The notes under the pieces are model-generated. The model saw only the letters and a program-made list of their open reading frames with translations. It was not told the DNA's origin and did no database searches. From NCBI RefSeq assembly GCF_000830005.1, contig NZ_CP010407.1, positions 5,894,001 to 5,958,000 of the forward strand: DNA of 64,000 nt, in the 5' to 3' direction. The DNA is from Streptomyces vietnamensis. GTDB taxonomy: Bacteria; Actinomycetota; Actinomycetes; Streptomycetales; Streptomycetaceae. Below are positions 1 through 64,000 of the stretch, one piece after another (the stretch's first letter is position 1; each line of letters opens with the position of its first letter). The translations under genes were made by a program, and so were the position numbers.

Positions 1-399
1 GGCCACGGCGTGAAGATGTCCCTCGACGACTTCGGCACCGGCTACTCCTCCCTCGTCCATCTGCGCCGGTTGCCCGTCAGCGAACTGAAGATCGACCGCT
101 CGTTCGTGGCCCGGCTCGCCGTCGACACCGAGGACGCCGAGATCGTCCGCTGCACCGTCGACCTCGCCCACTCCCTCGGCCTCCTCGTCGTCGCCGAGGG
201 CGTCGAGGACGACGAGACCTGGGAGCGCCTGCGCGACCTGGGCTGCGACGCCGTCCAGGGCTGGCTGGTCGCCGCCGCGATGCCGCCCGGCGAGGCCACC
301 GCCTGGCTCCTGGCCCGCGGCGAGCACGGCTGGCGCCGCCCCGCCGACATCGCCGCCGAGGTCGACCTGGACCACCCTTCGGGCCACGTCGTGCAGTGA
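1..399 (+). CDS. rmdB: EAL-domain c-di-GMP phosphodiesterase, C-terminal end (gene runs off the left edge)
   Basis: Only the last 132 codons are present; the frame is open from base 1. The fragment is the C-terminal half of an EAL domain and keeps the motifs of active phosphodiesterases: [16 protein letters not shown], the VAEGVED glutamate and the QGW motif near the end. Active EAL domains hydrolyse c-di-GMP to pGpG, which in Streptomyces releases development from BldD control. The gene directly upstream of gatC in S. coelicolor is, from memory, rmdB (SCO5495), a membrane GGDEF-EAL protein, so the symbol rests on synteny. It cannot be checked here because the N-terminal membrane, PAS and GGDEF parts lie outside the window. 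The tail after the EAL domain is short and acidic. Confidence 0.8.
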
Positions 400-494
400 C
401 CCCCGCCCCTCCTGGGGCAAACCGTTTAACGGGCAGCGGTACCGGCCCCATAGGATTGGGCCAACACCATCTAACTCACCCCGTGAGGATCCGC

Positions 495-791
495 ATGCCT
501 GGCATCACGCGCGAGGAGGTCGCCCACCTCGCACGGCTGGCGCGTCTGGAGCTGAAGGGCGAAGAACTCGATCACTTCGCCGGCCAGCTCGACGACATCA
601 TCGGCGCGGTCGCCCGCGTCTCCGAGGTCGCCGACCAAGACGTACCGCCGACCTCCCACCCGCTGCCGCTGACCAATGTCATGCGCGCGGACGAGGTCCG
701 TCCGTCGCTCACCCCCGAGCAGGCGCTCTCCGGCGCCCCGGCCCAGGAGCAGCAGCGTTTCAAGGTGCCGCAGATCCTGGGGGAGGACTAA
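495..791 (+). CDS. gatC: Aspartyl/glutamyl-tRNA(Asn/Gln) amidotransferase subunit C
   Basis: A 98-residue GatC, the small subunit that wraps around GatA and stabilises the GatCAB complex converting Glu-tRNA(Gln) and Asp-tRNA(Asn) to the cognate amides. The start [17 protein letters not shown] and the proline-rich middle ending in [10 protein letters not shown] are typical, as is the length. ATG at 495 was chosen because GAGGA lies 5 nt upstream; the frame is open further upstream but without a Shine-Dalgarno. It is first in gatC-gatA-small gene-gatB, with gatA 6 nt downstream. A possible promoter -10 (TAGGAT, 451-456) lies in the 95-nt gap after the EAL gene, beside a GGCCC/GGGCC hairpin. Confidence 0.95.
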
Positions 792-797
792 GAAGTC

Positions 798-2297
798 ATG
801 ACGGACAACACCATCATCAAGCTCACCGCGGCCGAGATCGCCGGGAAGATCGCCGCCGGCGAGCTGACCGCCGTCGAGGTCACCGAGGCCCACCTCGCCC
901 GCATCGAGGCCGTCGACGAGAAGGTCCACGCCTTCCTGCACGTCGACCGCGAGGGCGCCCTCGCCCAGGCCCGTGCCGTCGACGAGAAGCGCGCCCGGGG
1001 CGAGAAGCTCGGCCCGCTCGCCGGTGTGCCGCTCGCGCTCAAGGACATCTTCACCACCGTCGGCATGCCGACCACCGTGGGCTCGAAGATCCTCGAGGGC
1101 TGGATCCCGCCGTACGACGCGACCCTGGTCAAGAACCTGAAGGCCGCCGACGTCGTCATCCTCGGCAAGACCAACATGGACGAGTTCGCGATGGGCTCCT
1201 CCACGGAGAACAGCGCCTACGGCCCGACCGGCAACCCCTGGGACCTCACCCGGATCCCCGGCGGCTCCGGCGGCGGCTCCTCGGCCGCCCTCGCCGCGTA
1301 CGAGGCTCCGCTCGCCATCGGCACGGACACCGGCGGCTCCATCCGCCAGCCCGCCGCCGTCACCGGCACCGTCGGCGTCAAGCCGACCTACGGCGGCGTC
1401 TCCCGCTTCGGCATGGTCGCCTTCTCCTCCTCCCTCGACCAGGGCGGCCCCTGCGCCCGTACGGTCCTGGACGCGGCCCTCCTCCACGAGGCGATCGCCG
1501 GGCACGACCCGCTCGACTCGACCTCCATCGACGCCCCGGTCCCGCCGGTCGTCGAGGCCGCCCGCAACGGCTCGGTGGCCGGCATGCGCGTCGGCGTCGT
1601 CAAGCAGTTCCGCGGCGAGGGCTACCAGGCCGGCGTCGTGCAGCGCTTCGACGAGTCCGTCGAGCTGCTCAAGGAGCTGGGCGCCGAGATCGTCGAGCTG
1701 GACTGCCCGACCTTCGACCTCGCCCTTTCGGCGTACTACCTGATCGCGCCGTCGGAGTGCTCCTCCAACCTGGCCCGCTTCGACGCCATGCGCTACGGCC
1801 TGCGCGTCGGCGACGACGGCACCCGTTCGGCCGAGGACGTCACCGCCCTCACCCGTGAGGCCGGTTTCGGCGACGAGGTCAAGCGCCGCATCATCCTCGG
1901 TACGTACGCGCTGAGCTCCGGCTACTACGACGCGTACTACGGCTCGGCGCAGAAGGTCCGCACCCTCATCACCCGCGAGTTCGAGAAGGCCTTCGAGGAG
2001 GTGGACGTCATCGTCTCCCCGACGACCCCCACCACCGCCTTCCCGATCGGCGAGCGCGCCGACGACCCGATGGCGATGTACCTCGCGGACCTGTGCACCA
2101 TCCCGACCAACCTGGCCGGCAACGCCGCCATGTCGCTGCCCTGCGGCCTGGCGCCCGAGGACGGTCTGCCGGTCGGCCTGCAGATCATCGCCCCCGCCAT
2201 GAAGGACGACCGGCTGTACAAGGTCGGCGCCGCCGTCGAGGCCGCCTTCGTGGAAAAGTGGGGTCACCCGCTGCTCGAGGAGGCTCCGTCGCTGTGA
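798..2297 (+). CDS. gatA: Aspartyl/glutamyl-tRNA(Asn/Gln) amidotransferase subunit A
   Basis: A 499-residue amidase-signature enzyme that releases ammonia from glutamine for transfer to mischarged tRNA by GatB. The Ser-cisSer-Lys triad is visible: Lys82 in LKDIF, Ser157 in the Gly/Ser-rich loop GGSGGGSS, and Ser181 in [10 protein letters not shown]. The spacing (75 and 24 residues) matches characterised GatA proteins. The C-terminal region [17 protein letters not shown] is also family-typical. It starts 6 nt after gatC, and its TGA overlaps the GTG of the next small gene, indicating one transcript with translational coupling. A complete, ordinary housekeeping enzyme. Confidence 0.96.
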
Positions 2298-2542
2298 GTT
2301 CCACCAGTGCACTGCAGAAGGCCAAGGGCTTCAAGAAGTCCAAGACCGGCACGTACCTGTCGATGGGCACCACCGCCTTCGGTGCCATCGCCGTGACGAA
2401 GCAGATCAAGAAGGCCCGCGCCGAGCACGACACGCTCAAGCTCGTCGACGCGGTCGTGTCCGCCGCCGCCATCGTCACCGGCCTCGCCATCCTGTACCGC
2501 GAGCTGAAGCGGCTCGGCGACGACGACGTCCTGCTGGGCTGA
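2294..2542 (+). CDS. 82-aa small membrane-associated protein inside the gat operon
   Basis: An 82-residue protein whose GTG start (2294) overlaps the gatA stop in a GTGA arrangement, so it is probably translated by reinitiation. It has a basic N-terminus with several Lys residues, a hydrophobic stretch around [12 protein letters not shown], a charged helix [11 protein letters not shown], one clear transmembrane helix near residues 52-69 ([15 protein letters not shown]) and a polar tail ending DDDVLLG. I recognise no domain. I recall similar short proteins between gatA and gatB in other Streptomyces, but cannot check. Its place between two subunits of a soluble complex suggests a co-regulated, perhaps membrane-tethering role; this is inference. 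Confidence 0.8.
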
Positions 2543-2557
2543 GAGGGAAGTTCCACC

Positions 2558-4069
2558 GTGACTGTCACTGAATTGCTGTCGTACGAGGCGGCGCTCGCCG
2601 AGTACGACCCCGTCATGGGCCTCGAGGTCCATGTCGAGCTCGGCACCAAGACGAAGATGTTCTGCGGCTGCTCCACCGAGCTGGGCGCGGAGCCGAACTC
2701 GCAGACCTGCCCGACCTGCCTCGGCCTGCCCGGCTCCCTGCCGGTGGTCAACGCGATCGGCGTCGAGTCCGCCATCAAGATCGGCCTCGCGCTGAACTGC
2801 GAGATCGCCGAGTGGTGCCGCTTCGCCCGGAAGAACTACTTCTATCCGGACATGCCGAAGAACTTCCAGACCTCCCAGTACGACGAGCCGATCGCCTTCA
2901 ACGGCTACCTGGACGTCCAGCTGGAGGACGGCGAGGTCTTCCGCGTGGAGATCGAGCGCGCCCACATGGAGGAGGACACCGGCAAGTCCACCCACATCGG
3001 TGGCGCGACCGGCCGCATCCACGGCGCCTCGCACTCGCTGCTCGACTACAACCGGGCCGGCATCCCGCTCATCGAGATCGTCACCAAGCCGATCGAGGGC
3101 GCGGGCGAGCGGGCCCCCGAGGTCGCCAAGGCGTACGTCGCCGAGCTGCGCGAGCTGATCCGCGCCCTGGGCGTCTCCGAGGCGCGCATGGACAAGGGCC
3201 AGATGCGCTGCGACGTGAACCTGTCGCTGCGCCCGAACGGCACCAAGACCTTCGGCACCCGCTCGGAGACGAAGAACGTCAACTCGCTCCGTTCGGTGGA
3301 GCGCGCGGCGCGCTTCGAGATCCAGCGCCACGCGGCCGTCCTCTCCTCCGGAGGGACGATCGTCCAGGAGACCCGTCACTTCCACGAGGACGACGGCACC
3401 ACCACCTCCGGCCGCATCAAGGACAACGCCGAGGACTACCGGTACTTCCCGGAGCCCGACCTCGTCCCCGTCGCCCCGGCCCGCGAATGGGTCGAGGAGC
3501 TGCGCAAGGGCCTCCCCGAGCTCCCGCGCGTGCGCCGCAACCGCCTCCGCGAGGAGTGGGCCGTCTCCGAGCAGGAGATGCAGTCCATCCTCAACGCGGG
3601 CGCGGTCGACGCGATCGTCGCCACCACCGAGGCGGGCGCCGACGCGGCGTCGGCCCGCAAGTGGTGGATGGGCGAGCTGGCCCGCAACGCCAACGAGAAG
3701 GGCGTCTCCCTGGAGGAGCTGCCCATCACGCCGGCGGACGTGGCCCGGGTCTCCGCCCTGGTCGCGGCCGGCGACCTCAACGACAAGCTGGCCCGCCAGG
3801 TCATCGAGGGCGTCCTCGCCGGCGAGGGCACCCCGGACGAGGTCGTCGAGAAGCGCGGTCTGAAGGTCGTCTCCGACGACAGCGCGCTCGGCGCGGCGGT
3901 CGACGAGGCCATCGCGGGCAACGCGGCCATCGCCGACAAGATCCGCGGCGGCAAGGTCGCGGCGGTCGGCGCCCTGGTCGGCGCGGTCATGAAGGCCACC
4001 CGTGGCCAGGCGGACGCGGCGAAGGTCAAGGACCTGATCCTGGAGAAGCTGGGCGTCACCGAGGGCTGA
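2558..4069 (+). CDS. gatB: Aspartyl/glutamyl-tRNA(Asn/Gln) amidotransferase subunit B
   Basis: A 503-residue GatB, the kinase/transamidase subunit that activates the Glu or Asp on tRNA with ATP and adds ammonia delivered from GatA. Visible family signatures are [16 protein letters not shown], then [10 protein letters not shown] and [10 protein letters not shown] (zinc-type cysteines), [16 protein letters not shown], and [11 protein letters not shown]. The C-terminal YqeY/tail domain binding tRNA follows after about residue 330. GTG at 2558 follows GAGAGGGAAG by about 8 nt, 15 nt after the small gene. It is the last gene of the operon and is followed by a strong hairpin terminator. Confidence 0.96.
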
Positions 4070-4087
4070 GTCCCGAAGAGCCCGTGA

Positions 4088-4131
4088 CGAGGGGCGGTAC
4101 GGCTGTCGTGAGGCAGCGGTACCGCCCCTCG
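4088..4131 (+). terminator. Hairpin terminator between gatB and the convergent C2-like gene
   Basis: A 13-bp perfect stem, CGAGGGGCGGTAC at 4088-4100 with its complement at 4119-4131, encloses an 18-nt loop. It starts 19 nt after the gatB stop and lacks a U-tract, as is usual in Streptomyces. Its symmetry would also serve the convergent gene ending at 4181. Confidence 0.8.
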
Positions 4132-4180
4132 CGCGTGCACGGCGCCAGGGCCTGTCCGGCGGATCAGGGTCGGACAGACC

Positions 4181-4510
4181 CTAGTCGAGCACCTCGTAGG
4201 TCAGCGTGTAGTCCGCGTCGTCCTCGGTGAACTTGTACTCCAGTTCACCCTGGCCCAGTTGTGACCGGCCCACGTAAAAGCGGCCGAGCAGGTCGTCGTC
4301 GTCCGGGGAATCGTCGTCGAAGAGTTCGACGCGGGCGCGTGTGTTGAAGTCGATGAGCGGGACGGCGGCGAGATCCGCGGTGTCTCCGTTGTTCAGGCCG
4401 GGGGATTCCGCACCCCACACCTGAACCCCGTTGACCAGCAGACGCTGTTCGTCCTCGCCGTGGTCGTCCTCCGTCGTCGTGCAGTGGAGAGAAATCAGTC
4501 GAAGCCTCAT
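4181..4510 (-). CDS. C2-domain-like acidic small protein
   Basis: A 109-residue acidic protein read leftward. ATG at 4510 is preferred because GGGGGTGG sits just upstream; a TTG four codons earlier lacks a ribosome site. The centre and C-terminus (RVELFDDDSPDDDDLLGRFYVG) look like the calcium-binding loop of C2-type beta-sandwich domains, with clustered Asp residues followed by LLGR. The N-terminus RLRLISLHC also fits a first C2 strand. There is no signal peptide or transmembrane segment. It is divergent from a secreted phospholipase C about 320 nt away. C2 domains often bind lipid in a calcium-dependent way, but any link to the phospholipase is inference. Confidence 0.7.
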   Translation of the reverse strand: MRLRLISLHCTTTEDDHGEDEQRLLVNGVQVWGAESPGLNNGDTADLAAVPLIDFNTRARVELFDDDSPDDDDLLGRFYVGRSQLGQGELEYKFTEDDADYTLTYEVLD

Positions 4511-4828
4511 TACCACCCCCAACTATTCGCCGAGCAGCTTGATTCGAGAGTAGGGGCGGATTCCGCTTACGGGCAATCAGCGCAGCCCGGCGCAATGTCG
4601 GCGCATTGCCCGTGAATTGATGCGCCCCCTGCGTTCCCGAATTGACGGCCCATAAACTGGAATGCCTGTGCGGGGGCCGGGAGGCGCTTGGACTTTCGTG
4701 GCGACCTGATGGACGTTCACCATCGCGCCCCCGCGGGGTCTTCTCGTCGTCATCCCGTCTCACTACCGTCCCCGGCGAACCAACCAATGGCTCGAAGGCG
4801 AACCATTGGCCGTCGACTGGAGGTCGGT
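4511..4828. promoter_or_regulatory. Divergent intergenic region between the C2-like gene and phospholipase C
   Basis: 318 bases without a gene. A 9-bp inverted repeat ACGGGCAAT (4569-4577) / ATTGCCCGT (4605-4613) encloses a smaller GCAATG/CATTGC dyad. TTGACG at 4642-4647 could be a -35 element. A lone GTTCACC at about 4709, inside a GATGG/CCATC dyad, resembles half a PHO box. CCAATGG (4784-4790) and CCATTGG (4803-4809) form a dyad just before the ribosome site. No regulator can be named. Confidence 0.45.
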
Positions 4829-6946
4829 TTGTCCCCGGAGAAGTCCCCCGAGCTGTCCCGCAGAAGGCTCCTCGCGCTGGGCGGAGGCGCCCTCGGTGTC
4901 GCCGCGGCCGGCTCGCTGCTGCCGCCGTCGTTGCAGGCGGCGATGGCCGCGGAGCCTCCGGCCGGGGGGATGGAGGCGATCCGGCACGTGGTGATCCTGA
5001 TGCAGGAGAACCGTTCCTTCGACCACTACTTCGGCACCCTCCGCGGCGTCCGCGGATTCGGCGACCGCAATGCCATCGAACTGCCCTCGGGCAAGCCGGT
5101 CTTCGAGCAGCCGGCCGCGCTCGGCCGCACCGTGCTGCCCTTCCCGATCCGCGGCGCCGCCGAGACGCAGCAGAAGGACCTCCAGTACATCGGCGCCCTC
5201 GACCACTCCTGGAGCGGCGGCGGCAAGGCCTGGCGGGGCGGCTGGATGGACGGCTGGGTCTCGGCCAAGACCGCCGCCACCATGGCGTACTACGACCGGC
5301 AGGACATCCCGCTCCACTACGAGCTCGCCGACACCTTCACCATCTGCGACGCGTACCACTCGTCCATCCACACCTCGACGAGCCCCAACCGCAACCACCT
5401 CTGGTCCGGCTGGTCCGGCTTCGAGGCCGACGGCAGCCGGGCCGTCAGCAACGCCGCGTACGCCGAGGACACCCACCCCGGCTACGGCTGGCCCACCTAC
5501 GCCGAGCGGCTCGAAGCCGCCGGGCGGAGCTGGAAGACGTACACCGAGTGGGAGAACTTCACCGACAACAACATCGAGTTCTTCACCAGCTTCAAGAAGA
5601 TCGCCCGCAAGGCCCTCGCCGCCACCGGCGGGCCCGGGGCGGCGGCGCACACCTTCATGGAGTCCTTCTACGCCGCCGTCCGCGACACCGAGGACCTCGC
5701 CGAGCGGGCGAGGCTGCTCGGCCTCCTGGAGGAGGGCGTCGCGACGCTCACCGACGCCGAGCGCTCCCTCTTCGAGCGCGGCCTCCGCCGCGTCGAGTCC
5801 GGCACCCTCGCCGATGCCTTCCGTGCGGACGTCGCCGCCGGCACCCTCCCCGAGGTCTCCTACCTCGTGCCCTCCGCGATCGACTCCGAGCACCCCGGCT
5901 CCTCCTCGCCGATCGCCTCCGCGACCCTCGTCTACAAGGTGCTCGACGCCCTCGGCGCGCACCCGGACGTCTGGCGCCACACCGTCGTCCTGATCAACTA
6001 CGACGAGAACGACGGCTTCTTCGACCACGTCCCGCCGCCCGTCCCGCCCGCCGACAACACGGACGAGCGCTGGAAGGGCCTGCCCACCGGCCTCGGCGTC
6101 CGCGTCCCGCTGCTCGTGGTCTCCCCCTGGTCGGTCGGCGGCTACGTCTGCTCCGAGACCTTCGACCACACCTCGGTGATCCGCTTCCTGGAGCAGCTCA
6201 CCGGGATCGAGGAGCCCAACATCACCCCCTGGCGGCGGGCCGTCACCGGTGACCTCACCTCCGCCTTCGACTTCCACCGGACCCGGCGGCAGCCGCCCGT
6301 CGAGCAGCCGGGACCGGTCCCGCCCTTCACCGGTCGCTGGCGGCCCCAGCCGCCGGCCGTCCAGTCGATGCCCGTCCAGGAGCCCGGTGCCCGCCCGGCC
6401 CGCCCGCTGCCGTACCAGCCGGACGCCTCCGCGACGACCGGTGCCGGTTCCGTCACGGTCACGCTCGGCAACAGCGGGAAGGCGAGCGCGCACTTCGCGC
6501 TCTACCCGTACGCGGGCGAGTTCGCCGTCCCGCAGCACCAGGACGTCAGGGGAGAGGGGGAGTGGACCGTCCCCGTTCCGGGTGATCGTTACCGCTTCAC
6601 GATCACCGGCCCCAACGGCTTCCGGCGCGAGTTCGAGGGCCCCGCGAGCGGTGGCGCCGAGCTGGCCTCTCGGATCGATCACCACGACCGTGACCTGCAC
6701 CTCACCGTACGGAACACCGGCGACGCCCCGCTCGCCTTCACCGTCAGGCCGCTCGGGTACGTGGACGCGGACGACCTCGCCGACTGGACCCGCACCGTCA
6801 CCGTGAAGCCCGGGAAGACCCGTACCGTCGTGCACTCGGCCGCCGACGCGCACGGCTGGTACGACGTCGAGGTGACCGCACCGGGTGGCTTCCGCCGCCG
6901 GCTCATGGGGCACATCGAGAACGGCCGACCGAGCGTCTCCGGCTGA
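4829..6946 (+). CDS. Phosphocholine-preferring phospholipase C, Tat-secreted
   Basis: A 705-residue secreted phospholipase C of the alkaline phosphatase-like superfamily, expected to cut phosphatidylcholine or sphingomyelin head groups outside the cell. TTG at 4829 was chosen because GGAGG lies 5 nt upstream; the longer frame from 4688 lacks a ribosome site and would bury the signal. The N-terminus has a Tat motif (SRRRLLALGG) and cleavage region LQAAMAAEP. Catalytic-domain motifs are HVVILMQENRSFDHYFG near the N-terminus and YDENDGFFDHV in the middle. Two C-terminal beta-sandwich repeats start near VTVTLGNSGKAS and LHLTVRNTGDAP, as in PlcC-type enzymes. Such genes are often phosphate-controlled, but only a single half-site is seen upstream. 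Confidence 0.9.
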   Translation: MSPEKSPELSRRRLLALGGGALGVAAAGSLLPPSLQAAMAAEPPAGGMEAIRHVVILMQENRSFDHYFGTLRGVRGFGDRNAIELPSGKPVFEQPAALGRTVLPFPIRGAAETQQKDLQYIGALDHSWSGGGKAWRGGWMDGWVSAKTAATMAYYDRQDIPLHYELADTFTICDAYHSSIHTSTSPNRNHLWSGWSGFEADGSRAVSNAAYAEDTHPGYGWPTYAERLEAAGRSWKTYTEWENFTDNNIEFFTSFKKIARKALAATGGPGAAAHTFMESFYAAVRDTEDLAERARLLGLLEEGVATLTDAERSLFERGLRRVESGTLADAFRADVAAGTLPEVSYLVPSAIDSEHPGSSSPIASATLVYKVLDALGAHPDVWRHTVVLINYDENDGFFDHVPPPVPPADNTDERWKGLPTGLGVRVPLLVVSPWSVGGYVCSETFDHTSVIRFLEQLTGIEEPNITPWRRAVTGDLTSAFDFHRTRRQPPVEQPGPVPPFTGRWRPQPPAVQSMPVQEPGARPARPLPYQPDASATTGAGSVTVTLGNSGKASAHFALYPYAGEFAVPQHQDVRGEGEWTVPVPGDRYRFTITGPNGFRREFEGPASGGAELASRIDHHDRDLHLTVRNTGDAPLAFTVRPLGYVDADDLADWTRTVTVKPGKTRTVVHSAADAHGWYDVEVTAPGGFRRRLMGHIENGRPSVSG

Positions 6947-6952
6947 GGCCCG

Positions 6953-6986
6953 CGCGGGGCCGGGTAGCAGGATCCCCGGCCCCGCG
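6953..6986 (+). terminator. Hairpin terminator after phospholipase C
   Basis: CGCGGGGCCGGG (6953-6964) pairs perfectly with its complement at 6975-6986 across a 10-nt loop, starting 7 nt after the stop codon. No U-tract. Confidence 0.75.
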
Positions 6987-7079
6987 ACGCATCCTGTGAG
7001 GATCGCCACGAAACGGGCAAACGATCACGTTTGGCTGTAACAGTGGGGCGCGAGTACAGATCCAGTCAGGAGTACGTCC

Positions 7080-9317
7080 TTGGCCGCAATCGCACGGTGG
7101 TGTGTCCGTCACCGTCTCGTCGTCGTTCTCCTCTGGCTCCTCGCCCTCGGCGGGACCGCCGCCGGCGCGACCCTCGCCGGCAGTGCGTACTCCAACGACT
7201 ACGAGGTCCCCGGCACCGAGTCCGGCCGGGCCACCGCCCTCCTCGACCGCGGCTTCCACGGCCTCGGCGGCGACAGCGACACCATCGTCTGGCACAGCGA
7301 CCGGGGCAGCGTCCGCGCCGACGCCGTCGAGGAGCGCGTCGGCGACATGCTCGACAAGGTCGCCGACCTCCCCGGCATCGCCGCCGTGACCTCCCCGTAC
7401 GAGGACGCGCGCGGCCAGATCAGCGAGGACGGGCACACCGCCTACGCCACGGTCACCTTCGACGCGCAGTCCGACGACATCCCCGAGGCCCAGGCCAAGG
7501 CCCTCGTCGACACTGCCAAGGCGGCGCAGACGGAGGACCTCCAGATCGAGCTCGGCGGCAGCGCCGTCGCCCTCACCGAGGCCCCCGGCGGACACATCGC
7601 CGAGATCGTCGGCGTCGCCGTCGCGGCCGTCGTCCTCTTCCTCGCCTTCGGCTCGCTCGCCGCCTCCGTGCTCCCGATAGCGACCGCGCTCGTCAGCGTC
7701 GGCATCGCGTACTCCGGGATCGTGCTCCTCGGCCATCTGATGACCGTCGCCGACTTCGCCCCCATGCTCGGCATGCTCGTCGGCCTCGGCGTCGGCATCG
7801 ACTACGCCCTCTTCATCGTCACCAGGCACCGCAGGGGCCTCAAACGCGGCCGGTCCGTCGCCGAGGCCGCCGAGACCGCCGTCGCCACCACCGGCCGGGC
7901 CGTCGTCTTCGCCGGCGCCACCGTCTGCATCGCCCTCCTCGGCATGCTGATCCTGCGGCTCAGCTTCCTCAACGGCGTCGCCATCGCCGCCTCGCTCACC
8001 GTGCTCCTCACGGTCGCCGCCTCCGTCACCCTGCTGCCCGCACTGCTCTCGTTCATCGGCATGCGGGCGCTGTCCCGGCGCGAACGCCGGACGCTCGCCG
8101 AGCGCGGCCCCCAGCCCGAGCTGCCCACCGGCCTCGCCGCCCGCTGGTCCGCCTTCGTCGAGCGGCACCCCAAGCTCCTCGGCGGGATCGCCGTCCTCGT
8201 CATGGCTGTCCTGGCGCTGCCGACCCTCTCGCTCCACCTCGGCACCTCCGACCAGGGCAACAGCCCGGCCACCGCGACCACCCGCAAGGCGTACGACCTG
8301 CTCGCCGACGGCTTCGGGCCGGGCGTCAACGGCCCGCTCACCCTCGTCGCCGGCCTCGACGGCGCCGACGACCGGGTCGCCCTCGACCAGCTGCCGGCCG
8401 CGCTCACCGCCACCAAGGGCGTCGCGGCCGTCTCCCCGGTCACGTACAACAGCGCGGGCGACACCGCCGTCCTCACCGTCGTGCCCGACTCCTCGCCGCA
8501 GTCCAAGGCGACCAGCGAGCTCGTCGACCGGCTCCGCCAGGACGTCCTGCCGAAGGCTGAGGCCGGCACCTCCCTCGACGTGCACGTGGGCGGCGTCACC
8601 GCCTCGTACGACGACTTCGCCGAGATCATCGTCGGCAAGCTGCCGCTCTTCGTCGGCGTCGTCATCGCGCTCGGCTGTCTGCTGCTCCTGCTCGCCTTCC
8701 GCTCGATCGGCATCCCGCTCAAGGCCGCCGCCATGAACGTCGCGGCCGTCGCCGGCGCCTTCGGCATCGTCGTCGCGATCTTCCAGTGGGGCTGGGGGAC
8801 CGAACTCCTCGGCCTCGGCAGCGCCGGACCGATCGAGCCCTTCCTCCCCGTGATCATGGTCTCCGTCCTCTTCGGACTCTCCATGGACTACCAGGTCTTC
8901 CTGGTCAGCCGGATGTACGAGGAGTGGCTGGAGACCGGAGACAACCGGCGGGCGGTCCGGGTCGGCCTCGCCGAGACCAGCCGCGTGATCAACTCCGCCG
9001 CCGTCATCATGATCTCCGTCTTCCTGGCCTTCGTCCTCAGCGGGGACCGGGTCATCGCGATGTTCGGCATCGCGCTCGCGGCGGCCGTCGCCCTGGACGC
9101 CTTCGTCCTGCGCACCCTCCTCGTGCCCGCCCTCATGCACCTGCTCGGCGGTGCGAACTGGTGGCTGCCGAAGTGGCTCGACCGCCTGCTGCCCCGGATC
9201 AGCATCGAACCGCCCGAGAGCCGGGAGGCCGCGGACGCCCGTGCGAAGATCCCCGTACAGCGTGTGACGGTTCCGATGACGGAGGAGAACGACGATGTTC
9301 GCGATATCGCTGGGTGA
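7080..9317 (+). CDS. MMPL/RND-family membrane exporter
   Basis: A 745-residue integral membrane protein of the MMPL (actinobacterial RND) family, moving lipids or hydrophobic small molecules by proton motive force. TTG at 7080 follows AGGAG by 8 nt. Two similar halves are visible: helix 1 (VVVLLWLLALGGTAAG), an exterior loop with the family phrase GTSDQGNSPATATT in the second half, and membrane bundles including GMLVGLGVGIDYALFIVTRHR and its counterpart LFGLSMDYQVFLVSRMYEEW, the Asp/Tyr proton-relay segments of MMPL proteins. Length is normal. The 3' end overlaps the start of the next acetyltransferase gene by 23 nt, so the two are probably co-translated. Substrate unknown. Confidence 0.92.
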   Translation: MAAIARWCVRHRLVVVLLWLLALGGTAAGATLAGSAYSNDYEVPGTESGRATALLDRGFHGLGGDSDTIVWHSDRGSVRADAVEERVGDMLDKVADLPGIAAVTSPYEDARGQISEDGHTAYATVTFDAQSDDIPEAQAKALVDTAKAAQTEDLQIELGGSAVALTEAPGGHIAEIVGVAVAAVVLFLAFGSLAASVLPIATALVSVGIAYSGIVLLGHLMTVADFAPMLGMLVGLGVGIDYALFIVTRHRRGLKRGRSVAEAAETAVATTGRAVVFAGATVCIALLGMLILRLSFLNGVAIAASLTVLLTVAASVTLLPALLSFIGMRALSRRERRTLAERGPQPELPTGLAARWSAFVERHPKLLGGIAVLVMAVLALPTLSLHLGTSDQGNSPATATTRKAYDLLADGFGPGVNGPLTLVAGLDGADDRVALDQLPAALTATKGVAAVSPVTYNSAGDTAVLTVVPDSSPQSKATSELVDRLRQDVLPKAEAGTSLDVHVGGVTASYDDFAEIIVGKLPLFVGVVIALGCLLLLLAFRSIGIPLKAAAMNVAAVAGAFGIVVAIFQWGWGTELLGLGSAGPIEPFLPVIMVSVLFGLSMDYQVFLVSRMYEEWLETGDNRRAVRVGLAETSRVINSAAVIMISVFLAFVLSGDRVIAMFGIALAAAVALDAFVLRTLLVPALMHLLGGANWWLPKWLDRLLPRISIEPPESREAADARAKIPVQRVTVPMTEENDDVRDIAG

Positions 9318-9852
9318 CGACGGCGCCGAGCTCAGGCCCCTGGAGCCCTGGCGGGCCGAGGAGTTCCTCACCCACATGGACCGGGGCCGGGAGTTCGTCG
9401 GTCAGCACATCGGCCTCCCCGACATCGTCACGGACCTCGACTCCGCCCGCGCCTACCTCGTCTCGTACGCCGAGAAGGCCGCGAGCGACACCGGCCGCCT
9501 CTACGGCATCTGGTCCGAGGGCACCCTCGTCGGCGGCGTCCTCTTCCGCACCTTCGACGCCGCGAACGGCACCGCCGAGGCGGGCTGCTGGCTGGAGCCC
9601 TCCGCCGCCGGGAAGGGCCTGATCACCCGGGCCTGCCGGGTCATCATCGACTGGGCGATCGAGGAGCGCGGCATCCACCGCGTCGAGTGGTACGCCTCCA
9701 CGAAGAACGAGCCGAGCATCGCCGTCGCCCGCCGCCTCGGCATGACGAAGGAGGGCGTCGTGCGCGAGAACTACCTGTACCGCGGCAACCGCGCCGACAC
9801 CGAGATCTGGTCCGTCCTCGCCCCGGAATGGCGCGCGGCGAAGGCGTCTTAA
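9295..9852 (+). CDS. GNAT N-acetyltransferase, RimJ/RimL-like
   Basis: A 185-residue acetyl-CoA-dependent acetyltransferase of the RimL type. The N-terminus ELRPLEPWRAEEFLTHM fits, as does the acetyl-CoA loop region WLEPSAAGKGLITRACRVIIDWA followed by HRVEWYASTKNEPSIAVARRLGM and the closing EGVVRENYLYRG. The family acetylates protein N-termini or small molecules, and the substrate here is unknown. The ATG lies inside the end of the MMPL exporter gene (23-nt overlap) with GGAGGAG upstream, so expression is coupled to the exporter. A drug modification plus efflux pair is possible but unproven. Confidence 0.9.
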   Translation: MFAISLGDDGAELRPLEPWRAEEFLTHMDRGREFVGQHIGLPDIVTDLDSARAYLVSYAEKAASDTGRLYGIWSEGTLVGGVLFRTFDAANGTAEAGCWLEPSAAGKGLITRACRVIIDWAIEERGIHRVEWYASTKNEPSIAVARRLGMTKEGVVRENYLYRGNRADTEIWSVLAPEWRAAKAS

Positions 9853-9887
9853 GCCCCCTCTCATGTGGGCGCCCTAGCGTGCGCCGC

Positions 9888-10535
9888 ATGGACACCAAGA
9901 CGACCGAGAAGACCGCCGCCTCGAAGACCGACGAGGTGGATGAGGCGGCGGAGGGCACGAGCACCGAGACCGCCGGGGCTGCGGAGGCCGCCGCGGACGC
10001 CGGAACCACCGAGGCCGCCGCAGACGCCGGGGCCACCGCGGGCGCCGTGGCCGCCGCGGACGCCGGGACCACCCCGGACGCCGCCGCCGACCTGCTCGAC
10101 GAGACGGACGACGAGCAGGACGAGGACGAGCTCGACGACGAGGCGGCCTCCCCGGAGGCCACCGGCATCGGCGCCGGTGGCGCCGCCGTGGTCTCCGCCG
10201 CCCTCTCCGCCGTCGCCCTCACCGGCACCTGGACCGGCAAGGTCGTCGCCGAGCGCGAGACGCTCATCGGGCAGATCAAGACCTCCGGCGGCGGCACCCC
10301 GGCCCAGCAGATCAACGAGATCTACGGCGACGCCTGGCACAGCACCGCCCTGGTGAACGGCGTCTTCGCCCTCCTCGCCCTGGTCGTCGCCGTCCTCGTG
10401 CTCACCCTGCCCCGGCGCCCCGCCTGGGTCCGCGCGGTCGCCGTCGCCGGTGCCGTCCTGGGCGGCCTCGGGCTGCTCCTGTCGGTCGGTACCTACTTCG
10501 ACCTGTTCCTGAGCCTCCCGACCACCGGCTCCTGA
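9888..10535 (+). CDS. Ala/Asp/Glu-rich membrane protein with repeat N-terminus
   Basis: A 215-residue protein of unknown function. Residues 1 to about 90 are a soluble, acidic, Ala/Thr-rich tail with near-repeats AAADAGTT, ending in a dense acidic run (DETDDEQDEDELDDE). Three membrane segments follow: GAAVVSAALSAVALTG, NGVFALLALVVAVLVLTL and AGAVLGGLGLLLSVGTYF. ATG at 9888 has no Shine-Dalgarno, but TAGCGT lies exactly 7 nt upstream, the leaderless layout seen elsewhere in the window. The DNA repeats behind the tail (copies of GCCGCCGCGGACGCCGG at about 9988 and 10050) could vary in number. It stands alone after the exporter/acetyltransferase pair. Confidence 0.8.
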   Translation: MDTKTTEKTAASKTDEVDEAAEGTSTETAGAAEAAADAGTTEAAADAGATAGAVAAADAGTTPDAAADLLDETDDEQDEDELDDEAASPEATGIGAGGAAVVSAALSAVALTGTWTGKVVAERETLIGQIKTSGGGTPAQQINEIYGDAWHSTALVNGVFALLALVVAVLVLTLPRRPAWVRAVAVAGAVLGGLGLLLSVGTYFDLFLSLPTTGS

Positions 10536-10695
10536 GACCCCCGGGGCATCGCCTAAGGCACCCCTGGGACCCGCCTAAGGACCCCCGTACCCCGAACATG
10601 CGGCACTCGCCCGATGTGACGGCACCCCCTGGGAAACGAAAGTAGAGGCATCGCAAGAGAGCGACACCGAAACCGAGAGACCCAGGGAGCACACG

Positions 10696-10884
10696 ATGTT
10701 CGAGTACGAACTCCAGCGCATGAACCACGCCGAGCTCATCGCCGAGGCCGCCGCCCACCGCCTCGCCCACGAGGCCGCGGCGACCCACAAGGGCCTGCGC
10801 CTCTTCGGCCTCCGGATCGGGGGCCACGCCACCGGGGCCCAGGTGGCCGACGGCGGCCGCGGTCGCTTCGCCAAGGCCGCGTGA
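10696..10884 (+). CDS. 62-aa small conserved-type protein
   Basis: A 62-residue protein with an amphipathic helical N-terminus (EYELQRMNHAELIAEAAAHRL) and a basic Gly-rich end. AGGGAG lies about 7 nt before the ATG. I recall abundant short Streptomyces proteins with the same start pattern (FEYEL followed by HAELI), but none with a known role. It sits 7 nt before a LAL regulator and may share its transcript. The 160 nt upstream contain a twice-repeated CCGCCTAAGG (near 10550 and 10573) of unknown meaning. Confidence 0.75.
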   Translation: MFEYELQRMNHAELIAEAAAHRLAHEAAATHKGLRLFGLRIGGHATGAQVADGGRGRFAKAA

Positions 10885-10891
10885 CCCCCTT

Positions 10892-13800
10892 ATGAGCGAC
10901 GGCATGGAAGTCTGTGCGATGCTCGGCGCCGTGGAGACCAGGTCAGTCAGCCCCGTCTTCGTCGGCCGCGCCGGCGAACTCACCGCCCTCACCGAGGCGC
11001 TCTCCCGCGCAACCGCGGGAGAGCCCCAGGCCCTGCTCATCGGCGGCGAGGCGGGCGTCGGCAAGACCCGGCTCATCGAGGAGTTCCTCGACACGGCCCG
11101 CGAGCAGGATGCCGTCGTCGCGCTCGGCGGCTGCGTCGAACTCGGCGCCGACGGCCTGCCCTTCGCACCCTTCTCCGCCGCTCTGCGCGCGCTCCGCCGC
11201 CGCCTCCCCGACGAACTCACCGCCGCCGCCGACGGCCACGAGGGCGAACTCGCCCGCCTGCTGCCCGAACTGGGCGACCCCGGCAGCCACGAGCCCGCCG
11301 ACGAGGACTCCACCGCCCGCCTCTTCGAACTGACCGTACGGCTCCTGGAACGGCTCGCCGCCGACCGTACGATCGTGCTCGTCCTGGAGGACCTGCACTG
11401 GGCCGACGCCTCCACCCGGCACCTGTTCACCTACCTCCTGCGCACCCTGCGCCGCGGCCGGATCGTGGTCGTCGCCAGCTACCGCGCCGACGACATCCAC
11501 CGCCGCCACCCGCTGCGTCCCCTCCTCGCCGAACTCGACCGGCTCCGCACCATCCGCCGCATCGAACTCTCCCGCTTCACCCGCACCGAGGTGCACCGCC
11601 AGCTCACCGGCATCCTCGCCGCCGAACCCGACCCCGGACTCGTCGACGAGGTCTTCGAACGCTCCGACGGCAACGCCTTCTTCGTCGAGGAGCTCGTCGT
11701 CTCCCACGAGGCCGGCTGCGCGCCCGGCCAGCTCAGCGACTCCCTGCGCGACCTGCTCCTGGTCCGGGTCGAGACGCTCCCCGAGGCCGCCCAGCGGGTC
11801 GCCAGGATCGTCGCCGAGGGCGGCTCCACCGTCGAGTACGGGCTGCTCGCCGCCGTCGCCCGGCTCCCCGAGGACGAACTCATCGAGGCGCTGCGGGCCT
11901 GCGTCGGCAAGAACATCCTCCTCGCCGTCCCCGACGGCGACGGCTACCGTTTTCGCCACTCCCTCGTCCGCGAGGCCGTCAGCGACGACCTGCTGCCCGG
12001 CGAGCGCTCCCGCCTCAACCGGCGCTACGCCGAAGCCCTGGAGGCCGACCCCGGGCTCGTCCGCCCCCACGAGCGGACCACCCGGCTCGCCACGTACTGG
12101 TACCACGCGCACGACCCCGAGAAGGCCCTCCCCGCCGTCCTCCGGGCCTCCGTCGAGACCCGCAAGCGCCACGCCTACGCCGAGCAGCTCAGCCTCCTCG
12201 AACGGGCCATGGAGCTGTGGGACAAGGTGCCCGGCGGGGTACGCGACTCCCTGCGGCCCATCGACTACGCCGACGCCTACCCCGCCTGCGGCTGCGACCC
12301 CGAGACCACCTCGCTGCGCTACCTCGACCTGCTCGCCGAGGCCGCCGTCGCCGCCCGGCTCGCCGGCGAGCGCGAACGCGCCGCGAAGATCTGCAGGACG
12401 GCGCTCCGGATCCTCGACGACGCCGAGAACGACCCGCTGCGCGCCGCCTGGTTCTGGACCGAGATGGCCCGGCTCCAGTCCAACCTCGGCAAGGGCGACG
12501 GCTGGCCGGAGATCGCCCGCGCCCAGGAACTCGTCAAGGGCCTCCCGCCGTCCGCCGTCCACGCCACCGTCCTGGTCGGCGCGGCCGGCTGGGGCATGCT
12601 CCGCAACCCGGGCCCCGAGGCGCTCGCCGCCGCCGAACGCGCCGTCGAGTACGCCCGGTTCGTCAAGGCCGAGCCGATCGAGCTCAACGCCCGGATCACC
12701 CTCGGCACCATCATGGTGTCGGCCGGGGACACCGAGGGCGGGCTCGCCGCGATGCACGAGGCACGCGAACGGACCATCGCCCTCGGCCAGTTCCACGAGG
12801 CCGCGCGCGCCCATGTGAACCTCTCCTCCTCCATGGAGGCGATCGGCCGCTCCCGCGAGGCCGTGGAGATCGCCACCACCGGCATCGAACTGGCCCGCTC
12901 CCGCGGCCTCGTCGACAGCGCCGGCTGGATCCGCGCCAACCTCGCCGAGTCGCTCCTCGCGCTCGGCGAGTGGGACCGGAGCAAGGAGGAGGCCGAGCTG
13001 CTGCTCCGTTCCGGGGCGAGCAGCACCAAGCCGGGCGGCACGGCCCTGCTCCAGCTCGCCCACGTCGCCACCGCCCGCGGCGAGTCGGCCAGGGCCGCCG
13101 AGCACCTCGCCGAGGCCCGTGCGCGCTACGGCACCCGCGACCCGATCCCGCAGTACACCCTGCCCACGGCCCAGGCCGAGATCGCCATCGCCGCCGCCGA
13201 GGGCCGCCTCGCGGACGTACGGGAACAGCTCGCCGCCATCGCGGAGACCGGCTTCCCGCCCGGCACCCACCGCTACGGCTGGCCCCTCGTGCTCACCGCG
13301 ATCACCGCCGAGGCCGACAGCCGCGGACTGCCCGCCGCCGACGAGGGCCGCGCCGGGGCGATCGCCCTGGTCCGCCGCTGCGTCCGCGGCCTCGCCACCC
13401 CGGCCCCGGTCTGGGAGGCCTACTCCCGGCAGGTCTCCGAGGAGCTCGCCCGCGCCGAGGGCCGCGAGACCGCCGCCCGCTGGGCCGAGGTCGTCGCCGC
13501 CTGGGAGCCGCTGGAACGCCCGTACCAGCTGGCCCGCGCCCGCCACCGGCTCGCCGACGCCCTGCTCGTCGAGGGGGGCCGCCGGGAGGAGGCCGCGGAC
13601 CTGCTCCGCGAGGCCCACGCCACCGCCGTCCGCCTCGGCGCCCGCCCGCTCCGCGAGGACGTGGAACTCCTCGCCGCCCGCGCCCGCCTCTCCCTCACCC
13701 CGGAGAAGCAGGCCCCGGCTCCGGCCGAGCCCGGGGAGGACGGCTTCGGCCTGACGCCCCGGGAGCAGGACGTGCTGCGCCTGGTCGCGGCCGGCCGCAC

Positions 13801-13948
13801 CAACCGTCAGATCGCCGAGGAGCTGTTCATCTCACCGAAGACGGCCAGCGTCCACGTCTCCAACATCCTCGCCAAGCTCGGCGTCGCGGGGCGCGGCGAG
13901 GCCGCCGCCCTGGCCCACCGCCTCCACCTCCTCGACACGCCCCTCTGA
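10892..13948 (+). CDS. LAL-type LuxR regulator with AAA ATPase domain
   Basis: A 1018-residue large ATP-binding LuxR-family (LAL/MalT-like) transcription regulator. In order: Walker A GEAGVGKT at residues 52-59, Walker B-like VLVLEDLHWAD near 165, a long helical TPR-like central region, and a C-terminal LuxR HTH from about residue 954 (LTPREQDVLRLVAAGRTN, then NRQIAEEL and SVHVSNIL). The family senses a ligand through the TPR part and activates catabolic or secondary-metabolite genes after ATP binding. ATG 10892 is the first start; ATG 10904 or 10919 are possible. The target is unknown. It converges on the sugar-dehydrogenase gene with only 4 nt between stops. Confidence 0.9.
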   Translation: MSDGMEVCAMLGAVETRSVSPVFVGRAGELTALTEALSRATAGEPQALLIGGEAGVGKTRLIEEFLDTAREQDAVVALGGCVELGADGLPFAPFSAALRALRRRLPDELTAAADGHEGELARLLPELGDPGSHEPADEDSTARLFELTVRLLERLAADRTIVLVLEDLHWADASTRHLFTYLLRTLRRGRIVVVASYRADDIHRRHPLRPLLAELDRLRTIRRIELSRFTRTEVHRQLTGILAAEPDPGLVDEVFERSDGNAFFVEELVVSHEAGCAPGQLSDSLRDLLLVRVETLPEAAQRVARIVAEGGSTVEYGLLAAVARLPEDELIEALRACVGKNILLAVPDGDGYRFRHSLVREAVSDDLLPGERSRLNRRYAEALEADPGLVRPHERTTRLATYWYHAHDPEKALPAVLRASVETRKRHAYAEQLSLLERAMELWDKVPGGVRDSLRPIDYADAYPACGCDPETTSLRYLDLLAEAAVAARLAGERERAAKICRTALRILDDAENDPLRAAWFWTEMARLQSNLGKGDGWPEIARAQELVKGLPPSAVHATVLVGAAGWGMLRNPGPEALAAAERAVEYARFVKAEPIELNARITLGTIMVSAGDTEGGLAAMHEARERTIALGQFHEAARAHVNLSSSMEAIGRSREAVEIATTGIELARSRGLVDSAGWIRANLAESLLALGEWDRSKEEAELLLRSGASSTKPGGTALLQLAHVATARGESARAAEHLAEARARYGTRDPIPQYTLPTAQAEIAIAAAEGRLADVREQLAAIAETGFPPGTHRYGWPLVLTAITAEADSRGLPAADEGRAGAIALVRRCVRGLATPAPVWEAYSRQVSEELARAEGRETAARWAEVVAAWEPLERPYQLARARHRLADALLVEGGRREEAADLLREAHATAVRLGARPLREDVELLAARARLSLTPEKQAPAPAEPGEDGFGLTPREQDVLRLVAAGRTNRQIAEELFISPKTASVHVSNILAKLGVAGRGEAAALAHRLHLLDTPL

Positions 13949-13952
13949 CCCC

Positions 13953-15059
13953 TCACCGCACCTCCAGGCGGAGGATCCGGTCGTCCCCGGGGCCGGGCGT
14001 GCCCCGGGTGTCGGTCTCGCTGGTCACCAGCCAGAGCCGGCCGCCGCCCGCCGCGAGGACCGTGCGCAGGCGTCCGTACTCGCCGGTCAGGAAGGCCTCG
14101 GGCTCCCCGGACCGTTTCGCGCCGGAGATCGGGATGCGCCACAGCCGCTCGCCCCTGAGCGCGGCCATCCAGATCGCGCCCCGCGCGTACGCGATGCCGC
14201 TCGGGGAGGCCTCCGAGGTCGGCCACTGGGCCACCGGGTCCGTGAACCCGGCCCGCCCGGCCCGGCCCTCGACCTCCGGCCAGCCGTAGTTCCGCCCCGG
14301 TTCGATCAGGTTCAGCTCGTCCCAGGTGTTCTGCCCGAACTCGGCGGCCCACAGCCGGCCCTCCGGGTCCCAGGCGAGCCCCTGCACATTGCGGTGTCCG
14401 TACGAATAGACCACCGAGTCCGGGAAGGGATTGCCCGGCGCGGGCCGGCCCTCCGGCGTCATCCGCAGGATCTTGCCGCCGAGCGAGGCCCGGTCCTGGG
14501 CCAGACCGGTCCGGCCCGTCTCGCCCGTCCCCGCGTACAGCATCCCGTCCGGCCCGAACGCGATCCGTCCGCCGTCGTGCACGAGTCCCTTCGGGATGCC
14601 GGTGAGCACCGGCTCCGGCGGGCCGAGCCGGTCGCCCTGCCCGCCGCCGTACCGCATGCGCACGATGCGGTTGTCCGAGGCGGCCGTGAGGTACGCGTAC
14701 ACCCAGCCGTCCCGGACCGCGAGCCCCAGGAGTCCGCCCTCCCCGCCGGGGGCCACCCCCGGCACCTCGCCGAGGAGGGTCTTCGCGCCGGTCCGCCCGT
14801 CGACCCGGGTGACGGTCCGCTCGTCCCGCGAGGAGACGAGCAGATCGCCGCCGGGCAGCTCGGCGAGCCCCCAGGGCGACTTCAGGTCCTCGGTGAGCGT
14901 GCCCGCCACCGCCACGCGACCGGCGGTGGACGGGGACGAGGAGACCGATGGCGGCGGGGCCGCGCTCGGAGCCTCCCCGGAACCTCCCGAGGAGCAGCCG
15001 GCCACCAGGACGAGCACGGCGGCGCCCCACAGGGCCTTCACCACGACAGGACGGCTCAC
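13953..15059 (-). CDS. PQQ-type glucose/sorbosone dehydrogenase, lipoprotein
   Basis: A 368-residue exported lipoprotein. GTG start, hydrophobic segment, then lipobox LVAGC with lipidated Cys22 and a Ser/Pro-rich linker. The rest is a six-bladed beta-propeller of the soluble quinoprotein sugar dehydrogenase family: SPWGLAELPGGDLLVSSRDE, GGEGGLLGLA, the calcium/PQQ-region pattern DGMLYAGTGETG, YSYGHRNVQGLAWDP, and WDELNLIEPGRNYGWPEVEG. It is expected to oxidise an aldose or similar substrate on the cell surface, perhaps with PQQ, though many actinobacterial members have unknown cofactor use. It is read leftward behind the aldo/keto reductase gene (82-nt gap). Confidence 0.88.
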   Translation of the reverse strand: MSRPVVVKALWGAAVLVLVAGCSSGGSGEAPSAAPPPSVSSSPSTAGRVAVAGTLTEDLKSPWGLAELPGGDLLVSSRDERTVTRVDGRTGAKTLLGEVPGVAPGGEGGLLGLAVRDGWVYAYLTAASDNRIVRMRYGGGQGDRLGPPEPVLTGIPKGLVHDGGRIAFGPDGMLYAGTGETGRTGLAQDRASLGGKILRMTPEGRPAPGNPFPDSVVYSYGHRNVQGLAWDPEGRLWAAEFGQNTWDELNLIEPGRNYGWPEVEGRAGRAGFTDPVAQWPTSEASPSGIAYARGAIWMAALRGERLWRIPISGAKRSGEPEAFLTGEYGRLRTVLAAGGGRLWLVTSETDTRGTPGPGDDRILRLEVR

Positions 15060-15141
15060 GGTCCGGTGCCCCTTCGACGAGTCGAGCGGTACCCCTCCTT
15101 GATACCCCGCCCGCCCCCTGCCCCGCCCGCCCCTACGGCGC

Positions 15142-16149
15142 TCAGTCCCAGGACCCCCGGGGCGCCGGAAGCGCCGCGATCTCCGCCAGGTCCTCCGCCG
15201 TGAGCCGCAGCCCGGCGGCGCGGGCGTTCTCCACCGCCCATTGCTCCCGCTTCGCCCCCGGCACCGGTACGACGTGCCGCCCGAGGCCCAGTACCCACGC
15301 GAGCGCCACCTGCGCCGGGGTGACGTCCGCCCCGTGCCGCGCGGCCACCCGGCGCAGTCCCGCCACGATCGGCTGGTTCGCCGCCATCATCTCGGCCGTG
15401 AACCGGGGGTGCCGGGCCCGCGGGTCGTCCGGCTCGAAGCCGCCGCCCGGGGTCAGCGTCCCGGTCAGGAAGCCGTTCCCCAGCGGCATCGCCGCCAGGA
15501 AGCCGACGCCCCGCGCCGCGCACCAGGGCAGGAGCCGCACCAGCGCCTCCCGCGACCACACCGACAGCTCCGCCTCCACGGCCGCCACCGGGAAGACCTG
15601 CTGGATCCGGTCCAGTTGCCGGATCGTTCCCTCGTGCAGATCGGCCCCGCGGCGGGCCGGGCGCGCCCCCACGGCGCAGAGGCCGAGCGCCCGCACCTTG
15701 CCCGCAGAGACCAGCTCGGCCATGGCGCCCCAGGTCTCCTCGACCGGCACCTCGGGGTCCGCGCGGTGCAGTTGGTAGAGGTCGATCACATCGGTCTGGA
15801 GCCTTCGCAGCGAGGCGTCGCAGGCCCTGCGCACGTATCCCGGCCTGCCGTTGGCGACCACGTGGCGCCGCTCGCCGCCGTCGCCGACGAGCAGTCCGCA
15901 CTTCGTCGAGACGAAGGCCTCGGACCGCCGCTCCTTCAACACCCGCCCCACCAAAAGCTCGTTGGTGAACGGTCCGTACATGTCGGCGGTGTCGAGCAGG
16001 CTCACCCCGGCGTCGAGCGCCGCGTGCACGGTCCGCAGCGAGCGGTCCCCCCGCTGTTCCGAACGGCTGTACGCCCAGCTCATCGGCATGCACCCCAGGC
16101 CGATCGCACCCACGTCGAGCGCCGTCGCCCCGATAGTCCTGCGCTCCAC
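15142..16149 (-). CDS. Aldo/keto reductase
   Basis: A 335-residue NADPH-dependent (alpha/beta)8 oxidoreductase. The catalytic tetrad is visible: Asp53 and Tyr58 in LLDTADMYG, Lys83 in VSTKCG and His128 in LYQLHRAD. The cofactor end AWVLGLGRHVVPVPGAK is also typical. GTG at 16149 was chosen because the family N-terminus (RTIGATALDVGAIGLGCMPMS) begins two residues later and AGGGAGGGG lies upstream; the open frame extends far upstream but with shadow-like composition. It is divergent from the 2-hydroxyacid dehydrogenase gene (75 nt between starts). The substrate, probably a small aldehyde or ketone, is unknown. Confidence 0.93.
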   Translation of the reverse strand: MERRTIGATALDVGAIGLGCMPMSWAYSRSEQRGDRSLRTVHAALDAGVSLLDTADMYGPFTNELLVGRVLKERRSEAFVSTKCGLLVGDGGERRHVVANGRPGYVRRACDASLRRLQTDVIDLYQLHRADPEVPVEETWGAMAELVSAGKVRALGLCAVGARPARRGADLHEGTIRQLDRIQQVFPVAAVEAELSVWSREALVRLLPWCAARGVGFLAAMPLGNGFLTGTLTPGGGFEPDDPRARHPRFTAEMMAANQPIVAGLRRVAARHGADVTPAQVALAWVLGLGRHVVPVPGAKREQWAVENARAAGLRLTAEDLAEIAALPAPRGSWD

Positions 16150-16224
16150 CTGCCGGTACCCCTCCCTGTGCCGTCTCCCAAAGTAACCAATGGAGCGCGG
16201 GATTCTTCGCATAGCCTCCCGGTC

Positions 16225-17190
16225 ATGAGATTCGAAGACACGACCGCTGACGTGTGGCTTCCGATTCCGGCGGGCGAGATCGAGGGGCTCCCCGAACCGG
16301 GCGCGTCGGGCCTGAACTACCGCTTCTGGGACGGCGGTCCCGAGTTCCCCGCCGATCCGGCGCGCTGCGCGTTCTACGTCGTCCCGTACATGAAGGGGAC
16401 GGAGATCGCCGTACGGCCGCTGGCCGGGATGACCTCCCTCCGGGTCGTGCAGACCCTGTCCGCCGGCATCGACCACGTCACGCCGGGCATCGGCTCGCTG
16501 CGGCCGGGCGTCGCCCTCTGCAACGCGAAGGGCGTCCACGAGGCCAGCACCGCCGAGCTCACGCTCGCCCTGATCCTCGCCTCGCTGCGCGGCATCCCCG
16601 GATTCGTGCGCGGCCAGGACGCCGAGGAGTGGCGGGCCGGCTTCTACCCGGCGCTCGCCGACAAGTCCGTCCTGATCGTCGGGTACGGGTCGATCGGCGC
16701 CGCCATCGAGGACCGGCTCGCGCCCTTCGAGTGCGCGCGGGTGGCGCGCGTCGCACGCTCCGCGCGCACCACAGAGCGCGGCCCGGTGCACGCCCTGGCG
16801 GACCTGCCGGCGCTGCTTCCGGAGGCGGACGTGGTCGTGCTCTCCACTCCGCTCACGCCGGAGACCACGCGTCTCGCCGACGCCGGGTTCCTCGGGCGGA
16901 TGAAGGACGGGGCGCTCCTCGTGAACGTCGCCCGTGGTCCGGTCGTCGACACGAACGCGCTGCTCAAGGAGGTCGAGAGCGGTCGGATCACGGCGGCGCT
17001 CGACGTCACCGACCCGGAACCGCTGCCGGCCGGACACCCTTTGTGGCACGCTCCCGGTGTCCTGATCAGTCCCCATGTGGGAGGTTCCACTTCGGCCTTC
17101 ATGCCGAGGGCGAAGCGGCTGATCGCGGGACAGTTGCGGCGGTTCGCGGCGGGCGAGGACCTGGCCAACGTCCTCCTCACCACCGGCTGA
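16225..17190 (+). CDS. D-isomer-specific 2-hydroxyacid dehydrogenase
   Basis: A 321-residue NAD-dependent dehydrogenase reducing a 2-oxo acid to a D-2-hydroxy acid or the reverse. The Rossmann motif is VLIVGYGSIGAAI. The substrate/catalytic parts LVNVARGPVVDTNAL (Arg), ALDVTDPEPLPAGHPLW (Glu) and LISPHVGGST (His) are all present. It resembles the phosphonate/formate dehydrogenase branch but is not assignable further. ATG 16225 has no Shine-Dalgarno; TAGCCT at 16212-16217 is 7 nt upstream, suggesting a leaderless mRNA. Confidence 0.92.
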   Translation: MRFEDTTADVWLPIPAGEIEGLPEPGASGLNYRFWDGGPEFPADPARCAFYVVPYMKGTEIAVRPLAGMTSLRVVQTLSAGIDHVTPGIGSLRPGVALCNAKGVHEASTAELTLALILASLRGIPGFVRGQDAEEWRAGFYPALADKSVLIVGYGSIGAAIEDRLAPFECARVARVARSARTTERGPVHALADLPALLPEADVVVLSTPLTPETTRLADAGFLGRMKDGALLVNVARGPVVDTNALLKEVESGRITAALDVTDPEPLPAGHPLWHAPGVLISPHVGGSTSAFMPRAKRLIAGQLRRFAAGEDLANVLLTTG

Positions 17191-17291
17191 CCGGAGGGTC
17201 GCGTTCGACCGGTCGGGTGATGCGCGCCCCCGACACGCGCCGCGTACGAGCCTCCTGATCGTCACGGAGAGTACTGCGGCCCTGTCCCTGA

Positions 17292-20200
17292 GTGACGGTC
17301 CTGGTGTATCGTCCGGTGGCGGGGGACTGCGTCGAGAACGGGCTGACGCTGGGGAGCGAAGTGACGGGTCATCAGATTCCGAGGGGGGCGACGGGTGAAG
17401 CACGGCCGGAGGACCGACGATCCGACGCGGCGACACCGCCGCCGGCAAGCCTTCCACGCCCCGGCACCGGCCTCGCACGCCCGGTGCCGGACCAGGCGGC
17501 GCCACACCGGGTACCACGCGCCGCCACGCCGCGGGACCCCGGACGGGGCACCACGACCGGATCCGACGACACCGCCCCACCGCGCCGCGCAGCCGCAGCC
17601 GCAGCCGCCGGCACCACTGCGGGCCTGCCGGACCGTACCGTCGCCGGCACCCCTGCGGGCCTGCAAGACCTGCCGGACCTGCCGGACCGCGAGCCCTGCG
17701 AGGTCTGTGCGGGCGGTCGTCCGTCCGTCCCGCGTGCCGTACGGGACTCCGGCCGCCCGCACGACTGCGACGGGCACGCCCCCGGGCGGGGCGACGAGCC
17801 GACGGCGCGGTCGCACGACGCGGCCGGGTGCGGCGGAGCGGCACCGGAGGAGCCGGTGAGCGCGCCCGGGGCGGTCATCACCCGCCGCCCCCTCGGCGGC
17901 GGCTCCGACCACCCGGACCCCGGCCGCCCCCGCCTCGGCGGGGCCGTCGCCCAGATCGCCCTCGGGCTCGTCTGCGCGGGCTACACGACCGGCGCGTCGC
18001 TCGGCTGGGGATCCCCCCGACTGGCCCTCTTCATGGGCGACTTCGGGCTCAGCGCCGCCGCGCTCACCGCCGCGGTCTCCTGCTTCCTCTACGGCCGCGG
18101 GCACCGCGGCAGCGCCCGCCCGGCCTGGCTGCTCTTCGCCTTCTCCTCCTTCATGGCGGCCGCGGGGAACGCCGTGTGGGGCTGGTACGAGGTCGTGCTC
18201 CGCACCGAGGTGCCGGACTCCTCCGTCGCCGACCTCTGCTTCTTACTCTTCGCGCCGCCCGCCATCGTGGGCCTCCTCGTCCTCGCCAAGAAGCCCGTCA
18301 CCCGGGCCGGCTGGGTCTGTCTGGGGCTCGACGCCTGGCTCATCGGGGGCTCCCTGCTCACGCTCTCCTGGAGCCTCGCCCTCGCCCGCACCGCACACTT
18401 CGAGGGCGAGTCCGTCGCCCAGGCCGCCCTGTCGCTCGCGTACCCGCTGCTCGACATCGTGCTCGTCAGCATGGTCCTGGTCCTGCACTTCCGCCGCTCG
18501 CAGGCGAACCGCTCCGCGACCAACACCGCGATCGCCGCGCTCGCCCTGACCGTGCTGTGCGACGCCCTGTTCACCTCGCCGCTGCTCCGCGAGAACTACG
18601 CCTCGGGCCAGCTGCTCGACGCCGGCTGGTTCGCCGGCTCGCTGCTGCTCGCCTACGCGCCCTGGGGCGTGCGCCGACCGCCGGACAGCGGCGCGGCCAC
18701 CACGCGCGGCCCCCGGCTCCACAGCCGCCCGGTCGCCGGCTCGCTCGCCGCCCTCACCCCGTACCTCGCCGCGGCGGTCTGCACCCTCGGCATCCTGTAC
18801 AACGTCGTCGAGGGGCGCCGGCCCGACCGCGTCGTCGTCCTCACCGGCTGCACGGTCGTGCTCGCCCTCGTCGTGCGGCAGGGCATCATGCTCCTCGACA
18901 ACATCGCCCTCACCCACGAACTGGCCCAGAAGGAGAACCACTTCAGGTCGCTCGTGCAGGGCTCCAGCGACGTCATCATGATCGCCGCGCCCACCGGGAT
19001 ACTCCGCTACGTCAGCCCGGCCGCCTCCGGCGTGTACGGACGGGACGCCGACGAGCTCATCGGCTCCGAGCTCTCCTCCCTCATCCACCCCGAGGACCTC
19101 GGCGCCGTCGTCCACGAGGTGCGGCGCTTCCTGGCCGCCTCGCCCGCCGAGGAGCCCACCACCCGCATCGAGTGCCGCTTCCGCTCGGGCCGCGGCGACT
19201 GGCTCAACGTCGAGTCGACCGTCAACCGCCACCAGGGCGGCCTGATCTTCAACAGCCGGGACGTCACCGAACGCGTCCGCCTCCAGGCCCAGCTGCAGCA
19301 CAACGCCGAGCACGACCCGCTCACCGACCTGCCCAACCGGGCCCTCTTCACCCGACGGGTCCGGCAGGCGCTCAGCGGCCGCCGCTCCTCCGACCCCGGC
19401 ACCGCCGTGCTCTTCATCGACCTCGACGGCTTCAAGGGGGTCAACGACCGCCTCGGCCACCAGGCCGGCGACGACCTCCTCGTCCAGGCCGCCCGCCGCC
19501 TCCACGACTCCGTACGGGCCGGGGACACCGCCGCCCGGCTCGGCGGCGACGAGTTCGCCGCCCTCATCCTCGGCGACGGAGGCCGCGACCGCACGGCCCG
19601 CCGGAACCAGGTCCAGGAGATCGCCGACCGGCTCCGGCTCACGCTCTCCCAGCCGTACCGCGTGGACGGCGGAAACGAGGTGCGGGTCGCCGCCTCCATC
19701 GGCGTCGCCTTCGCCGAGCCCGGCATCGAGGCCGGCGACCTGCTGCGCAACGCCGACCTGGCCATGTACCGGGCCAAGGCCGCGGGCAAGGACCGCGTCG
19801 AGCTCTACGCCCCCCAGATGCAGGCCGAGGTCGTCCGCAGGACCGAGCTGGCCGCCCGGCTGCGCACCGCCCTCCACGACGGCGAGTTCGCCCTGCTCCA
19901 CCAGCCGGTCGTCGACCTCGCCACCGGCCGGATCTCCGCCGTCAGCGCCCAGGCCCGCTGGCGCTCCAGCCAGGGCATCCTCTTCACCCCGGCCGAGTAC
20001 CTCCGGGTCACCGACGACGGCGAGCGCACCGCCGAGCTCGGCCGCTGGCTCTTCGAGGAGGCCGTGGAGCAGGCCGCCGAGCGGGCGGGAATCGGCCACC
20101 GTACGCCCGTCTCCGTCCGGCTCTCCGCCCGCCGCCTCCTGGACCGCTCGCTGCCGCTCGGCTCCGTGGAGTCGCTGCTCACCCGGCACGGGCTGCCGTC

Positions 20201-20690
20201 CGGCTCGCTGATCGTCGAGCTCGCCGACAGCGACCCCCGGAGCTCGCTCGACGAGCTGGAACAGCGTCTGGTCACCCTGCGCCGCCTCGGCGTGCGGATC
20301 GCGCTCGACGGATTCGGCAGCGGACATGTGGCGATCAACGCCCTCCGGCGGCTCCCCGTCGACATACTGAAGCTGGACCGGGGACTCGTCGAAGGCGTGG
20401 TCGAGTCGGCCCGGCTCCGCAAGATCACCCGCGGGGTGCTCCGCATCGCCGGCGAGCTCGGCATGCAGACCGTCGCCGAGGGCGTCGACGTCCCGGAGCA
20501 GGTCGTCGCCCTGCGCGCGATGGGCTGCACGCACGCCCAGGGCATGGCCTTCTCGGGTCCGCTCGACGAGTACCGGCTGCGCAGGGCCCTCGTACGGGAC
20601 GAGTACCCGCTGCCCGGAGCGGTCCCCGTGCGTGTCGGAAACCGTCCCCCGATCCGCTCAAATAGTGAGACGCCTGTCCCACCCACTTGA
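17292..20690 (+). CDS. Membrane PAS-GGDEF-EAL protein (diguanylate cyclase, degenerate EAL), TTA-containing
   Basis: Up to 1132 residues. After a low-complexity Pro/Ala/Thr-rich N-terminus of about 190 residues come about ten membrane helices (residues 210-540), a PAS domain (FRSLVQGSSDVIMIAAPTG...), a GGDEF domain with intact LGGDEF and an I-site RAGD five residues before it, and an EAL domain. The EAL domain is degenerate: the EALLRW position reads SAQARW, DDFGTG reads LDGFGSG, and the ITES-type motif is altered. It should make c-di-GMP rather than degrade it. A TTA leucine codon at 18243-18245 predicts bldA control. A GTG at 17856 behind GGAGGAG is a credible shorter start. From memory it resembles the gene called cdgC upstream of ilvB, but I do not assign the symbol. 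Confidence 0.9.
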   Translation: MTVLVYRPVAGDCVENGLTLGSEVTGHQIPRGATGEARPEDRRSDAATPPPASLPRPGTGLARPVPDQAAPHRVPRAATPRDPGRGTTTGSDDTAPPRRAAAAAAAGTTAGLPDRTVAGTPAGLQDLPDLPDREPCEVCAGGRPSVPRAVRDSGRPHDCDGHAPGRGDEPTARSHDAAGCGGAAPEEPVSAPGAVITRRPLGGGSDHPDPGRPRLGGAVAQIALGLVCAGYTTGASLGWGSPRLALFMGDFGLSAAALTAAVSCFLYGRGHRGSARPAWLLFAFSSFMAAAGNAVWGWYEVVLRTEVPDSSVADLCFLLFAPPAIVGLLVLAKKPVTRAGWVCLGLDAWLIGGSLLTLSWSLALARTAHFEGESVAQAALSLAYPLLDIVLVSMVLVLHFRRSQANRSATNTAIAALALTVLCDALFTSPLLRENYASGQLLDAGWFAGSLLLAYAPWGVRRPPDSGAATTRGPRLHSRPVAGSLAALTPYLAAAVCTLGILYNVVEGRRPDRVVVLTGCTVVLALVVRQGIMLLDNIALTHELAQKENHFRSLVQGSSDVIMIAAPTGILRYVSPAASGVYGRDADELIGSELSSLIHPEDLGAVVHEVRRFLAASPAEEPTTRIECRFRSGRGDWLNVESTVNRHQGGLIFNSRDVTERVRLQAQLQHNAEHDPLTDLPNRALFTRRVRQALSGRRSSDPGTAVLFIDLDGFKGVNDRLGHQAGDDLLVQAARRLHDSVRAGDTAARLGGDEFAALILGDGGRDRTARRNQVQEIADRLRLTLSQPYRVDGGNEVRVAASIGVAFAEPGIEAGDLLRNADLAMYRAKAAGKDRVELYAPQMQAEVVRRTELAARLRTALHDGEFALLHQPVVDLATGRISAVSAQARWRSSQGILFTPAEYLRVTDDGERTAELGRWLFEEAVEQAAERAGIGHRTPVSVRLSARRLLDRSLPLGSVESLLTRHGLPSGSLIVELADSDPRSSLDELEQRLVTLRRLGVRIALDGFGSGHVAINALRRLPVDILKLDRGLVEGVVESARLRKITRGVLRIAGELGMQTVAEGVDVPEQVVALRAMGCTHAQGMAFSGPLDEYRLRRALVRDEYPLPGAVPVRVGNRPPIRSNSETPVPPT
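17395..17859 (+). other. Uncertain 154-codon Arg/Pro-rich open frame overlapping the GGDEF gene N-terminus
   Basis: A GTG-started frame preceded by GAGGGGGG that ends in TGA overlapping the internal GTG at 17856 of the GGDEF/EAL gene (GTGA). Its product would be very basic, with repeated PAPLRAC and CRT units, and resembles no family I know. Third-position G/C is high in both this frame and the overlapping one, so composition does not decide. Either this is a coupled small gene and the GGDEF protein starts at 17856, or it is a shadow of a low-complexity N-terminus. Confidence 0.3.
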
Positions 20691-20723
20691 CAGTGGTGAG
20701 GGCGGAGAGGGAGGGTCAGTGAC

Positions 20724-20765
20724 ATGCGCACCCGAATTCTCGTACTTGGAAAGCGCGTCGGCTGA
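20724..20765 (+). CDS. ilvB leader peptide
   Basis: A 13-codon reading frame, MRTRILVLGKRVG, with GGAGGG upstream and a run of Ile-Leu-Val-Leu codons followed by Val. These are the three end products of the pathway encoded downstream. Starvation for their charged tRNAs should stall the ribosome here and change the folding of the following RNA. Peptides of this sequence type are known in front of actinobacterial ilvB genes. Confidence 0.88.
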   Translation: MRTRILVLGKRVG

Positions 20766-20842
20766 GGCAGGCCCCAGAGAAGGCCCGCCTGAAACGCACC
20801 CGACGCGCTCCCCTCGCTTGCCTCACGGCACGAGGGGTTTTT
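20753..20842 (+). promoter_or_regulatory. ilvBNC transcription attenuator
   Basis: Mutually exclusive structures can be drawn. (1) A 10-bp stem AGCGCGTCGG (20752-20761) / complement (20800-20809) covering the leader-peptide end. (2) TGAGGCA (20763-20769) pairing with TGCCTCA (20819-20825), an antiterminator. (3) The terminator: CCCCTCG (20810-20816) plus TGCC (20819-20822) pairing with GGCA and CGAGGGG (20827-20837), followed by six U residues. Pairing (2) uses the loop side of (3), so ribosome stalling on the leader peptide would switch the terminator off. Confidence 0.85.
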
Positions 20843-20912
20843 TGTTGCACCGGCTCACGCCAAAATCGTCCTAAACCCTCGCAAAAACCCTCTGCCTCGA
20901 GAAGAGATGCTG

Positions 20913-22757
20913 ATGACCGAGCAGGCCACCGGGCACCATCCGCAGCCGCGGCCCCGTAGCGGCGCGCAGCCCGCCACCACCGTCGAGCACGTCACGGGTG
21001 CGCAGTCCCTCATCCGTTCTCTCGAGGAAGTGGGCGCCGACACCGTCTTCGGCATCCCCGGCGGCGCGATCCTCCCCGCCTACGACCCGATGATGGACTC
21101 GCAGCGGGTGCGTCACATCCTCGTCCGCCACGAGCAGGGGGCCGGCCACGCCGCCACCGGTTACGCCCAGGCCACCGGCAAGGTCGGCGTCTGCATGGCG
21201 ACCTCCGGTCCCGGCGCGACCAACCTGGTCACCCCGATCGCCGACGCGCACATGGACTCGGTCCCGCTCGTCGCGATCACCGGCCAGGTCGCCTCGAAGG
21301 CGATCGGCACGGACGCCTTCCAGGAGGCGGACATCTGCGGCATCACGATGCCGATCACCAAGCACAACTTCCTCGTCACCAAGGCCGAGGACATCCCGCG
21401 GACGATCGCCGAGGCCTTCCACATCGCCTCCACCGGCCGCCCGGGCCCGGTCCTGGTCGACATCGCCAAGGACGCCCTGCAGGCGAAGACCACGTTCAGC
21501 TGGCCGCCGCAGACGGACCTGCCCGGCTACCGCCCGGTCACCAAGCCGCACGCCAAGCAGATCCGCGAGGCCGCCAAGCTGATCAGCGCCGCCAAGCGGC
21601 CCGTCCTGTACGTCGGCGGCGGCGTCATCAAGTCCGGCGCCACCGCCGAGCTGAAGATCCTCGCCGAGCTCACCGGCGCCCCGGTCACCACGACCCTGAT
21701 GGCGCTCGGCGCGTTCCCCGACAGCCACCCGCTGCACGTCGGCATGCCCGGCATGCACGGTGCCGTCACCGCCGTCACCGCGCTGCAGAAGGCCGACCTG
21801 ATCGTCGCCCTCGGCGCCCGCTTCGACGACCGCGTCACCGGCAAGCTCGACAGCTTCGCCCCGTACGCCAAGATCGTCCACGCGGACATCGACCCGGCCG
21901 AGATCGGCAAGAACCGCGCCGCCGACGTCCCGATCGTCGGTGACGCCCGCGAGGTCATCGCCGACCTGGTCCAGGCCGTCCAGGCCGAGCACAGCGAGGG
22001 CAACAAGGGCGACTACACCGCCTGGTGGAGCGACCTGAGCCGCTGGCGCGAGACCTACCCGCTCGGCTACGACCTGCCGGAGGACGGCAGCCTCTCGCCG
22101 CAGCAGGTCATCCAGCGCGTCGGCCAGCTCGCCCCCGAGGGCACGATCTTCGCGGCGGGCGTCGGCCAGCACCAGATGTGGGCCGCCCACTTCATCGACT
22201 ACGAGCAGCCGGCCACCTGGCTGAACTCCGGCGGCGCCGGGACGATGGGCTACGCGGTCCCCGCCGCGATGGGCGCCAAGGCCGGCATGCCGGACCGCAC
22301 CGTCTGGGCGATCGACGGCGACGGCTGCTTCCAGATGACCAACCAGGAGCTCACCACCTGTGCCCTGAACAACATCCCGATCAAGGTCGCCATCATCAAC
22401 AACGGCGCCCTGGGCATGGTCCGTCAGTGGCAGACGCTCTTCTACAACCAGCGCTACTCGAACACCGTCCTGCACTCCGGCCCGGACGACATCCAGGCGA
22501 ACAAGGGCACCCGCGTCCCCGACTTCGTCAAGCTCTCCGAGGCCATGGGCTGTGTCGCCCTGCGCTGTGAGGACCCGGCCGACCTGGACAAGGTCATCGC
22601 CGAGGCCAACGCCATCAACGACCGCCCGGTCGTGATCGACTTCATCGTCCACGAGGACGCCCAGGTCTGGCCGATGGTCGCCGCCGGCACCTCGAACGAC
22701 GAGGTCATGGCCGCGCGGGGCGTCCGCCCCGACTTCGGCGACGGCGAAGACGACTGA
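20913..22757 (+). CDS. ilvB: Acetolactate synthase large (catalytic) subunit
   Basis: A 614-residue ThDP-dependent enzyme making 2-acetolactate or 2-aceto-2-hydroxybutyrate, the first common step to Val, Leu and Ile. ATG 20913 is preferred over 20907 because GAAGAG is at proper distance only for the former. Motifs are [13 protein letters not shown], the ThDP-activating glutamate Glu74 in [13 protein letters not shown], the FAD-binding middle domain, and the ThDP/Mg motif [14 protein letters not shown]...INNG near the C-terminus. The leader attenuator lies directly upstream. ilvN follows after 31 nt. Confidence 0.97.
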
Positions 22758-22788
22758 GCGCGCAGAGCGAAAAGGAAGAGACCCAGAC

Positions 22789-23316
22789 ATGTCCACCAAG
22801 CACACGCTCTCCGTTCTCGTCGAGAACACGCCCGGCATCCTCGCCCGGATCGCCGCCCTGTTCTCCCGCCGCGGCTTCAACATCGACTCGCTCGCCGTGG
22901 GCGTCACCGAACACCCCGACATCTCCCGCATCACCATCGTGGTCAATGTCGAGGACCTGCCCCTGGAGCAGGTGACCAAGCAGCTCAACAAGCTGGTCAA
23001 CGTCCTGAAGATCGTCGAACTCGAGCCCAGCGCTGCGATCCAGCGCGAGCTCGTCCTGGTGAAGGTCCGCGCCGACAACGAGACCCGCTCCCAGATCGTC
23101 GAGATCGTGCAGCTGTTCCGCGCCAAGACCGTGGACGTCTCGCCCGAGGCGGTCACCATCGAGGCCACCGGTTCGAGTGACAAGCTGGACGCCATGCTCA
23201 AGATGCTGGAGCAGTTCGGCGTCAAGGAGCTCGTGCAGTCCGGCACGATCGCCATAGGGCGCGGTGCCCGGTCCATCACGGACCGGTCCCTGCGGGCCCT
23301 CGACCGCAGTGCCTGA
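22789..23316 (+). CDS. ilvN: Acetolactate synthase small (regulatory) subunit
   Basis: A 175-residue ACT-domain regulatory subunit that activates IlvB and gives valine feedback inhibition. The N-terminal ACT domain (TLSVLVENTPGILARIAALFSRRGFNIDSL) and the C-terminal regulatory domain (RELVLVKVRAD onward) are both present at normal length. It is co-transcribed behind ilvB with an AAGGAAGAG ribosome site, and is followed by a short hairpin before ilvC. Confidence 0.97.
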   Translation: MSTKHTLSVLVENTPGILARIAALFSRRGFNIDSLAVGVTEHPDISRITIVVNVEDLPLEQVTKQLNKLVNVLKIVELEPSAAIQRELVLVKVRADNETRSQIVEIVQLFRAKTVDVSPEAVTIEATGSSDKLDAMLKMLEQFGVKELVQSGTIAIGRGARSITDRSLRALDRSA

Positions 23317-24456
<1,140 letters not shown>

Positions 24457-24464
24457 GCCTTCGG

Positions 24465-24497
24465 GCGAGGGGCCGGACACCGTGTCCGGCCCCTCGC
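24465..24497 (+). terminator. Strong hairpin terminator after ilvC
   Basis: A near-perfect palindrome: GCGAGGGGCCGGACAC (24465-24480) and its complement at 24482-24497, 8 nt after the ilvC stop. No U-tract. A second smaller dyad GTTGGAC/GTCCAAC (24504-24522) follows and may be an operator for the serA upstream region. Confidence 0.85.
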
Positions 24498-24692
24498 CGC
24501 ATCGTTGGACACCCCGTCCAACCACGGACGGGTGATCCTTCCAACGAGGCGCATGAACAGCGCCGATGCACCACTACACTTCTCAACAACATCGCGTCTG
24601 GCCCACAGCGTCGTGCGCTTTCACGCGGCAAGCCCCCTCCACCGCCTGCGGCCGTCGGGACGGCCGTCCGCACTGCCTCTGTGAGGACTCAC

Positions 24693-26282
24693 GTGAGCTC
24701 GAAACCTGTCGTACTCATCGCTGAAGAGCTGTCGCCCGCCACCGTCGACGCCCTGGGCCCGGACTTCGAGATCCGGCACTGCAACGGCGCCGACCGCGCC
24801 GAGCTGCTCCCCGCCATCGCCGATGTGGACGCGATCCTGGTCCGCTCCGCGACCAAGGTCGACGCCGAGGCCATCGCCGCGGCGAACAAGCTGCGGGTCG
24901 TCGCCCGCGCCGGTGTGGGTCTGGACAACGTCGACGTCTCCGCCGCCACCAAGGCCGGCGTGATGGTCGTGAACGCCCCGACCTCGAACATCGTCACCGC
25001 CGCCGAACTCGCGTGCGGTCTGCTCGTCGCCACCGCGCGCAACATCCCGCAGGCCAACACCGCCCTGAAGAACGGCGAGTGGAAGCGCTCGAAGTACACG
25101 GGCGTCGAGCTCAGCGAGAAGACCCTCGGCGTCGTCGGCCTCGGCCGCATCGGCGTCCTGGTCGCCCAGCGCATGTCCGCCTTCGGCATGAAGATCGTCG
25201 CGTACGACCCCTACGTGCAGCCGGCCCGCGCCGCCCAGATGGGCGTGAAGCTCCTCGCCCTGGACGAGCTCCTCGAGGTCGCCGACTTCATCACCGTCCA
25301 CCTGCCGAAGACCCCGGAGACCATCGGTCTCATCGGCGACGAGGCCCTGCACAAGGTCAAGCCCTCGGTCCGCATCGTCAACGCCGCGCGCGGCGGGATC
25401 GTGGACGAGGCCGCGCTGTACTCGGCCATCAAGGAGGGCCGGGTCGCCGGCGCGGGCCTCGACGTGTACGCGAAGGAGCCCTGCACGGACTCCCCGCTCT
25501 TCGAGCTCGACCAGGTCGTCTGCACCCCGCACCTCGGCGCCTCCACGGACGAGGCCCAGGAGAAGGCCGGCATCGCCGTCGCCAAGTCGGTGCGCCTGGC
25601 GCTCGCGGGCGAGCTGGTCCCGGACGCGGTCAACGTCCAGGGCGGCGTCATCGCCGAGGACGTGAAGCCGGGCCTGCCGCTCGCCGAGAAGCTCGGCCGG
25701 ATCTTCACCGCCCTCGCGGGCGAGGTCGCGGCCCGCCTCGACGTCGAGGTGTACGGCGAGATCACCCAGCACGACGTGAAGGTGCTCGAACTCTCCGCGC
25801 TCAAGGGCGTGTTCGAGGACGTGGTCGACGAGACCGTGTCGTACGTCAACGCCCCGCTGTTCGCGCAGGAGCGCGGTGTCGAGGTGCGCCTGACGACGAG
25901 CTCCGAGTCGCCCGACCACCGCAACATGGTCACCGTGCGCGGCACGCTCTCCGACGGCCAGGAGGTCTCGGTCTCCGGCACGCTCGCGGGCCCGAAGCAC
26001 CTGCAGAAGATCGTCGCGGTCGGCGACTACGACGTGGACGTGGCGCTCGCCGACCACATGGTCGTGCTGCGCTACGAGGACCGCCCGGGCGTCGTCGGCA
26101 CGGTGGGCCGGATCCTCGGCGAGGCCGGTCTGAACATCGCGGGCATGCAGGTGGCGCGCGCGGAGGAGGGCGGCGAGGCGCTCGTCGTCCTCACCGTGGA
26201 CGACACGGTCCCGGCCGCGGTGCTCACGGAGATCGCGGAGGAGATCGGCGCCACCTCGGCCCGCTCGGTCAACCTGATCTGA
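24693..26282 (+). CDS. serA: D-3-phosphoglycerate dehydrogenase
   Basis: A 529-residue NAD-dependent enzyme making 3-phosphohydroxypyruvate, the first step of serine synthesis. In order: split substrate domain, Rossmann domain with VVGLGRIGVLVAQR, catalytic parts NAARGGIVDEAALY (Arg), VYAKEP (Glu) and CTPHLGAST (His), an intervening ASB-type domain, and a C-terminal ACT domain (YEDRPGVVGTVGRILGEAG), the serine sensor of actinobacterial enzymes. GTG 24693 follows GAGG by about 6 nt; GTG 24681 is the alternative. About 236 nt separate it from ilvC, holding a terminator and a weak TACACT -10 (24575-24580), so it is likely transcribed separately. Confidence 0.96.
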   Translation: MSSKPVVLIAEELSPATVDALGPDFEIRHCNGADRAELLPAIADVDAILVRSATKVDAEAIAAANKLRVVARAGVGLDNVDVSAATKAGVMVVNAPTSNIVTAAELACGLLVATARNIPQANTALKNGEWKRSKYTGVELSEKTLGVVGLGRIGVLVAQRMSAFGMKIVAYDPYVQPARAAQMGVKLLALDELLEVADFITVHLPKTPETIGLIGDEALHKVKPSVRIVNAARGGIVDEAALYSAIKEGRVAGAGLDVYAKEPCTDSPLFELDQVVCTPHLGASTDEAQEKAGIAVAKSVRLALAGELVPDAVNVQGGVIAEDVKPGLPLAEKLGRIFTALAGEVAARLDVEVYGEITQHDVKVLELSALKGVFEDVVDETVSYVNAPLFAQERGVEVRLTTSSESPDHRNMVTVRGTLSDGQEVSVSGTLAGPKHLQKIVAVGDYDVDVALADHMVVLRYEDRPGVVGTVGRILGEAGLNIAGMQVARAEEGGEALVVLTVDDTVPAAVLTEIAEEIGATSARSVNLI

Positions 26283-26299
26283 CGCCCCCGGCACTTCCC

Positions 26300-26350
26300 G
26301 TACCCGGTCGCTAGACACTCGTCTTACACAAGTGTCTAGCGACCGGGTAC
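26300..26350. promoter_or_regulatory. 20-bp perfect palindromic operator before the TetR gene
   Basis: GTACCCGGTCGCTAGACACT (26300-26319) is repeated in perfect inverse orientation at 26331-26350 around an 11-nt spacer. The right arm runs into a -10 element TACAGT (26348-26353) that sits 6 nt before the TetR start codon, so a bound repressor would cover the promoter. The same dyad could also serve as the serA terminator, which ends 17 nt earlier. Confidence 0.85.
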
Positions 26351-26359
26351 AGTGCTGTC

Positions 26360-26938
26360 ATGGGACACAAGGAAGACCTCCTCGAAGGCGCCAAGCGCTG
26401 CCTCCTGGAGAAGGGGTACGGGCGCACCACGGCGCGCGACATCGTCGCCGCCTCGGGCACCAACCTCGCCTCCATCGGCTACCACTACGGCTCCAAGGAC
26501 GCCCTGCTCCAGCAGGCCTTCCTGGCCCTCACCGAGGAGTGGGGCGAGCAGGCCGGGGCGGCGGGCACGGCGGGCGCCGAGGCGCTGCCGGCCGATCCGT
26601 ACGAGCGGTTCCGCGCCGTCTGGGAGCAGGTCATCGCCGCGGCCGGGGCGAGCCGCCCGGTCTGGAAGCTCCAGACCGAGGTGGTCACCCGCATCGACGA
26701 CGACGAGAAGCTCCGCGAGGCCATCAAGGAACCCCAGCGGGAGGGCCGCCTCGGGATGGCCGAGGGCTTCCTCGGCATCGACCCGGAGGCCGACCCGGAG
26801 AAGGCCCGGGTGGCGGGACTCCTCTGCCAGGCCCTGGCGACCGGCGTGATGATCCAGTGGATGGTGGACCCGGAGACGGCGCCGAGCGCGGACGACCTGA
26901 CGGAGGGGCTCAAGGTGCTGATGGGGGAGCGGGGCTGA
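26360..26938 (+). CDS. TetR-family transcriptional regulator
   Basis: A 192-residue TetR repressor. The N-terminal HTH is GRTTARDIVAASGTNLASIGYHYGSKDALL, followed by a helical ligand domain of normal length. No Shine-Dalgarno is seen; the ATG lies 6 nt after TACAGT, so the mRNA is probably leaderless. The large palindrome covering the promoter implies autoregulation. No exporter or enzyme gene lies immediately beside it: serA is upstream, and a convergent membrane gene of the CHAT cassette is downstream. Its regulon and ligand are therefore unknown. Confidence 0.92.
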   Translation: MGHKEDLLEGAKRCLLEKGYGRTTARDIVAASGTNLASIGYHYGSKDALLQQAFLALTEEWGEQAGAAGTAGAEALPADPYERFRAVWEQVIAAAGASRPVWKLQTEVVTRIDDDEKLREAIKEPQREGRLGMAEGFLGIDPEADPEKARVAGLLCQALATGVMIQWMVDPETAPSADDLTEGLKVLMGERG

Positions 26939-26953
26939 CCTGCCCGTCGGGCC

Positions 26954-27811
26954 TCACGCCCCCTTGCGGAAGCGCTCGCTCAGCCGCCGGCCCAGGGCCG
27001 GGGTGACGCGGCCCGACGGCGGGTCCTCTCCCAGGGCCCGGGCCAGGTCGACGGCGTACAGGTCGACCGCCGACTCCGCGAGGTCCGCCAGGCTGCCCGC
27101 GGCGTCCCGGCCGCGTCGCCGGCCGAGCAGCAGCAGGCCGACGCCGACCCCGGCCGCCGGCCACCACTGGATGCCGAGGCACAGGTAGAGCAGGCCCCAG
27201 CCGCTCTGTGCGGAGGCGCTCGTCAGTGCCTGCCGTGCCGCGATCAGGTCGCCCCGGCAGGGTTCCGGCAGCACGATCCACAGCCGGGGCCAGGTGAACG
27301 GGAAGTCGAGTCCGTACTGACCGTGGACCCGGACCCCCACGGCGCGCAGCCGGTCGCCGATCCACGTGGGTCTGGCCGGCTCGGTGAGCGCGACGGCGTT
27401 ACGGGCCTCCACATGGGCGGCCTCGGCGGCCGCGGGGCCGTGCTCGACGGCGTCCGCCTCGTCGTTCCACCGGGCCTTGCGCCGCCGGACGAGCCGGCCG
27501 ACCAGCCACTCCGGGCCGGCTGCCAGCCAGACCCTCTCCACCAGGGAGCCGAGCCCCCGCGCAAGGAGTCCGACCGCCGCTCCGACCAGCAGGAGCGCCA
27601 CCGCGAGGAGCAGGGCCGACACGGGGCGCCGGTCGTAGCGGGCCACCAGGTCCTCGGCGGCGCCGCTCAGCCGCCGCCAGTCGAGGGCGTGCCGGTGGCC
27701 GAGTACGGACGCCGTCGCGGCGAGTGCGGTGAACAGCGCACCCGGCAGGGCGAGGAGCTGCACCCAGCGTTCGGCGAGGCTCTTGCCGAGCGCGGACAGG
27801 AGGGTGTTCAT
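26954..27811 (-). CDS. Integral membrane protein linked to the CHAT gene
   Basis: A 285-residue protein read leftward with ATG at 27811 overlapping the preceding stop (ATGA). It has an N-terminal helix (WVQLLALPGALFTALAATASVLG), a second (SALLLAVALLLVGAAVGLLARGL), a cytoplasmic basic/acidic stretch with WNDEADAVEHG, and a third hydrophobic region near LLYLCLGIQWWPAAGVGVGLLLLG, then a soluble tail. I recognise no named domain. I recall similar membrane proteins beside CHAT/TPR genes in other Streptomyces. It could anchor the effector module or be a membrane target. The 5' extension of the open frame upstream of 27811 is the coupled small gene in another frame. Confidence 0.82.
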   Translation of the reverse strand: MNTLLSALGKSLAERWVQLLALPGALFTALAATASVLGHRHALDWRRLSGAAEDLVARYDRRPVSALLLAVALLLVGAAVGLLARGLGSLVERVWLAAGPEWLVGRLVRRRKARWNDEADAVEHGPAAAEAAHVEARNAVALTEPARPTWIGDRLRAVGVRVHGQYGLDFPFTWPRLWIVLPEPCRGDLIAARQALTSASAQSGWGLLYLCLGIQWWPAAGVGVGLLLLGRRRGRDAAGSLADLAESAVDLYAVDLARALGEDPPSGRVTPALGRRLSERFRKGA

Positions 27812-28158
27812 CCGAAGGTGAACGGCTCGTCGTACACGGCGCATTCGGGCAGCGGGGCACCCGGTCTGCGGTCCTCGACCCGCGAGCACCGCCCACCCGG
27901 GCAGGTGTACGAGCCGGCCGGTGGCGGCGCGGCCTCCTGGCCCGGGAAAGGGGTGTACGCCCGCGGTCGCGCCGGCATGCCCAGGCGTACGCGGACCGCC
28001 TCGAGGACCGCAGCCGCCGGCCGGGTTCCGTCCCGCAACTCGGCCAGGATCCGCTCCAGTTCGGCCGACCAGCCTTCTTGCCTCGCGTCCGCGCGCAGGT
28101 CCGTCAGGTCAGTGCAGAACCATGTCAGCTCGTGAGCGTCCTCGACGGTGTTTTCCAC
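27808..28158 (-). CDS. 116-aa CHAT-associated small protein with Cys motif
   Basis: A 116-residue protein, GTG start with GGAGG 6 nt upstream. The N-terminal half is a short helical bundle (LERILAELRDGTRPAAAVLEAVRVRLG). The C-terminal half is Pro/Gly-rich with a cysteine pattern CPGGRCSRVEDRRPGAPLPEC, which may be a small metal-binding or degenerate zinc-ribbon element. Its stop overlaps the next gene's ATG, so both are co-translated. It diverges from the CHAT gene with 96 nt between start codons. Short partners of CHAT/TPR proteins are known from computational surveys of conflict systems; whether this is the same family I cannot check. Confidence 0.75.
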   Translation of the reverse strand: MENTVEDAHELTWFCTDLTDLRADARQEGWSAELERILAELRDGTRPAAAVLEAVRVRLGMPARPRAYTPFPGQEAAPPPAGSYTCPGGRCSRVEDRRPGAPLPECAVYDEPFTFG

Positions 28159-28254
28159 GCTTTCCTCCCCCTCGCCCGACCTTCACGGAATAGTCTCATC
28201 GTCCGATCGGGAGAGTCATGAATTCGGCACGTTCCATGGGAAGTTGGGTGCGAC

Positions 28255-31200
28255 TTGACCATCAGAGATCTCGCCTTGGAGATGGAACAACTGCTCGCCA
28301 CTTTGTACGAGAGCGGCGATCCGGCGCTCCTGCGGGAACCGGAGGCACAGCGGCTGGCGGACCGGCTGTACTACGCGATCGACTGGTACGCCCCGGCCGA
28401 GGCGGCTCAGGGCGCGCGGATGTTCAACGTCGCACTCCTGTTGGCGGGCTTCCACTGGCACCGCTGCGAGAACTTCGAGGAGGAGATCTCGAAGGAGGAC
28501 GCGAGGCGCGCCACCTTCCTCTACAAGATGGTGTGCCAGGTGGCGCCGCACCTCGTCCCCGAGGTCATCATGAACGTCTATGTGGAGACCGGGGACCCCG
28601 TGGCCGGCCTGAGGACCGACAACCCACTGCCGGCCTACACACAGCTCGGCGTCAACCTGCTCAAGGAGGCGGAGGCGACGGGGGATCCGCGGCTCCTCGA
28701 CGACGCCGCCGAGATGTGCCTGCTCGCGGTGCGCGCGAACCCGCGGGAGGACGTGGTGAAGGCGGAGGCACTCATCACGCTCGGGAACGTCCTCACCCGC
28801 AGATACGAGTTCCTGGGCGAGGAGGACGACCTGGAGCGCGCCTTCATCGTCACGCGCATGGCGGAGGAGCTGATCCCGGAGGGCGACCCGTGCCGCCTGA
28901 AGTTCTGTTCGGGGCTCGGGCACATCGCGATCCGGGAGTTCCAGCGCACGGGGAACCCCGACTCGCTCGACGAAGCGGTCCGGGTCCTGCGCGAGGGCGT
29001 GCGCGGAGCCTCCGAGGACGACCCGCTCCGCGGCGCCGTCATGACCAACCTCACCGCCGCCCTGACCGCGCAGTACGAGGCCGTCGGCCGTTTCGACGCG
29101 GCCACCGAGGCGCTGCAGGCGCAGTTCGAGGCCGTGGGGAACACTCCTGAAGACCATCCCGATCTGCCGAGCCGCCTGGTGAACCTGGCGGGCCTCGTCC
29201 TGGGCCACCCCGGCGAGATCACGGCGGAGTCCGACCGGTACGACCTGGCGATCGGCATGCTCGACAAGGCCCTGTCCCTGCTCCCTGACGGCCATCCCGA
29301 CCGACCGGGTTGCCTGCACACCCTGACCCAGGCGTACGAAGCCCGGTTCAACCTGACGAACGAACCGCGCGACCTGCTCGCCGCCGCCGAGGCGGGCGTG
29401 TCGGCGGTCGAGGCCAGTGCGGTCGGTCACTACCGGCGGCCGATGATGCTGAGAGGGTTCGCCCACTCCCTGAAGGCCTTCGTCGACCGCTTCCCGGATT
29501 CCGGCGGGCTGCTCGACACGGCCGTGGCGGCGCTCCACGAGGCCGATGCGCTGCTTCCCGGGAATCACCCGGATCGCGCGGACGTCCTCAGCGAACTGGG
29601 GTTCATGCTGCGGGACCGGTTCGGGACCGGCGGCGACACCGCCGACCGTGACGGCGCCGTCCGGGCTCTGCGCGGGGCATCCGCCGTCCTCTCCGCACCG
29701 GCCCGGACCCGGGCACGGGCGGCCTCGGCGGCGGGGGACATCCTCGCCGGGGCCCAGGACTTCGCCCGCGCCACCGGCTTCTACGCCCTCGCCCTCGAGC
29801 AGCTCGAACTGACCGCCTGGCGCGGTCTGGAGCGCGCCGACCGGGAACGCCTGATCGCGTCGTTCCCCAGCCTGGCCGCGAACGCGGCGATCTGTGCCGT
29901 ACGAGCGGGGAAGCCGAAACGCGCGGTGAAACTGCTCGAACAGGGCCGCGGCATCCTGCTCGCCCAGGCCCTGGAGACCCGCACCGACCACTGGGAGCTG
30001 CGCGACCGCGCCCCGGAACTCGCCGACCGGCTCGAACAGGTCCTCGACGAACTGGAGCGGTTGCCCGACAGCCCGTCCCGCACGGCGGGATGGGAGCCGG
30101 AGGACCGCCGCCGGGCCGACGAACGCCGCGCCGCCCTGGCCCGGCAGCGGGAGAAGCTCCTCAAGGAGATCCGTGCCCTGCCGAAAATGAAGGGCTTCCT
30201 GCGGTCACCGTCCTTCGCGACCCTGCGCGCCGCCGCCGCACGCGGTCCCGTGGTGCTGCCCGTCGTGAGCACGTACGGCTGCTCCGTCCTCCTCCTCACC
30301 GAGGCTGGGGTGGAGGTGATCGAGCTCGAAACGAGCGCCGAGGAACTGGCGGAACGGGCCGTTTCCCTCGTCATGGCCCTCGACCCCGATCATTCGCCGC
30401 TCAAGGCGCGGAGGACGGTCCTGGACACCCTGGCCTGGCTGTGGGACACGGTGGCCGAGCCGGTCCTCGACGCACTGGGCCGTACGGAGCCGATCGGGCC
30501 GGACGGAGACCGGACCCACGTGTGGTGGTGCCCCACCGGGATCTTCTCGCAGCTTCCGTTGCACGCCGCCGGGCACCATCGCCCCGACGGCGGCGGCGAC
30601 ACGGTGCTCGACCGGGTCGTCTCCTCCTACACACCGACCCTGCGGGCTCTGCTCCACGCCCGTGGCCGGCGCCGGCCGTCCGCCGGACCGGACGGCCGGG
30701 GCCTCATCGTCTCCATGCCCTCCACCCCGGGCGGCCGGGACCTCCCCGCCGCCGCGGACGAGGCCCGGGCCCTGCGTCGGCGCCACCCGAACGCCCTGCT
30801 CGTCACCGGCCCCGCCGCCACCGCGCCGATCGTGCTCGAAGCGCTCGCCGGCTGCTCCTGGGCGCACTTCGCCTGTCACGGCACGCAGGACCTCGCGCAG
30901 CCCTCGCGCGGCGCGCTCATTCTGCACGACGGTTCCCTGACGCTGCGGGACATCGTGGGCCTCCGGCTGCCGCGCGCGGAGTTCGCGTACCTCTCCGCCT
31001 GTGAGACGTCACGCGGCGGGTTCGTCCTGGCGGACGAGGCGATCAGCCTCGCCTCCGCCGTCCAACTGGCGGGCTTCCGGGATGTCGTCGGCACGCTGTG
31101 GTCCATCGACGACACCCTCGCACCGGTCGTCGCGGACCTCGTGTACGAGCATCTGTCCCGGCAGAGCGCCCCCGATCCGGCGGCGGCCCTGGACGGGGCG

Positions 31201-31272
31201 CTGCGCGCGGTGCGGGCGCGGCATCCGCACGCCGTGGCGAGCTGGGGCTCGTACGTCCACGTCGGCCCGTGA
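28255..31272 (+). CDS. CHAT-domain (caspase-like) protease with TPR repeats
   Basis: A 1005-residue cytosolic protein. About residues 20-600 are helical TPR-like repeats with recurring phrases such as LLPDGHPDRPGCLHTL and LLPGNHPDRADVLSELG. A coiled region rich in Arg/Glu follows (about 610-680), then a C-terminal CHAT domain, a clan CD cysteine protease like caspases and separase. The catalytic dyad is intact: His875 in HFACHGTQ and Cys916 in YLSACETSRG. CHAT proteases cleave target proteins on sensing a signal, in plant-like or bacterial death and defence systems. The start is the first codon of the open frame, a TTG with only a distant AAG-type ribosome site; ATG 28279 is possible. It is divergent from two small coupled genes. 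Confidence 0.9.
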   Translation: MTIRDLALEMEQLLATLYESGDPALLREPEAQRLADRLYYAIDWYAPAEAAQGARMFNVALLLAGFHWHRCENFEEEISKEDARRATFLYKMVCQVAPHLVPEVIMNVYVETGDPVAGLRTDNPLPAYTQLGVNLLKEAEATGDPRLLDDAAEMCLLAVRANPREDVVKAEALITLGNVLTRRYEFLGEEDDLERAFIVTRMAEELIPEGDPCRLKFCSGLGHIAIREFQRTGNPDSLDEAVRVLREGVRGASEDDPLRGAVMTNLTAALTAQYEAVGRFDAATEALQAQFEAVGNTPEDHPDLPSRLVNLAGLVLGHPGEITAESDRYDLAIGMLDKALSLLPDGHPDRPGCLHTLTQAYEARFNLTNEPRDLLAAAEAGVSAVEASAVGHYRRPMMLRGFAHSLKAFVDRFPDSGGLLDTAVAALHEADALLPGNHPDRADVLSELGFMLRDRFGTGGDTADRDGAVRALRGASAVLSAPARTRARAASAAGDILAGAQDFARATGFYALALEQLELTAWRGLERADRERLIASFPSLAANAAICAVRAGKPKRAVKLLEQGRGILLAQALETRTDHWELRDRAPELADRLEQVLDELERLPDSPSRTAGWEPEDRRRADERRAALARQREKLLKEIRALPKMKGFLRSPSFATLRAAAARGPVVLPVVSTYGCSVLLLTEAGVEVIELETSAEELAERAVSLVMALDPDHSPLKARRTVLDTLAWLWDTVAEPVLDALGRTEPIGPDGDRTHVWWCPTGIFSQLPLHAAGHHRPDGGGDTVLDRVVSSYTPTLRALLHARGRRRPSAGPDGRGLIVSMPSTPGGRDLPAAADEARALRRRHPNALLVTGPAATAPIVLEALAGCSWAHFACHGTQDLAQPSRGALILHDGSLTLRDIVGLRLPRAEFAYLSACETSRGGFVLADEAISLASAVQLAGFRDVVGTLWSIDDTLAPVVADLVYEHLSRQSAPDPAAALDGALRAVRARHPHAVASWGSYVHVGP

Positions 31273-31285
31273 CGGACGGTACCGG

Positions 31286-32467
31286 TCAGAGCCGGGCCGC
31301 CTTCAGCGCCATGTGCAGCAGCAGGCGGTCCTCGCCGGCGTCCAGGTCGAGGCCGGTGAGTTGTTCGACGCGGGAGAGGCGGTAGTAGAGGGTCTGCCGG
31401 TGGATGCCCAGGGCCGCCGCCGTGCGGCCCGCCTGGCCCGCGTGATCGAGGAACACCTCGGCCGTGCGGGCCAGTTCCGTGTGCGCCGGGGTGAGCAGGG
31501 CGCGGACCGCCGGGTCCGGCTCGGCCGGGGGCAGGGCGGTGAGCAGCCGGTACGGGCCGATGGCCGCCCACTCGGCGAGCGGGCCGAGGTGCGGCTGGGC
31601 GTTCGCGGTGCGGGCCGCCGCGGTGGCCTCGCGCCAGGAGACGTCCAGGTCCGCGAGGCCCCGCCGGGGAGTGGCGACGCCCGTGACGGCGGCGTGCCCC
31701 GCGGAGCCGCGCAGCCGGGTCGCCGCGGTGGTGGCGGGGGAGAGGTTGTCGGCCGACCGGAGGCGTACGAGTGCCGCGAGGGCGCGGGGAGCCCCGCCTT
31801 CGCCGGGGGCCGCACTCCCGGCCGGGGGGCGGGCCGTCGGCCGCCACGGCAGAGTGCACAGGGCCGCCGCGCCCGGGACCGTGCGCGGGGACGGCGCGTC
31901 CTCGTCGGGCCACGGCGCCAGGCACACCACCGTGTGGAGGCCCTCCGCGTCCGGGCCGAGGGCGGTGCGCAGGGCGGTGAGGGCCATGTCGTACTGCCAG
32001 CCGCGGTCCGCCGTCAGCGCGGCCCGCAGCTCCCGGGAGAGGTCGGCCCCGGCACGCTCCTCGTCCGCCAGCAGGTCGCCGATGCGGGCGGCGACCTCCA
32101 TCGCGGCGGTGAGCTGCGCGTGCGAGGGTCCCGGCTCGGCGTCGAGCAGCCATACGTACCCGAGGACGACACCCCGATGGCGTACGGGAAGGCAGATGCG
32201 GTCCCGGAAGACGCCCGCGTCCGGGGCGGCCGGGATGCGGACCGGGCCGGTCGCCCGGGTGATGCCGAAGCCCTCGAACCAGGCGCGGACCGCCGGGGAG
32301 GACTTCCGGGTCAGGATCGAGCGGGTCCTGACCGGGTCCATGGCGCTGTCGTCGTCGCTGTCGTGAGCCCCGAAGGCGATCAGCCCGAAGTCGCGGTTCT
32401 CCAGCGTCGCGGGGGTGCCGAGCAGCGCCGAGATCTCGTCGACCAGCTCCTGGTAATCGCCCTTCAC
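31286..32467 (-). CDS. PucR-family regulator, probably of proline utilisation
   Basis: A 393-residue regulator with a GAF-like N-terminal sensory part ([22 protein letters not shown]) and the C-terminal Puc[40 protein letters not shown]. It is divergent from proline dehydrogenase and pruA, and PucR-type proteins in this position are thought to induce those genes on proline. GTG at 32467 begins the family N-terminus. The 193-nt divergent region holds two small palindromes, CTGTCaGACAG (32496-32506) and ACAGCTGT (32536-32543), as candidate binding sites. It converges on the CHAT gene with 13 nt between stops. Confidence 0.9.
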
Positions 32468-32495
32468 GGCGACATTCTCGCACCCGCCGCCGGGC

Positions 32496-32641
32496 CTGTC
32501 AGACAGATGTATGAGGGGCGGGCCACGGATGCGTGACAGCTGTAGATGGCGGACGATCGGAGCGATCCATAGGTTTCACGGTGGTTCTCCGTGCTGTTCC
32601 CGGTTCGTTCCCTTGATCCGGTTATGGCCCCGTCCTACCTT
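32496..32641 (+). promoter_or_regulatory. Promoter and candidate operators of the proline operon
   Basis: TTGATC (32613-32618), a 17-nt spacer and TACCTT (32636-32641) form a good vegetative promoter. It places the mRNA start a few bases before the GGAGG ribosome site (32650-32654). Upstream lie the dyads CTGTCaGACAG (32496-32506) and ACAGCTGT (32536-32543), possible sites for the divergently encoded PucR regulator. Confidence 0.65.
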
Positions 32642-32660
32642 TGCCTTTTGGAGGTGCCCC

Positions 32661-33587
32661 GTGCTGGGTCCCGTGATCCTCGCCGCGTCGCGCAGCGACA
32701 AGATGCGCCGTCTCGTTTCGGCCGCCCCCGGGACCAAGCAGGTCGTCGCCCGCTTCATCGCCGGCGAGACGGTCGACGACGTCGTCCCGATCGTCTCCGA
32801 GCTGAGCGGCCGCGGCCTGGAGGTCACCCTCGACGTCGTCGGTGAGGACATCACCACCGTCGAGCAGTCGTACGCCGCCCGGGACGCCTACCTGGAGCTC
32901 ATCGGCCGCCTCAAGGAGCTGGGCCTCGGCGAGCGCGCCGAGATGTCCGTGAAGCTGTCGATGTTCGGCCAGTCCCTGGAGAACGGCCACGAGCTGGCCC
33001 TCGCGAACGTCCGCCCGGTCGTCGCGGCCGCCGCCGAGATCGGCACCACCGTCACCCTGGACGCCGAGGACCACACCACCCTCGACTCGATGTTCGCCAT
33101 CCACGAGGAGCTGCGGAAGGACTTCCCGCAGACCGGCTGCGTCATCCAGGCCTACCTCTTCCGCACCGAGGACGACGCCCGCCGCCTCGCCGCGAACGGC
33201 TCCCGCGTCCGGATCGTGAAGGGCGCCTACAAGGAGCCCGCCTCCGTCGCCATCCAGGACAAGCCCGAGATCGACAAGGCGTACGTCCGGATCATGAAGA
33301 TCCTGATGGACGGCGAGGGCTACCCGATGATCGGCTCGCACGACCCGCGCCTGATCTCCATCGGCCAGGAGCTGGCCCGCCGCGCCGGGCGCAAGCTGGA
33401 CGAGTACGAGTTCCAGATGCTGTACGGCATCCGCAGCGAGGAGCAGAACCGTCTCGCCGCCGAGGGCCACCGCATGCGCGTCTACACCGCGTACGGCACC
33501 GACTGGTACGGCTACTTCATGCGCCGCCTCGCGGAGAAGCCGGCCAACCTCCTCTTCTTCGTCCGCTCCATCCTCACCAAGGGCTGA
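32661..33587 (+). CDS. Proline dehydrogenase (monofunctional)
   Basis: A 308-residue FAD-dependent barrel enzyme oxidising L-proline to pyrroline-5-carboxylate. Family signatures are SVKLSMFGQSL, TLDAEDHTTLDS, VIQAYLFRTEDDA, VRIVKGAYKEP and the C-terminal EFQMLYGIR followed by RVYTAYGTDWYGYFMRRL, whose paired arginines bind the substrate carboxylate. GTG 32661 was chosen because GGAGG lies 6 nt upstream. The next gene, pruA, starts 30 nt later, so the two-step pathway from proline to glutamate is one operon divergent from its likely regulator. Confidence 0.95.
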   Translation: MLGPVILAASRSDKMRRLVSAAPGTKQVVARFIAGETVDDVVPIVSELSGRGLEVTLDVVGEDITTVEQSYAARDAYLELIGRLKELGLGERAEMSVKLSMFGQSLENGHELALANVRPVVAAAAEIGTTVTLDAEDHTTLDSMFAIHEELRKDFPQTGCVIQAYLFRTEDDARRLAANGSRVRIVKGAYKEPASVAIQDKPEIDKAYVRIMKILMDGEGYPMIGSHDPRLISIGQELARRAGRKLDEYEFQMLYGIRSEEQNRLAAEGHRMRVYTAYGTDWYGYFMRRLAEKPANLLFFVRSILTKG

Positions 33588-33617
33588 GCCCACCTCTCAC
33601 AAGGAGTATCGAGACTC

Positions 33618-35249
33618 ATGGACGCTGTCACCCAGGTCCCCGCTCCGGTCAACGAGCCGGTGCACAGCTACGCCCCCGGTTCCCCGGAGCGCGCCCGTCT
33701 GGAGACCAAGCTCAAGGAGCTGGCCGAGAACCCGCGCGAGCTGCCGATGACCATCGGCGGCGTGAAGCGCCTCGGCGGCGGCGAGGAGTTCAAGGTCGTC
33801 CAGCCGCACAACCACAAGGCCGTCATCGGCACCTTCCGCGGCGCCACCCAGCAGGACGCCCAGGACGCCATCGACGCCGCCCTGGCCGCCGCCCCGGCCT
33901 GGCGCGCGATGTCCTTCGACGACCGCGCCGCGATCATCCTGCGCGCCGCCGAGCTGCTTGCCGGCCCGTGGCGCGAGACGCTGGCCGCGTCCACCATGCT
34001 CGGCCAGTCGAAGACCGCCCAGCAGGCCGAGATCGACACCCCGTGCGAGCTCGTCGACTTCTGGCGCTTCAACGTCGCGTACGCCCGCCAGATCCTCGCC
34101 GAGCAGCCGCCGGCGAACTCCCCCGGCGTGTGGAACCGTCTGGACCACCGCCCGCTCGAGGGCTTCGTCTACGCGATCACCCCCTTCAACTTCACGGCCA
34201 TCGCGGGCAACCTGCCCACCGCCCCCGCCCTCATGGGCAACGTGGTGGTCTGGAAGCCGTCCCCGACGCAGACCCACTCCGCCGTGCTCCTCATGGAGCT
34301 CCTGGAGGAGGCCGGCCTGCCGAAGGGCGTCATCAACCTGGTGACCGGCGACGGCATCGCCGTCTCCGAGGTGGCCCTGAACCACCGCGACCTGGCCGGC
34401 ATCCACTTCACCGGCTCGACCAAGACCTTCCAGCACCTGTGGAAGACGGTCGGCAACAACATCGAGAAGTACCGCTCGTACCCGCGGATCGTCGGCGAGA
34501 CCGGCGGCAAGGACTTCGTCGTCGCGCACCCCAGCGCCGACCGCGCCGTCCTGAAGACCGCGCTGAACCGCGGCTCCTTCGAGTTCCAGGGCCAGAAGTG
34601 CTCCGCGTCCTCGCGTGCGTACATCCCGGCCTCGATCTGGAACGACGGCTTCAAGGAGGAGTTCGCGGCCGAGATCGACGGCATCAAGATGGGTGACGTC
34701 ACCGACCTGTCGAACTACATCGGCGCCGTCATCGACGAGCGTTCGTTCGCCAAGAACAAGGCGGCGATCGACCGTGCCGCGGCCGACCCGAGCTGCACGA
34801 TCATCGCCGGCGGCACCTACGACGACTCGGTGGGCTACTTCGTCCGCCCGACCGTCATCGTCTGCGACGACCCGGAGAACGAGGTCTTCAAGGCCGAGTA
34901 CTTCGGCCCGATCCTCGCGATCCACGTCTACGAGGACGACAAGTACGACGAGATGCTGACCCAGATGGAGTCGGTCTCGGACTACGCCCTCACCGGCTCG
35001 GTCATCTCCGGCGACCGTGCGGCCGCCGCGTACACGATGGAGAAGCTCCGCTTCGCCGCGGGCAACTTCTACATCAACGACAAGTCGACCGGCGCCGTCG
35101 TCGGCCAGCAGCCCTTCGGCGGCGGCCGCGCCTCCGGCACCAACGACAAGGCCGGCGCCCCGCAGAACCTGATGCGCTGGACGCTGACCCGCGCCATCAA
35201 GGAGACGCTGGTCCCGCCGACCGAGTACGGCTACCCGCACATGGGCTGA
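33618..35249 (+). CDS. pruA: L-glutamate gamma-semialdehyde (1-pyrroline-5-carboxylate) dehydrogenase
   Basis: A 543-residue NAD-dependent aldehyde dehydrogenase finishing proline catabolism to glutamate. It shows the group-specific phrases ITPFNFTAIAGNLP, VWKPSPTQT and FTGSTKTFQHLW. The catalytic Glu is in RIVGETGGKDF and the catalytic Cys in FEFQGQKCSASSRAY, with the C-terminal PFGGGRASGTNDKAG. Length and motifs match the stand-alone actinobacterial type rather than a PutA fusion. CAAGGAG lies 11 nt before the ATG. A terminator follows. Confidence 0.96.
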   Translation: MDAVTQVPAPVNEPVHSYAPGSPERARLETKLKELAENPRELPMTIGGVKRLGGGEEFKVVQPHNHKAVIGTFRGATQQDAQDAIDAALAAAPAWRAMSFDDRAAIILRAAELLAGPWRETLAASTMLGQSKTAQQAEIDTPCELVDFWRFNVAYARQILAEQPPANSPGVWNRLDHRPLEGFVYAITPFNFTAIAGNLPTAPALMGNVVVWKPSPTQTHSAVLLMELLEEAGLPKGVINLVTGDGIAVSEVALNHRDLAGIHFTGSTKTFQHLWKTVGNNIEKYRSYPRIVGETGGKDFVVAHPSADRAVLKTALNRGSFEFQGQKCSASSRAYIPASIWNDGFKEEFAAEIDGIKMGDVTDLSNYIGAVIDERSFAKNKAAIDRAAADPSCTIIAGGTYDDSVGYFVRPTVIVCDDPENEVFKAEYFGPILAIHVYEDDKYDEMLTQMESVSDYALTGSVISGDRAAAAYTMEKLRFAAGNFYINDKSTGAVVGQQPFGGGRASGTNDKAGAPQNLMRWTLTRAIKETLVPPTEYGYPHMG

Positions 35250-35279
35250 AGCCCCTCCGCCGCGTGAGCGGCCCTGATC

Positions 35280-35320
35280 ACCGCCCCCCTCCTCTACCCC
35301 CAATTGAGGACGGGGGCGGT
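35280..35320. terminator. Bidirectional hairpin between pruA and the hydrolase gene
   Basis: ACCGCCCCC (35280-35288) pairs with GGGGGCGGT (35312-35320); inner CCTC/GAGG pairs lengthen the stem around an AATT-containing loop. It lies between convergent genes, 31 nt after pruA and 3 nt before the hydrolase stop. Confidence 0.75.
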
Positions 35321-35322
35321 TC

Positions 35323-36234
35323 TCATTCCCCCGCGCGCCGCTTCAGGAAGTCGCCGATCAGCTCCGCGATCGCCGGCGCGTGCGTCTCCAGGGCGAAGTG
35401 GCCCGTGGGCAGGAGGTGGATTTCGGCGTCCGGGAGGTCGCGGCGGAAGGCCTCGGCGCCCGCCGGTACGAAGACCTGGTCGCCCTCGCCCCAGACGGCG
35501 AGGAGGGGGACCCGGCTCGTGCGGAAGTACTCCTGGAAGGCCGGGTAGAGGGCGAAGTTGGAGCCGTAGTCGGCGATCAGGCCCAGCTGGATGTCGTCCT
35601 GTCCCTCGCGGGCCATCAGGGCGGCGTCGTGGTGCCAGGCGTCCGGGCTGAGCAGGTCCCGGTACTCGGCGGGGACGCCCGTCTCGTACTGCCACCGGAT
35701 GCCGTCGAGGGAGCGGATGGCGCGGACCGGCGCCTCGGTCTCGGGGGTGCGCTCCTCGATCAGGGCGAGGACGGGGGCCCAGGCCTCGGCGCCGAGGCCC
35801 TCCTCGTACGCGTTGCCGTTCTGGGTGACGATCGCGGTGATCCGCTCGGGGTGGGCGAGGGCGAGGCGCAGGCCGATGGGGGCGCCGTAGTCCTGGATGT
35901 AGAGCGCGAACCGGTCCAGGCCGAGGGCCTCGGTGAACTCGGCGGTGAGTGCGGCCAGTTCGGCGAAGGTGTAGTCGAAGTCCGGGGGTGTCGCGCTGCG
36001 GCCGAAGCCCAGGTGGTCGGGGGCGATCAGCCGGAGGGGGGTCCCCCCGCTCGAGCGAAGCCGAGAGTGGGGGAGGTCGGCGAGCAGGGGGATCAGGTCG
36101 CGGAACATGTGCGAGCTGGTGGGGAAGCCGTGCAGCAGGAGCAGCACGGGGGCGTCGGCCGGGCCGGCCTCGCGGTAGGCGATCTCGTGGCCCCGGACGG
36201 TGACGGTGCGGTGGTGGGTCGGCAGTACGGACAT
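35323..36234 (-). CDS. Alpha/beta hydrolase (haloalkane dehalogenase/epoxide hydrolase type) with inserted repeat
   Basis: A 303-residue alpha/beta-fold hydrolase. The oxyanion motif is LLLHGFPTSSHMFRDL, the nucleophile is Asp in YIQDYGAPIGLRLA (an aspartate, as in dehalogenases and epoxide hydrolases), and the catalytic His is in LLPTGHFALETHA. Between strands, where relatives read about LLADRxRLIAPDHLGFG, this protein has 14 extra residues, LPHSRLRSSGGTPL, encoded by a GC-rich hairpin-forming element (see repeat entry). The insertion keeps the frame and lies in a surface loop, so the enzyme may still work. It is divergent from the AAC(2') gene. Substrate unknown. Confidence 0.9.
   Translation of the reverse strand: MSVLPTHHRTVTVRGHEIAYREAGPADAPVLLLLHGFPTSSHMFRDLIPLLADLPHSRLRSSGGTPLRLIAPDHLGFGRSATPPDFDYTFAELAALTAEFTEALGLDRFALYIQDYGAPIGLRLALAHPERITAIVTQNGNAYEEGLGAEAWAPVLALIEERTPETEAPVRAIRSLDGIRWQYETGVPAEYRDLLSPDAWHHDAALMAREGQDDIQLGLIADYGSNFALYPAFQEYFRTSRVPLLAVWGEGDQVFVPAGAEAFRRDLPDAEIHLLPTGHFALETHAPAIAELIGDFLKRRAGE
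36034..36075. repeat. Short GC-rich hairpin element inserted in the hydrolase gene
   Basis: About 42 bp containing GGGGGGTCCCCCC, then GCTCGAGCGAAGCCGAGAG and GGGGGAG. The outer G-runs and C-runs pair, and CTCG/CGAG forms an inner stem. I recall this sequence as a dispersed repeat in Streptomyces genomes, often between genes. Here it lies in frame inside a coding sequence. Only one copy was noticed in this window. Confidence 0.6.
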
Positions 36235-36238
36235 CGTT

Positions 36239-36320
36239 CCCTAACCCCTCATGTGTCGATGACTGGTTATGACTCAATCAGGGTGGAGGTAACCTGTCAA
36301 TGGTTGGTGAGGGGTTAGGG
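36239..36320. promoter_or_regulatory. 13-bp inverted repeat in the hydrolase/AAC(2') divergent region
   Basis: TGAGGGGTTAGGG occurs facing right at 36308-36320 and facing left at 36239-36251, each just before a start codon. On the right, TAGGGT (36316-36321) is also a -10 element 6 nt before the AAC(2') ATG. A GGTTA/TAACC dyad lies between. Symmetric control of both genes by one factor is likely but unproven. Confidence 0.55.
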
Positions 36321-36327
36321 TGGATGG

Positions 36328-36864
36328 ATGACCGTGAGGATCGCGCCCACCCATGAACTCGGTGCCGCCCGGCTCCGCTCCGTACGCGAGATGCTCGACA
36401 CCGCCTTCGAGGGCGACTTCTCCGACGACGACTGGGACCACACCCTCGGCGGCGTCCACGCCTGGATCGAGGACGAACGGGGCATCGCCGCCCACGGCGC
36501 CGTCGTGCAGCGCCGGGCGCTCCACCGGGGCCGCTCGCACCGCGTCGGATACGTCGAGGGGGTCGCCGTCCGGGACGACCGCAGGCGGCAGGGGCTCGGC
36601 GGTGCCGTGATGGCCGAGCTGGAGCGGGTCATCGACGGGGCGTACGCCTTCGGGGCGCTCGGCGCCTCCGACGAGGGGGCCGCGCTCTACCGGGCGCGCG
36701 GCTGGCAGGTCTGGGCGGGGCGGCTCGAAGCGCTCGGGCCCGGGGGGATCGTCCACCTCGCCGAGGAGGAGGGCTTCGTCTTCCTGCGCCCGGCCGGCGA
36801 CCGGGTCCTGCCGGACCCCGCCGCCCCGCTGGTCTTCGACTGGCGGGACGGCGACGTGATGTGA
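36328..36864 (+). CDS. aac(2')-I: Aminoglycoside 2'-N-acetyltransferase, AAC(2')-I family
   Basis: A 178-residue GNAT acetyltransferase that matches, motif by motif, the chromosomal AAC(2')-I enzymes of mycobacteria: AFEGDFSDDDWDHTLGGVHA, AHGAVVQRR, the acetyl-CoA loop GYVEGVAVRDDRRRQGLGGAVM, GAYAFGALGASDEGAALYRARGW, and the C-terminal FDWRDGDVM. These enzymes acetylate the 2'-amino group of gentamicin, tobramycin, kanamycin B and similar drugs; the natural substrate may be a cell-wall or metabolic amine. The ATG lies 6 nt after TAGGGT with no Shine-Dalgarno (leaderless). No aminoglycoside biosynthesis genes are nearby, so self-resistance is not implied. Confidence 0.9.
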   Translation: MTVRIAPTHELGAARLRSVREMLDTAFEGDFSDDDWDHTLGGVHAWIEDERGIAAHGAVVQRRALHRGRSHRVGYVEGVAVRDDRRRQGLGGAVMAELERVIDGAYAFGALGASDEGAALYRARGWQVWAGRLEALGPGGIVHLAEEEGFVFLRPAGDRVLPDPAAPLVFDWRDGDVM

Positions 36865-36871
36865 GGGGCCG

Positions 36872-37603
36872 TCAGGTGCGGTTGTTCTGGCGGGCGCGGC
36901 CCGCGGCCGTCTCCAGGTGGGAGGTCCAGACGGCCGAGAACATGGACACGAGGGCGATCGTGATCGCCAGCCCGCCCGTGCCGAGCACCCCGATGAAGAA
37001 CGCCGCCAGCGCACCGCCCACCAGGACGCACCAGGCCGCGAGCACCGCCTTGCCCCGGCGGCTCAGGAACAGCCACTGGTGCGGGGCGGCCGGCGGCTTG
37101 TCGACGGCGCCCTCCGGTCCCGCGGTCGCCGCCCGGGGCCGCTTGAAGTAGCCGTACACCAGCCACTCCCCGCACAGTTCCCAGCCCTCCGGCGTGAGTT
37201 CGTCCAGGACGCGGCCCTTCCGGCGCCCGGCGATGATCTCGCGGCGGTACTCCCAGCGCAGCGCCGACCCGGGCGTCCGGCGGCAGACGAACCGGCCGAT
37301 CGCGTCGAGCGACTCCACCTCCCAGCCCTGGTCGCCGTGGACGGCCAGCATCCGGCGGTCGTTGAAGATGTCGGCGGTCCAGGTCCAGTTCTCCGCGCGC
37401 TCGTCCGGCTCGCCGGGCGCGGGCGCGAGGCCGCCGAGCTGCGCGGCGAACGCGGCGGCCGGGCCGAACTCCTCCTCCGGGGCCGTGCCCGTCTCCACGA
37501 GGTGGGCCCGCAGGTCCTCGACGGTCGCGGCGATCTGCTCGTCCGGCACGTGCGCGGCGCGCAGCGATTCGGAGAGCTCGGCGAAGTAGGCGTCGGTGGT
37601 CAT
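36872..37603 (-). CDS. Membrane protein with N-terminal HAAS-type segment, partner of PadR
   Basis: A 243-residue protein whose ATG (37603) overlaps the PadR stop (ATGA). Residues 1-60 (YFAELSESLRAAHVPDEQIAATVEDLRAHL) resemble the HAAS/permease-prefix helical region commonly encoded beside PadR genes. A soluble beta-rich middle (WTADIFNDRRMLAVHGDQGWEVESL) follows, and two C-terminal membrane helices (AVLAAWCVLVGGALAAFFIGVL and GLAITIALVSMFSAVW). Function unknown; such pairs often respond to envelope stress. Read leftward as the second gene of the PadR operon. Confidence 0.8.
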   Translation of the reverse strand: MTTDAYFAELSESLRAAHVPDEQIAATVEDLRAHLVETGTAPEEEFGPAAAFAAQLGGLAPAPGEPDERAENWTWTADIFNDRRMLAVHGDQGWEVESLDAIGRFVCRRTPGSALRWEYRREIIAGRRKGRVLDELTPEGWELCGEWLVYGYFKRPRAATAGPEGAVDKPPAAPHQWLFLSRRGKAVLAAWCVLVGGALAAFFIGVLGTGGLAITIALVSMFSAVWTSHLETAAGRARQNNRT

Positions 37604-37947
37604 GGTGTCGTTCCCCCTGGACTGAGCATGGTCTGTACGGCGCGGTGGAAGGTCAGCCACGCCCCGCTCTCGGCGGTGAGCCGCTCGCGCCCGAGGGGCG
37701 TGAGCCGGTAGTAGCGCCGTCCCGGGCCGCGCTCGGCGGCGCGGAACTCGGCCTCCACCAGGCCGGCCTCCTCCAGGCGGTTCAGGACGGGGTAGAGCGT
37801 CCCGCCCTTGATCTCGCCGAGGCCCGCCTCGGCGAGCGCCTTGGCGATCTCGTACCCGTAGCTCTCCCCGTCGGTCAGGCGGGAGAGGACGAGCAGGTCG
37901 AGGACTCCTTTGAGCCAGCTGGATCTGCGGTCTGCGGCCATGTGCAC
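37600..37947 (-). CDS. PadR-family transcriptional regulator
   Basis: About 115 residues with the PadR winged helix: LKGVLDLLVLSRLTDGESYGYEIAKAL, GEIKGGTLYPVLNRLEEAGLV and RRYYRLTPLGRERL. GTG 37947 or ATG 37941 could be the start; neither has a clear ribosome site. It is translationally coupled to the membrane gene that follows. PadR proteins repress their own operon and are released by small molecules or stress signals. A 12-bp palindrome lies 10 nt upstream of the start. Confidence 0.9.
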   Translation of the reverse strand: MHMAADRRSSWLKGVLDLLVLSRLTDGESYGYEIAKALAEAGLGEIKGGTLYPVLNRLEEAGLVEAEFRAAERGPGRRYYRLTPLGRERLTAESGAWLTFHRAVQTMLSPGGTTP

Positions 37948-37956
37948 ATCACACCA

Positions 37957-37968
37957 CTACCTAGGTAG
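37957..37968. promoter_or_regulatory. Palindrome CTACCTAGGTAG, candidate PadR operator
   Basis: A perfect 12-bp palindrome 10 nt upstream of the PadR start, inside a locally AT-richer stretch (37970-37985). TACCTAGGTA-type dyads are common before padR genes in actinobacteria, as far as I recall. It would fit autoregulation of the PadR/membrane operon. Confidence 0.6.
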
Positions 37969-37987
37969 GAATGCAATCTATATAGGT

Positions 37988-38992
37988 CTACGCAGTCACC
38001 AGCATCTTTCCGAGGTTCTCGCCGCGCAGCATCCCCAGGAAGGCGTCCACGATGTGCCCGAAGCCCTCCACCACCGTCACGTCCAGCGGCAGCGCCCCGC
38101 TCCGCAGGTGCGGGACCGCGAGGTCGTACAGCTCCTCCAGGGCGTCCATGTGGTTGCGCACCAGGAAGCCTTCGAGCCGGATGCTCTTGCCGACCAGGTC
38201 GAAGAGGTTGCGCGGGGCCGGCGGGGGAGCGGAGAGCGAGTGGTACTGGCCCACCGCGCCCACCCAGGCGATCCGGCCGTGGTCGCGCAGCGAGGCGATC
38301 GCGGCCTCCAGGTGCTCGCCGCCGACCCCCTCCAGAACCGCGTCGACACCCTCCGGGGCCGCCTTCGCGAGCAGCTCCGTCACCGGCCCGTCGTGGTAGT
38401 CGAAGGCCGCGTCGAAGCCCACCTCCTCCGTCAGGTACGCCACCTTGCGCGCCGAACCCGCGCTGCCCACCAGGCGCCCCGCGCCGAGCAGCCGGGCGAG
38501 CCGCCCCGCCGCCGTGCCCACCCCGCCGGCCGCCGCCGACACGAACAGGTCCTCGCCCGGCTCGAGCCGGGCGATCCGGGTCAGGCCCACATAGGCCGAC
38601 AGGCCCGTACCGCCGAGCAGGCTGAGATGGGCCGCGAGCGGGACCCCGGGGCCGAAGTCCGGGACCGGGCGGACCTCGTCAGGGGCGACCAGGGAGTGGG
38701 TGCGCCAGCCCTTGCGGTGCAGGACGAGGTCGCCGGGGCGCAGGGACGGGGTGCGGGAGTCGAGCACCCGGCCCAGGGTGCGGCCCTCCATGGGGGCGTT
38801 CAGGGTCCACAGCTCGTCGCTGTCCATCGCCTCGCGGTGGTACGGGTCGACGGACCACTGGAGGTTCTCGACGAGGGCGGTGCCCGGTCCGGGGGAGGGG
38901 ACGGGGGACTCGACGAAGGCGAAGTGGCCGGGGGTGGGGAAGCCGTGGGGGCGGGCGGTCTGCTGGACGGTGATCATGGTGTCGTTCGTCAT
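37988..38992 (-). CDS. Medium-chain NADP-dependent oxidoreductase (CurA/leukotriene-reductase type)
   Basis: A 334-residue zinc-free medium-chain reductase. The N-terminal catalytic half includes LQWSVDPYHREAM and MEGRTLGRVLDS, and the nucleotide-binding half has LGGTGLSAYVGL, the motif SAAAGGVGTAAGRLARLLGAGRLVGSAGS and a C-terminal NLFDLVGKSIRLEGFL. Relatives reduce alkenals, enones or curcumin with NADPH. ATG 38992 lies 7 nt after TACGTT on the minus strand with no ribosome site, suggesting a leaderless mRNA. It diverges from a LysR regulator (101 nt between starts) that is its likely controller. Confidence 0.92.
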   Translation of the reverse strand: MTNDTMITVQQTARPHGFPTPGHFAFVESPVPSPGPGTALVENLQWSVDPYHREAMDSDELWTLNAPMEGRTLGRVLDSRTPSLRPGDLVLHRKGWRTHSLVAPDEVRPVPDFGPGVPLAAHLSLLGGTGLSAYVGLTRIARLEPGEDLFVSAAAGGVGTAAGRLARLLGAGRLVGSAGSARKVAYLTEEVGFDAAFDYHDGPVTELLAKAAPEGVDAVLEGVGGEHLEAAIASLRDHGRIAWVGAVGQYHSLSAPPPAPRNLFDLVGKSIRLEGFLVRNHMDALEELYDLAVPHLRSGALPLDVTVVEGFGHIVDAFLGMLRGENLGKMLVTA

Positions 38993-39093
38993 GCGACAGA
39001 ACGTAGGAAGGAATCCGGCCGTCGGGCAGAGGGTTGCCCTCATGGAACGGACCGATCCATGAATGTCACTCATACTCCGAGGTGGGAGCCCAC

Positions 39094-39969
39094 GTGACCG
39101 ATCTCGCGCCCCGCGAGCTCCGCGTCCTCGTCGCCGTCGGGAGCGAGGGCGGCTTCTCGGCCGCCGCCGCCCTGCTCGGCATGACCCAGTCGGCGGTCTC
39201 CCATTCCGTCCGCGCGAGCGAACGCAAGCTCGGTGCCGTCCTCTTCGACCGCGGACGGAACGGGGCGAGCCCGACCGCGGCGGGGGAGCGGGCCCTCGGG
39301 CACGCCCGGCGGGTGCTGCGGCTCCTGGAGGTGATGGCCGCGGAGGTGCGGGGTGCCTCCCAGGGGGACGGGAGCGTCGCCGGACCGCTGCGGATCGCCG
39401 TCTTCCGCAGTGCGGCGCTGCATCTGCTGCCGCGCGCCCTGGAGCGGCTGACGGCCCGTCATCCGGGGATCGTGCCCGAGGTGCGGATCGTGCGGGAGGT
39501 GGGGCCGGGCACGGCGGGTGAAGTCCTGGGCGGGCGGGCGGACATCGCCGTCGCGACCATCGGGACCACGTCCCCGGTGCCGCCCGGCCTCGTCGGGGGC
39601 GTCCTCCTGGAGGAGGGGTACGCGCTCGTCCACCCGGCCGGGCATCCGGCGCCGCGCACGCTCCCGCTGGTCGACTGGGCGGAGAACTGCACCTCGTACA
39701 CCCGGGAGTGGTGGGCCGCCCAGGAGTGGCTGCCGGCGGCGACGGTGGAGGCCGAGGACGACGGAGCGGTGCTCTCGATGGTGAGCAGTGGTTTCGGGAT
39801 GGCCGTGATGCCCGAACTGTCGCTGATCGGAGCACCGCCCTCGGTGGAGATCACCGATCTCGGGATGGCGCGCCCGACCCGGTCCGTCGGCTATGTCACC
39901 ACCCCTGAGCTGGCGAAATCCCTCGCCGTGCGGTCGCTGATCCGTGAGCTTCGGACCACGGAGGGCTGA
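39094..39969 (+). CDS. LysR-family transcriptional regulator
   Basis: A 291-residue LysR protein: N-terminal HTH RELRVLVAVGSEGGFSAAAALLGMTQSAVSHSVRASERKLG, then the effector domain with PLRIAVFRSAALHLLPRALERL and a normal-length end. GTG 39094 was chosen for the upstream GAGGTGGGAG and the family N-terminus; the open frame extends 20 codons upstream without a ribosome site. It is divergent from the medium-chain reductase, the usual layout for a LysR activator and its target. Effector unknown. Confidence 0.92.
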   Translation: MTDLAPRELRVLVAVGSEGGFSAAAALLGMTQSAVSHSVRASERKLGAVLFDRGRNGASPTAAGERALGHARRVLRLLEVMAAEVRGASQGDGSVAGPLRIAVFRSAALHLLPRALERLTARHPGIVPEVRIVREVGPGTAGEVLGGRADIAVATIGTTSPVPPGLVGGVLLEEGYALVHPAGHPAPRTLPLVDWAENCTSYTREWWAAQEWLPAATVEAEDDGAVLSMVSSGFGMAVMPELSLIGAPPSVEITDLGMARPTRSVGYVTTPELAKSLAVRSLIRELRTTEG

Positions 39970-40200
39970 TCGCCGTCTCAGATAGTAGGAAGTCCGAGTA
40001 ATTGTGGAGACAGATGAGGAGGCCTCCCTTAGCTTTGTAGAAGCCGAACGTCTCGCTTCATCAAGCGAATGGCGGTCGAGAGCGCGACGCCCTGTGCAGG
40101 CAACCCCTGCGGCGGCGCTCCCCGCCCCTTCCGGCGCCTTCGATCACAAGCTGATCTCCGCACATCCGGATCACCAATGATCTCAAGGAGTCGATCCCTC
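39970..40200 (+). promoter_or_regulatory. Intergenic region before the 43-aa gene and leuB
   Basis: 231 bases without a gene. It contains the palindrome GGAGGCCTCC (40018-40027), a TAGCTT that could be a -10 (40030-40035), and a small hairpin TCGCTT/AAGCGA with CATC loop (40053-40068). GATAGTAGGAAGTCCGAGTA (about 39981-40000) is AT-richer than its surroundings and may be a protein-binding site. AAGGAG precedes the 43-aa gene. Confidence 0.4.
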
Positions 40201-40332
40201 ATGGCCGCTCAGACCGCCCGCCGCGTCCGCCACTCCGTCAACCGTCCCAGCGACGAGGCCCGCCAGAACGCCGCCGCCGCCCTCCAGCGCGCCCTCGACC
40301 GCCGTGACAACGGCGGCTCCACCGGCCACTGA
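40201..40332 (+). CDS. 43-aa small basic protein upstream of leuB
   Basis: A 43-residue basic, helical protein (AAQTARRVRHSVNRPSDEARQ, then NAAAALQRALDRRDN). AAGGAG lies about 10 nt before the ATG and the composition of codon third positions fits a real gene. No domain recognised. It lies 80 nt before leuB, but leuB has its own promoter, so it may be an independent short gene. The Arg/Ala-rich helical content suggests nucleic-acid or protein binding, which is inference. Confidence 0.6.
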   Translation: MAAQTARRVRHSVNRPSDEARQNAAAALQRALDRRDNGGSTGH

Positions 40333-40356
40333 CGTCCACCTCGTCCCCTGTCCGTT

Positions 40357-40406
40357 CGTCCACATGGTGGACGTAACGTGTCAGACGATGGGACGAAGAG
40401 TAGGGT
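40357..40406 (+). promoter_or_regulatory. leuB promoter with palindromic operator
   Basis: GTGTCA (40378-40383), a 17-nt spacer and TAGGGT (40401-40406) form the promoter, 6 nt before the leuB ATG. CGTCCACatgGTGGACG (40357-40373) is a perfect 7-bp-arm palindrome centred at about -48. Leucine genes in actinobacteria are controlled by an IclR-type regulator (NdgR/LtbR); whether this is its site I cannot verify. Confidence 0.65.
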
Positions 40407-40412
40407 GCCGAC

Positions 40413-41453
40413 ATGTCTCACAGCATCAATCTCGCAGTCATTCCCGGCGACGGCATCGGCCAGGAGGTCGTGGCCCAGGGCCTCAAGGTCCTCTCGGCCG
40501 TCCTTCCCCAGGACGTGAAGCTGGAGACCGAGGAGTACGACTTCGGCGCCAAGCGCTACCACGCCACCGGTGAGACCCTCACCGACGCCGACCTCGACTC
40601 CCTCAAGCGGCACGACGCCATCCTGCTCGGCGCCATCGGCGACCCGTCGGTGCCGTCCGGCGTCCTGGAGCGCGGCTTCCTGCTGAAGCTCCGCTTCGCC
40701 TTCGACCACCACGTGAACCTGCGTCCCTCGAAGCTGCTCCCCGGCGTCGCCACCCCGCTCGCCGGGCAGCCCGAGATCGACTTCGTCGTGGTCCGCGAGG
40801 GCACCGAGGGTCCGTACACGGGCAACGGCGGCACCATCCGCAAGGGCACCGAGCACGAGGTCGCCACCGAGGTCTCGGTCAACACCGCCTTCGGTGTCGA
40901 GCGCGTGGTCCGGGACGCCTTCGCCCGCGCCCAGGCCCGCCCGCGCAAGAAGCTGACGCTGGTCCACAAGAACAACGTGCTGACCTTCGCCGGCCACCTC
41001 TGGACGAACATCTTCAACAAGGTCGCGGCCGAGTTCCCCGAGGTCACGACCGACTACCTGCACGTCGACGCCGCGACGATCTTCCTCGTCACCGACCCGG
41101 CCCGCTTCGACGTCATCGTCACCGACAACCTCTTCGGCGACATCATCACCGACCTCGCCGCGGCCGTCTCCGGCGGCATCGGCGTCGCCGCCTCGGGCAA
41201 CATCAACCCGAGCGGCGAGTTCCCGTCCATGTTCGAGCCGGTCCACGGCTCCGCGCCGGACATCGCGGGCCAGGGCAAGGCCGACCCCACGGCCACAGTC
41301 CTCTCCGTCGCCCTCCTGCTCCGCCACCTCGGCTACGAGGCCGAGGCCGCCCGGGTCGAGGAGGCCGTCGCGGCCGACCTCACCGAGCGCGGCGACAGCG
41401 TCCGCACCACGGACCAGATCGGCGACGCGCTCGCCGCGCGAGTAGCGAGCTGA
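40413..41453 (+). CDS. leuB: 3-isopropylmalate dehydrogenase
   Basis: A 346-residue NAD- and Mg-dependent decarboxylating dehydrogenase of leucine synthesis. Motifs are [11 protein letters not shown], the substrate-binding arginine region [16 protein letters not shown], the [15 protein letters not shown] loop, [12 protein letters not shown], and the Asp-rich metal site [35 protein letters not shown] follows. It is of the actinobacterial type (shorter than E. coli). There is no ribosome site; the ATG sits 6 nt downstream of TAGGGT, so translation is probably leaderless. A hairpin follows the stop. Confidence 0.96.
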
Positions 41454-41476
41454 CCCGCGCCGACTGACATCAGCAG

Positions 41477-41510
41477 CAGCCGCCGGGTCGCACTCAGCGC
41501 CCGGCGGCTG
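41477..41510 (+). terminator. Hairpin terminator after leuB
   Basis: CAGCCGCCGGG (41477-41487) pairs perfectly with its complement at 41500-41510 around a 12-nt loop, 23 nt after the leuB stop. Confidence 0.8.
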
Positions 41511-41586
41511 TCCTCTGCGCGGCCCCGGGCGTTCCCCCCGAACTCCGGACCGCGTTCACCCGTTTTCCGCACCGGCCCCCACGGGC

Positions 41587-41658
41587 GATAATCGAACGTG
41601 GGGCCGCGGCATACGGGCATGCCCGACGCCGCCTCGTCGGGGACAGCCGTCCCCGACG
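41587..41658 (+). promoter_or_regulatory. ilvE promoter candidate and alternative leader hairpins
   Basis: GATAAT (41587-41592) is a good -10 in the 257-nt gap after leuB. Downstream, CGTCGGGGAC (41635-41644) pairs with GTCCCCGACG (41649-41658) over a 4-nt loop. The left arm could instead pair with the earlier CCCGACG (41622-41628). Two exclusive folds could modulate ilvE expression, but there is no U-tract and no branched-chain-rich leader peptide. Confidence 0.45.
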
Positions 41659-41710
41659 GCGACGTGCGCGCGCGGTCCTCCCCATCACAACCGGTGAAGG
41701 ACACGCACTC

Positions 41711-42805
41711 ATGACGACGCCCACCATCGAGCTCAAGCCCTCCTCCAGCCCGCTGTCCGCCGCGGAGCGCGAGGCGATCCTGGCCAACCCGGGATTCGGC
41801 CGCCACTTCACCGACCACATGGTCACCATCCGGTGGACCGAGGGCCGCGGCTGGCACGACGCCCAGCTCGTGCCGTACGGTCCGCTCTCCCTGGACCCCG
41901 CCACGAACGTCCTGCACTACGCGCAGGAGATCTTCGAGGGCCTGAAGGCCTACCGCCGCCCCGACGGCTCCGTCGCCACCTTCCGTCCCGACGCCAACGG
42001 CCGCCGTTTCCAGCGCTCCGCGCACCGCCTCGGCATGCCCGAGCTGCCCGTCGAGACCTTCGTCGAGGCCTGCGACGTCCTCGTCCGGCACGACGAGGCC
42101 TGGGTTCCGGCGCACGGCGGCGAGTCCTCGCTCTACCTGCGTCCGTTCATGATCGCGACCGAGGTCGGCCTCGGCGTCCGCCCGGCCAACGAGTACCTCT
42201 TCGTGGTCATCGCCTCCCCGGCCGGCCCGTACTTCCCCGGCGGCGTGAAGCCCGTCTCCATCTGGGCCTCGGAGGACCGCGTCCGCGCCGTCCCCGGCGG
42301 CATGGGCGACGCCAAGACCGGCGGCAACTACGCGGCCTCCCTGCTCGCGCAGGCCGAGGCGGCGGCCAAGGGCTGCGACCAGGTCTGCTACCTCGACGCG
42401 GTCGAGCACAAGTGGGTCGAGGAACTCGGCGGCATGAACCTGTACTTCGTGTACGGGAACAAGATCGTCACGCCGACCCTCACCGGCTCCATCCTGGAGG
42501 GCATCACCCGCGACTCGCTCCTGCAGCTCGCCAAGGACCTCGGCTACGAGCCCGAGGAGGGTCGCGTCTCCATCGACCAGTGGCAGGCCGACAGCGCGAA
42601 CGGCACCCTCACCGAGGTCTTCGCCTGCGGCACCGCCGCCGTCATCACCCCGGTCGGCACGGTCAAGTCCGCCCGGGGCGAGTGGCAGCAGTCGGGCGGC
42701 GAGCCCGGCGAGGTCACGATGAAGCTGCGCGAGGCGCTGCTCGCCATCCAGACCGGGAAGTCCGAGGACGTCCACGGCTGGATGCACGAACTCGGCAAGC
42801 AGTAA
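41711..42805 (+). CDS. ilvE: Branched-chain amino acid aminotransferase
   Basis: A 364-residue fold-IV PLP transaminase catalysing the last step of Val, Leu and Ile synthesis and the first of their breakdown. The N-terminus [17 protein letters not shown] is typical of the actinobacterial/eukaryotic BCAT subgroup. The PLP lysine is in [13 protein letters not shown], with further motifs [17 protein letters not shown] and [20 protein letters not shown] 41711 follows GGTGAAGG. It converges with the NCS1 permease gene; the two stop codons abut. Confidence 0.96.
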
Positions 42806-44230
42806 CTACTCCGTCGCCGCCAGGGCTTCCGGGGCCGTCTTCACGGTCTCGGGGGCCCTGTTCGGCGTCAGGACGGCGTACAGCGCGCCGCCCACGATCC
42901 CCGAGAACACGAAGCTGCAGTCGATCCCGCCCGTGAGTGCGAGCAGCGGCCCCTCGTAGAGGGGCGTCGACACCGCGGCCAGGCCGACCGCCGCGCCGAC
43001 AGCCCAGGAGACGGTGGCGCGCGGGTGCCAGCCCGCCGCGTACCAGTAGATCCCGCCGCGCGAGCGGTTGTTGAAGACCTGGAGCGCCTCCGGGTCGTAC
43101 ACGCCGCCGCAGCGCGCGTGCCCGATCAGGGTGATCACCGCCCACGGGGTGCCGATCGCGGTGAGCAGCAGCACGAACGAGGTCATGGCCGTCTGGGCGT
43201 CCGAGGCGAAGTGCCCGGCGAAGACGAAGGCCGTGGAGACCGCCGCGACCACGAGGGTGGCACGCGCGCGCGTGGCCTTCGGCAGGATCGCGTCGAGGTC
43301 GAGCCCCATCGAGTACAGCATCAGACCGGCGTTGCCGACGGAGCCGGCGCTGGCGGCGATGAGCAGCGGTACGAGGTACCAGACGGGCGACGCCGCGACG
43401 AGCGGGCCCGCGTAGTCCAGGCCGCCGCGCGCGGCCAGGGCGGTGAAGGTGCCGAAGAGCTGCGGGACGAGCAGGCCCACGCTCAGGCCCAGGCAGGTGG
43501 CCCGCCACACGGTCTTCGCGCTGTACCGCTCGGGGGAGACGTACCGGGTGTAGTCGCCGAGCAGGGTGATGAAGGCCACCGGTCCGCTGAGGCCCGCCGC
43601 GACGGCGGAGAGCAGCCAGGTCGGCCAGAAGGAGCCGAGCAGGTACGGGGTGTCCGGCACCGCCGCCGTCGTGAAGTCCCCGGCGTACGCGCACAGGCCG
43701 ATGGCGAGGAGCACCGTCATGCCGATCGCGAGCGCCTTGCTCAGCTTGAGCAGCAGCCGGTAGCCGTACACCGCGCCCACCACGGTGCAGGCGGCCAGGA
43801 CCGCGTAGACGGTGGCGTGGGCCGCGCCGCCGGTCGGCAGGCCGATCAGGCGGGCGAGTGTGCCCACCATCACGTCGCCGCCGATCCAGAGGGTCAGCGC
43901 GGTGTAGCCGAGCGAGAGCAGCAGCCCGACCACGGAGCCGACGAGCCGGCCCCGGACGCCGAAGAAGGCGCCGGAGGAGGTGGAGAGGTTGGTCGCGGTA
44001 CGGAGGGACACGAGCGCGAGCGGGGCGGTGACCGCGACGCCGACGAGGGTGCCGGTGATCACGGAGGTCACCGAGGCCCAGAAGCCGAGCCCGAAGGAGA
44101 CCGGCAGCCAGCCGAAGACGATCACCCCCAGACAGAGGTTGGATCCGAGCAGGATCGAGACGAGGTCGCGGGGGCCGCTGGTGCGTTCGGCCTCGGGGAT
44201 GGTGTCGACTCCGCGCTGTTCTATCGGCAT
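42806..44230 (-). CDS. NCS1-family permease (cytosine/purine/allantoin type)
   Basis: A 474-residue transporter with about 12 membrane helices. The first helices LVSILLGSNLCLGVIVFGWLPVSFGLGFW and the substrate-site segments GVRGRLVGSVVGLLLSLGYTALTLWIGGDVMVG and SAVAAGLSGPVAFITLLGDYTRYV fit NCS1 nucleobase:cation symporters. ATG 44230 has GGGAG 5 nt upstream; a longer frame from 44305 lacks support. It is divergent from the urease genes, sharing a region with two copies of a 17-bp dyad, so it probably imports a nitrogen compound that feeds urea (allantoin, purine or similar). Exact substrate unknown. Confidence 0.88.
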   Translation of the reverse strand: MPIEQRGVDTIPEAERTSGPRDLVSILLGSNLCLGVIVFGWLPVSFGLGFWASVTSVITGTLVGVAVTAPLALVSLRTATNLSTSSGAFFGVRGRLVGSVVGLLLSLGYTALTLWIGGDVMVGTLARLIGLPTGGAAHATVYAVLAACTVVGAVYGYRLLLKLSKALAIGMTVLLAIGLCAYAGDFTTAAVPDTPYLLGSFWPTWLLSAVAAGLSGPVAFITLLGDYTRYVSPERYSAKTVWRATCLGLSVGLLVPQLFGTFTALAARGGLDYAGPLVAASPVWYLVPLLIAASAGSVGNAGLMLYSMGLDLDAILPKATRARATLVVAAVSTAFVFAGHFASDAQTAMTSFVLLLTAIGTPWAVITLIGHARCGGVYDPEALQVFNNRSRGGIYWYAAGWHPRATVSWAVGAAVGLAAVSTPLYEGPLLALTGGIDCSFVFSGIVGGALYAVLTPNRAPETVKTAPEALAATE

Positions 44231-44260
44231 GAGGACTCCCTCGGGGGCGGGTGGGGGACT

Positions 44261-44346
44261 TTTAGAGCGGCGCTCAATGTGACCTACGCCTGTCGGCGAC
44301 GTCAATGCTTGGAAGCGGACGTCTCAACATTTAGAGTGTCGCTCAA
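44261..44346. promoter_or_regulatory. Two copies of a 17-bp dyad between the NCS1 permease and urease genes
   Basis: TTTAGAGCGGCGCTCAA (44261-44277) and TTTAGAGTGTCGCTCAA (44330-44346) are 15/17 identical, in the same orientation and 69 bp apart. Each is an imperfect palindrome (6 of 8 arm positions match). One lies beside each start region, a classic arrangement for one regulator controlling both genes. No regulator gene adjoins. Confidence 0.7.
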
Positions 44347-44377
44347 ACGTGTCGCAATTGCAGGAGGTGTTTGGGGC

Positions 44378-45085
44378 GTGAGACTGACCCCCACGGAACG
44401 CGACCGGCTGCTTCTCTTCGGTGCCGCCGAGCTCGCCAGGGCCCGCCGGGCCCGGGGCCTGCGGCTCAATGTGCCCGAGGCGACCGCGCTCATCGCGGAC
44501 ACCGTCTGCGAGGCGGCTCGCGACGGCAAGCGACTCGCCGAGGCGATCGAGGCGGCCCGCTCCGTCCTCGGCCCCGACGACGTCCTGCCCGGCGTCGCCG
44601 ACGTGGTCACCGAGATCCACGTCGAAGCCGTCTTCGACGACGGCTCGCGGCTCGCGGTCGTCTCCGCCCCGATCGGCGGGGGCGGCCTGGGCGCCGGGGC
44701 ACCGGGCGCACTGCTCCCCGGCCCCGCGTACGAGGAGATCGAGCCGGCGCTCGTCGTACGCGTCCACAACACGGCGACGGTCCCCGTGAGCGTCACCTCC
44801 CACTTCCACTTCTTCGAGGCCAACCCGCGCCTCGACTTCGACCGGGCCGCCGCCTACGGCATGCGGCTCGCCATCCCGGCCGGAGCCTCCTTCCGCTTCG
44901 ACCCGGGCGGCGAGGCCGAGGTCGGGCTCGTGCCGATCGGCGGCGCCCGCGTCGCCATCGGCTTCGCGGGCCTGGTCGACGGCCCGCTGGACGCGCCCGG
45001 CGCGAAGGCCGAGGCCCTGCGGCGCGCCGCGGCCTGCGGCTACCTGGGAGTTCCGTCCGACAAGTCCGACGAGGAGGACGACTGA
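44378..45085 (+). CDS. ureAB: Urease gamma/beta subunit fusion
   Basis: A 235-residue fusion of the two small urease subunits. Residues 1 to about 95 are gamma (LTPTERDRLLLFGAAELARARRARGLRLN, then EATALIADTV and PDDVLPGVADVVTEIHVEAVFDDGSRLAVV). A Gly/Ala/Pro linker follows, then beta (IEPALVVRVHNTATVPVSVTSHFHFFEANPRLDFDR, with RLAIPAGASFRF). GTG 44378 follows AGGAGGTG by 8 nt. Its stop overlaps the ureC start (TGATG). No ureE, F, G or D accessory gene is nearby, so nickel insertion must rely on genes elsewhere. The product is structural and forms the heteromer with UreC. Confidence 0.95.
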   Translation: MRLTPTERDRLLLFGAAELARARRARGLRLNVPEATALIADTVCEAARDGKRLAEAIEAARSVLGPDDVLPGVADVVTEIHVEAVFDDGSRLAVVSAPIGGGGLGAGAPGALLPGPAYEEIEPALVVRVHNTATVPVSVTSHFHFFEANPRLDFDRAAAYGMRLAIPAGASFRFDPGGEAEVGLVPIGGARVAIGFAGLVDGPLDAPGAKAEALRRAAACGYLGVPSDKSDEEDD

Positions 45086-46767
45086 TGGACCCGTACGAGT
45101 ACGCATCCGTGCACGGCCCGCGCGCCGGCGACCGGGTCGTCCTGGGCGACTCCGGACTCGTCGTCCGCGTCGAGTCGGACTCCCAGAAGCCCGGCGACGA
45201 GTTCCTCGCCGGCTTCGGCAAGACCGCCCGCGACGGCCTCCACCTCAAGGCCGCGGCCGTCCGCGAGACCTGCGACGTCGTCATCAGCAACGTCCTGGTG
45301 ATCGACGCCGTGCAGGGCATCCGCAAGGTGTCCATCGGCATCCGCGAGGGCCGCATCCACGCGATCGGCCGGGCCGGCAACCCCGACACCCTCGACGGCG
45401 TCGACGTCGTCGTCGGCACCGGTACCTCGATCGTCTCCGGCGAGGGCCTCATCGCCACCGCCGGCGCCGTCGACACCCACGTCCACCTGCTGTCCCCCCG
45501 GATCATGGAGGCCTCGCTCGCGAGCGGCGTCACCACGATCATCGGCCAGGAGTTCGGCCCCGTCTGGGGCGTCGGCGTCAACTCGCCGTGGGCCCTCAAG
45601 CACGCCTTCAGCGCCTTCGACGCCTGGCCGGTCAACATCGGCTTCCTGGCCCGCGGCTCCTCCTCGGACCCGGCGCCGCTCGTCGAGGCCCTGGCCGAGG
45701 GCGGTGCCTCGGGCTTCAAGGTCCACGAGGACATGGGCGCCCACACCCGCGCCCTCGACACCGCTCTGCGGGTCGCCGAGGAGCACGACGTCCAGGTCGC
45801 CCTCCACTCGGACGGCCTGAACGAGTGCCTGTCGGTCGAGGACACCCTCGCGGTCCTGGAGGGCCGTACGATCCACGCCTTCCACATCGAGGGCTGCGGC
45901 GGCGGACACGTCCCCAACGTCCTGAAGATGGCGGGCGTGCCGAACGTCATCGGCTCCTCCACCAACCCCACCCTGCCCTTCGGCCGCGACGCGGTCGCCG
46001 AGCACTACGGGATGATCGTCTCCGTCCACGACCTGAAGACCGACCTCCCGGGCGACGCCGCCATGGCGCGCGACCGGATCCGGGCCGGGACGATGGGTGC
46101 GGAGGACGTCCTGCACGACCTCGGCGCGATCGGGATCACCTCCTCCGACGCGCAGGGGATGGGAAGGGCCGGCGAGACCGTACGCCGGACCTTCGCCATG
46201 GCCGGGAAGATGAAGGCCGAGCTGGGCCCCCTGGAGGGCGACGGCGCGCACGACGACAACGCGCGCGTGCTGCGCTACATGGCCAAGCTCACCATCAACC
46301 CGGCGATCGCCCACGGCCTCGCCCACGAGATCGGTTCGATCGAGGTCGGGAAGATGGCCGACATCGTGCTCTGGCGGCCGGAGTACTTCGGCGCCAAGCC
46401 GCAGATGGTCATCAAGAACGGCTTCCCCGCGTGGGGGGTCGTGGGCGATCCGAACGCCGCCACCGACACCTGCCAACCGCTCGTCCTCGGGCCGCTGTTC
46501 GGCGCCCACGGAGCGACCCCGGCCGACATCTCCGTCGCCTTCGTCGCGCAGGCCGCCGTCGACCTCGGCTCCGACGCGATGCCGACCCGCCGCCGCCGGG
46601 TGGCCGTGCGCGGCACCCGTGGCATCGGCCCCGCCGACCTGCGGTTCAACTCCCGCGTCGGCGACGTGCAGGTCGACGGCCGGACGGGCCTCGTCTCGCT
46701 CGACGGCTCCCCGATCCGCTCCGAGGCGGCCGAGTCCGTCTCCCTCAACCGCCTCTACTTCCTCTAG
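45085..46767 (+). CDS. ureC: Urease alpha (catalytic) subunit, divergent flap
   Basis: A 560-residue nickel amidohydrolase. The metal ligands are all seen: His132 and His134 (DTHVH), Lys212 for the carbamate bridge (GFKVHED), His241 (ALHSD), His267 (AFHIEG) and Asp355 (TSSDAQ). In the mobile flap, the usual MVCHH reads SVHDL: the conserved flap cysteine is Val314, the catalytic histidine is kept as His315, and the next position is Asp316. So the active site is intact, but the flap differs from classical ureases. It starts on the ureAB stop, and agmatine deiminase follows 9 nt later, giving an operon for ammonia release from urea and agmatine. Confidence 0.95.
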   Translation: MDPYEYASVHGPRAGDRVVLGDSGLVVRVESDSQKPGDEFLAGFGKTARDGLHLKAAAVRETCDVVISNVLVIDAVQGIRKVSIGIREGRIHAIGRAGNPDTLDGVDVVVGTGTSIVSGEGLIATAGAVDTHVHLLSPRIMEASLASGVTTIIGQEFGPVWGVGVNSPWALKHAFSAFDAWPVNIGFLARGSSSDPAPLVEALAEGGASGFKVHEDMGAHTRALDTALRVAEEHDVQVALHSDGLNECLSVEDTLAVLEGRTIHAFHIEGCGGGHVPNVLKMAGVPNVIGSSTNPTLPFGRDAVAEHYGMIVSVHDLKTDLPGDAAMARDRIRAGTMGAEDVLHDLGAIGITSSDAQGMGRAGETVRRTFAMAGKMKAELGPLEGDGAHDDNARVLRYMAKLTINPAIAHGLAHEIGSIEVGKMADIVLWRPEYFGAKPQMVIKNGFPAWGVVGDPNAATDTCQPLVLGPLFGAHGATPADISVAFVAQAAVDLGSDAMPTRRRRVAVRGTRGIGPADLRFNSRVGDVQVDGRTGLVSLDGSPIRSEAAESVSLNRLYFL

Positions 46768-46776
46768 GACTCATCG

Positions 46777-47793
46777 ATGACCTTCCGCATGCCCGCCGAA
46801 TGGATGCCGCACGAGCGCACCTGGATGGCCTGGCCCAGCCCCAACCCCACCTTCACCAACGAGGAGGAGCTCTCCGAGGCCCGCGAGGCCTGGGCCTCGG
46901 TGGCCCGCGCCGTCCGCCGCTTCGAGCCGGTGACGGTGGTCGTCGCCCCCGGCGACGCCGACTCGGCCGCCGCGCTCCTCGGCCCGGAGATCGACCTGGT
47001 CGAGCGCGAGCTCGACGACGCCTGGATGCGGGACATCGGCCCGACCTTCGTCACGAACGGCACCGAACTCGCCGCCGTGGACTGGGTGTTCAACGGCTGG
47101 GGCGCCCAGGACTGGGCCCGCTGGGAGCACGACTCCAAGATCGCCCGCCATGTGGCGGACGTGGCGGGGGTGAAGGTCCTCCCCTCTCCCCTCGTCAACG
47201 AGGGCGGCGCGATCCACGTCGACGGCGAGGGCACCGTCCTCCTCACCGACACCGTCCAGCTCGGCGCCGGCCGCAACCCCGAGTGGACGCGCGAGCAGGT
47301 CGAGCAGGAGATCCACGCCAAGCTCGGCACGACCAAGGCGATCTGGCTCCCGCACGGCCTCGCCGGCGACTACGGCCTGTACGGCACCCAGGGCCACGTC
47401 GACATCGTCGCCGCCTTCGCCCGCCCCGGCACGGTCCTCGTCCACAGCCAGCAGGACCCGGCCCACCCGGACTACGTGCGCTCGAAGATGTACGTGGAGA
47501 TCCTGCGCGGCCAGACCGACGCGAAGGGCCGCCCGCTGGAGGTCATAGAGGTCCCGGCACCCACCGTCCTGAAGGACGAGGAGGGCGACTGGGTCGACTA
47601 CTCGTACATCAACCACTACCTGTGCAACGGCGGCGTGGTGCTGTGCGGCTTCGACGACCCGAACGACGAGGTCGCGGCCGAGATCTTCCGCCGGCTCTTC
47701 CCCGAGCGCCACGTGGTCCTGGTCGACGCCCGCCCGATCTTCGCGGGCGGCGGCGGCATCCACTGCATCACGCAGCAGCAGCCGAAGGTCTGA
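46777..47793 (+). CDS. aguA: Agmatine deiminase
   Basis: A 338-residue pentein-fold enzyme hydrolysing agmatine to N-carbamoylputrescine and ammonia. The N-terminus MPAEWMPHERTWMAWP, the substrate Asp/Arg motif ELDDAWMRDIGPTFV, the NEGGAIHVDGEG loop, the LPHGLAGDYGLYGTQGHVD histidine region and the catalytic Cys in FAGGGGIHCITQQQP are all present. It lies 9 nt behind ureC, so it is probably co-transcribed with urease. No N-carbamoylputrescine amidase gene is adjacent. Confidence 0.95.
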   Translation: MTFRMPAEWMPHERTWMAWPSPNPTFTNEEELSEAREAWASVARAVRRFEPVTVVVAPGDADSAAALLGPEIDLVERELDDAWMRDIGPTFVTNGTELAAVDWVFNGWGAQDWARWEHDSKIARHVADVAGVKVLPSPLVNEGGAIHVDGEGTVLLTDTVQLGAGRNPEWTREQVEQEIHAKLGTTKAIWLPHGLAGDYGLYGTQGHVDIVAAFARPGTVLVHSQQDPAHPDYVRSKMYVEILRGQTDAKGRPLEVIEVPAPTVLKDEEGDWVDYSYINHYLCNGGVVLCGFDDPNDEVAAEIFRRLFPERHVVLVDARPIFAGGGGIHCITQQQPKV

Positions 47794-47823
47794 GCGGGAC
47801 AGGGGGTGAGGTAGAACATACGG

Positions 47824-48453
47824 GTGAGTACGAGTAGCAACCCGGCGCCCCACCCCCGCCGCCGCAACCAGGCAGCCCCGCCCCGGGAGGACGTGCTCGC
47901 CGCGGCCATGGACACGATCGCCGAGCGCGGGCTCGACGGGCTGACCATGGCCGGGCTCGGGCGGCAGGTGGGGATGAGCAGTGGGCACCTCCTCTACTAC
48001 TTCCGCACCAAGGACGAGCTGCTGCTGCAGACCCTGGAGTGGAGCGAGGGGCGGCTCGGGGCCGAGCGCAGCGCGCTGCTGTCCAGGCCGGGAAGCGCGC
48101 GCGAGCGGCTCGACGGGTACGTCGACGTGTACGTGCCCGACGGGCCCCGTGACCCGCACTGGACGCTCTGGCTGGAGGTCTGGAACCGGTCGCAGAACGC
48201 CGACGACGACGCCCGCGCCCGGCAGGCCGCCATCGAGGGGGCCTGGCACCGGGACCTGGTCGCGATCCTCGCCGAGGGGGTCTCGCGCGGGGAGTTCCGG
48301 GCCGTCGACCCGGACCGCTTCGCCACCCGGATGCGGGCCCTGCTCGACGGCTTCAGCGTGCACGTCGCCGTCGGCATCCCGGGCACGGGACGAGAGCAAG
48401 TCCTCGCCCATGTGCGGGAGTTCATCGCCGAAACGCTGATCTCGCGACCGTAA
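47824..48453 (+). CDS. TetR-family regulator (BetI-like)
   Basis: A 209-residue repressor with N-terminal HTH (AAMDTIAERGLDGLTMAGLGRQVGMSSGHLLYYFRTKDELL) and a helical ligand domain with the conserved WLEVWNRSQ-type motif of the BetI group. GTG 47824 lies 6 nt after TAGAAC, so it is possibly leaderless. It stands between the urease/agmatine operon and an MHS transporter, either of which may be its target; relatives often control polyamine or quaternary-amine genes. Confidence 0.9.
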   Translation: MSTSSNPAPHPRRRNQAAPPREDVLAAAMDTIAERGLDGLTMAGLGRQVGMSSGHLLYYFRTKDELLLQTLEWSEGRLGAERSALLSRPGSARERLDGYVDVYVPDGPRDPHWTLWLEVWNRSQNADDDARARQAAIEGAWHRDLVAILAEGVSRGEFRAVDPDRFATRMRALLDGFSVHVAVGIPGTGREQVLAHVREFIAETLISRP

Positions 48454-48528
48454 CGCACGCAAGTACTCCCGATCGTTGCGCGTTGCACCCTTGTTGCCCC
48501 CGCGTGATCTCCGGCACGGTTCCTGCCC

Positions 48529-49839
48529 ATGGGACGAGAGCACTGGAAGAAGATCTGGGTCGGCTCCGCGGGCAACATGGTCGAGTGGTTCGACTGGTTC
48601 GTGTACGCGAGCTTCGCCACCTACTTCGCGGGGGCCTTCTTCCCCGAGGGCGACGACACCGCCAAGCTCATGAACACCGCCGGCATCTTCGCCGTCGGCT
48701 TCTTCATGCGCCCCGTCGGCGGCTGGCTCCTCGGCCGGGTCGGCGACCGCAGGGGCCGCAAGGCGGCGCTCACCCTCACCGTGACGCTGATGTCCGCCTC
48801 CGCCGTGCTGATCGCCGTCGCGCCGACGTACTCCGTCGCCGGGTACGGCGGCGCCGTCGTCCTCCTCCTCGCCCGCCTCCTCCAGGGCCTCTCCGTCGGC
48901 GGCGAGTACGCGGCCAGCGCCACCTACCTCACCGAGGCCTCCGCGCCGGAGCACCGCGGCTTCGCCTCCAGCTTCCAGTACGTGTCGATGACCGCCGGCC
49001 AGGTCCTCGGCCTCGGCCTGCTGCTCGGCCTCCAGCACACCCTGTCCGACGGGGCCCTGCACGCCTGGGGCTGGCGCATCCCCTTCGTCGTCGGCGCCCT
49101 CGGCGCGGCCGTCGTCTTCTACCTGCGCCGCACCATGCTGGAGACCGAGGTGTACGAGGAGGCCGGCGCCGCCCAGGCCGATCGCGGCACCCTCAAGGCC
49201 CTGTGGGCGCACAAGCGGGAGGCCTTCCTCGTCGTCGCGCTCACCATGGGCGGGACCGTGGCGTACTACACGTACACCACCTACCTCACCAAGTACCTGT
49301 CCAACTCCGCCGGACTGCCCAAGCGGACCGCCACCCTGGTCTCCTTCTGCGCCCTGATCGTCTTCGCCTGCCTGCAGCCGCTCGCCGGCCGCCTCTCCGA
49401 CCGGATCGGCCGCCGCCCGCTGCTCATCACCTTCGCGGTCGGCTCCACCCTCCTCACCGTCCCGATCCTGGCGATGCTGGGGCACGCCGGGTCCTTCTGG
49501 CCGGCCCTCGGCCTCTCCCTCCTCGCGCTCGTCGTCGTCACCGGCTACACCTCCATCAACGCGTGTGTGAAGGCCGAGCTGTTCCCGACCGGCGTCCGCG
49601 CCCTCGGCGTTGCCCTGCCGTACGCGATCGCCAACGCCCTCTTCGGCGGCACCGCCGAGTACGTGGCGCTCTGGTTCAAGGACGCCGGCATCGAGTCGGG
49701 CTTCTCCTGGTACGTGGCGGGCTGCGCGGCCGTCTCCCTGGTCGTCTACCTCACGATGCGGGAGACCCGCGACATCGACCTGGGCCGCGTCGGCACCGCC
49801 GTGTCCGACCGGAAGCGAGATCAACTGCCCGTATCGTGA
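48529..49839 (+). CDS. MFS transporter, metabolite:H+ symporter (KgtP/MHS) type
   Basis: A 436-residue 12-helix transporter. Family signatures are GNMVEWFDWFVYASFATYFA at the N-terminus, the loop 2-3 motif GRVGDRRGRKAAL, the LLQGLSVGGEYAASATYLTEASAPEHRGF segment and WGWRIPFVVG. Members carry dicarboxylates, proline/betaine or similar with protons. ATG 48529 lies after CCTGCCC with no strong ribosome site. It follows the TetR gene by 75 nt, whose dyad-like AACGCACGCAA / TTGCGCGTT (about 48452-48486) may be an operator. Substrate not assignable. Confidence 0.9.
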   Translation: MGREHWKKIWVGSAGNMVEWFDWFVYASFATYFAGAFFPEGDDTAKLMNTAGIFAVGFFMRPVGGWLLGRVGDRRGRKAALTLTVTLMSASAVLIAVAPTYSVAGYGGAVVLLLARLLQGLSVGGEYAASATYLTEASAPEHRGFASSFQYVSMTAGQVLGLGLLLGLQHTLSDGALHAWGWRIPFVVGALGAAVVFYLRRTMLETEVYEEAGAAQADRGTLKALWAHKREAFLVVALTMGGTVAYYTYTTYLTKYLSNSAGLPKRTATLVSFCALIVFACLQPLAGRLSDRIGRRPLLITFAVGSTLLTVPILAMLGHAGSFWPALGLSLLALVVVTGYTSINACVKAELFPTGVRALGVALPYAIANALFGGTAEYVALWFKDAGIESGFSWYVAGCAAVSLVVYLTMRETRDIDLGRVGTAVSDRKRDQLPVS

Positions 49840-49882
49840 GACCGCCGTCCCGCTGAAACCGGACCTGTGTCAGACTTCCGGC

Positions 49883-50019
49883 GTGCTTGCTACCACGATG
49901 ATTATCGGCAGCAGCGCGCCGGTCCGCAGTGGCCACTGAATCGCGGAACGACCCCCGCGGCAGTGGACACCGTGCCCCAGACCCGCGCGCAGACCTCTCG
50001 CACCCGCGAGGGGTTTTTT
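49883..50019 (+). promoter_or_regulatory. Candidate attenuator and leader peptide upstream of cimA
   Basis: A short frame from GTG 49883 (or ATG 49898) to TGA 49939 reads MLATTMIIGSSAPVRSGH, with adjacent Ile-Ile codons. 55 nt later, CCTCTCGC (49994-50001) pairs with GCGAGGGG (50006-50013), one G-U pair, 4-nt loop, followed by six U residues: a clear intrinsic terminator. CAGTGGCCACTG and a second CAGTGG in between offer alternative pairings. An Ile-sensing attenuator would suit citramalate synthase, but the hairpin could also simply end the transporter transcript, and the leader has no obvious ribosome site. Confidence 0.55.
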
Positions 50020-50121
50020 CGTTTTCCGGCCCCACCCACGCCGGAAGCGGACGACGCGTGAGAATGGGGGCAAGTGGATCCATACCTTCCGGAGCCACAT
50101 CCGACAGGAGCCATCACAGCC

Positions 50122-51738
50122 ATGACCACGGAGAACGCCGAGGGCTCGCGCCTCGACGACAGCTTCCATGTCTTCGACACGACCCTGCGCGACGGGGCGC
50201 AGCGTGAAGGCATCAACCTCACCGTCGCGGACAAGCTGACCATCGCCCGGCACCTCGACGAGTTCGGCGTGGGCTTCATCGAGGGCGGCTGGCCCGGCGC
50301 CAACCCGCGCGACACGGAGTTCTTCGCCCGCGCCCGGCAGGAGATCGCGTTCAAGAACGCGCAGCTCGTCGCCTTCGGCGCCACCCGCAGGGCCGGCGGC
50401 AAGGCCGCCGAGGACCCGCAGGTCAAGGCGCTCCTCGACTCCGGCGCTCCGGTGATCACCCTGGTCGCCAAGTCGCACGACCGGCACGTCGAGCTCGCCC
50501 TGCGCACCACCCTCGACGAGAACCTGGAGATGGTCCGCGACACCGTCTCCTACCTGGTCTCCCAGGGCCGCCGCGTCTTCGTCGACTGCGAGCACTTCTT
50601 CGACGGCTACAAGGCGAACCCGGACTACGCCAAGGCCGTCGTCAGTGCCGCGTACGAGGCCGGCGCCGACGTCGTCGTCCTCTGCGACACCAACGGCGGC
50701 ATGCTGCCCGCCCAGATCCAGGCCGTCGTCGCCACCGTCATCGCCGACACCGGCGCCCGCCTCGGCATCCACGCCCAGGACGACACCGGCTGCGCCGTCG
50801 CCAACACCCTCGCCGCCGTCGACGCGGGCGCCACCCACGTGCAGTGCACCGCCAACGGCTACGGCGAGCGGGTCGGCAACGCCAACCTCTTCCCCGTCGT
50901 CGCGGCCCTGGAGCTCAAGTACGGCAAGCAGGTCCTCCCCGAGGGCGCGCTCGCCGAGATGACCCGGATCTCGCACGCCATCGCCGAGGTCGTCAACCTC
51001 ACCCCCTCCACCCACCAGCCGTACGTCGGCGTCTCCGCCTTCGCCCACAAGGCCGGACTGCACGCCTCCGCGATCAAGGTGGACCCCGACCTCTACCAGC
51101 ACATCGACCCCGAGCGGGTCGGCAACACCATGCGGATGCTCGTCTCCGACATGGCGGGCCGCGCCTCCATCGAGCTCAAGGGCAAGGAGCTCGGCGTCGA
51201 CCTGGGCGGCGACCGCGAGCTCGTCGGCCGCGTCGTCGAGCGGGTCAAGGAGCGCGAGCTCAAGGGCTACACGTACGAGGCCGCCGACGCCTCCTTCGAG
51301 CTGCTGCTCCGCGAGGAGGCCGAGGGCCGGGCCCGCCGCTACTTCCGTACGGAGTCCTGGCGTGCGATCGTCGAGGACCGGCCCGACGGCATCCACGCCA
51401 ACGAGGCCACGGTCAAGCTCTGGGCCAAGGGCGAGCGGATCGTCGCCACGGCCGAGGGCAACGGCCCGGTCAACGCCCTCGACAAGGCGATCCGGGTCGG
51501 CCTGGAGCGGATCTACCCGCAGCTCGCCAAGTTCGAGCTGGTCGACTACAAGGTCCGCATCCTGGAGGGCCGCCACGGCACCGAGTCCACGACCCGCGTC
51601 CTGATCACCACCAGCGACGGCAACGGCGAGTGGTCCACGGTCGGCGTCGGCGAGAACGTCATCGCCGCGTCCTGGCAGGCCCTGGAGGACGCCTTCACGT
51701 ACGGCCTCCTCCGCGCGGGGATCGACCCCGCCGAATAG
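50122..51738 (+). CDS. cimA: (R)-citramalate synthase
   Basis: A 538-residue enzyme of the LeuA/homocitrate superfamily condensing acetyl-CoA with pyruvate to citramalate, giving 2-oxobutyrate for isoleucine without threonine. The barrel start VFDTTLRDGAQREGINL, the FIEGGWPGANPRD specificity region, VDCEHFFDGYK, VLCDTNGGMLP and HAQDDTGCAVANTLAAVDAG are typical of CimA rather than LeuA. GLHASAIKVDP and a C-terminal regulatory LeuA dimer domain follow. ATG 50122 is behind CAGGAG; an upstream frame extension has no ribosome site. The 5' region has a terminator that may be an isoleucine attenuator. Confidence 0.92.
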   Translation: MTTENAEGSRLDDSFHVFDTTLRDGAQREGINLTVADKLTIARHLDEFGVGFIEGGWPGANPRDTEFFARARQEIAFKNAQLVAFGATRRAGGKAAEDPQVKALLDSGAPVITLVAKSHDRHVELALRTTLDENLEMVRDTVSYLVSQGRRVFVDCEHFFDGYKANPDYAKAVVSAAYEAGADVVVLCDTNGGMLPAQIQAVVATVIADTGARLGIHAQDDTGCAVANTLAAVDAGATHVQCTANGYGERVGNANLFPVVAALELKYGKQVLPEGALAEMTRISHAIAEVVNLTPSTHQPYVGVSAFAHKAGLHASAIKVDPDLYQHIDPERVGNTMRMLVSDMAGRASIELKGKELGVDLGGDRELVGRVVERVKERELKGYTYEAADASFELLLREEAEGRARRYFRTESWRAIVEDRPDGIHANEATVKLWAKGERIVATAEGNGPVNALDKAIRVGLERIYPQLAKFELVDYKVRILEGRHGTESTTRVLITTSDGNGEWSTVGVGENVIAASWQALEDAFTYGLLRAGIDPAE

Positions 51739-51780
51739 CCTCATATGTTCGCTTTGGTCCGGTTCGGGTAGCGTCGAACC

Positions 51781-53124
51781 ATGAGGACCAGGGCGATGTC
51801 CACGGGGTCGGCCCTCGGCGGGCTGATCATGCTCCTGCTGCTGGTCCTGGCGCCCTTCGCGGGCGCCAGGGCCACGGGCGTGTCCGACGCGGCCGCCGCC
51901 CTGAAACAGGGCCCGGTGTACGTCGACCCCGGCGCCGCCGGCCAGCTCTCCACGGCCGACGCGAAGGCCCTCGCGCAGAAGATCAAGGACGCGGACAAGC
52001 CGCTCTTCGTGGCGGTGCTCCCCGCGAACGCGCAGTTCCCGCCCAAGGGCCTCATCGACAACCTGCGCGGCCAGACCGGCATCGCCGGCCTGTACGCCGT
52101 GCGCCTCGGAAACCGCTTCGACGCGGGCGTCGACCGGTCGGTGATGTCCCCGGCCGCCGTGGACAACCTCGTCACCTCCGTACGCGCGCCGGGCGCCGAC
52201 GCCGCCACCGAGCTGAACAACTTCGTCGACCAGGCCCTGCCCGCGATGCGCGGCTCCGCCCCGGCCTCCTGGGGCACCGTCGGCACCGACTCCGGGGTCC
52301 CGGTCGCCGGGCTCGTCGTCCTCGGCGGTGTCGTCGTCGCGGGCGGCGCGGGCGCCTACGCCGTCGTCCGCCGCAACCGGCTCCGCAAGGAGGCCGAGGA
52401 GCGCGCCGCCCTCGACCGGCTGCGGGTCGTCGTCGACGAGGACATCACCGCCTTCGGCGAGGAACTCGAACGCCTCGACTTCCACCCCGCCGAGCGCGGC
52501 GCCGACGACGCCATGCGCGGCGACTACGAGCGCGCCCTCGACTCCTACGACCGGGCCAAGTCCCTCATGGGCTCGGTGACCCGCCCGCACGAGGTCCGCG
52601 GGGTCACCCAGGCCCTGGAGGACGGCCGCTTCTCCCTCGCCGTCCTGGCCGCCCGCCGCGAGTCCCGCCCGCTCCCCGAGCGCCGGCCCCCGTGCTTCTT
52701 CGACCCCCGCCACGGCCCCGCGACCGACGACCGCACCTGGACCCCGCCCGGCGGCGCCCCCCGCCAGGTCCCGGTCTGCGCCGCCGACGCGGCCCGCCTC
52801 GACGACGGCCTCGACCCCGCGGCCCGCACCGTCGACACCGACATGGGCCGCCGCCCCTACTGGGAGGCGGGCCCCGCCTACGGCCCCTGGGCCGGCGGCT
52901 ACTTCGGCGGCGGCATGCTCCCCGGCCTCCTCGTGGGCACCGCCCTCGGCTCCATGCTCTCCACCCCGGCGTACGCCTCCGAGTACGGCGGCGGCGACTT
53001 CGGGGGCTTCCAGGGCGGCGACTTCGGCTCCGGCGACTTCGGATCGGGCGACTTCGGCGGCGGCTTCGACGGTGGCGGAGGCTTCGACGGCGGTGGCGGT
53101 TTCGACGGCGGCGGAGGGTTCTAG
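51781..53124 (+). CDS. Secreted/membrane protein with TPM-like domain and Gly-rich C-terminus
   Basis: A 447-residue protein: N-terminal signal or anchor helix (GGLIMLLLLVLAPFAGARA), an extracellular TPM-like domain (QGPVYVDPGAAGQLSTADAKALAQKIK), a second helix (VAGLVVLGGVVVAGGAGAYAVV), then a cytosolic helical part with charged residues, PCFFDPRHGP, and a low-complexity C-terminus of repeated GDFGSGDFG and GGGGFDGGGGF units. ATG 51781 is 6 nt after TAGCGT with no ribosome site (leaderless). Function unknown; the Gly/Phe tail could phase-separate or bind cell wall. It is monocistronic, convergent with the sliding-clamp gene. Confidence 0.82.
   Translation: MRTRAMSTGSALGGLIMLLLLVLAPFAGARATGVSDAAAALKQGPVYVDPGAAGQLSTADAKALAQKIKDADKPLFVAVLPANAQFPPKGLIDNLRGQTGIAGLYAVRLGNRFDAGVDRSVMSPAAVDNLVTSVRAPGADAATELNNFVDQALPAMRGSAPASWGTVGTDSGVPVAGLVVLGGVVVAGGAGAYAVVRRNRLRKEAEERAALDRLRVVVDEDITAFGEELERLDFHPAERGADDAMRGDYERALDSYDRAKSLMGSVTRPHEVRGVTQALEDGRFSLAVLAARRESRPLPERRPPCFFDPRHGPATDDRTWTPPGGAPRQVPVCAADAARLDDGLDPAARTVDTDMGRRPYWEAGPAYGPWAGGYFGGGMLPGLLVGTALGSMLSTPAYASEYGGGDFGGFQGGDFGSGDFGSGDFGGGFDGGGGFDGGGGFDGGGGF
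52985..53123 (+). repeat. Tandem Gly-Asp/Gly-Phe coding repeats
   Basis: The 3' end of the TPM-like gene is a degenerate DNA repeat. GGCGACTTCGG units (coding GGDFG/SGDFG) pass into GGCTTCGACGG(T/C)GG(C)GG units (coding GGFDGGG). Such arrays can change in copy number by slippage. Confidence 0.8.
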
Positions 53125-53147
53125 GGGCCTCCGGACGGGTGGACCGG

Positions 53148-54251
53148 TCAGACCAGCGGCTTCACCGACATCAGGAGGTGGCGGTGGGTGCCGTCGGGGC
53201 CGTCGGTGAGGAGGGCGCGCTGGCCCGGGCCCAGGAGGTGGAAGTGGACCTCGGGGGCGTCCAGGGAGCCCAGGGCGTCCAGGAGGTAGCCGGGGTTGAA
53301 GGCGACGGTCAGGGACTCCGCGTCCGTGAGGGTGGCGGGGAGGCGCTGGGAGGCCACGTCGTCCTCGTAGCCCGCCTGGAGGTGGAGGGCGGTGGGGGAG
53401 AAGGCCAGCTGGACCGGGCTGTCGCCCTCGGCGACGACCGCGACCCGCTTGACGGCCTCGGTCAGCGGGGCCCGCCCGGTGACCGCGAGGGCGTGCTCGC
53501 CGAGGGCGAAGAGCTTGTCGTGGCGGGGGAGGCGGCCGTCGAGCAGTCGGGTGGTGGTGCGGGTGCCGGCGCTCTCGAAGCCGAGGGAGCCGGCGTCGAG
53601 GGCGAGGCGGGCCGGGCCCGTGCCGGCGAGGGAGCGGGCGATCTCGGTGAGCCGGCGGGCCGGGACGACCACGTCGGCGCCCTCCGCGGGGGCGCCGTCC
53701 TCGGGCTTCCACTCCAGGGTGCGGACCGCGTACCGGTAGCGGTCGGTGGCGGCCAGCGTCATGGTGGTGCCGTCCAGGGCGAGCCGTATCCCGGTCAGGA
53801 CGGGCAGCGAGTCGTCGCGGCCCGCGGCGACGGCGACCTGGCTGACCGCCGCGGCGAAGGCGTCCCCGTCCACGAGCCCGCGCACCTCGGGCAGCGCGGG
53901 CGCGGCGGGATAGTCGTCGAGCGGCAGCAGGGAGAGGCCGAAGCGGGCGTCGCCCGAGGTCACCGAGAGGCGGGCGCCCTCCACGGCGAGCTCGGTGGCA
54001 CCCCGGGGAAGCACCTTGCAGATGTCGAGCAGACGCCGGCCGAGGACCAGCGCCCGGCCGTCGACGGCGGTGTCGGCCTCGACCTCGACGCGGGCCGAGG
54101 CCTCGTGGTCGAGGCCCGAGACGCGCAGGCTGCCGTCCGCCGCCTCCAGGAGCAGACCGCCGAGGACGGGCATGGGGGAGCGGGTCGGCAGGACGCGCGC
54201 GGCCCAGGCCACGGCATCGGTCAACACGGCGCTGTCGATACGGAATTCCAT
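53148..54251 (-). CDS. Second DNA polymerase III beta (sliding clamp) homologue
   Basis: A 367-residue clamp-fold protein covering all three DnaN domains: EFRIDSAVLTDAVAWAARVLPTRSPMPVLGGLLLEA (domain 1), the LPEVRGLVDGDAFAAAVSQVAVAAGRDDSLPVLTGIRLAL junction (domain 2), and YLLDALGSLDAPEVHFHLLGPGQRALL...LLMSVKPLV (domain 3). The C-terminal consensus of clamps (about MPMRL or MPVRL, lining the partner-binding pocket) reads MSVKPLV here. Real dnaN normally sits beside dnaA, so this is a paralogue. Paralogues can give resistance to clamp-binding antibiotics (GriR and griselimycin) or serve repair. ATG 54251 is the family start. Confidence 0.92.
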   Translation of the reverse strand: MEFRIDSAVLTDAVAWAARVLPTRSPMPVLGGLLLEAADGSLRVSGLDHEASARVEVEADTAVDGRALVLGRRLLDICKVLPRGATELAVEGARLSVTSGDARFGLSLLPLDDYPAAPALPEVRGLVDGDAFAAAVSQVAVAAGRDDSLPVLTGIRLALDGTTMTLAATDRYRYAVRTLEWKPEDGAPAEGADVVVPARRLTEIARSLAGTGPARLALDAGSLGFESAGTRTTTRLLDGRLPRHDKLFALGEHALAVTGRAPLTEAVKRVAVVAEGDSPVQLAFSPTALHLQAGYEDDVASQRLPATLTDAESLTVAFNPGYLLDALGSLDAPEVHFHLLGPGQRALLTDGPDGTHRHLLMSVKPLV

Positions 54252-54421
54252 GCCGGCGACGCTAGCGGCCGCCACTGACAGAGGCGTTGACCTGCGGTTT
54301 CAGGCGTCCTTCGGCGAGGCCGGGCCGGAATCGCGTCGAACTCCGGTGAGCGGGAAGGAAATCGCGCCCTTGATCGTTCCTTCGTCCGGCAGTGACAGTC
54401 ACGCACAGGGGGAGTGGAGCC

Positions 54422-55570
54422 ATGGCCGACGTCCACGGCACGGTGGAGCCCGGATTCGAGTCCGTACGCGAGGTGTTCGCGGAGATCGCCGCGAACGAGG
54501 CCCGGGACGGCGGCGCCCAGCTCGCCGTCCACCACCACGGCCGGCTGGTCGTCGACCTCTGGGGCGGTGACGGCGTCGACGGGGACTCCCTGCTCGCGCT
54601 CTACTCCTCGTCCAAGGGGGCCATGGCCCTGATCGCCGCGCTCCTCGTCCAGGACGGCGTCCTGGACCTGGACCGCACGGTCGCCTCCTGGTGGCCCGAG
54701 TTCGCCGCCGAGGGCAAGGGCGGGCTCACCCTCCGGCAGCTGCTCGCCCACCGCTCGGGCGTGATCGGCGTGGACGACGGCTTCTCGATGGAGGAGCTCG
54801 CCGACGACCGCCGGATCGCCGCCCGTCTCGCGGCGCAGCGCCCCTTCTGGGAGCCGGGCACCGGCCACGGCTACCACGCCCTGGTCGTCGGAGCCCTCGT
54901 CGGAGAGGTGGTCCTGCGGGCCACCGGCCGGACGATCCAGGAGATCTACGAGGAGCGGGTCCGCGTCCCGTACGGGCTCGACTACTACCTCGGGCTCCCC
55001 GAGGAGCTCGAACCCCGGTTCCGTACGGCCCTGCCGCTGCTGCCCACCCCCGCCCAGCAGGAGTTCCTCGCGGCGAACCCGATCGCCCCCGACAGCCTCA
55101 TGGCCATCGCCTTCAACCTCCACGCCGACCCGCCGTTCGACAATCCGGCCTACGGCAACTCCCCTGCTGTGCGGACGAAGGCCCCGCTCTCCGGCGGCGG
55201 CGTCGGCACCGCGCGCGGCCTCTCCCGGATGTACGCGGCGATCGCGGGCGAGCTCGACGGCCGGCCGCCGCTCCTCGCCCCCGGGACCCTGGCCGAGTTC
55301 GCCCGGATCCACTCCCGGGGCACCGACCTGGTGACCGGCGGGGAGAACGCCTTCGGCCTCGGTTTCGTCCCGCTGGCCACCCGCCACCCCTCGCTCGGCC
55401 CCGGCGCCGTCGGCCACAGCGGGGCCCCCGGGTCCCAGGCCTTCGCCGACCCGGCGACCGGCCTCGCCTACAGCTACGCCCGCCGCCGCTTCGGCTTCAT
55501 GAGCGGTCCCGGCGCGCCCGAGAACGGCCGGCTGATCCCGGCCGTGGTCGAGGCCGCCGCTGCCCTGTAG
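54422..55570 (+). CDS. Serine hydrolase, beta-lactamase/esterase family
   Basis: A 382-residue class C beta-lactamase-like serine hydrolase (EstB type). The Ser-x-x-Lys motif is in LYSSSKGAMALIAALLVQ, with the second-position Tyr in GHGYHALVVGALVGEV. HSG replaces the KTG triad (GAVGHSGAPGSQAF). Start MADVHGTVEPGFESVREVFAE is typical and GGGGGAG lies 8 nt before the ATG. No signal peptide, so the enzyme is cytosolic and probably an esterase or transacylase rather than an antibiotic-degrading enzyme. Shared terminator with YceI follows. Confidence 0.92.
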   Translation: MADVHGTVEPGFESVREVFAEIAANEARDGGAQLAVHHHGRLVVDLWGGDGVDGDSLLALYSSSKGAMALIAALLVQDGVLDLDRTVASWWPEFAAEGKGGLTLRQLLAHRSGVIGVDDGFSMEELADDRRIAARLAAQRPFWEPGTGHGYHALVVGALVGEVVLRATGRTIQEIYEERVRVPYGLDYYLGLPEELEPRFRTALPLLPTPAQQEFLAANPIAPDSLMAIAFNLHADPPFDNPAYGNSPAVRTKAPLSGGGVGTARGLSRMYAAIAGELDGRPPLLAPGTLAEFARIHSRGTDLVTGGENAFGLGFVPLATRHPSLGPGAVGHSGAPGSQAFADPATGLAYSYARRRFGFMSGPGAPENGRLIPAVVEAAAAL

Positions 55571-55583
55571 GTCCAGAAACGCC

Positions 55584-55625
55584 GAGCGCCCGCCTCCGCT
55601 GATGCTGCGGAAGGCGGGCGCGCTC
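55584..55625. terminator. Bidirectional terminator between serine hydrolase and YceI gene
   Basis: GCGCCCGCCT (55586-55595) pairs with AGGCGGGCGC (55612-55621). Inner CCGC/GCGG extend the stem, leaving a 7-nt loop, and outer GA/TC is bulged by CG. It lies between convergent genes. Confidence 0.75.
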
Positions 55626-55648
55626 GTGTGTCCCGTACGGGGGAAGGA

Positions 55649-56260
55649 TCAGGCGGCGTTCTTGATCGCGGAGATGTCGAAGTTCAGCTTGACCTTGTCG
55701 CTGACCATGACGCCACCGGTCTCCAGGGCCGCGTTCCAGGTCAGGCCCCACTCGGAGCGCAGGATCTCGGCGGAGCCCTCGAAGCCGACGCGCTCGTTGC
55801 CGTAGACGTCCGTCGCGGTGCCGTTGAACTCCAGGTCGATGGCGAGCGGCTTGGTGACGTCCTTGATGGTCAGGTCGCCGGTGATCCGGTACTTGTCGCC
55901 GCCCAGCTGCTCGGCGCCCGTGGAGCGGAAGCTCATCAGCGGGAACTGCTCGGCGTCGAAGAAGTCGCCGCTGCGCAGGTGGCCGTCGCGGTCGCCGATG
56001 CCGGTGTCGATGGAGGCGATCTTGACGTCGATCGAGGCGGTGGAGGCGCCCGGGTTCGAGCCGTCGAGCTTCAGCGAGCCCTCGTGCTCGGCGAAGGTGC
56101 CGCGGACGTTGGTGACCATCGCGTGACGGACGGTGAAGCCGATGCTGCTGTGCGCCGGGTCGATGGTGTAGTCGCCGGTGAGGGCGGCGAGGGCCGGGTC
56201 CACCGGGAGGGTGGCGGTGGCGATGGCGGACTCGTTGTTCTTGCGGCCGAAGAGACCCAT
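55649..56260 (-). CDS. YceI family protein
   Basis: A 203-residue lipocalin-like YceI protein with no signal peptide. Core motifs are GDYTIDPAHSSIGFTVRHAMVTNVRGTF, IDTGIGDRDGHLRSGDFFDAEQFPLMSFRST, YRITGDLTIKDVTKPLAIDLEF and GFEGSAEILRSEWGLTWNAALETGGVMVSDKV. The barrel binds isoprenoids such as polyisoprenyl chains. ATG 56260 was chosen for the upstream GGAG and the MGLFGRKNN start. Its promoter carries paired TTGAA/TTCAA dyads, typical for MarR-controlled yceI genes. Confidence 0.95.
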   Translation of the reverse strand: MGLFGRKNNESAIATATLPVDPALAALTGDYTIDPAHSSIGFTVRHAMVTNVRGTFAEHEGSLKLDGSNPGASTASIDVKIASIDTGIGDRDGHLRSGDFFDAEQFPLMSFRSTGAEQLGGDKYRITGDLTIKDVTKPLAIDLEFNGTATDVYGNERVGFEGSAEILRSEWGLTWNAALETGGVMVSDKVKLNFDISAIKNAA

Positions 56261-56282
56261 GACGTGCTCCTTGTCGGTGTTT

Positions 56283-56334
56283 GTTGAACCTTCAACGAGA
56301 ACGACTGTAGCCCTATTCCGTTCAACATTCAACA
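56283..56334 (-). promoter_or_regulatory. yceI promoter with MarR-type operators
   Basis: On the minus strand TTGAAT (56332-56327), a 17-nt spacer and TACAGT (56309-56304) form a consensus promoter. GTTGAAccTTCAAC (56283-56296) is a perfect palindrome downstream of it. TTCAACATTCAACA (56321-56334) is a direct repeat overlapping the -35. TTGAA-N2-TTCAA is typical of MarR repressors; the regulator is not encoded in this window. Confidence 0.7.
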
Positions 56335-56431
56335 TCTGGGGAAGTTGTTCACCCGAACGGCGCCACGGCGACGCCGACGCCCTCTGGCGGACGCGCGTAG
56401 AACTACGGCACGATCTCCCTGCGCGACCGGA

Positions 56432-56545
56432 TTCACCGGCTCCACCGGCTCCACCGGCACCATCCGCGCTACCCGCGTCACCGGCTCCACCCGCGCCACC
56501 GGCGCCATCTGCACCACCGCGCCACCGGCACCACCTGCACAGCCG
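56432..56545 (+). repeat. Degenerate 9-bp tandem array between yceI and the secreted peptidase gene
   Basis: Roughly a dozen 9-bp units close to CCACCGGCN (some CCATCCGCG, CCACCCGCG). All six frames give low-complexity peptides (TGSTG, PAPPAP, VEPVEP), none with a convincing start. It lies in a 322-base gap between the yceI start and the peptidase start, which holds no gene that I can support. Confidence 0.75.
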
Positions 56546-56582
56546 TCCCCACCCGTCACGGTCACCAGCAGGAGGCAACCCC

Positions 56583-57092
56583 GTGAAGCTCCGCTCCGTC
56601 CTCACCGCACTCGGCCTCGTCCTCGGCGCCCTCTTCGCCCCCGGATTCGGCGCCCTCTCCACCGCCACCGACGCCCACGCGGTCACCAAGATCAGCCACG
56701 CCACCGCGACCTCGATGTTCCGCTCCTCCGGGATCACCTGGTCCTCCTCCGGCAACTGCTCGGACCGCAACAACCCCACCTGTACGTCCTTCGAGCAGCT
56801 CAACCTCGCCACCGCCCAGGGCGCCCAGACCCTCAAGAGCGCCAGCGGCTGCGCCCTCAACATCACCGGCGGCACCGAGACCGGCCACGCGAGCGGCACC
56901 TACTCGCACTGGAACGGCTACAAGCTCGACTTCAGCAAGTACACGTGCCTCGGCAGCTACATCAAGAACACGTTCACCTACATCGGGCTGCGCGGCGACG
57001 GCGCCCCGCAGTGGAAGTCCGGCGCGGGCAACGTCTACGCCGACGAGGGCAGCCACTGGGACGTGACCTTCTACAACTGCGGCGGCTGCTGA
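56583..57092 (+). CDS. Small secreted protein, LAS-type (M15-like) metallopeptidase candidate
   Basis: A 169-residue exported protein: signal peptide (MKLRSVLTALGLVLGALF), cleavage near DAHA-VT, then about 135 residues. The pattern SHWNGYKLD (His109, Asp116) matches the S-H-x-x-G-x-x-x-D zinc motif of LAS/M15 peptidases. DEGSHWDVTF supplies a Glu155 and the second His158, as in the E-x-x-H-W end. Cysteine pairs suggest disulfides. It may cut D-Ala-containing peptidoglycan stems. GTG 56583 follows AGGAGG-type sequence. Family membership is from motifs only. It lies before the GH101 gene, 97 nt apart. Confidence 0.65.
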   Translation: MKLRSVLTALGLVLGALFAPGFGALSTATDAHAVTKISHATATSMFRSSGITWSSSGNCSDRNNPTCTSFEQLNLATAQGAQTLKSASGCALNITGGTETGHASGTYSHWNGYKLDFSKYTCLGSYIKNTFTYIGLRGDGAPQWKSGAGNVYADEGSHWDVTFYNCGGC

Positions 57093-57188
57093 CCGACTTG
57101 GACTAACCGGAGGGGGTTGTTGGACTGGCGGGGCCGTCCGCGGACGATCTCGTTGACGGTGATCCGTCACCCGGGCCAACTAGTGCGC

Positions 57189-60100
57189 ATGTCGCACCCA
57201 CATCCCTCCGCCCCCTCCGCGGCGCGGCGGCTGCGCACGGCCTGTGCGCTGGCCGCCGCCGGCTCCGCCGTGCTCGCGCTGGCCGGCCCGGCCGGCGCGA
57301 GCACGCCCGCCGAAAGCGCCACCGCCACGGCCGCCGCCACAGCCACCGAAAGCGTCGCCGAGAACGCCGCCGTCATCGGCTCCGACCAGCTCTCCGTCGC
57401 CGTCGCCGAGGACTTCCCCCGCGTCCTCTCGTACACCGACCGCGCCAGCGGCGCCCGTCTCCTCGGGAGTACGGCCCCGGTCACGCAGGTCGTGCTCAAC
57501 GGCACCGCCCACGCCGTCCGGGCCACGGGCGCCCCCGTCCTGACCGCCGACTCCGCCGCGTACACCCTCGCCTTCCCCGACCTGCCCGGCGTCGAGATCG
57601 ACGCCCGGCTGAGCGTCGACGGCCGGACCACCACCTTCAAGGTGACCGCCGTCCGCGACACCGAGGCCTTCCGCGTCGGCACCATCGACGTCCCCGGCCA
57701 CGACCTGGTCTCCGTCGGCTCCGCGGACACCGGCGCCGCGACCGCCTTCACCCGGCTCGACCCCGACTCCACCCGTACCGCCGACGTCTTCGCCAAGGTC
57801 GTCGACGCCACCGCCGCCGACGCCAACCCGGTCGGCGCGAGCTACGCGATCGTCAACACCGGGCAGCTCGCCGCCGCCGTCGAGTCCAACTCCTCCTACG
57901 ACAAGCCGTCCGGCCCGAGCGCCCGGGACGGCGCCCGCTTCTGGCACCAGGCCCGCAAGAACGGCACCGAGACCCGCGTCGGCGTCTGGTCAGGCCAGTG
58001 GACCTACCGCGGCGCCGGCGCCCCGCAGCCCGAGACCGGCGACAACCTGCCCTGGGCGAAGGTCGTCGTCACCCCCGACGCCAACGCCGACGGGGCCGTC
58101 GACTGGCAGGACGGCGCCGTCGCCTTCCGCACGATCGGGATCAAGGCCCCCGGCAGCGACCAGACCCCGAACCGGGTCGTCGCCCACATCCCCTTCAACT
58201 TCGCCTCCCAGGCCACCCACCCCTTCCTGCGCACCCTGGACGACGTCAAGCGGATCTCGCTCTCCACCGACGGACTCGGACAGTTCGCGCTGCTCAAGGG
58301 GTACGGCTCCGAGGGCCACGACTCCGCCCACCCCGACTACGGCGGCAACTACAACAAGCGCGCCGGCGGCCTCGCCGACCTCAACACCCTCCTGCGCGAG
58401 GGCAGGAAGTGGGGCGCCGGCTTCGGCGTGCACGTGAACGCCACCGAGTCGTACCCCGAGGCCCACCACTTCAGCGAGACCCTCGTCGACAAGACGAAGC
58501 CCGGCTGGAACTGGCTCAACCAGAGCTACTACATCGACCAGCGCCGGGACGTGAACAGCGGCGACCTCGCCCGCCGCTTCCAGCAGCTCCGCGACGAGAC
58601 CGACCCCAACCTGTCGATGCTCTACATCGACGTCTACTACACGCACGGCTGGATCGCCGACAAGACGATGCAGGCCGTCCAGGCGCAGGGCTGGAACGTC
58701 GCCACCGAGTGGGCCGACAAGTTCGAGCGGGCCTCCCTCTGGTCCCACTGGGCCAACGACCTCGACTACGGCGGCGCCACCAACAAGGGCCTCAACTCGA
58801 AGATCATCCGCTTCATCCGCAACGGCGAGAAGGACGTCTGGAACAACCACCCGGTCCTCGGCCAGACCGCCCTCGTCGACTTCGAGGGCTGGACCGGCGA
58901 GACCGACTGGAACGCCTTCTCCGCCAACATCTGGCAGCGGAACCTCCCCGCCAAGTACCTCCAGCAGCAGAAGATCACCCGCTGGAACGGCGACGACATC
59001 ACCTTCACCGGCGGCGTCCGCGGCACCGTCGAGAACGGACGCCGCACCTTCTACGAGAACGGCCGCAAGGTCCTCGACGGCGACGGCTACCTGCTCCCCT
59101 GGGACGGCGGCAAGAAGCTCTACCACTACAACAAGTCCGGCGGCACGACCAGTTGGGCCGTCCCGGCCGGCACGCGCACGTACACCGTGTACAAGCTCAC
59201 CGACAACGGGCGCGTGAAGACCGCCACCGTGCGCCCCTCCGGCGGGCGGATCACCCTCGACGCCGTCGCAGGGCAGCCCTACGTCCTCTATCCCGACAGC
59301 GCCCCCGCGCAGACCGCCCCGCGGTGGGGCCAGGGCACCCCGGTGAAGGACCCCGGCTTCAACGACGCCAAGCTCGGCGCCTGGACCAAGGCCGGCACCG
59401 TCGCCCGCGACACCGACGACCAGGGCCGCAACAGCGCGAAGCTCTCCGGCACCGCCACCGCCTCGGTCCGCCAGCAGATCACCGGCCTCACCCCCGGCAA
59501 GCGGTACACCGCCTCCGCCCTCGTCGAGGTCGAGCCCGGGAAGACCCGCCCCACCACCCTGTCCATCGGCGGCCAGGAGGTCACCGTCGAGCGCTCCCCC
59601 CTGGAGAACCAGGTCGCCGCCTCCGACTGGAACGGCACCCGCCTCCAGCGCGCCAAGGTCACCTTCACCGCACCCGCCGACGGCTCCGTCCCGCTGCGGA
59701 TCCAGGCCGCGAGCGGCAGCCCGGCGACCGTCCGCATCGACGACGTACGGATCGTCGCCAACGACCCGGCGACGAAGGCGGGCACGGCCGCGTACGAGGA
59801 CTTCGAGGCCGTCGACCAGGGCTGGGGCCCCTTCCTCAAGGGCGACGCGGGCGGCACGACCGACCCGCGCACCCACATCGCCCAGCTGCACGCCCCGTAC
59901 ACCCAGGCCGGCTGGAACGGAAAGCCGATCGACGACGTCATCGGCGGCGCCGAGAGCCTCAAGTCCCACGACGAGAACAGCGGCCTCGTCTACCGGACCG
60001 CGCCCTGGACCGTCCCGATGAAGGACGGCCACAGCTACCGCGTCGAGTACGACTACCAGTCCAGCCACGCGGGCGCGTACGAGTGGGTCACCGGCTACGA

Positions 60101-61088
60101 CCGCACGAACGGCAACGGACCGGCCGTCGAGACCCGCCGCACCCCGATCGGACAGCAGCGGACCACCGGGCACTTCGCCGAGACCGTCACCGTCGGCTGC
60201 GGCGACACCTGGACCGGCCTGCGCAAGCGCGAGGACGCCCCGGAGGGCGCCGACTTCGTCCTCGACGGCTTCACCGTCACCGACCTCGGCCCGGCCGCCG
60301 AGCGCACCGCCTGCGGCACGCTCACCGTCAGCGCGCCCGAGACCCTGGAGCCCGGCCGCCCGAACCAGGTCACGGCTACCTTCTCCAACGACGAGGCCGC
60401 CGACGTCACCGGCGCCCAGGCCGTCCTGACCCTCCCCGAGGGCTGGACCGCCGAACCCGCCGCGCCCGTCGCCCTCGGCACGGTCGCACCGGGCGCGCAG
60501 GCCACCGCCACCTGGCAGGTGACACCGCCCGTGGACGCGGCCTACCAGCCGTACCCGCTGGGCGCCTCCGTCGCGTACGGGATCGGGGGAGGGGACCGGA
60601 AGCTCACCGCCGCCACGACCGTCCGCACCCTGCCCCCGCCGCCCACCGCCGACAGCTGGGCCAGCGACCTCGACTGGACCTCGGTCACCAACGGCTGGGG
60701 ACCCGTCGAGCGCGACCTCTCCAACGGCGAGACCGGCACCGGCGACGGCTCCCCGCTGCGGATCGGTGGAGTGGCCTACGCCAAGGGCCTGGGCACCCAC
60801 GCCCCGGCCAAGGTCCGCTACTACCTGGGCGGCCGGTGCACCTCGTTCACCGCCGAGGTCGGGGTGGACGACGTCCAGACCACCCGGGGCAGCGTCCAGT
60901 TCAGCGTCCTCGCGGACGGTACGGAGAAGGTGAAGTCCCCGGTCCTGAAGGCTCCGGACCCGGCCTGGTCGCTCACCGCCGACGTCACCGGCGCCTCCTA
61001 CGTCGACCTGGTGGTCGGCGACGGCGGCGACGGGAACGGCAACGACCACGCGGACTGGGGGAGCGCCCGCTTCCACTGCGGGAGCTGA
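57189..61088 (+). CDS. Endo-alpha-N-acetylgalactosaminidase (GH101), secreted
   Basis: A 1299-residue secreted glycoside hydrolase family 101 enzyme releasing Gal-beta1,3-GalNAc from Ser/Thr of O-glycoproteins (mucins). Signal peptide at the N-terminus (ALAAAGSAVLALAGPAGAS), an N-terminal beta domain, then the catalytic barrel with nucleophile Asp481 in LYIDVYYTHGW and acid/base candidate Glu507 in VATEWADKFERASLWSHW. Carbohydrate-binding beta domains follow, and a C-terminal NPCBM-like domain (GVAYAKGLGTHAPAKVRYYLGGRCTSF). ATG 57189 lacks a ribosome site; GTG 57183 is possible. TTGGACT occurs twice upstream (57098-57104, 57119-57125). The PL8 gene follows, pointing to use of animal-type glycoconjugates. 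Confidence 0.9.
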   Translation: MSHPHPSAPSAARRLRTACALAAAGSAVLALAGPAGASTPAESATATAAATATESVAENAAVIGSDQLSVAVAEDFPRVLSYTDRASGARLLGSTAPVTQVVLNGTAHAVRATGAPVLTADSAAYTLAFPDLPGVEIDARLSVDGRTTTFKVTAVRDTEAFRVGTIDVPGHDLVSVGSADTGAATAFTRLDPDSTRTADVFAKVVDATAADANPVGASYAIVNTGQLAAAVESNSSYDKPSGPSARDGARFWHQARKNGTETRVGVWSGQWTYRGAGAPQPETGDNLPWAKVVVTPDANADGAVDWQDGAVAFRTIGIKAPGSDQTPNRVVAHIPFNFASQATHPFLRTLDDVKRISLSTDGLGQFALLKGYGSEGHDSAHPDYGGNYNKRAGGLADLNTLLREGRKWGAGFGVHVNATESYPEAHHFSETLVDKTKPGWNWLNQSYYIDQRRDVNSGDLARRFQQLRDETDPNLSMLYIDVYYTHGWIADKTMQAVQAQGWNVATEWADKFERASLWSHWANDLDYGGATNKGLNSKIIRFIRNGEKDVWNNHPVLGQTALVDFEGWTGETDWNAFSANIWQRNLPAKYLQQQKITRWNGDDITFTGGVRGTVENGRRTFYENGRKVLDGDGYLLPWDGGKKLYHYNKSGGTTSWAVPAGTRTYTVYKLTDNGRVKTATVRPSGGRITLDAVAGQPYVLYPDSAPAQTAPRWGQGTPVKDPGFNDAKLGAWTKAGTVARDTDDQGRNSAKLSGTATASVRQQITGLTPGKRYTASALVEVEPGKTRPTTLSIGGQEVTVERSPLENQVAASDWNGTRLQRAKVTFTAPADGSVPLRIQAASGSPATVRIDDVRIVANDPATKAGTAAYEDFEAVDQGWGPFLKGDAGGTTDPRTHIAQLHAPYTQAGWNGKPIDDVIGGAESLKSHDENSGLVYRTAPWTVPMKDGHSYRVEYDYQSSHAGAYEWVTGYDRTNGNGPAVETRRTPIGQQRTTGHFAETVTVGCGDTWTGLRKREDAPEGADFVLDGFTVTDLGPAAERTACGTLTVSAPETLEPGRPNQVTATFSNDEAADVTGAQAVLTLPEGWTAEPAAPVALGTVAPGAQATATWQVTPPVDAAYQPYPLGASVAYGIGGGDRKLTAATTVRTLPPPPTADSWASDLDWTSVTNGWGPVERDLSNGETGTGDGSPLRIGGVAYAKGLGTHAPAKVRYYLGGRCTSFTAEVGVDDVQTTRGSVQFSVLADGTEKVKSPVLKAPDPAWSLTADVTGASYVDLVVGDGGDGNGNDHADWGSARFHCGS

Positions 61089-61107
61089 CGCACCCGGAGG
61101 CGGACAG

Positions 61108-61119
61108 CAAGCGCTTGCC
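61108..61119. promoter_or_regulatory. LacI-family operator GCAAGCGCTTGC before the PL8 gene
   Basis: A perfect 12-bp palindrome with the AAGCGCTT core of LacI/CcpA-type operators, 79 nt before the PL8 start and 20 nt after GH101. It predicts sugar-responsive repression of the lyase. No LacI gene lies in the window. Confidence 0.75.
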
Positions 61120-61197
61120 GTGCTCATTGATTGCGTCGGAAACAGGGTGTTACACCGGGCGCCGACCGGTCTCCACCACTTCCCCCGGGAGGCTCCC

Positions 61198-63543
61198 GTG
61201 TCCCTGCCCCTCTGGTCCCGACGCACCTTCCTGAGCACGACGGCCGCCGCCGCGGCCACCCTCGCCCTCGCCCCGCAGGCCCACGCGGCCGACCCGGCCG
61301 ACCCGGCCGACCCGGCCGACGAGTTCGAGGCGCTGCGGCTCCGCTGGCTCGACCTCCAGCTCGGCTCCGGCTTCGACGCCGGGGCCGAGCCCTACGCCGG
61401 CAAGCTCGCCGAGACGGGCACGCTCGCGCGTGGCTTCCGCGCGGGCATGGCCGCCACCCCCACCTCGCTCTGGCCCGACGCCCCCTTCGACCCGCCGGCC
61501 GGCGTCACCCAGAGCTACAGCCGCCTGTGGACCATGACCCAGGCGTACATACAGCCCGGCACCGGCCTCACCGGCGACGAGAGCCTGCTCGCCGACGTGC
61601 TGCGCGGCCTCGACCACCTCTCCGCCACCGTCTACAGGGCGGGAGCCCCGCGCTACGGCAACTGGTGGGAATGGCAGATCGGCTCGCCCCGCCTCCTCAT
61701 GGACATCGTGGCCGCGCTCCACCCCCGCCTCGGCGCCGAGCGCATCGCCGCCGCCTGCGCCGCCGTCGACCACTTCGTGCCCGACTCGGCCCTCGCGAAG
61801 TACACCGGCACCTCCACCGGCGCCAACCGCGTCGACCTGTGCCGCTCGGTGGCGCTGCGCGGGGTCCTCGGCGCGAACCCCGCCAAGATCGCCCTCGCCC
61901 GCGACGCCCTCTCGCCCGTCTTCCCGTACGTCACCCAGGGCGACGGCCTCTACGCCGACGGCTCCTTCGTCCAGCACACCTGGATCGCCTACTCCGGCAC
62001 CTACGGGCAGGTCATGCTCGACGGCCTCGGCAAGCTGTTCTCCCTCCTCGCCGGGTCCACCTGGGCCGTCACCGACCCCAACCGCCAGATCGTCCTGGAC
62101 AGCGTCGAGAAGGCGTACGCGCCCCTCATCTACGACGGACTGATGATGGACAGCGTCAACGGGCGCGCCATCAGCCGCGGCTACCTCAAGAACGACGACC
62201 GCCGGATCATGCGCTCCGACCACTTCCACGGCCAGGGCGTCATCGCGGCCATCGCCCTCCTCGCGGGCGGGGCGTCCGCCGCCGAGCGGGACCGGTGGCA
62301 CGCGCGCGTGAAGGGCTGGATCGAGCGCGACACCGTCTCCCCGATCCTCGCCGCCCGCCAGTTCGGCGTCGCCGACCTCGCCCGGCTGCAGGCCGTGGCC
62401 GCGTCGCCCCTCCCCGCCGCTCCCGAGCCCACCGGCCACCGGCTCTTCGCCGCCATGGACCGGGCCGTCCACCGCCGCCCCGGCTGGGCCGCGAACATCG
62501 CGATGGCCTCGGACCGGATCGCGTACTACGAGTGCGGCAACGGCGAGAACCCGCGCGGCTGGCACACCGGAGCCGGGATGCTCTCCTGGTGGACCCCGGA
62601 CCTCGGCGACCAGTACACCGACTGGTTCTGGCCCACCGTCGACCCGTACCGCCTGCCCGGCACCACCGTCTCCACCAAGCGCCTCGCCGACCGGGCGGGC
62701 GGCGAGTGGGGCGCGTCCCGGCCGGCGGTCCGCTGGGTCGGCGGCGCCACCGACGGCGAGTACGCGGCCGTCGGCCAGCACCTCAAGGGCCTCGGCTCCA
62801 CCCTGGAGGCCCGCAAGTCCTGGTTCTGCGCGGCGGACGCGGTCATCTGCCTGGGCGCCGGGATCACCGCGACCGACGGCGTGCCGGTCGAGACGGTCGT
62901 CGACAACCGGCTCCTGGGGGAGGGAGGCACCCAGGCCTTCACCACCGGCGAGGGCTGGGCGCACCTGGAGGGGCACGGCGGCTGGGTCTTCCCGGAGGGC
63001 GCCGGGAACCTCCGCACCCTCCGCGAGGACCGCACCGGCGCCTGGAGCGACATCAACACCACCAGCTCCACCGAGCGCAGGGCCCGCCGCTACCAGACCC
63101 TCTGGCTGGACCACGGCACCGACCCGGTCGCCGCCTCGTACGCCTACCTCCTGATGCCGGGCGCCTCCCCGCGCACGCTCGCGGCCCGCGCCGCCGACCC
63201 AGGCTGGCTGCACGTTCTCGACAACACCGCCGAGCGGCAGGCGGTCGCCGTCCCGTCCCTCGGACTGACCGCGGCGAACCTCTGGCAGGCCGGTACGGTG
63301 GGACCCCTCACGGTCACCGCGCCCGCGAGCGTCCTCGTCCGGCGCCGCCGCTCCGTCCTCGACCTGAGGGTCTCCGAGCCGCTCCGCACGGGGGAGCCGC
63401 TCGAGCTGGTGTGGAACCGTCCGGTCCGCGGGGTGGTCCGCCACGATCCCTCGGTGGAGGTCCTCGCCACCGGCTCCGAGCTGCGGCTGCGGATCACTCC
63501 CGGCACCGGGGGCGCGACCCATGGTTGCGAGGTACTGCTCTAG
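61198..63543 (+). CDS. Polysaccharide lyase family 8 (hyaluronate/chondroitin/xanthan-lyase type), Tat-exported
   Basis: A 781-residue lyase cleaving uronic-acid polysaccharides by beta-elimination. Tat signal SRRTFLSTTAAAAATLALA with ADPADPADPA repeats after the cleavage site. The alpha/alpha-toroid has NWWEWQIGSPR (Asn155 and the aromatic patch), Asn210 (TGANRVD), His260 (VQHTWIAY) and Tyr269, in the spacing of characterised PL8 enzymes. The C-terminal beta domains are complete. GTG 61198 was chosen for GGGAGG 6 nt upstream. Substrate (hyaluronan, chondroitin or xanthan) cannot be decided. It lies in tandem with GH101 but has its own LacI-type operator. Confidence 0.92.
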   Translation: MSLPLWSRRTFLSTTAAAAATLALAPQAHAADPADPADPADEFEALRLRWLDLQLGSGFDAGAEPYAGKLAETGTLARGFRAGMAATPTSLWPDAPFDPPAGVTQSYSRLWTMTQAYIQPGTGLTGDESLLADVLRGLDHLSATVYRAGAPRYGNWWEWQIGSPRLLMDIVAALHPRLGAERIAAACAAVDHFVPDSALAKYTGTSTGANRVDLCRSVALRGVLGANPAKIALARDALSPVFPYVTQGDGLYADGSFVQHTWIAYSGTYGQVMLDGLGKLFSLLAGSTWAVTDPNRQIVLDSVEKAYAPLIYDGLMMDSVNGRAISRGYLKNDDRRIMRSDHFHGQGVIAAIALLAGGASAAERDRWHARVKGWIERDTVSPILAARQFGVADLARLQAVAASPLPAAPEPTGHRLFAAMDRAVHRRPGWAANIAMASDRIAYYECGNGENPRGWHTGAGMLSWWTPDLGDQYTDWFWPTVDPYRLPGTTVSTKRLADRAGGEWGASRPAVRWVGGATDGEYAAVGQHLKGLGSTLEARKSWFCAADAVICLGAGITATDGVPVETVVDNRLLGEGGTQAFTTGEGWAHLEGHGGWVFPEGAGNLRTLREDRTGAWSDINTTSSTERRARRYQTLWLDHGTDPVAASYAYLLMPGASPRTLAARAADPGWLHVLDNTAERQAVAVPSLGLTAANLWQAGTVGPLTVTAPASVLVRRRRSVLDLRVSEPLRTGEPLELVWNRPVRGVVRHDPSVEVLATGSELRLRITPGTGGATHGCEVLL

Positions 63544-63696
63544 GTCTATGTCGGAACCCCACAAACACGGGGGGTGTCTGGCTGTTGACTCGGGTAGGTC
63601 GGGTTCGGGTTCTGTCCAGCCCCACCAGGATTCGACACGCGAGACTGTACGGAGTCGACGGCGGGGTTTTCTTGTGTGACTTCGTAGGGTCGGTAC

Positions 63697-64000
63697 ATGA
63701 CCGTTGTGGACCAGATCCCGAGCGAGCCCGCTGACGCCCGTGGCCGAGTGGCCGAGCTGCACGTCCTGCGCGAGCAGGCGATGGCCGGACCCAGCGAGCG
63801 GGCCACCGAGGCCCAGCACGCGAAGGGCAAGCTGACCGCGCGCGAGCGCATCGAGCTGCTGCTCGACCCTGGTTCCTTCAACGAGGTCGAGCAGCTGCGC
63901 CGACACCGCGCGCAGGGCTTCGGCCTGGAGGCCAAGAAGCCGTACACCGACGGTGTCGTCACCGGCTGGGGCACGGTCGAGGGCCGCACGGTCTTCGTCT
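63697..64000 (+). CDS. accB: Acyl-CoA carboxylase carboxyltransferase (beta) subunit, N-terminal part
   Basis: The first 101 codons; the gene runs off the right edge. AEAQHAKGKLTARERIELLLDPGSF-type sequence (here TEAQHAKGKLTARERIELLL), NEVEQLRRHRAQGFGLEAKK and YTDGVVTGWGTVEGRTVFV are the N-terminal signature of biotin-dependent acetyl/propionyl-CoA carboxyltransferases. From memory it corresponds to S. coelicolor SCO5535, there called accB, which supplies malonyl- or methylmalonyl-CoA. The ATG sits 6 nt after TAGGGT (63685-63690) with no ribosome site, suggesting a leaderless mRNA. The 153 nt upstream hold TTGACT (63585-63590) and a small C/G hairpin after PL8. Confidence 0.93.
   Translation, partial: MTVVDQIPSEPADARGRVAELHVLREQAMAGPSERATEAQHAKGKLTARERIELLLDPGSFNEVEQLRRHRAQGFGLEAKKPYTDGVVTGWGTVEGRTVFV

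Follow-up and report, generated by a model that had tools for sequence, protein, structure and literature searches.

Three neighboring genes of Streptomyces vietnamensis, coding for a caspase-like CHAT protease, a small cysteine-rich protein, and a membrane protein, form a real unit, which recurs in Streptomyces and in distant bacteria. Family precedents and the distribution of the trio suggest, by analogy, that it is perhaps an immunity or cell-death module. The reading adopted here, with confidence just under an even chance, is that the trio is a compact module, gained and lost, in which a sensor-protease acts on or through a constant pair made of the small and membrane proteins, bringing about a cell-death or abortive-infection response.

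The locus and its proteins

The genes lie in a window of 64,000 nucleotides (the whole stretch of DNA that was analysed) from the 9.15-Mb host genome. All three open reading frames were found where an earlier, sequence-only reading of this DNA had placed them (Table 1), and its statement that the small and membrane genes are locked by an ATGA overlap was borne out at 27808-27811, where the stop codon of the first overlaps the start codon of the second. A Shine-Dalgarno-like GGAGG precedes the GTG start of the small gene at 28158. The start codon of the CHAT gene is uncertain and could be TTG at 28255, on which the numbering is based, or ATG at 28282. The short region separating the divergent starts may act as a shared control region. 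The trio is flanked by what we take, by resemblance, to be a TetR-type gene (26360-26938, forward strand) and a PucR-type gene (31286-32467, reverse strand).

Table 1. Positions of the trio and its features within the window
Feature	Positions	Strand	Basis
Membrane protein, 285 aa; constant membrane component	26954..27811	-	ORF
Small protein, 116 aa; three helices in the N-terminal part, Cys-rich tail resembling a rubredoxin or zinc ribbon	27808..28158	-	ORF
Cys motif C86-x4-C91-x14-C106 of the small protein	27841..27903	-	Alignment
Region of 96 bp separating the divergent start codons	28159..28254	none	
CHAT protease, 1005 aa from TTG; N-terminal degenerate TPR-like helical repeats	28255..31272	+	ORF
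CHAT (caspase-superfamily) domain, residues 724-1004	30424..31266	+	PF12770, E 3.5e-43
His875 codon, catalytic dyad	30877..30879	+	Alignment
Cys916 codon, catalytic dyad	31000..31002	+	Alignment

The large protein is a CHAT peptidase, since its PF12770 domain scores 148.6 bits against the curated Pfam cut-off of 24, with H875 and C916 aligned; at E 0.001 it matches CHAT and no other family. The dyad had been called intact, and indeed neither residue varies among the 31 CHAT proteins, that of the window among them, encoded at membrane-gene loci. They are also both kept in 38/38, 23/23, and 46/46 aligned CHAT domains of three sets, a count from which 8 of the 115 rows were removed for falling below 200 residues. 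The CHAT domain thus stood, and the “long TPR array” claimed in front of it calls for refinement, since the repeats of this protein are degenerate and TPR_12, the only such Pfam match, reaches 17.4 bits where the cut-off is 30.1. Such repeats are called in its relatives, with TPR_10 in 14 and TPR_12 in 12 of the 31 proteins (window included; 25 of the 41 matched families were listed), and the profile of the CHAT-protein family matches TPR structures.

The membrane protein has three hydrophobic segments (residues 19-37, 66-84, and 210-228), the number found in 32 of the 42 membrane-protein rows scored, the window among them. Its predicted structure is all-helical with a mean pLDDT of 95.1, and no good structural match to this model was found. 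The small protein is without a hydrophobic segment (best 19-residue mean 0.58; none of 37 rows reaches 1.4). Its C86, C91, and C106 are invariant in 33 rows and C15 is kept in at least 90%, the consensus of the motif in the wide family being CPECDYTWYRREVGEPVPSCPTHG; its relative in Streptomyces gardneri is 67% identical. The alignments of the two families omit 4 of 37 small-protein rows (A1: L032, L064, and one of two each for L065 and L066) and 3 of 42 membrane-protein rows (A2: L036 and both L040 pieces).

Neither protein has a meaningful match in Pfam, NCBIfam, or PADLOC, in agreement with the earlier statement that the small partner could not be placed in a known family. Any one Pfam family is matched by at most one of 33 small proteins, HTH_23 being matched by a single, unspecified member at 1e-5, and by at most two of 39 membrane proteins (best such E 0.098). 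The annotation of 48 small-family proteins is “hypothetical,” “uncharacterized,” or none. At one locus (L040:8940-9263) the small gene has an apparent helix-turn-helix N-terminus, which perhaps derives from a transposase. The genome of S. vietnamensis itself also encodes a remote homologue of the membrane protein (L157:8543-10537; contig 1, about 29,500-31,500), next to a gene that by eye is protein-kinase-like, in a stretch with no CHAT or small-protein profile match.

Linkage of the three genes in Streptomyces

Searches of 150 Streptomyces genomes, in which up to 16 (membrane), 30 (small), and 5 (CHAT) candidates were scored per genome, matched the membrane protein in 45 genomes, the CHAT protein in 65 at E 1e-20, and the small protein in 17. 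The last number is an underestimate because it comes from a single-sequence search with a short, fast-changing protein. Forty membrane-gene loci were fetched, leaving out second gene pieces, contig-end fragments, and most of the weaker rows, and tblastn found a CHAT relative within the stretch in 37 of them and none in L032, L036, and L040. When profiles were used and the window was included, the small gene adjoined the membrane gene in 35 of 41 copies, a CHAT gene lay within 3 kb in 37 (36/40 without the window), and both were the case in 32; L066 was scored as a miss, yet its contig ends inside a gene matching the repeat part of the CHAT protein. There are 92 CHAT matches in 41 genomes, or about two per genome, so chance would place one within 3 kb of roughly 0.3% of genes. 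Since the observed proportion without the window is far above this expectation, chance neighborhood was rejected.

The CHAT gene is upstream of the membrane gene on the opposite strand, as in the window, in 24 of 37 loci; in the others it is upstream on the same strand (7), downstream on the same strand (5), or downstream on the opposite strand (1). The proteins have also diverged together, with distance correlations of 0.84 for membrane and CHAT (36 loci), 0.65 for membrane and small (35), and 0.70 for small and CHAT (31); none of 5000 shuffles was as high in any comparison, although the shuffles leave shared ancestry in. Housekeeping linkage was rejected as well: when the neighbors are clustered, no other gene recurs as the trio does, and serA and the PucR-ProDH-P5CDH genes persist in relatives without it. 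At one locus (L044:8837-16948), a single membrane gene accompanies two CHAT genes that face each other.

The insertion site

A PucR gene was matched in 19 of the 31 genomes examined (own genome included). The other PucR loci returned have no match to a trio protein in their 1.5-kb flanks, and eight longer serA-to-PucR stretches in relatives have no membrane, small, or CHAT profile match. In two genomes (G003 and G006), PucR directly follows serA, while in G013 27 bases separate PucR from a TetR gene (51% identical). In G004, where the TetR gene is 89% identical, the gap to PucR is filled by a DUF1266 gene, and a DUF1266-like gene was seen by eye in the same gap of G015. The absence of the trio from relatives, together with the other contents of the gap, marks it as an addition at a variable site, and the TetR-PucR gap seems to be a place where insertions vary. 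In two close relatives, this gap is occupied by a DUF1266 gene at L138:5921-7069 (scanned) and by a similar gene at L139:6679-7830 (by eye).

The trio beyond Streptomyces

The membrane protein is matched in 15 plasmid records. In Rhodococcus opacus the gene order is small, membrane, CHAT, and the wide profile recognizes the small protein there, which the Streptomyces profile misses. In Nostoc sp. C052 the small and membrane genes are followed by one for a 1557-aa protein with NA-iREase1 and WD40; “caspase family protein” is the record's own annotation, and a NACHT domain is our own tentative reading, not among the 25 families listed of the 65 matched. The Streptomyces membrane profile matches the Nostoc protein at 1.1e-60, so the homology of the two membrane proteins is clear. 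The link between the small proteins is weaker, with the Streptomyces profile matching the Nostoc protein at 4.1e-4 and 14 of 64 wide loci matched.

A scan of GTDB genomes, using an alignment (A4) of five members of a sister subfamily of the membrane protein as the query, matched at least 80 stretches and is not a census; 62 loci were confirmed. Among the matches listed, the small gene is upstream on the same strand in 46 of the 62 loci, and the protease genes within 3 kb are CHAT in 46, C14 in 5 (L163-L167), and one or the other in 50, with all three components present in 38. By record title, the taxa are Cyanobacteria, Chloroflexi/Anaerolineae, Actinomycetes, one Acidobacteria bin with all three genes (L203), and one Desulfobacterales bin with the pair and no protease within 3 kb (L183). 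The pair is therefore seen in five phyla by record title, and a protease was detected alongside it in four, among the matches listed.

In the C14 loci, Pfam finds C14-nSTAND1 in L165, C14-NB-ARC in L166, NA-iREase1 with WD40 in L164, and nSTAND1 with WD40 in L167 (25 matched families shown for each of L164 and L167), the caspase part in L163, L164, and L167 being assigned by a custom C14 profile. In L166 there is, in addition, a CHAT gene immediately upstream of the small and membrane genes. In Anabaena subtropica (L164:8996-16902), two genes matched by the custom C14 profile stand in tandem after the small and membrane genes. No protease was found in 12 of the 62 loci among the matches listed (L169, L177, L178, L183, L198, L202, L206, L208, L209, L216, L218, and L219); the large neighbors in nine of these are mostly ordinary genes, and a NACHT match in L216 is weak and below the cut-off.

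The sequence-only reading had treated the protease, the small protein, and the membrane partner as one set. This is strongly upheld: the genes are linked in varying orientation, are missing from the site in relatives, have diverged in a correlated way, and recur in other phyla. The CHAT or C14 neighbors in Streptomyces and in the wide loci refute the alternative that the pair always accompanies unrelated genes. Whether CHAT homologues rarely occur with the pair has a mixed answer, given below.

CHAT genes without the pair

A membrane-gene match lies within 8 kb of 27 of the best 55 CHAT matches and is absent there from 28. Twenty of these 28 loci were fetched, and a profile recovered one more membrane gene among them (L107). 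A family of about 225 aa occurs in nine of the 20 (L098, L100-L105, L109, and L110); the one member scanned is DUF6338 (PF19865) at E 2e-65, and each of the seven members listed shows three hydrophobic segments. This DUF6338-type membrane protein is a second pairing of CHAT with a membrane protein. Another membrane family, with two or three hydrophobic segments, is found beside CHAT at L099:5540-6594, L106:6179-6847, and L112:5121-5966, and the membrane gene of L099 is preceded by an overlapping gene for a 133-aa Cys-rich protein, in parallel to the small-membrane pair. On a tree of 61 CHAT domains (midpoint rooting, bootstrap unsettled, two short rows left out), the label “with membrane gene” changes 11 times, where shuffled labels need 18.3 and none of 500 shuffles needs so few, so the choice of partner is inherited yet has changed repeatedly.

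What the trio may do

In the proposed mechanism, the large protein would sense a cue through the part that is not protease, which is degenerate TPR here and WD40 or a STAND NTPase in some cyanobacterial versions. The caspase-superfamily protease (CHAT here, C14 there) would be carried on this large sensor protein, and the small protein, putatively derived from a zinc ribbon, could serve as an adaptor between it and the helical membrane protein. Once activated, the protease would act on or through the membrane pair, and cleavage or release of the membrane protein could then perturb the cell membrane or stop growth. Here we infer direct contact, the substrate, membrane damage as the output, and infection as the cue. 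The pair is constant while the protease and sensor are exchanged; most simply read, this would make the pair the target of the protease or its route of action, in a chain of sensor-protease, adaptor, and membrane executor.

The same constancy would also suit a different role, in which the pair is a sensor or anchor that detects envelope stress and switches on a protease whose substrates are elsewhere. The pair stays while the protease and its attached domains vary, and EACC1, a constant membrane component beside caspases, has been proposed as such a sensor (PMC7159879). This role is unlikely, though not remote: several of the large proteins already hold modules of the sensor type (TPR, WD40, and STAND NTPases), so a second sensor is not needed. 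Preferring an executor over a sensor for the pair is nevertheless a judgement.

Less likely again is a developmental or cell-division proteolysis module like that of HetF, with no part in immunity. Streptomyces and many of the cyanobacteria listed are, as is generally known, filamentous, and the Anabaena CHAT protein HetF is a divisome component with a transmembrane segment and TPR repeats (PMC8406250). Patchy presence (the membrane gene in 45 of 150 Streptomyces genomes), plasmid copies, a site that varies, and partners that have changed repeatedly are ill-suited to a core division function. It is very improbable that the small and membrane proteins are an immunity or antitoxin-like brake keeping a toxic protease inactive at the membrane, as their tight coupling and divergence from CHAT in 24 of 37 loci with CHAT might suggest, since 28 of the best 55 CHAT matches are without a nearby membrane gene, so that not every such protease needs a brake, and, in the wide set, a nearby protease is absent from 12 of 62 membrane-gene loci among the matches listed.

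If the pair is an executor, a wider picture becomes possible, although it is rather doubtful: an unnamed immune or cell-death chassis, NLR-like, protease-gated, and distinct from gasdermin, in which a constant zinc-ribbon-derived adaptor and helical membrane executor take pluggable caspase-superfamily sensor-proteases. The proteases of such a chassis would be CHAT-TPR, C14-nSTAND1, C14-NB-ARC, and C14-NACHT-WD40, the NACHT part of the last being presumed. To our knowledge, the target is known for few bacterial caspase-like proteases. As the protease has been swapped across unrelated architectures while the membrane protein and adaptor were kept, the pair is a candidate natural substrate or output. 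This gives a concrete substrate hypothesis for a caspase-like protease, testable in Streptomyces and Anabaena, and the trio may define a membrane executor beside the gasdermins.

Comparison with known systems

The trio shares features with several known systems. Like HetF of filamentous cyanobacteria, its large protein combines CHAT and TPR; unlike HetF, which has an N-terminal CHAT domain and a transmembrane segment of its own (PMC8406250), it has CHAT at the C-terminus and separate membrane and small proteins. The order of TPR and then CHAT is also that of Csx29 (TPR-CHAT) of Craspase, the type III-E CRISPR system, and the CHAT family profile matches Csx29 chains (e.g., 7y9x_B, E 4.6e-13). 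Membership was rejected, as the NCBIfam Csx29 model gives 40.7 bits against a cut-off of 300.

Gasdermins are alpha/beta proteins that are soluble before cleavage. In systems that join them to CHAT or other proteases, CHAT with repeats is likewise found beside a membrane-acting partner, and a fungal gasdermin is activated by a TPR-bearing CHAT protease (PMC12881547). Here, unlike in those systems, the partner is a membrane protein modeled as all-helical, and there is an additional small Cys protein. In the EACC1 system, too, the gene for a constant membrane component, for which its authors proposed membrane sensing, adjoins one for a caspase-superfamily protein whose modules vary; EACC1 itself has one transmembrane helix and a partner with an N-terminal caspase (PMC7159879). 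The trio differs in its three hydrophobic segments, its third, small gene, and its C-terminal CHAT. As neither the membrane protein, with three segments, nor the small protein, with none, has the single helix of EACC1, this identity was rejected.

PADLOC-DB 2.0.0 gives no matches for the three window proteins and, for the 31 CHAT proteins, four models with one or two matches each. No description of the trio was recognised in the open literature, subscription papers and preprints being mostly outside this scope.

By content, the nearest named system is CATRA (PMC12657218, PMC8195603), which has in common with the trio a caspase-superfamily protease with TPR repeats and a predicted role in conflict. 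Unlike in CATRA, the small protein is not CATASP (PF20271), and the membrane component is unmatched in Pfam. Membership by CATASP was rejected, because PF20271 is absent from the families listed at E ≤1 for all 33 members scanned, the window protein included; a genome search with PF20271 was uninformative, its controls being silent too. With its conflict role assigned by analogy, the trio is classed here as a variant of the caspase-linked conflict systems, apparently one not yet described in the open literature covered.
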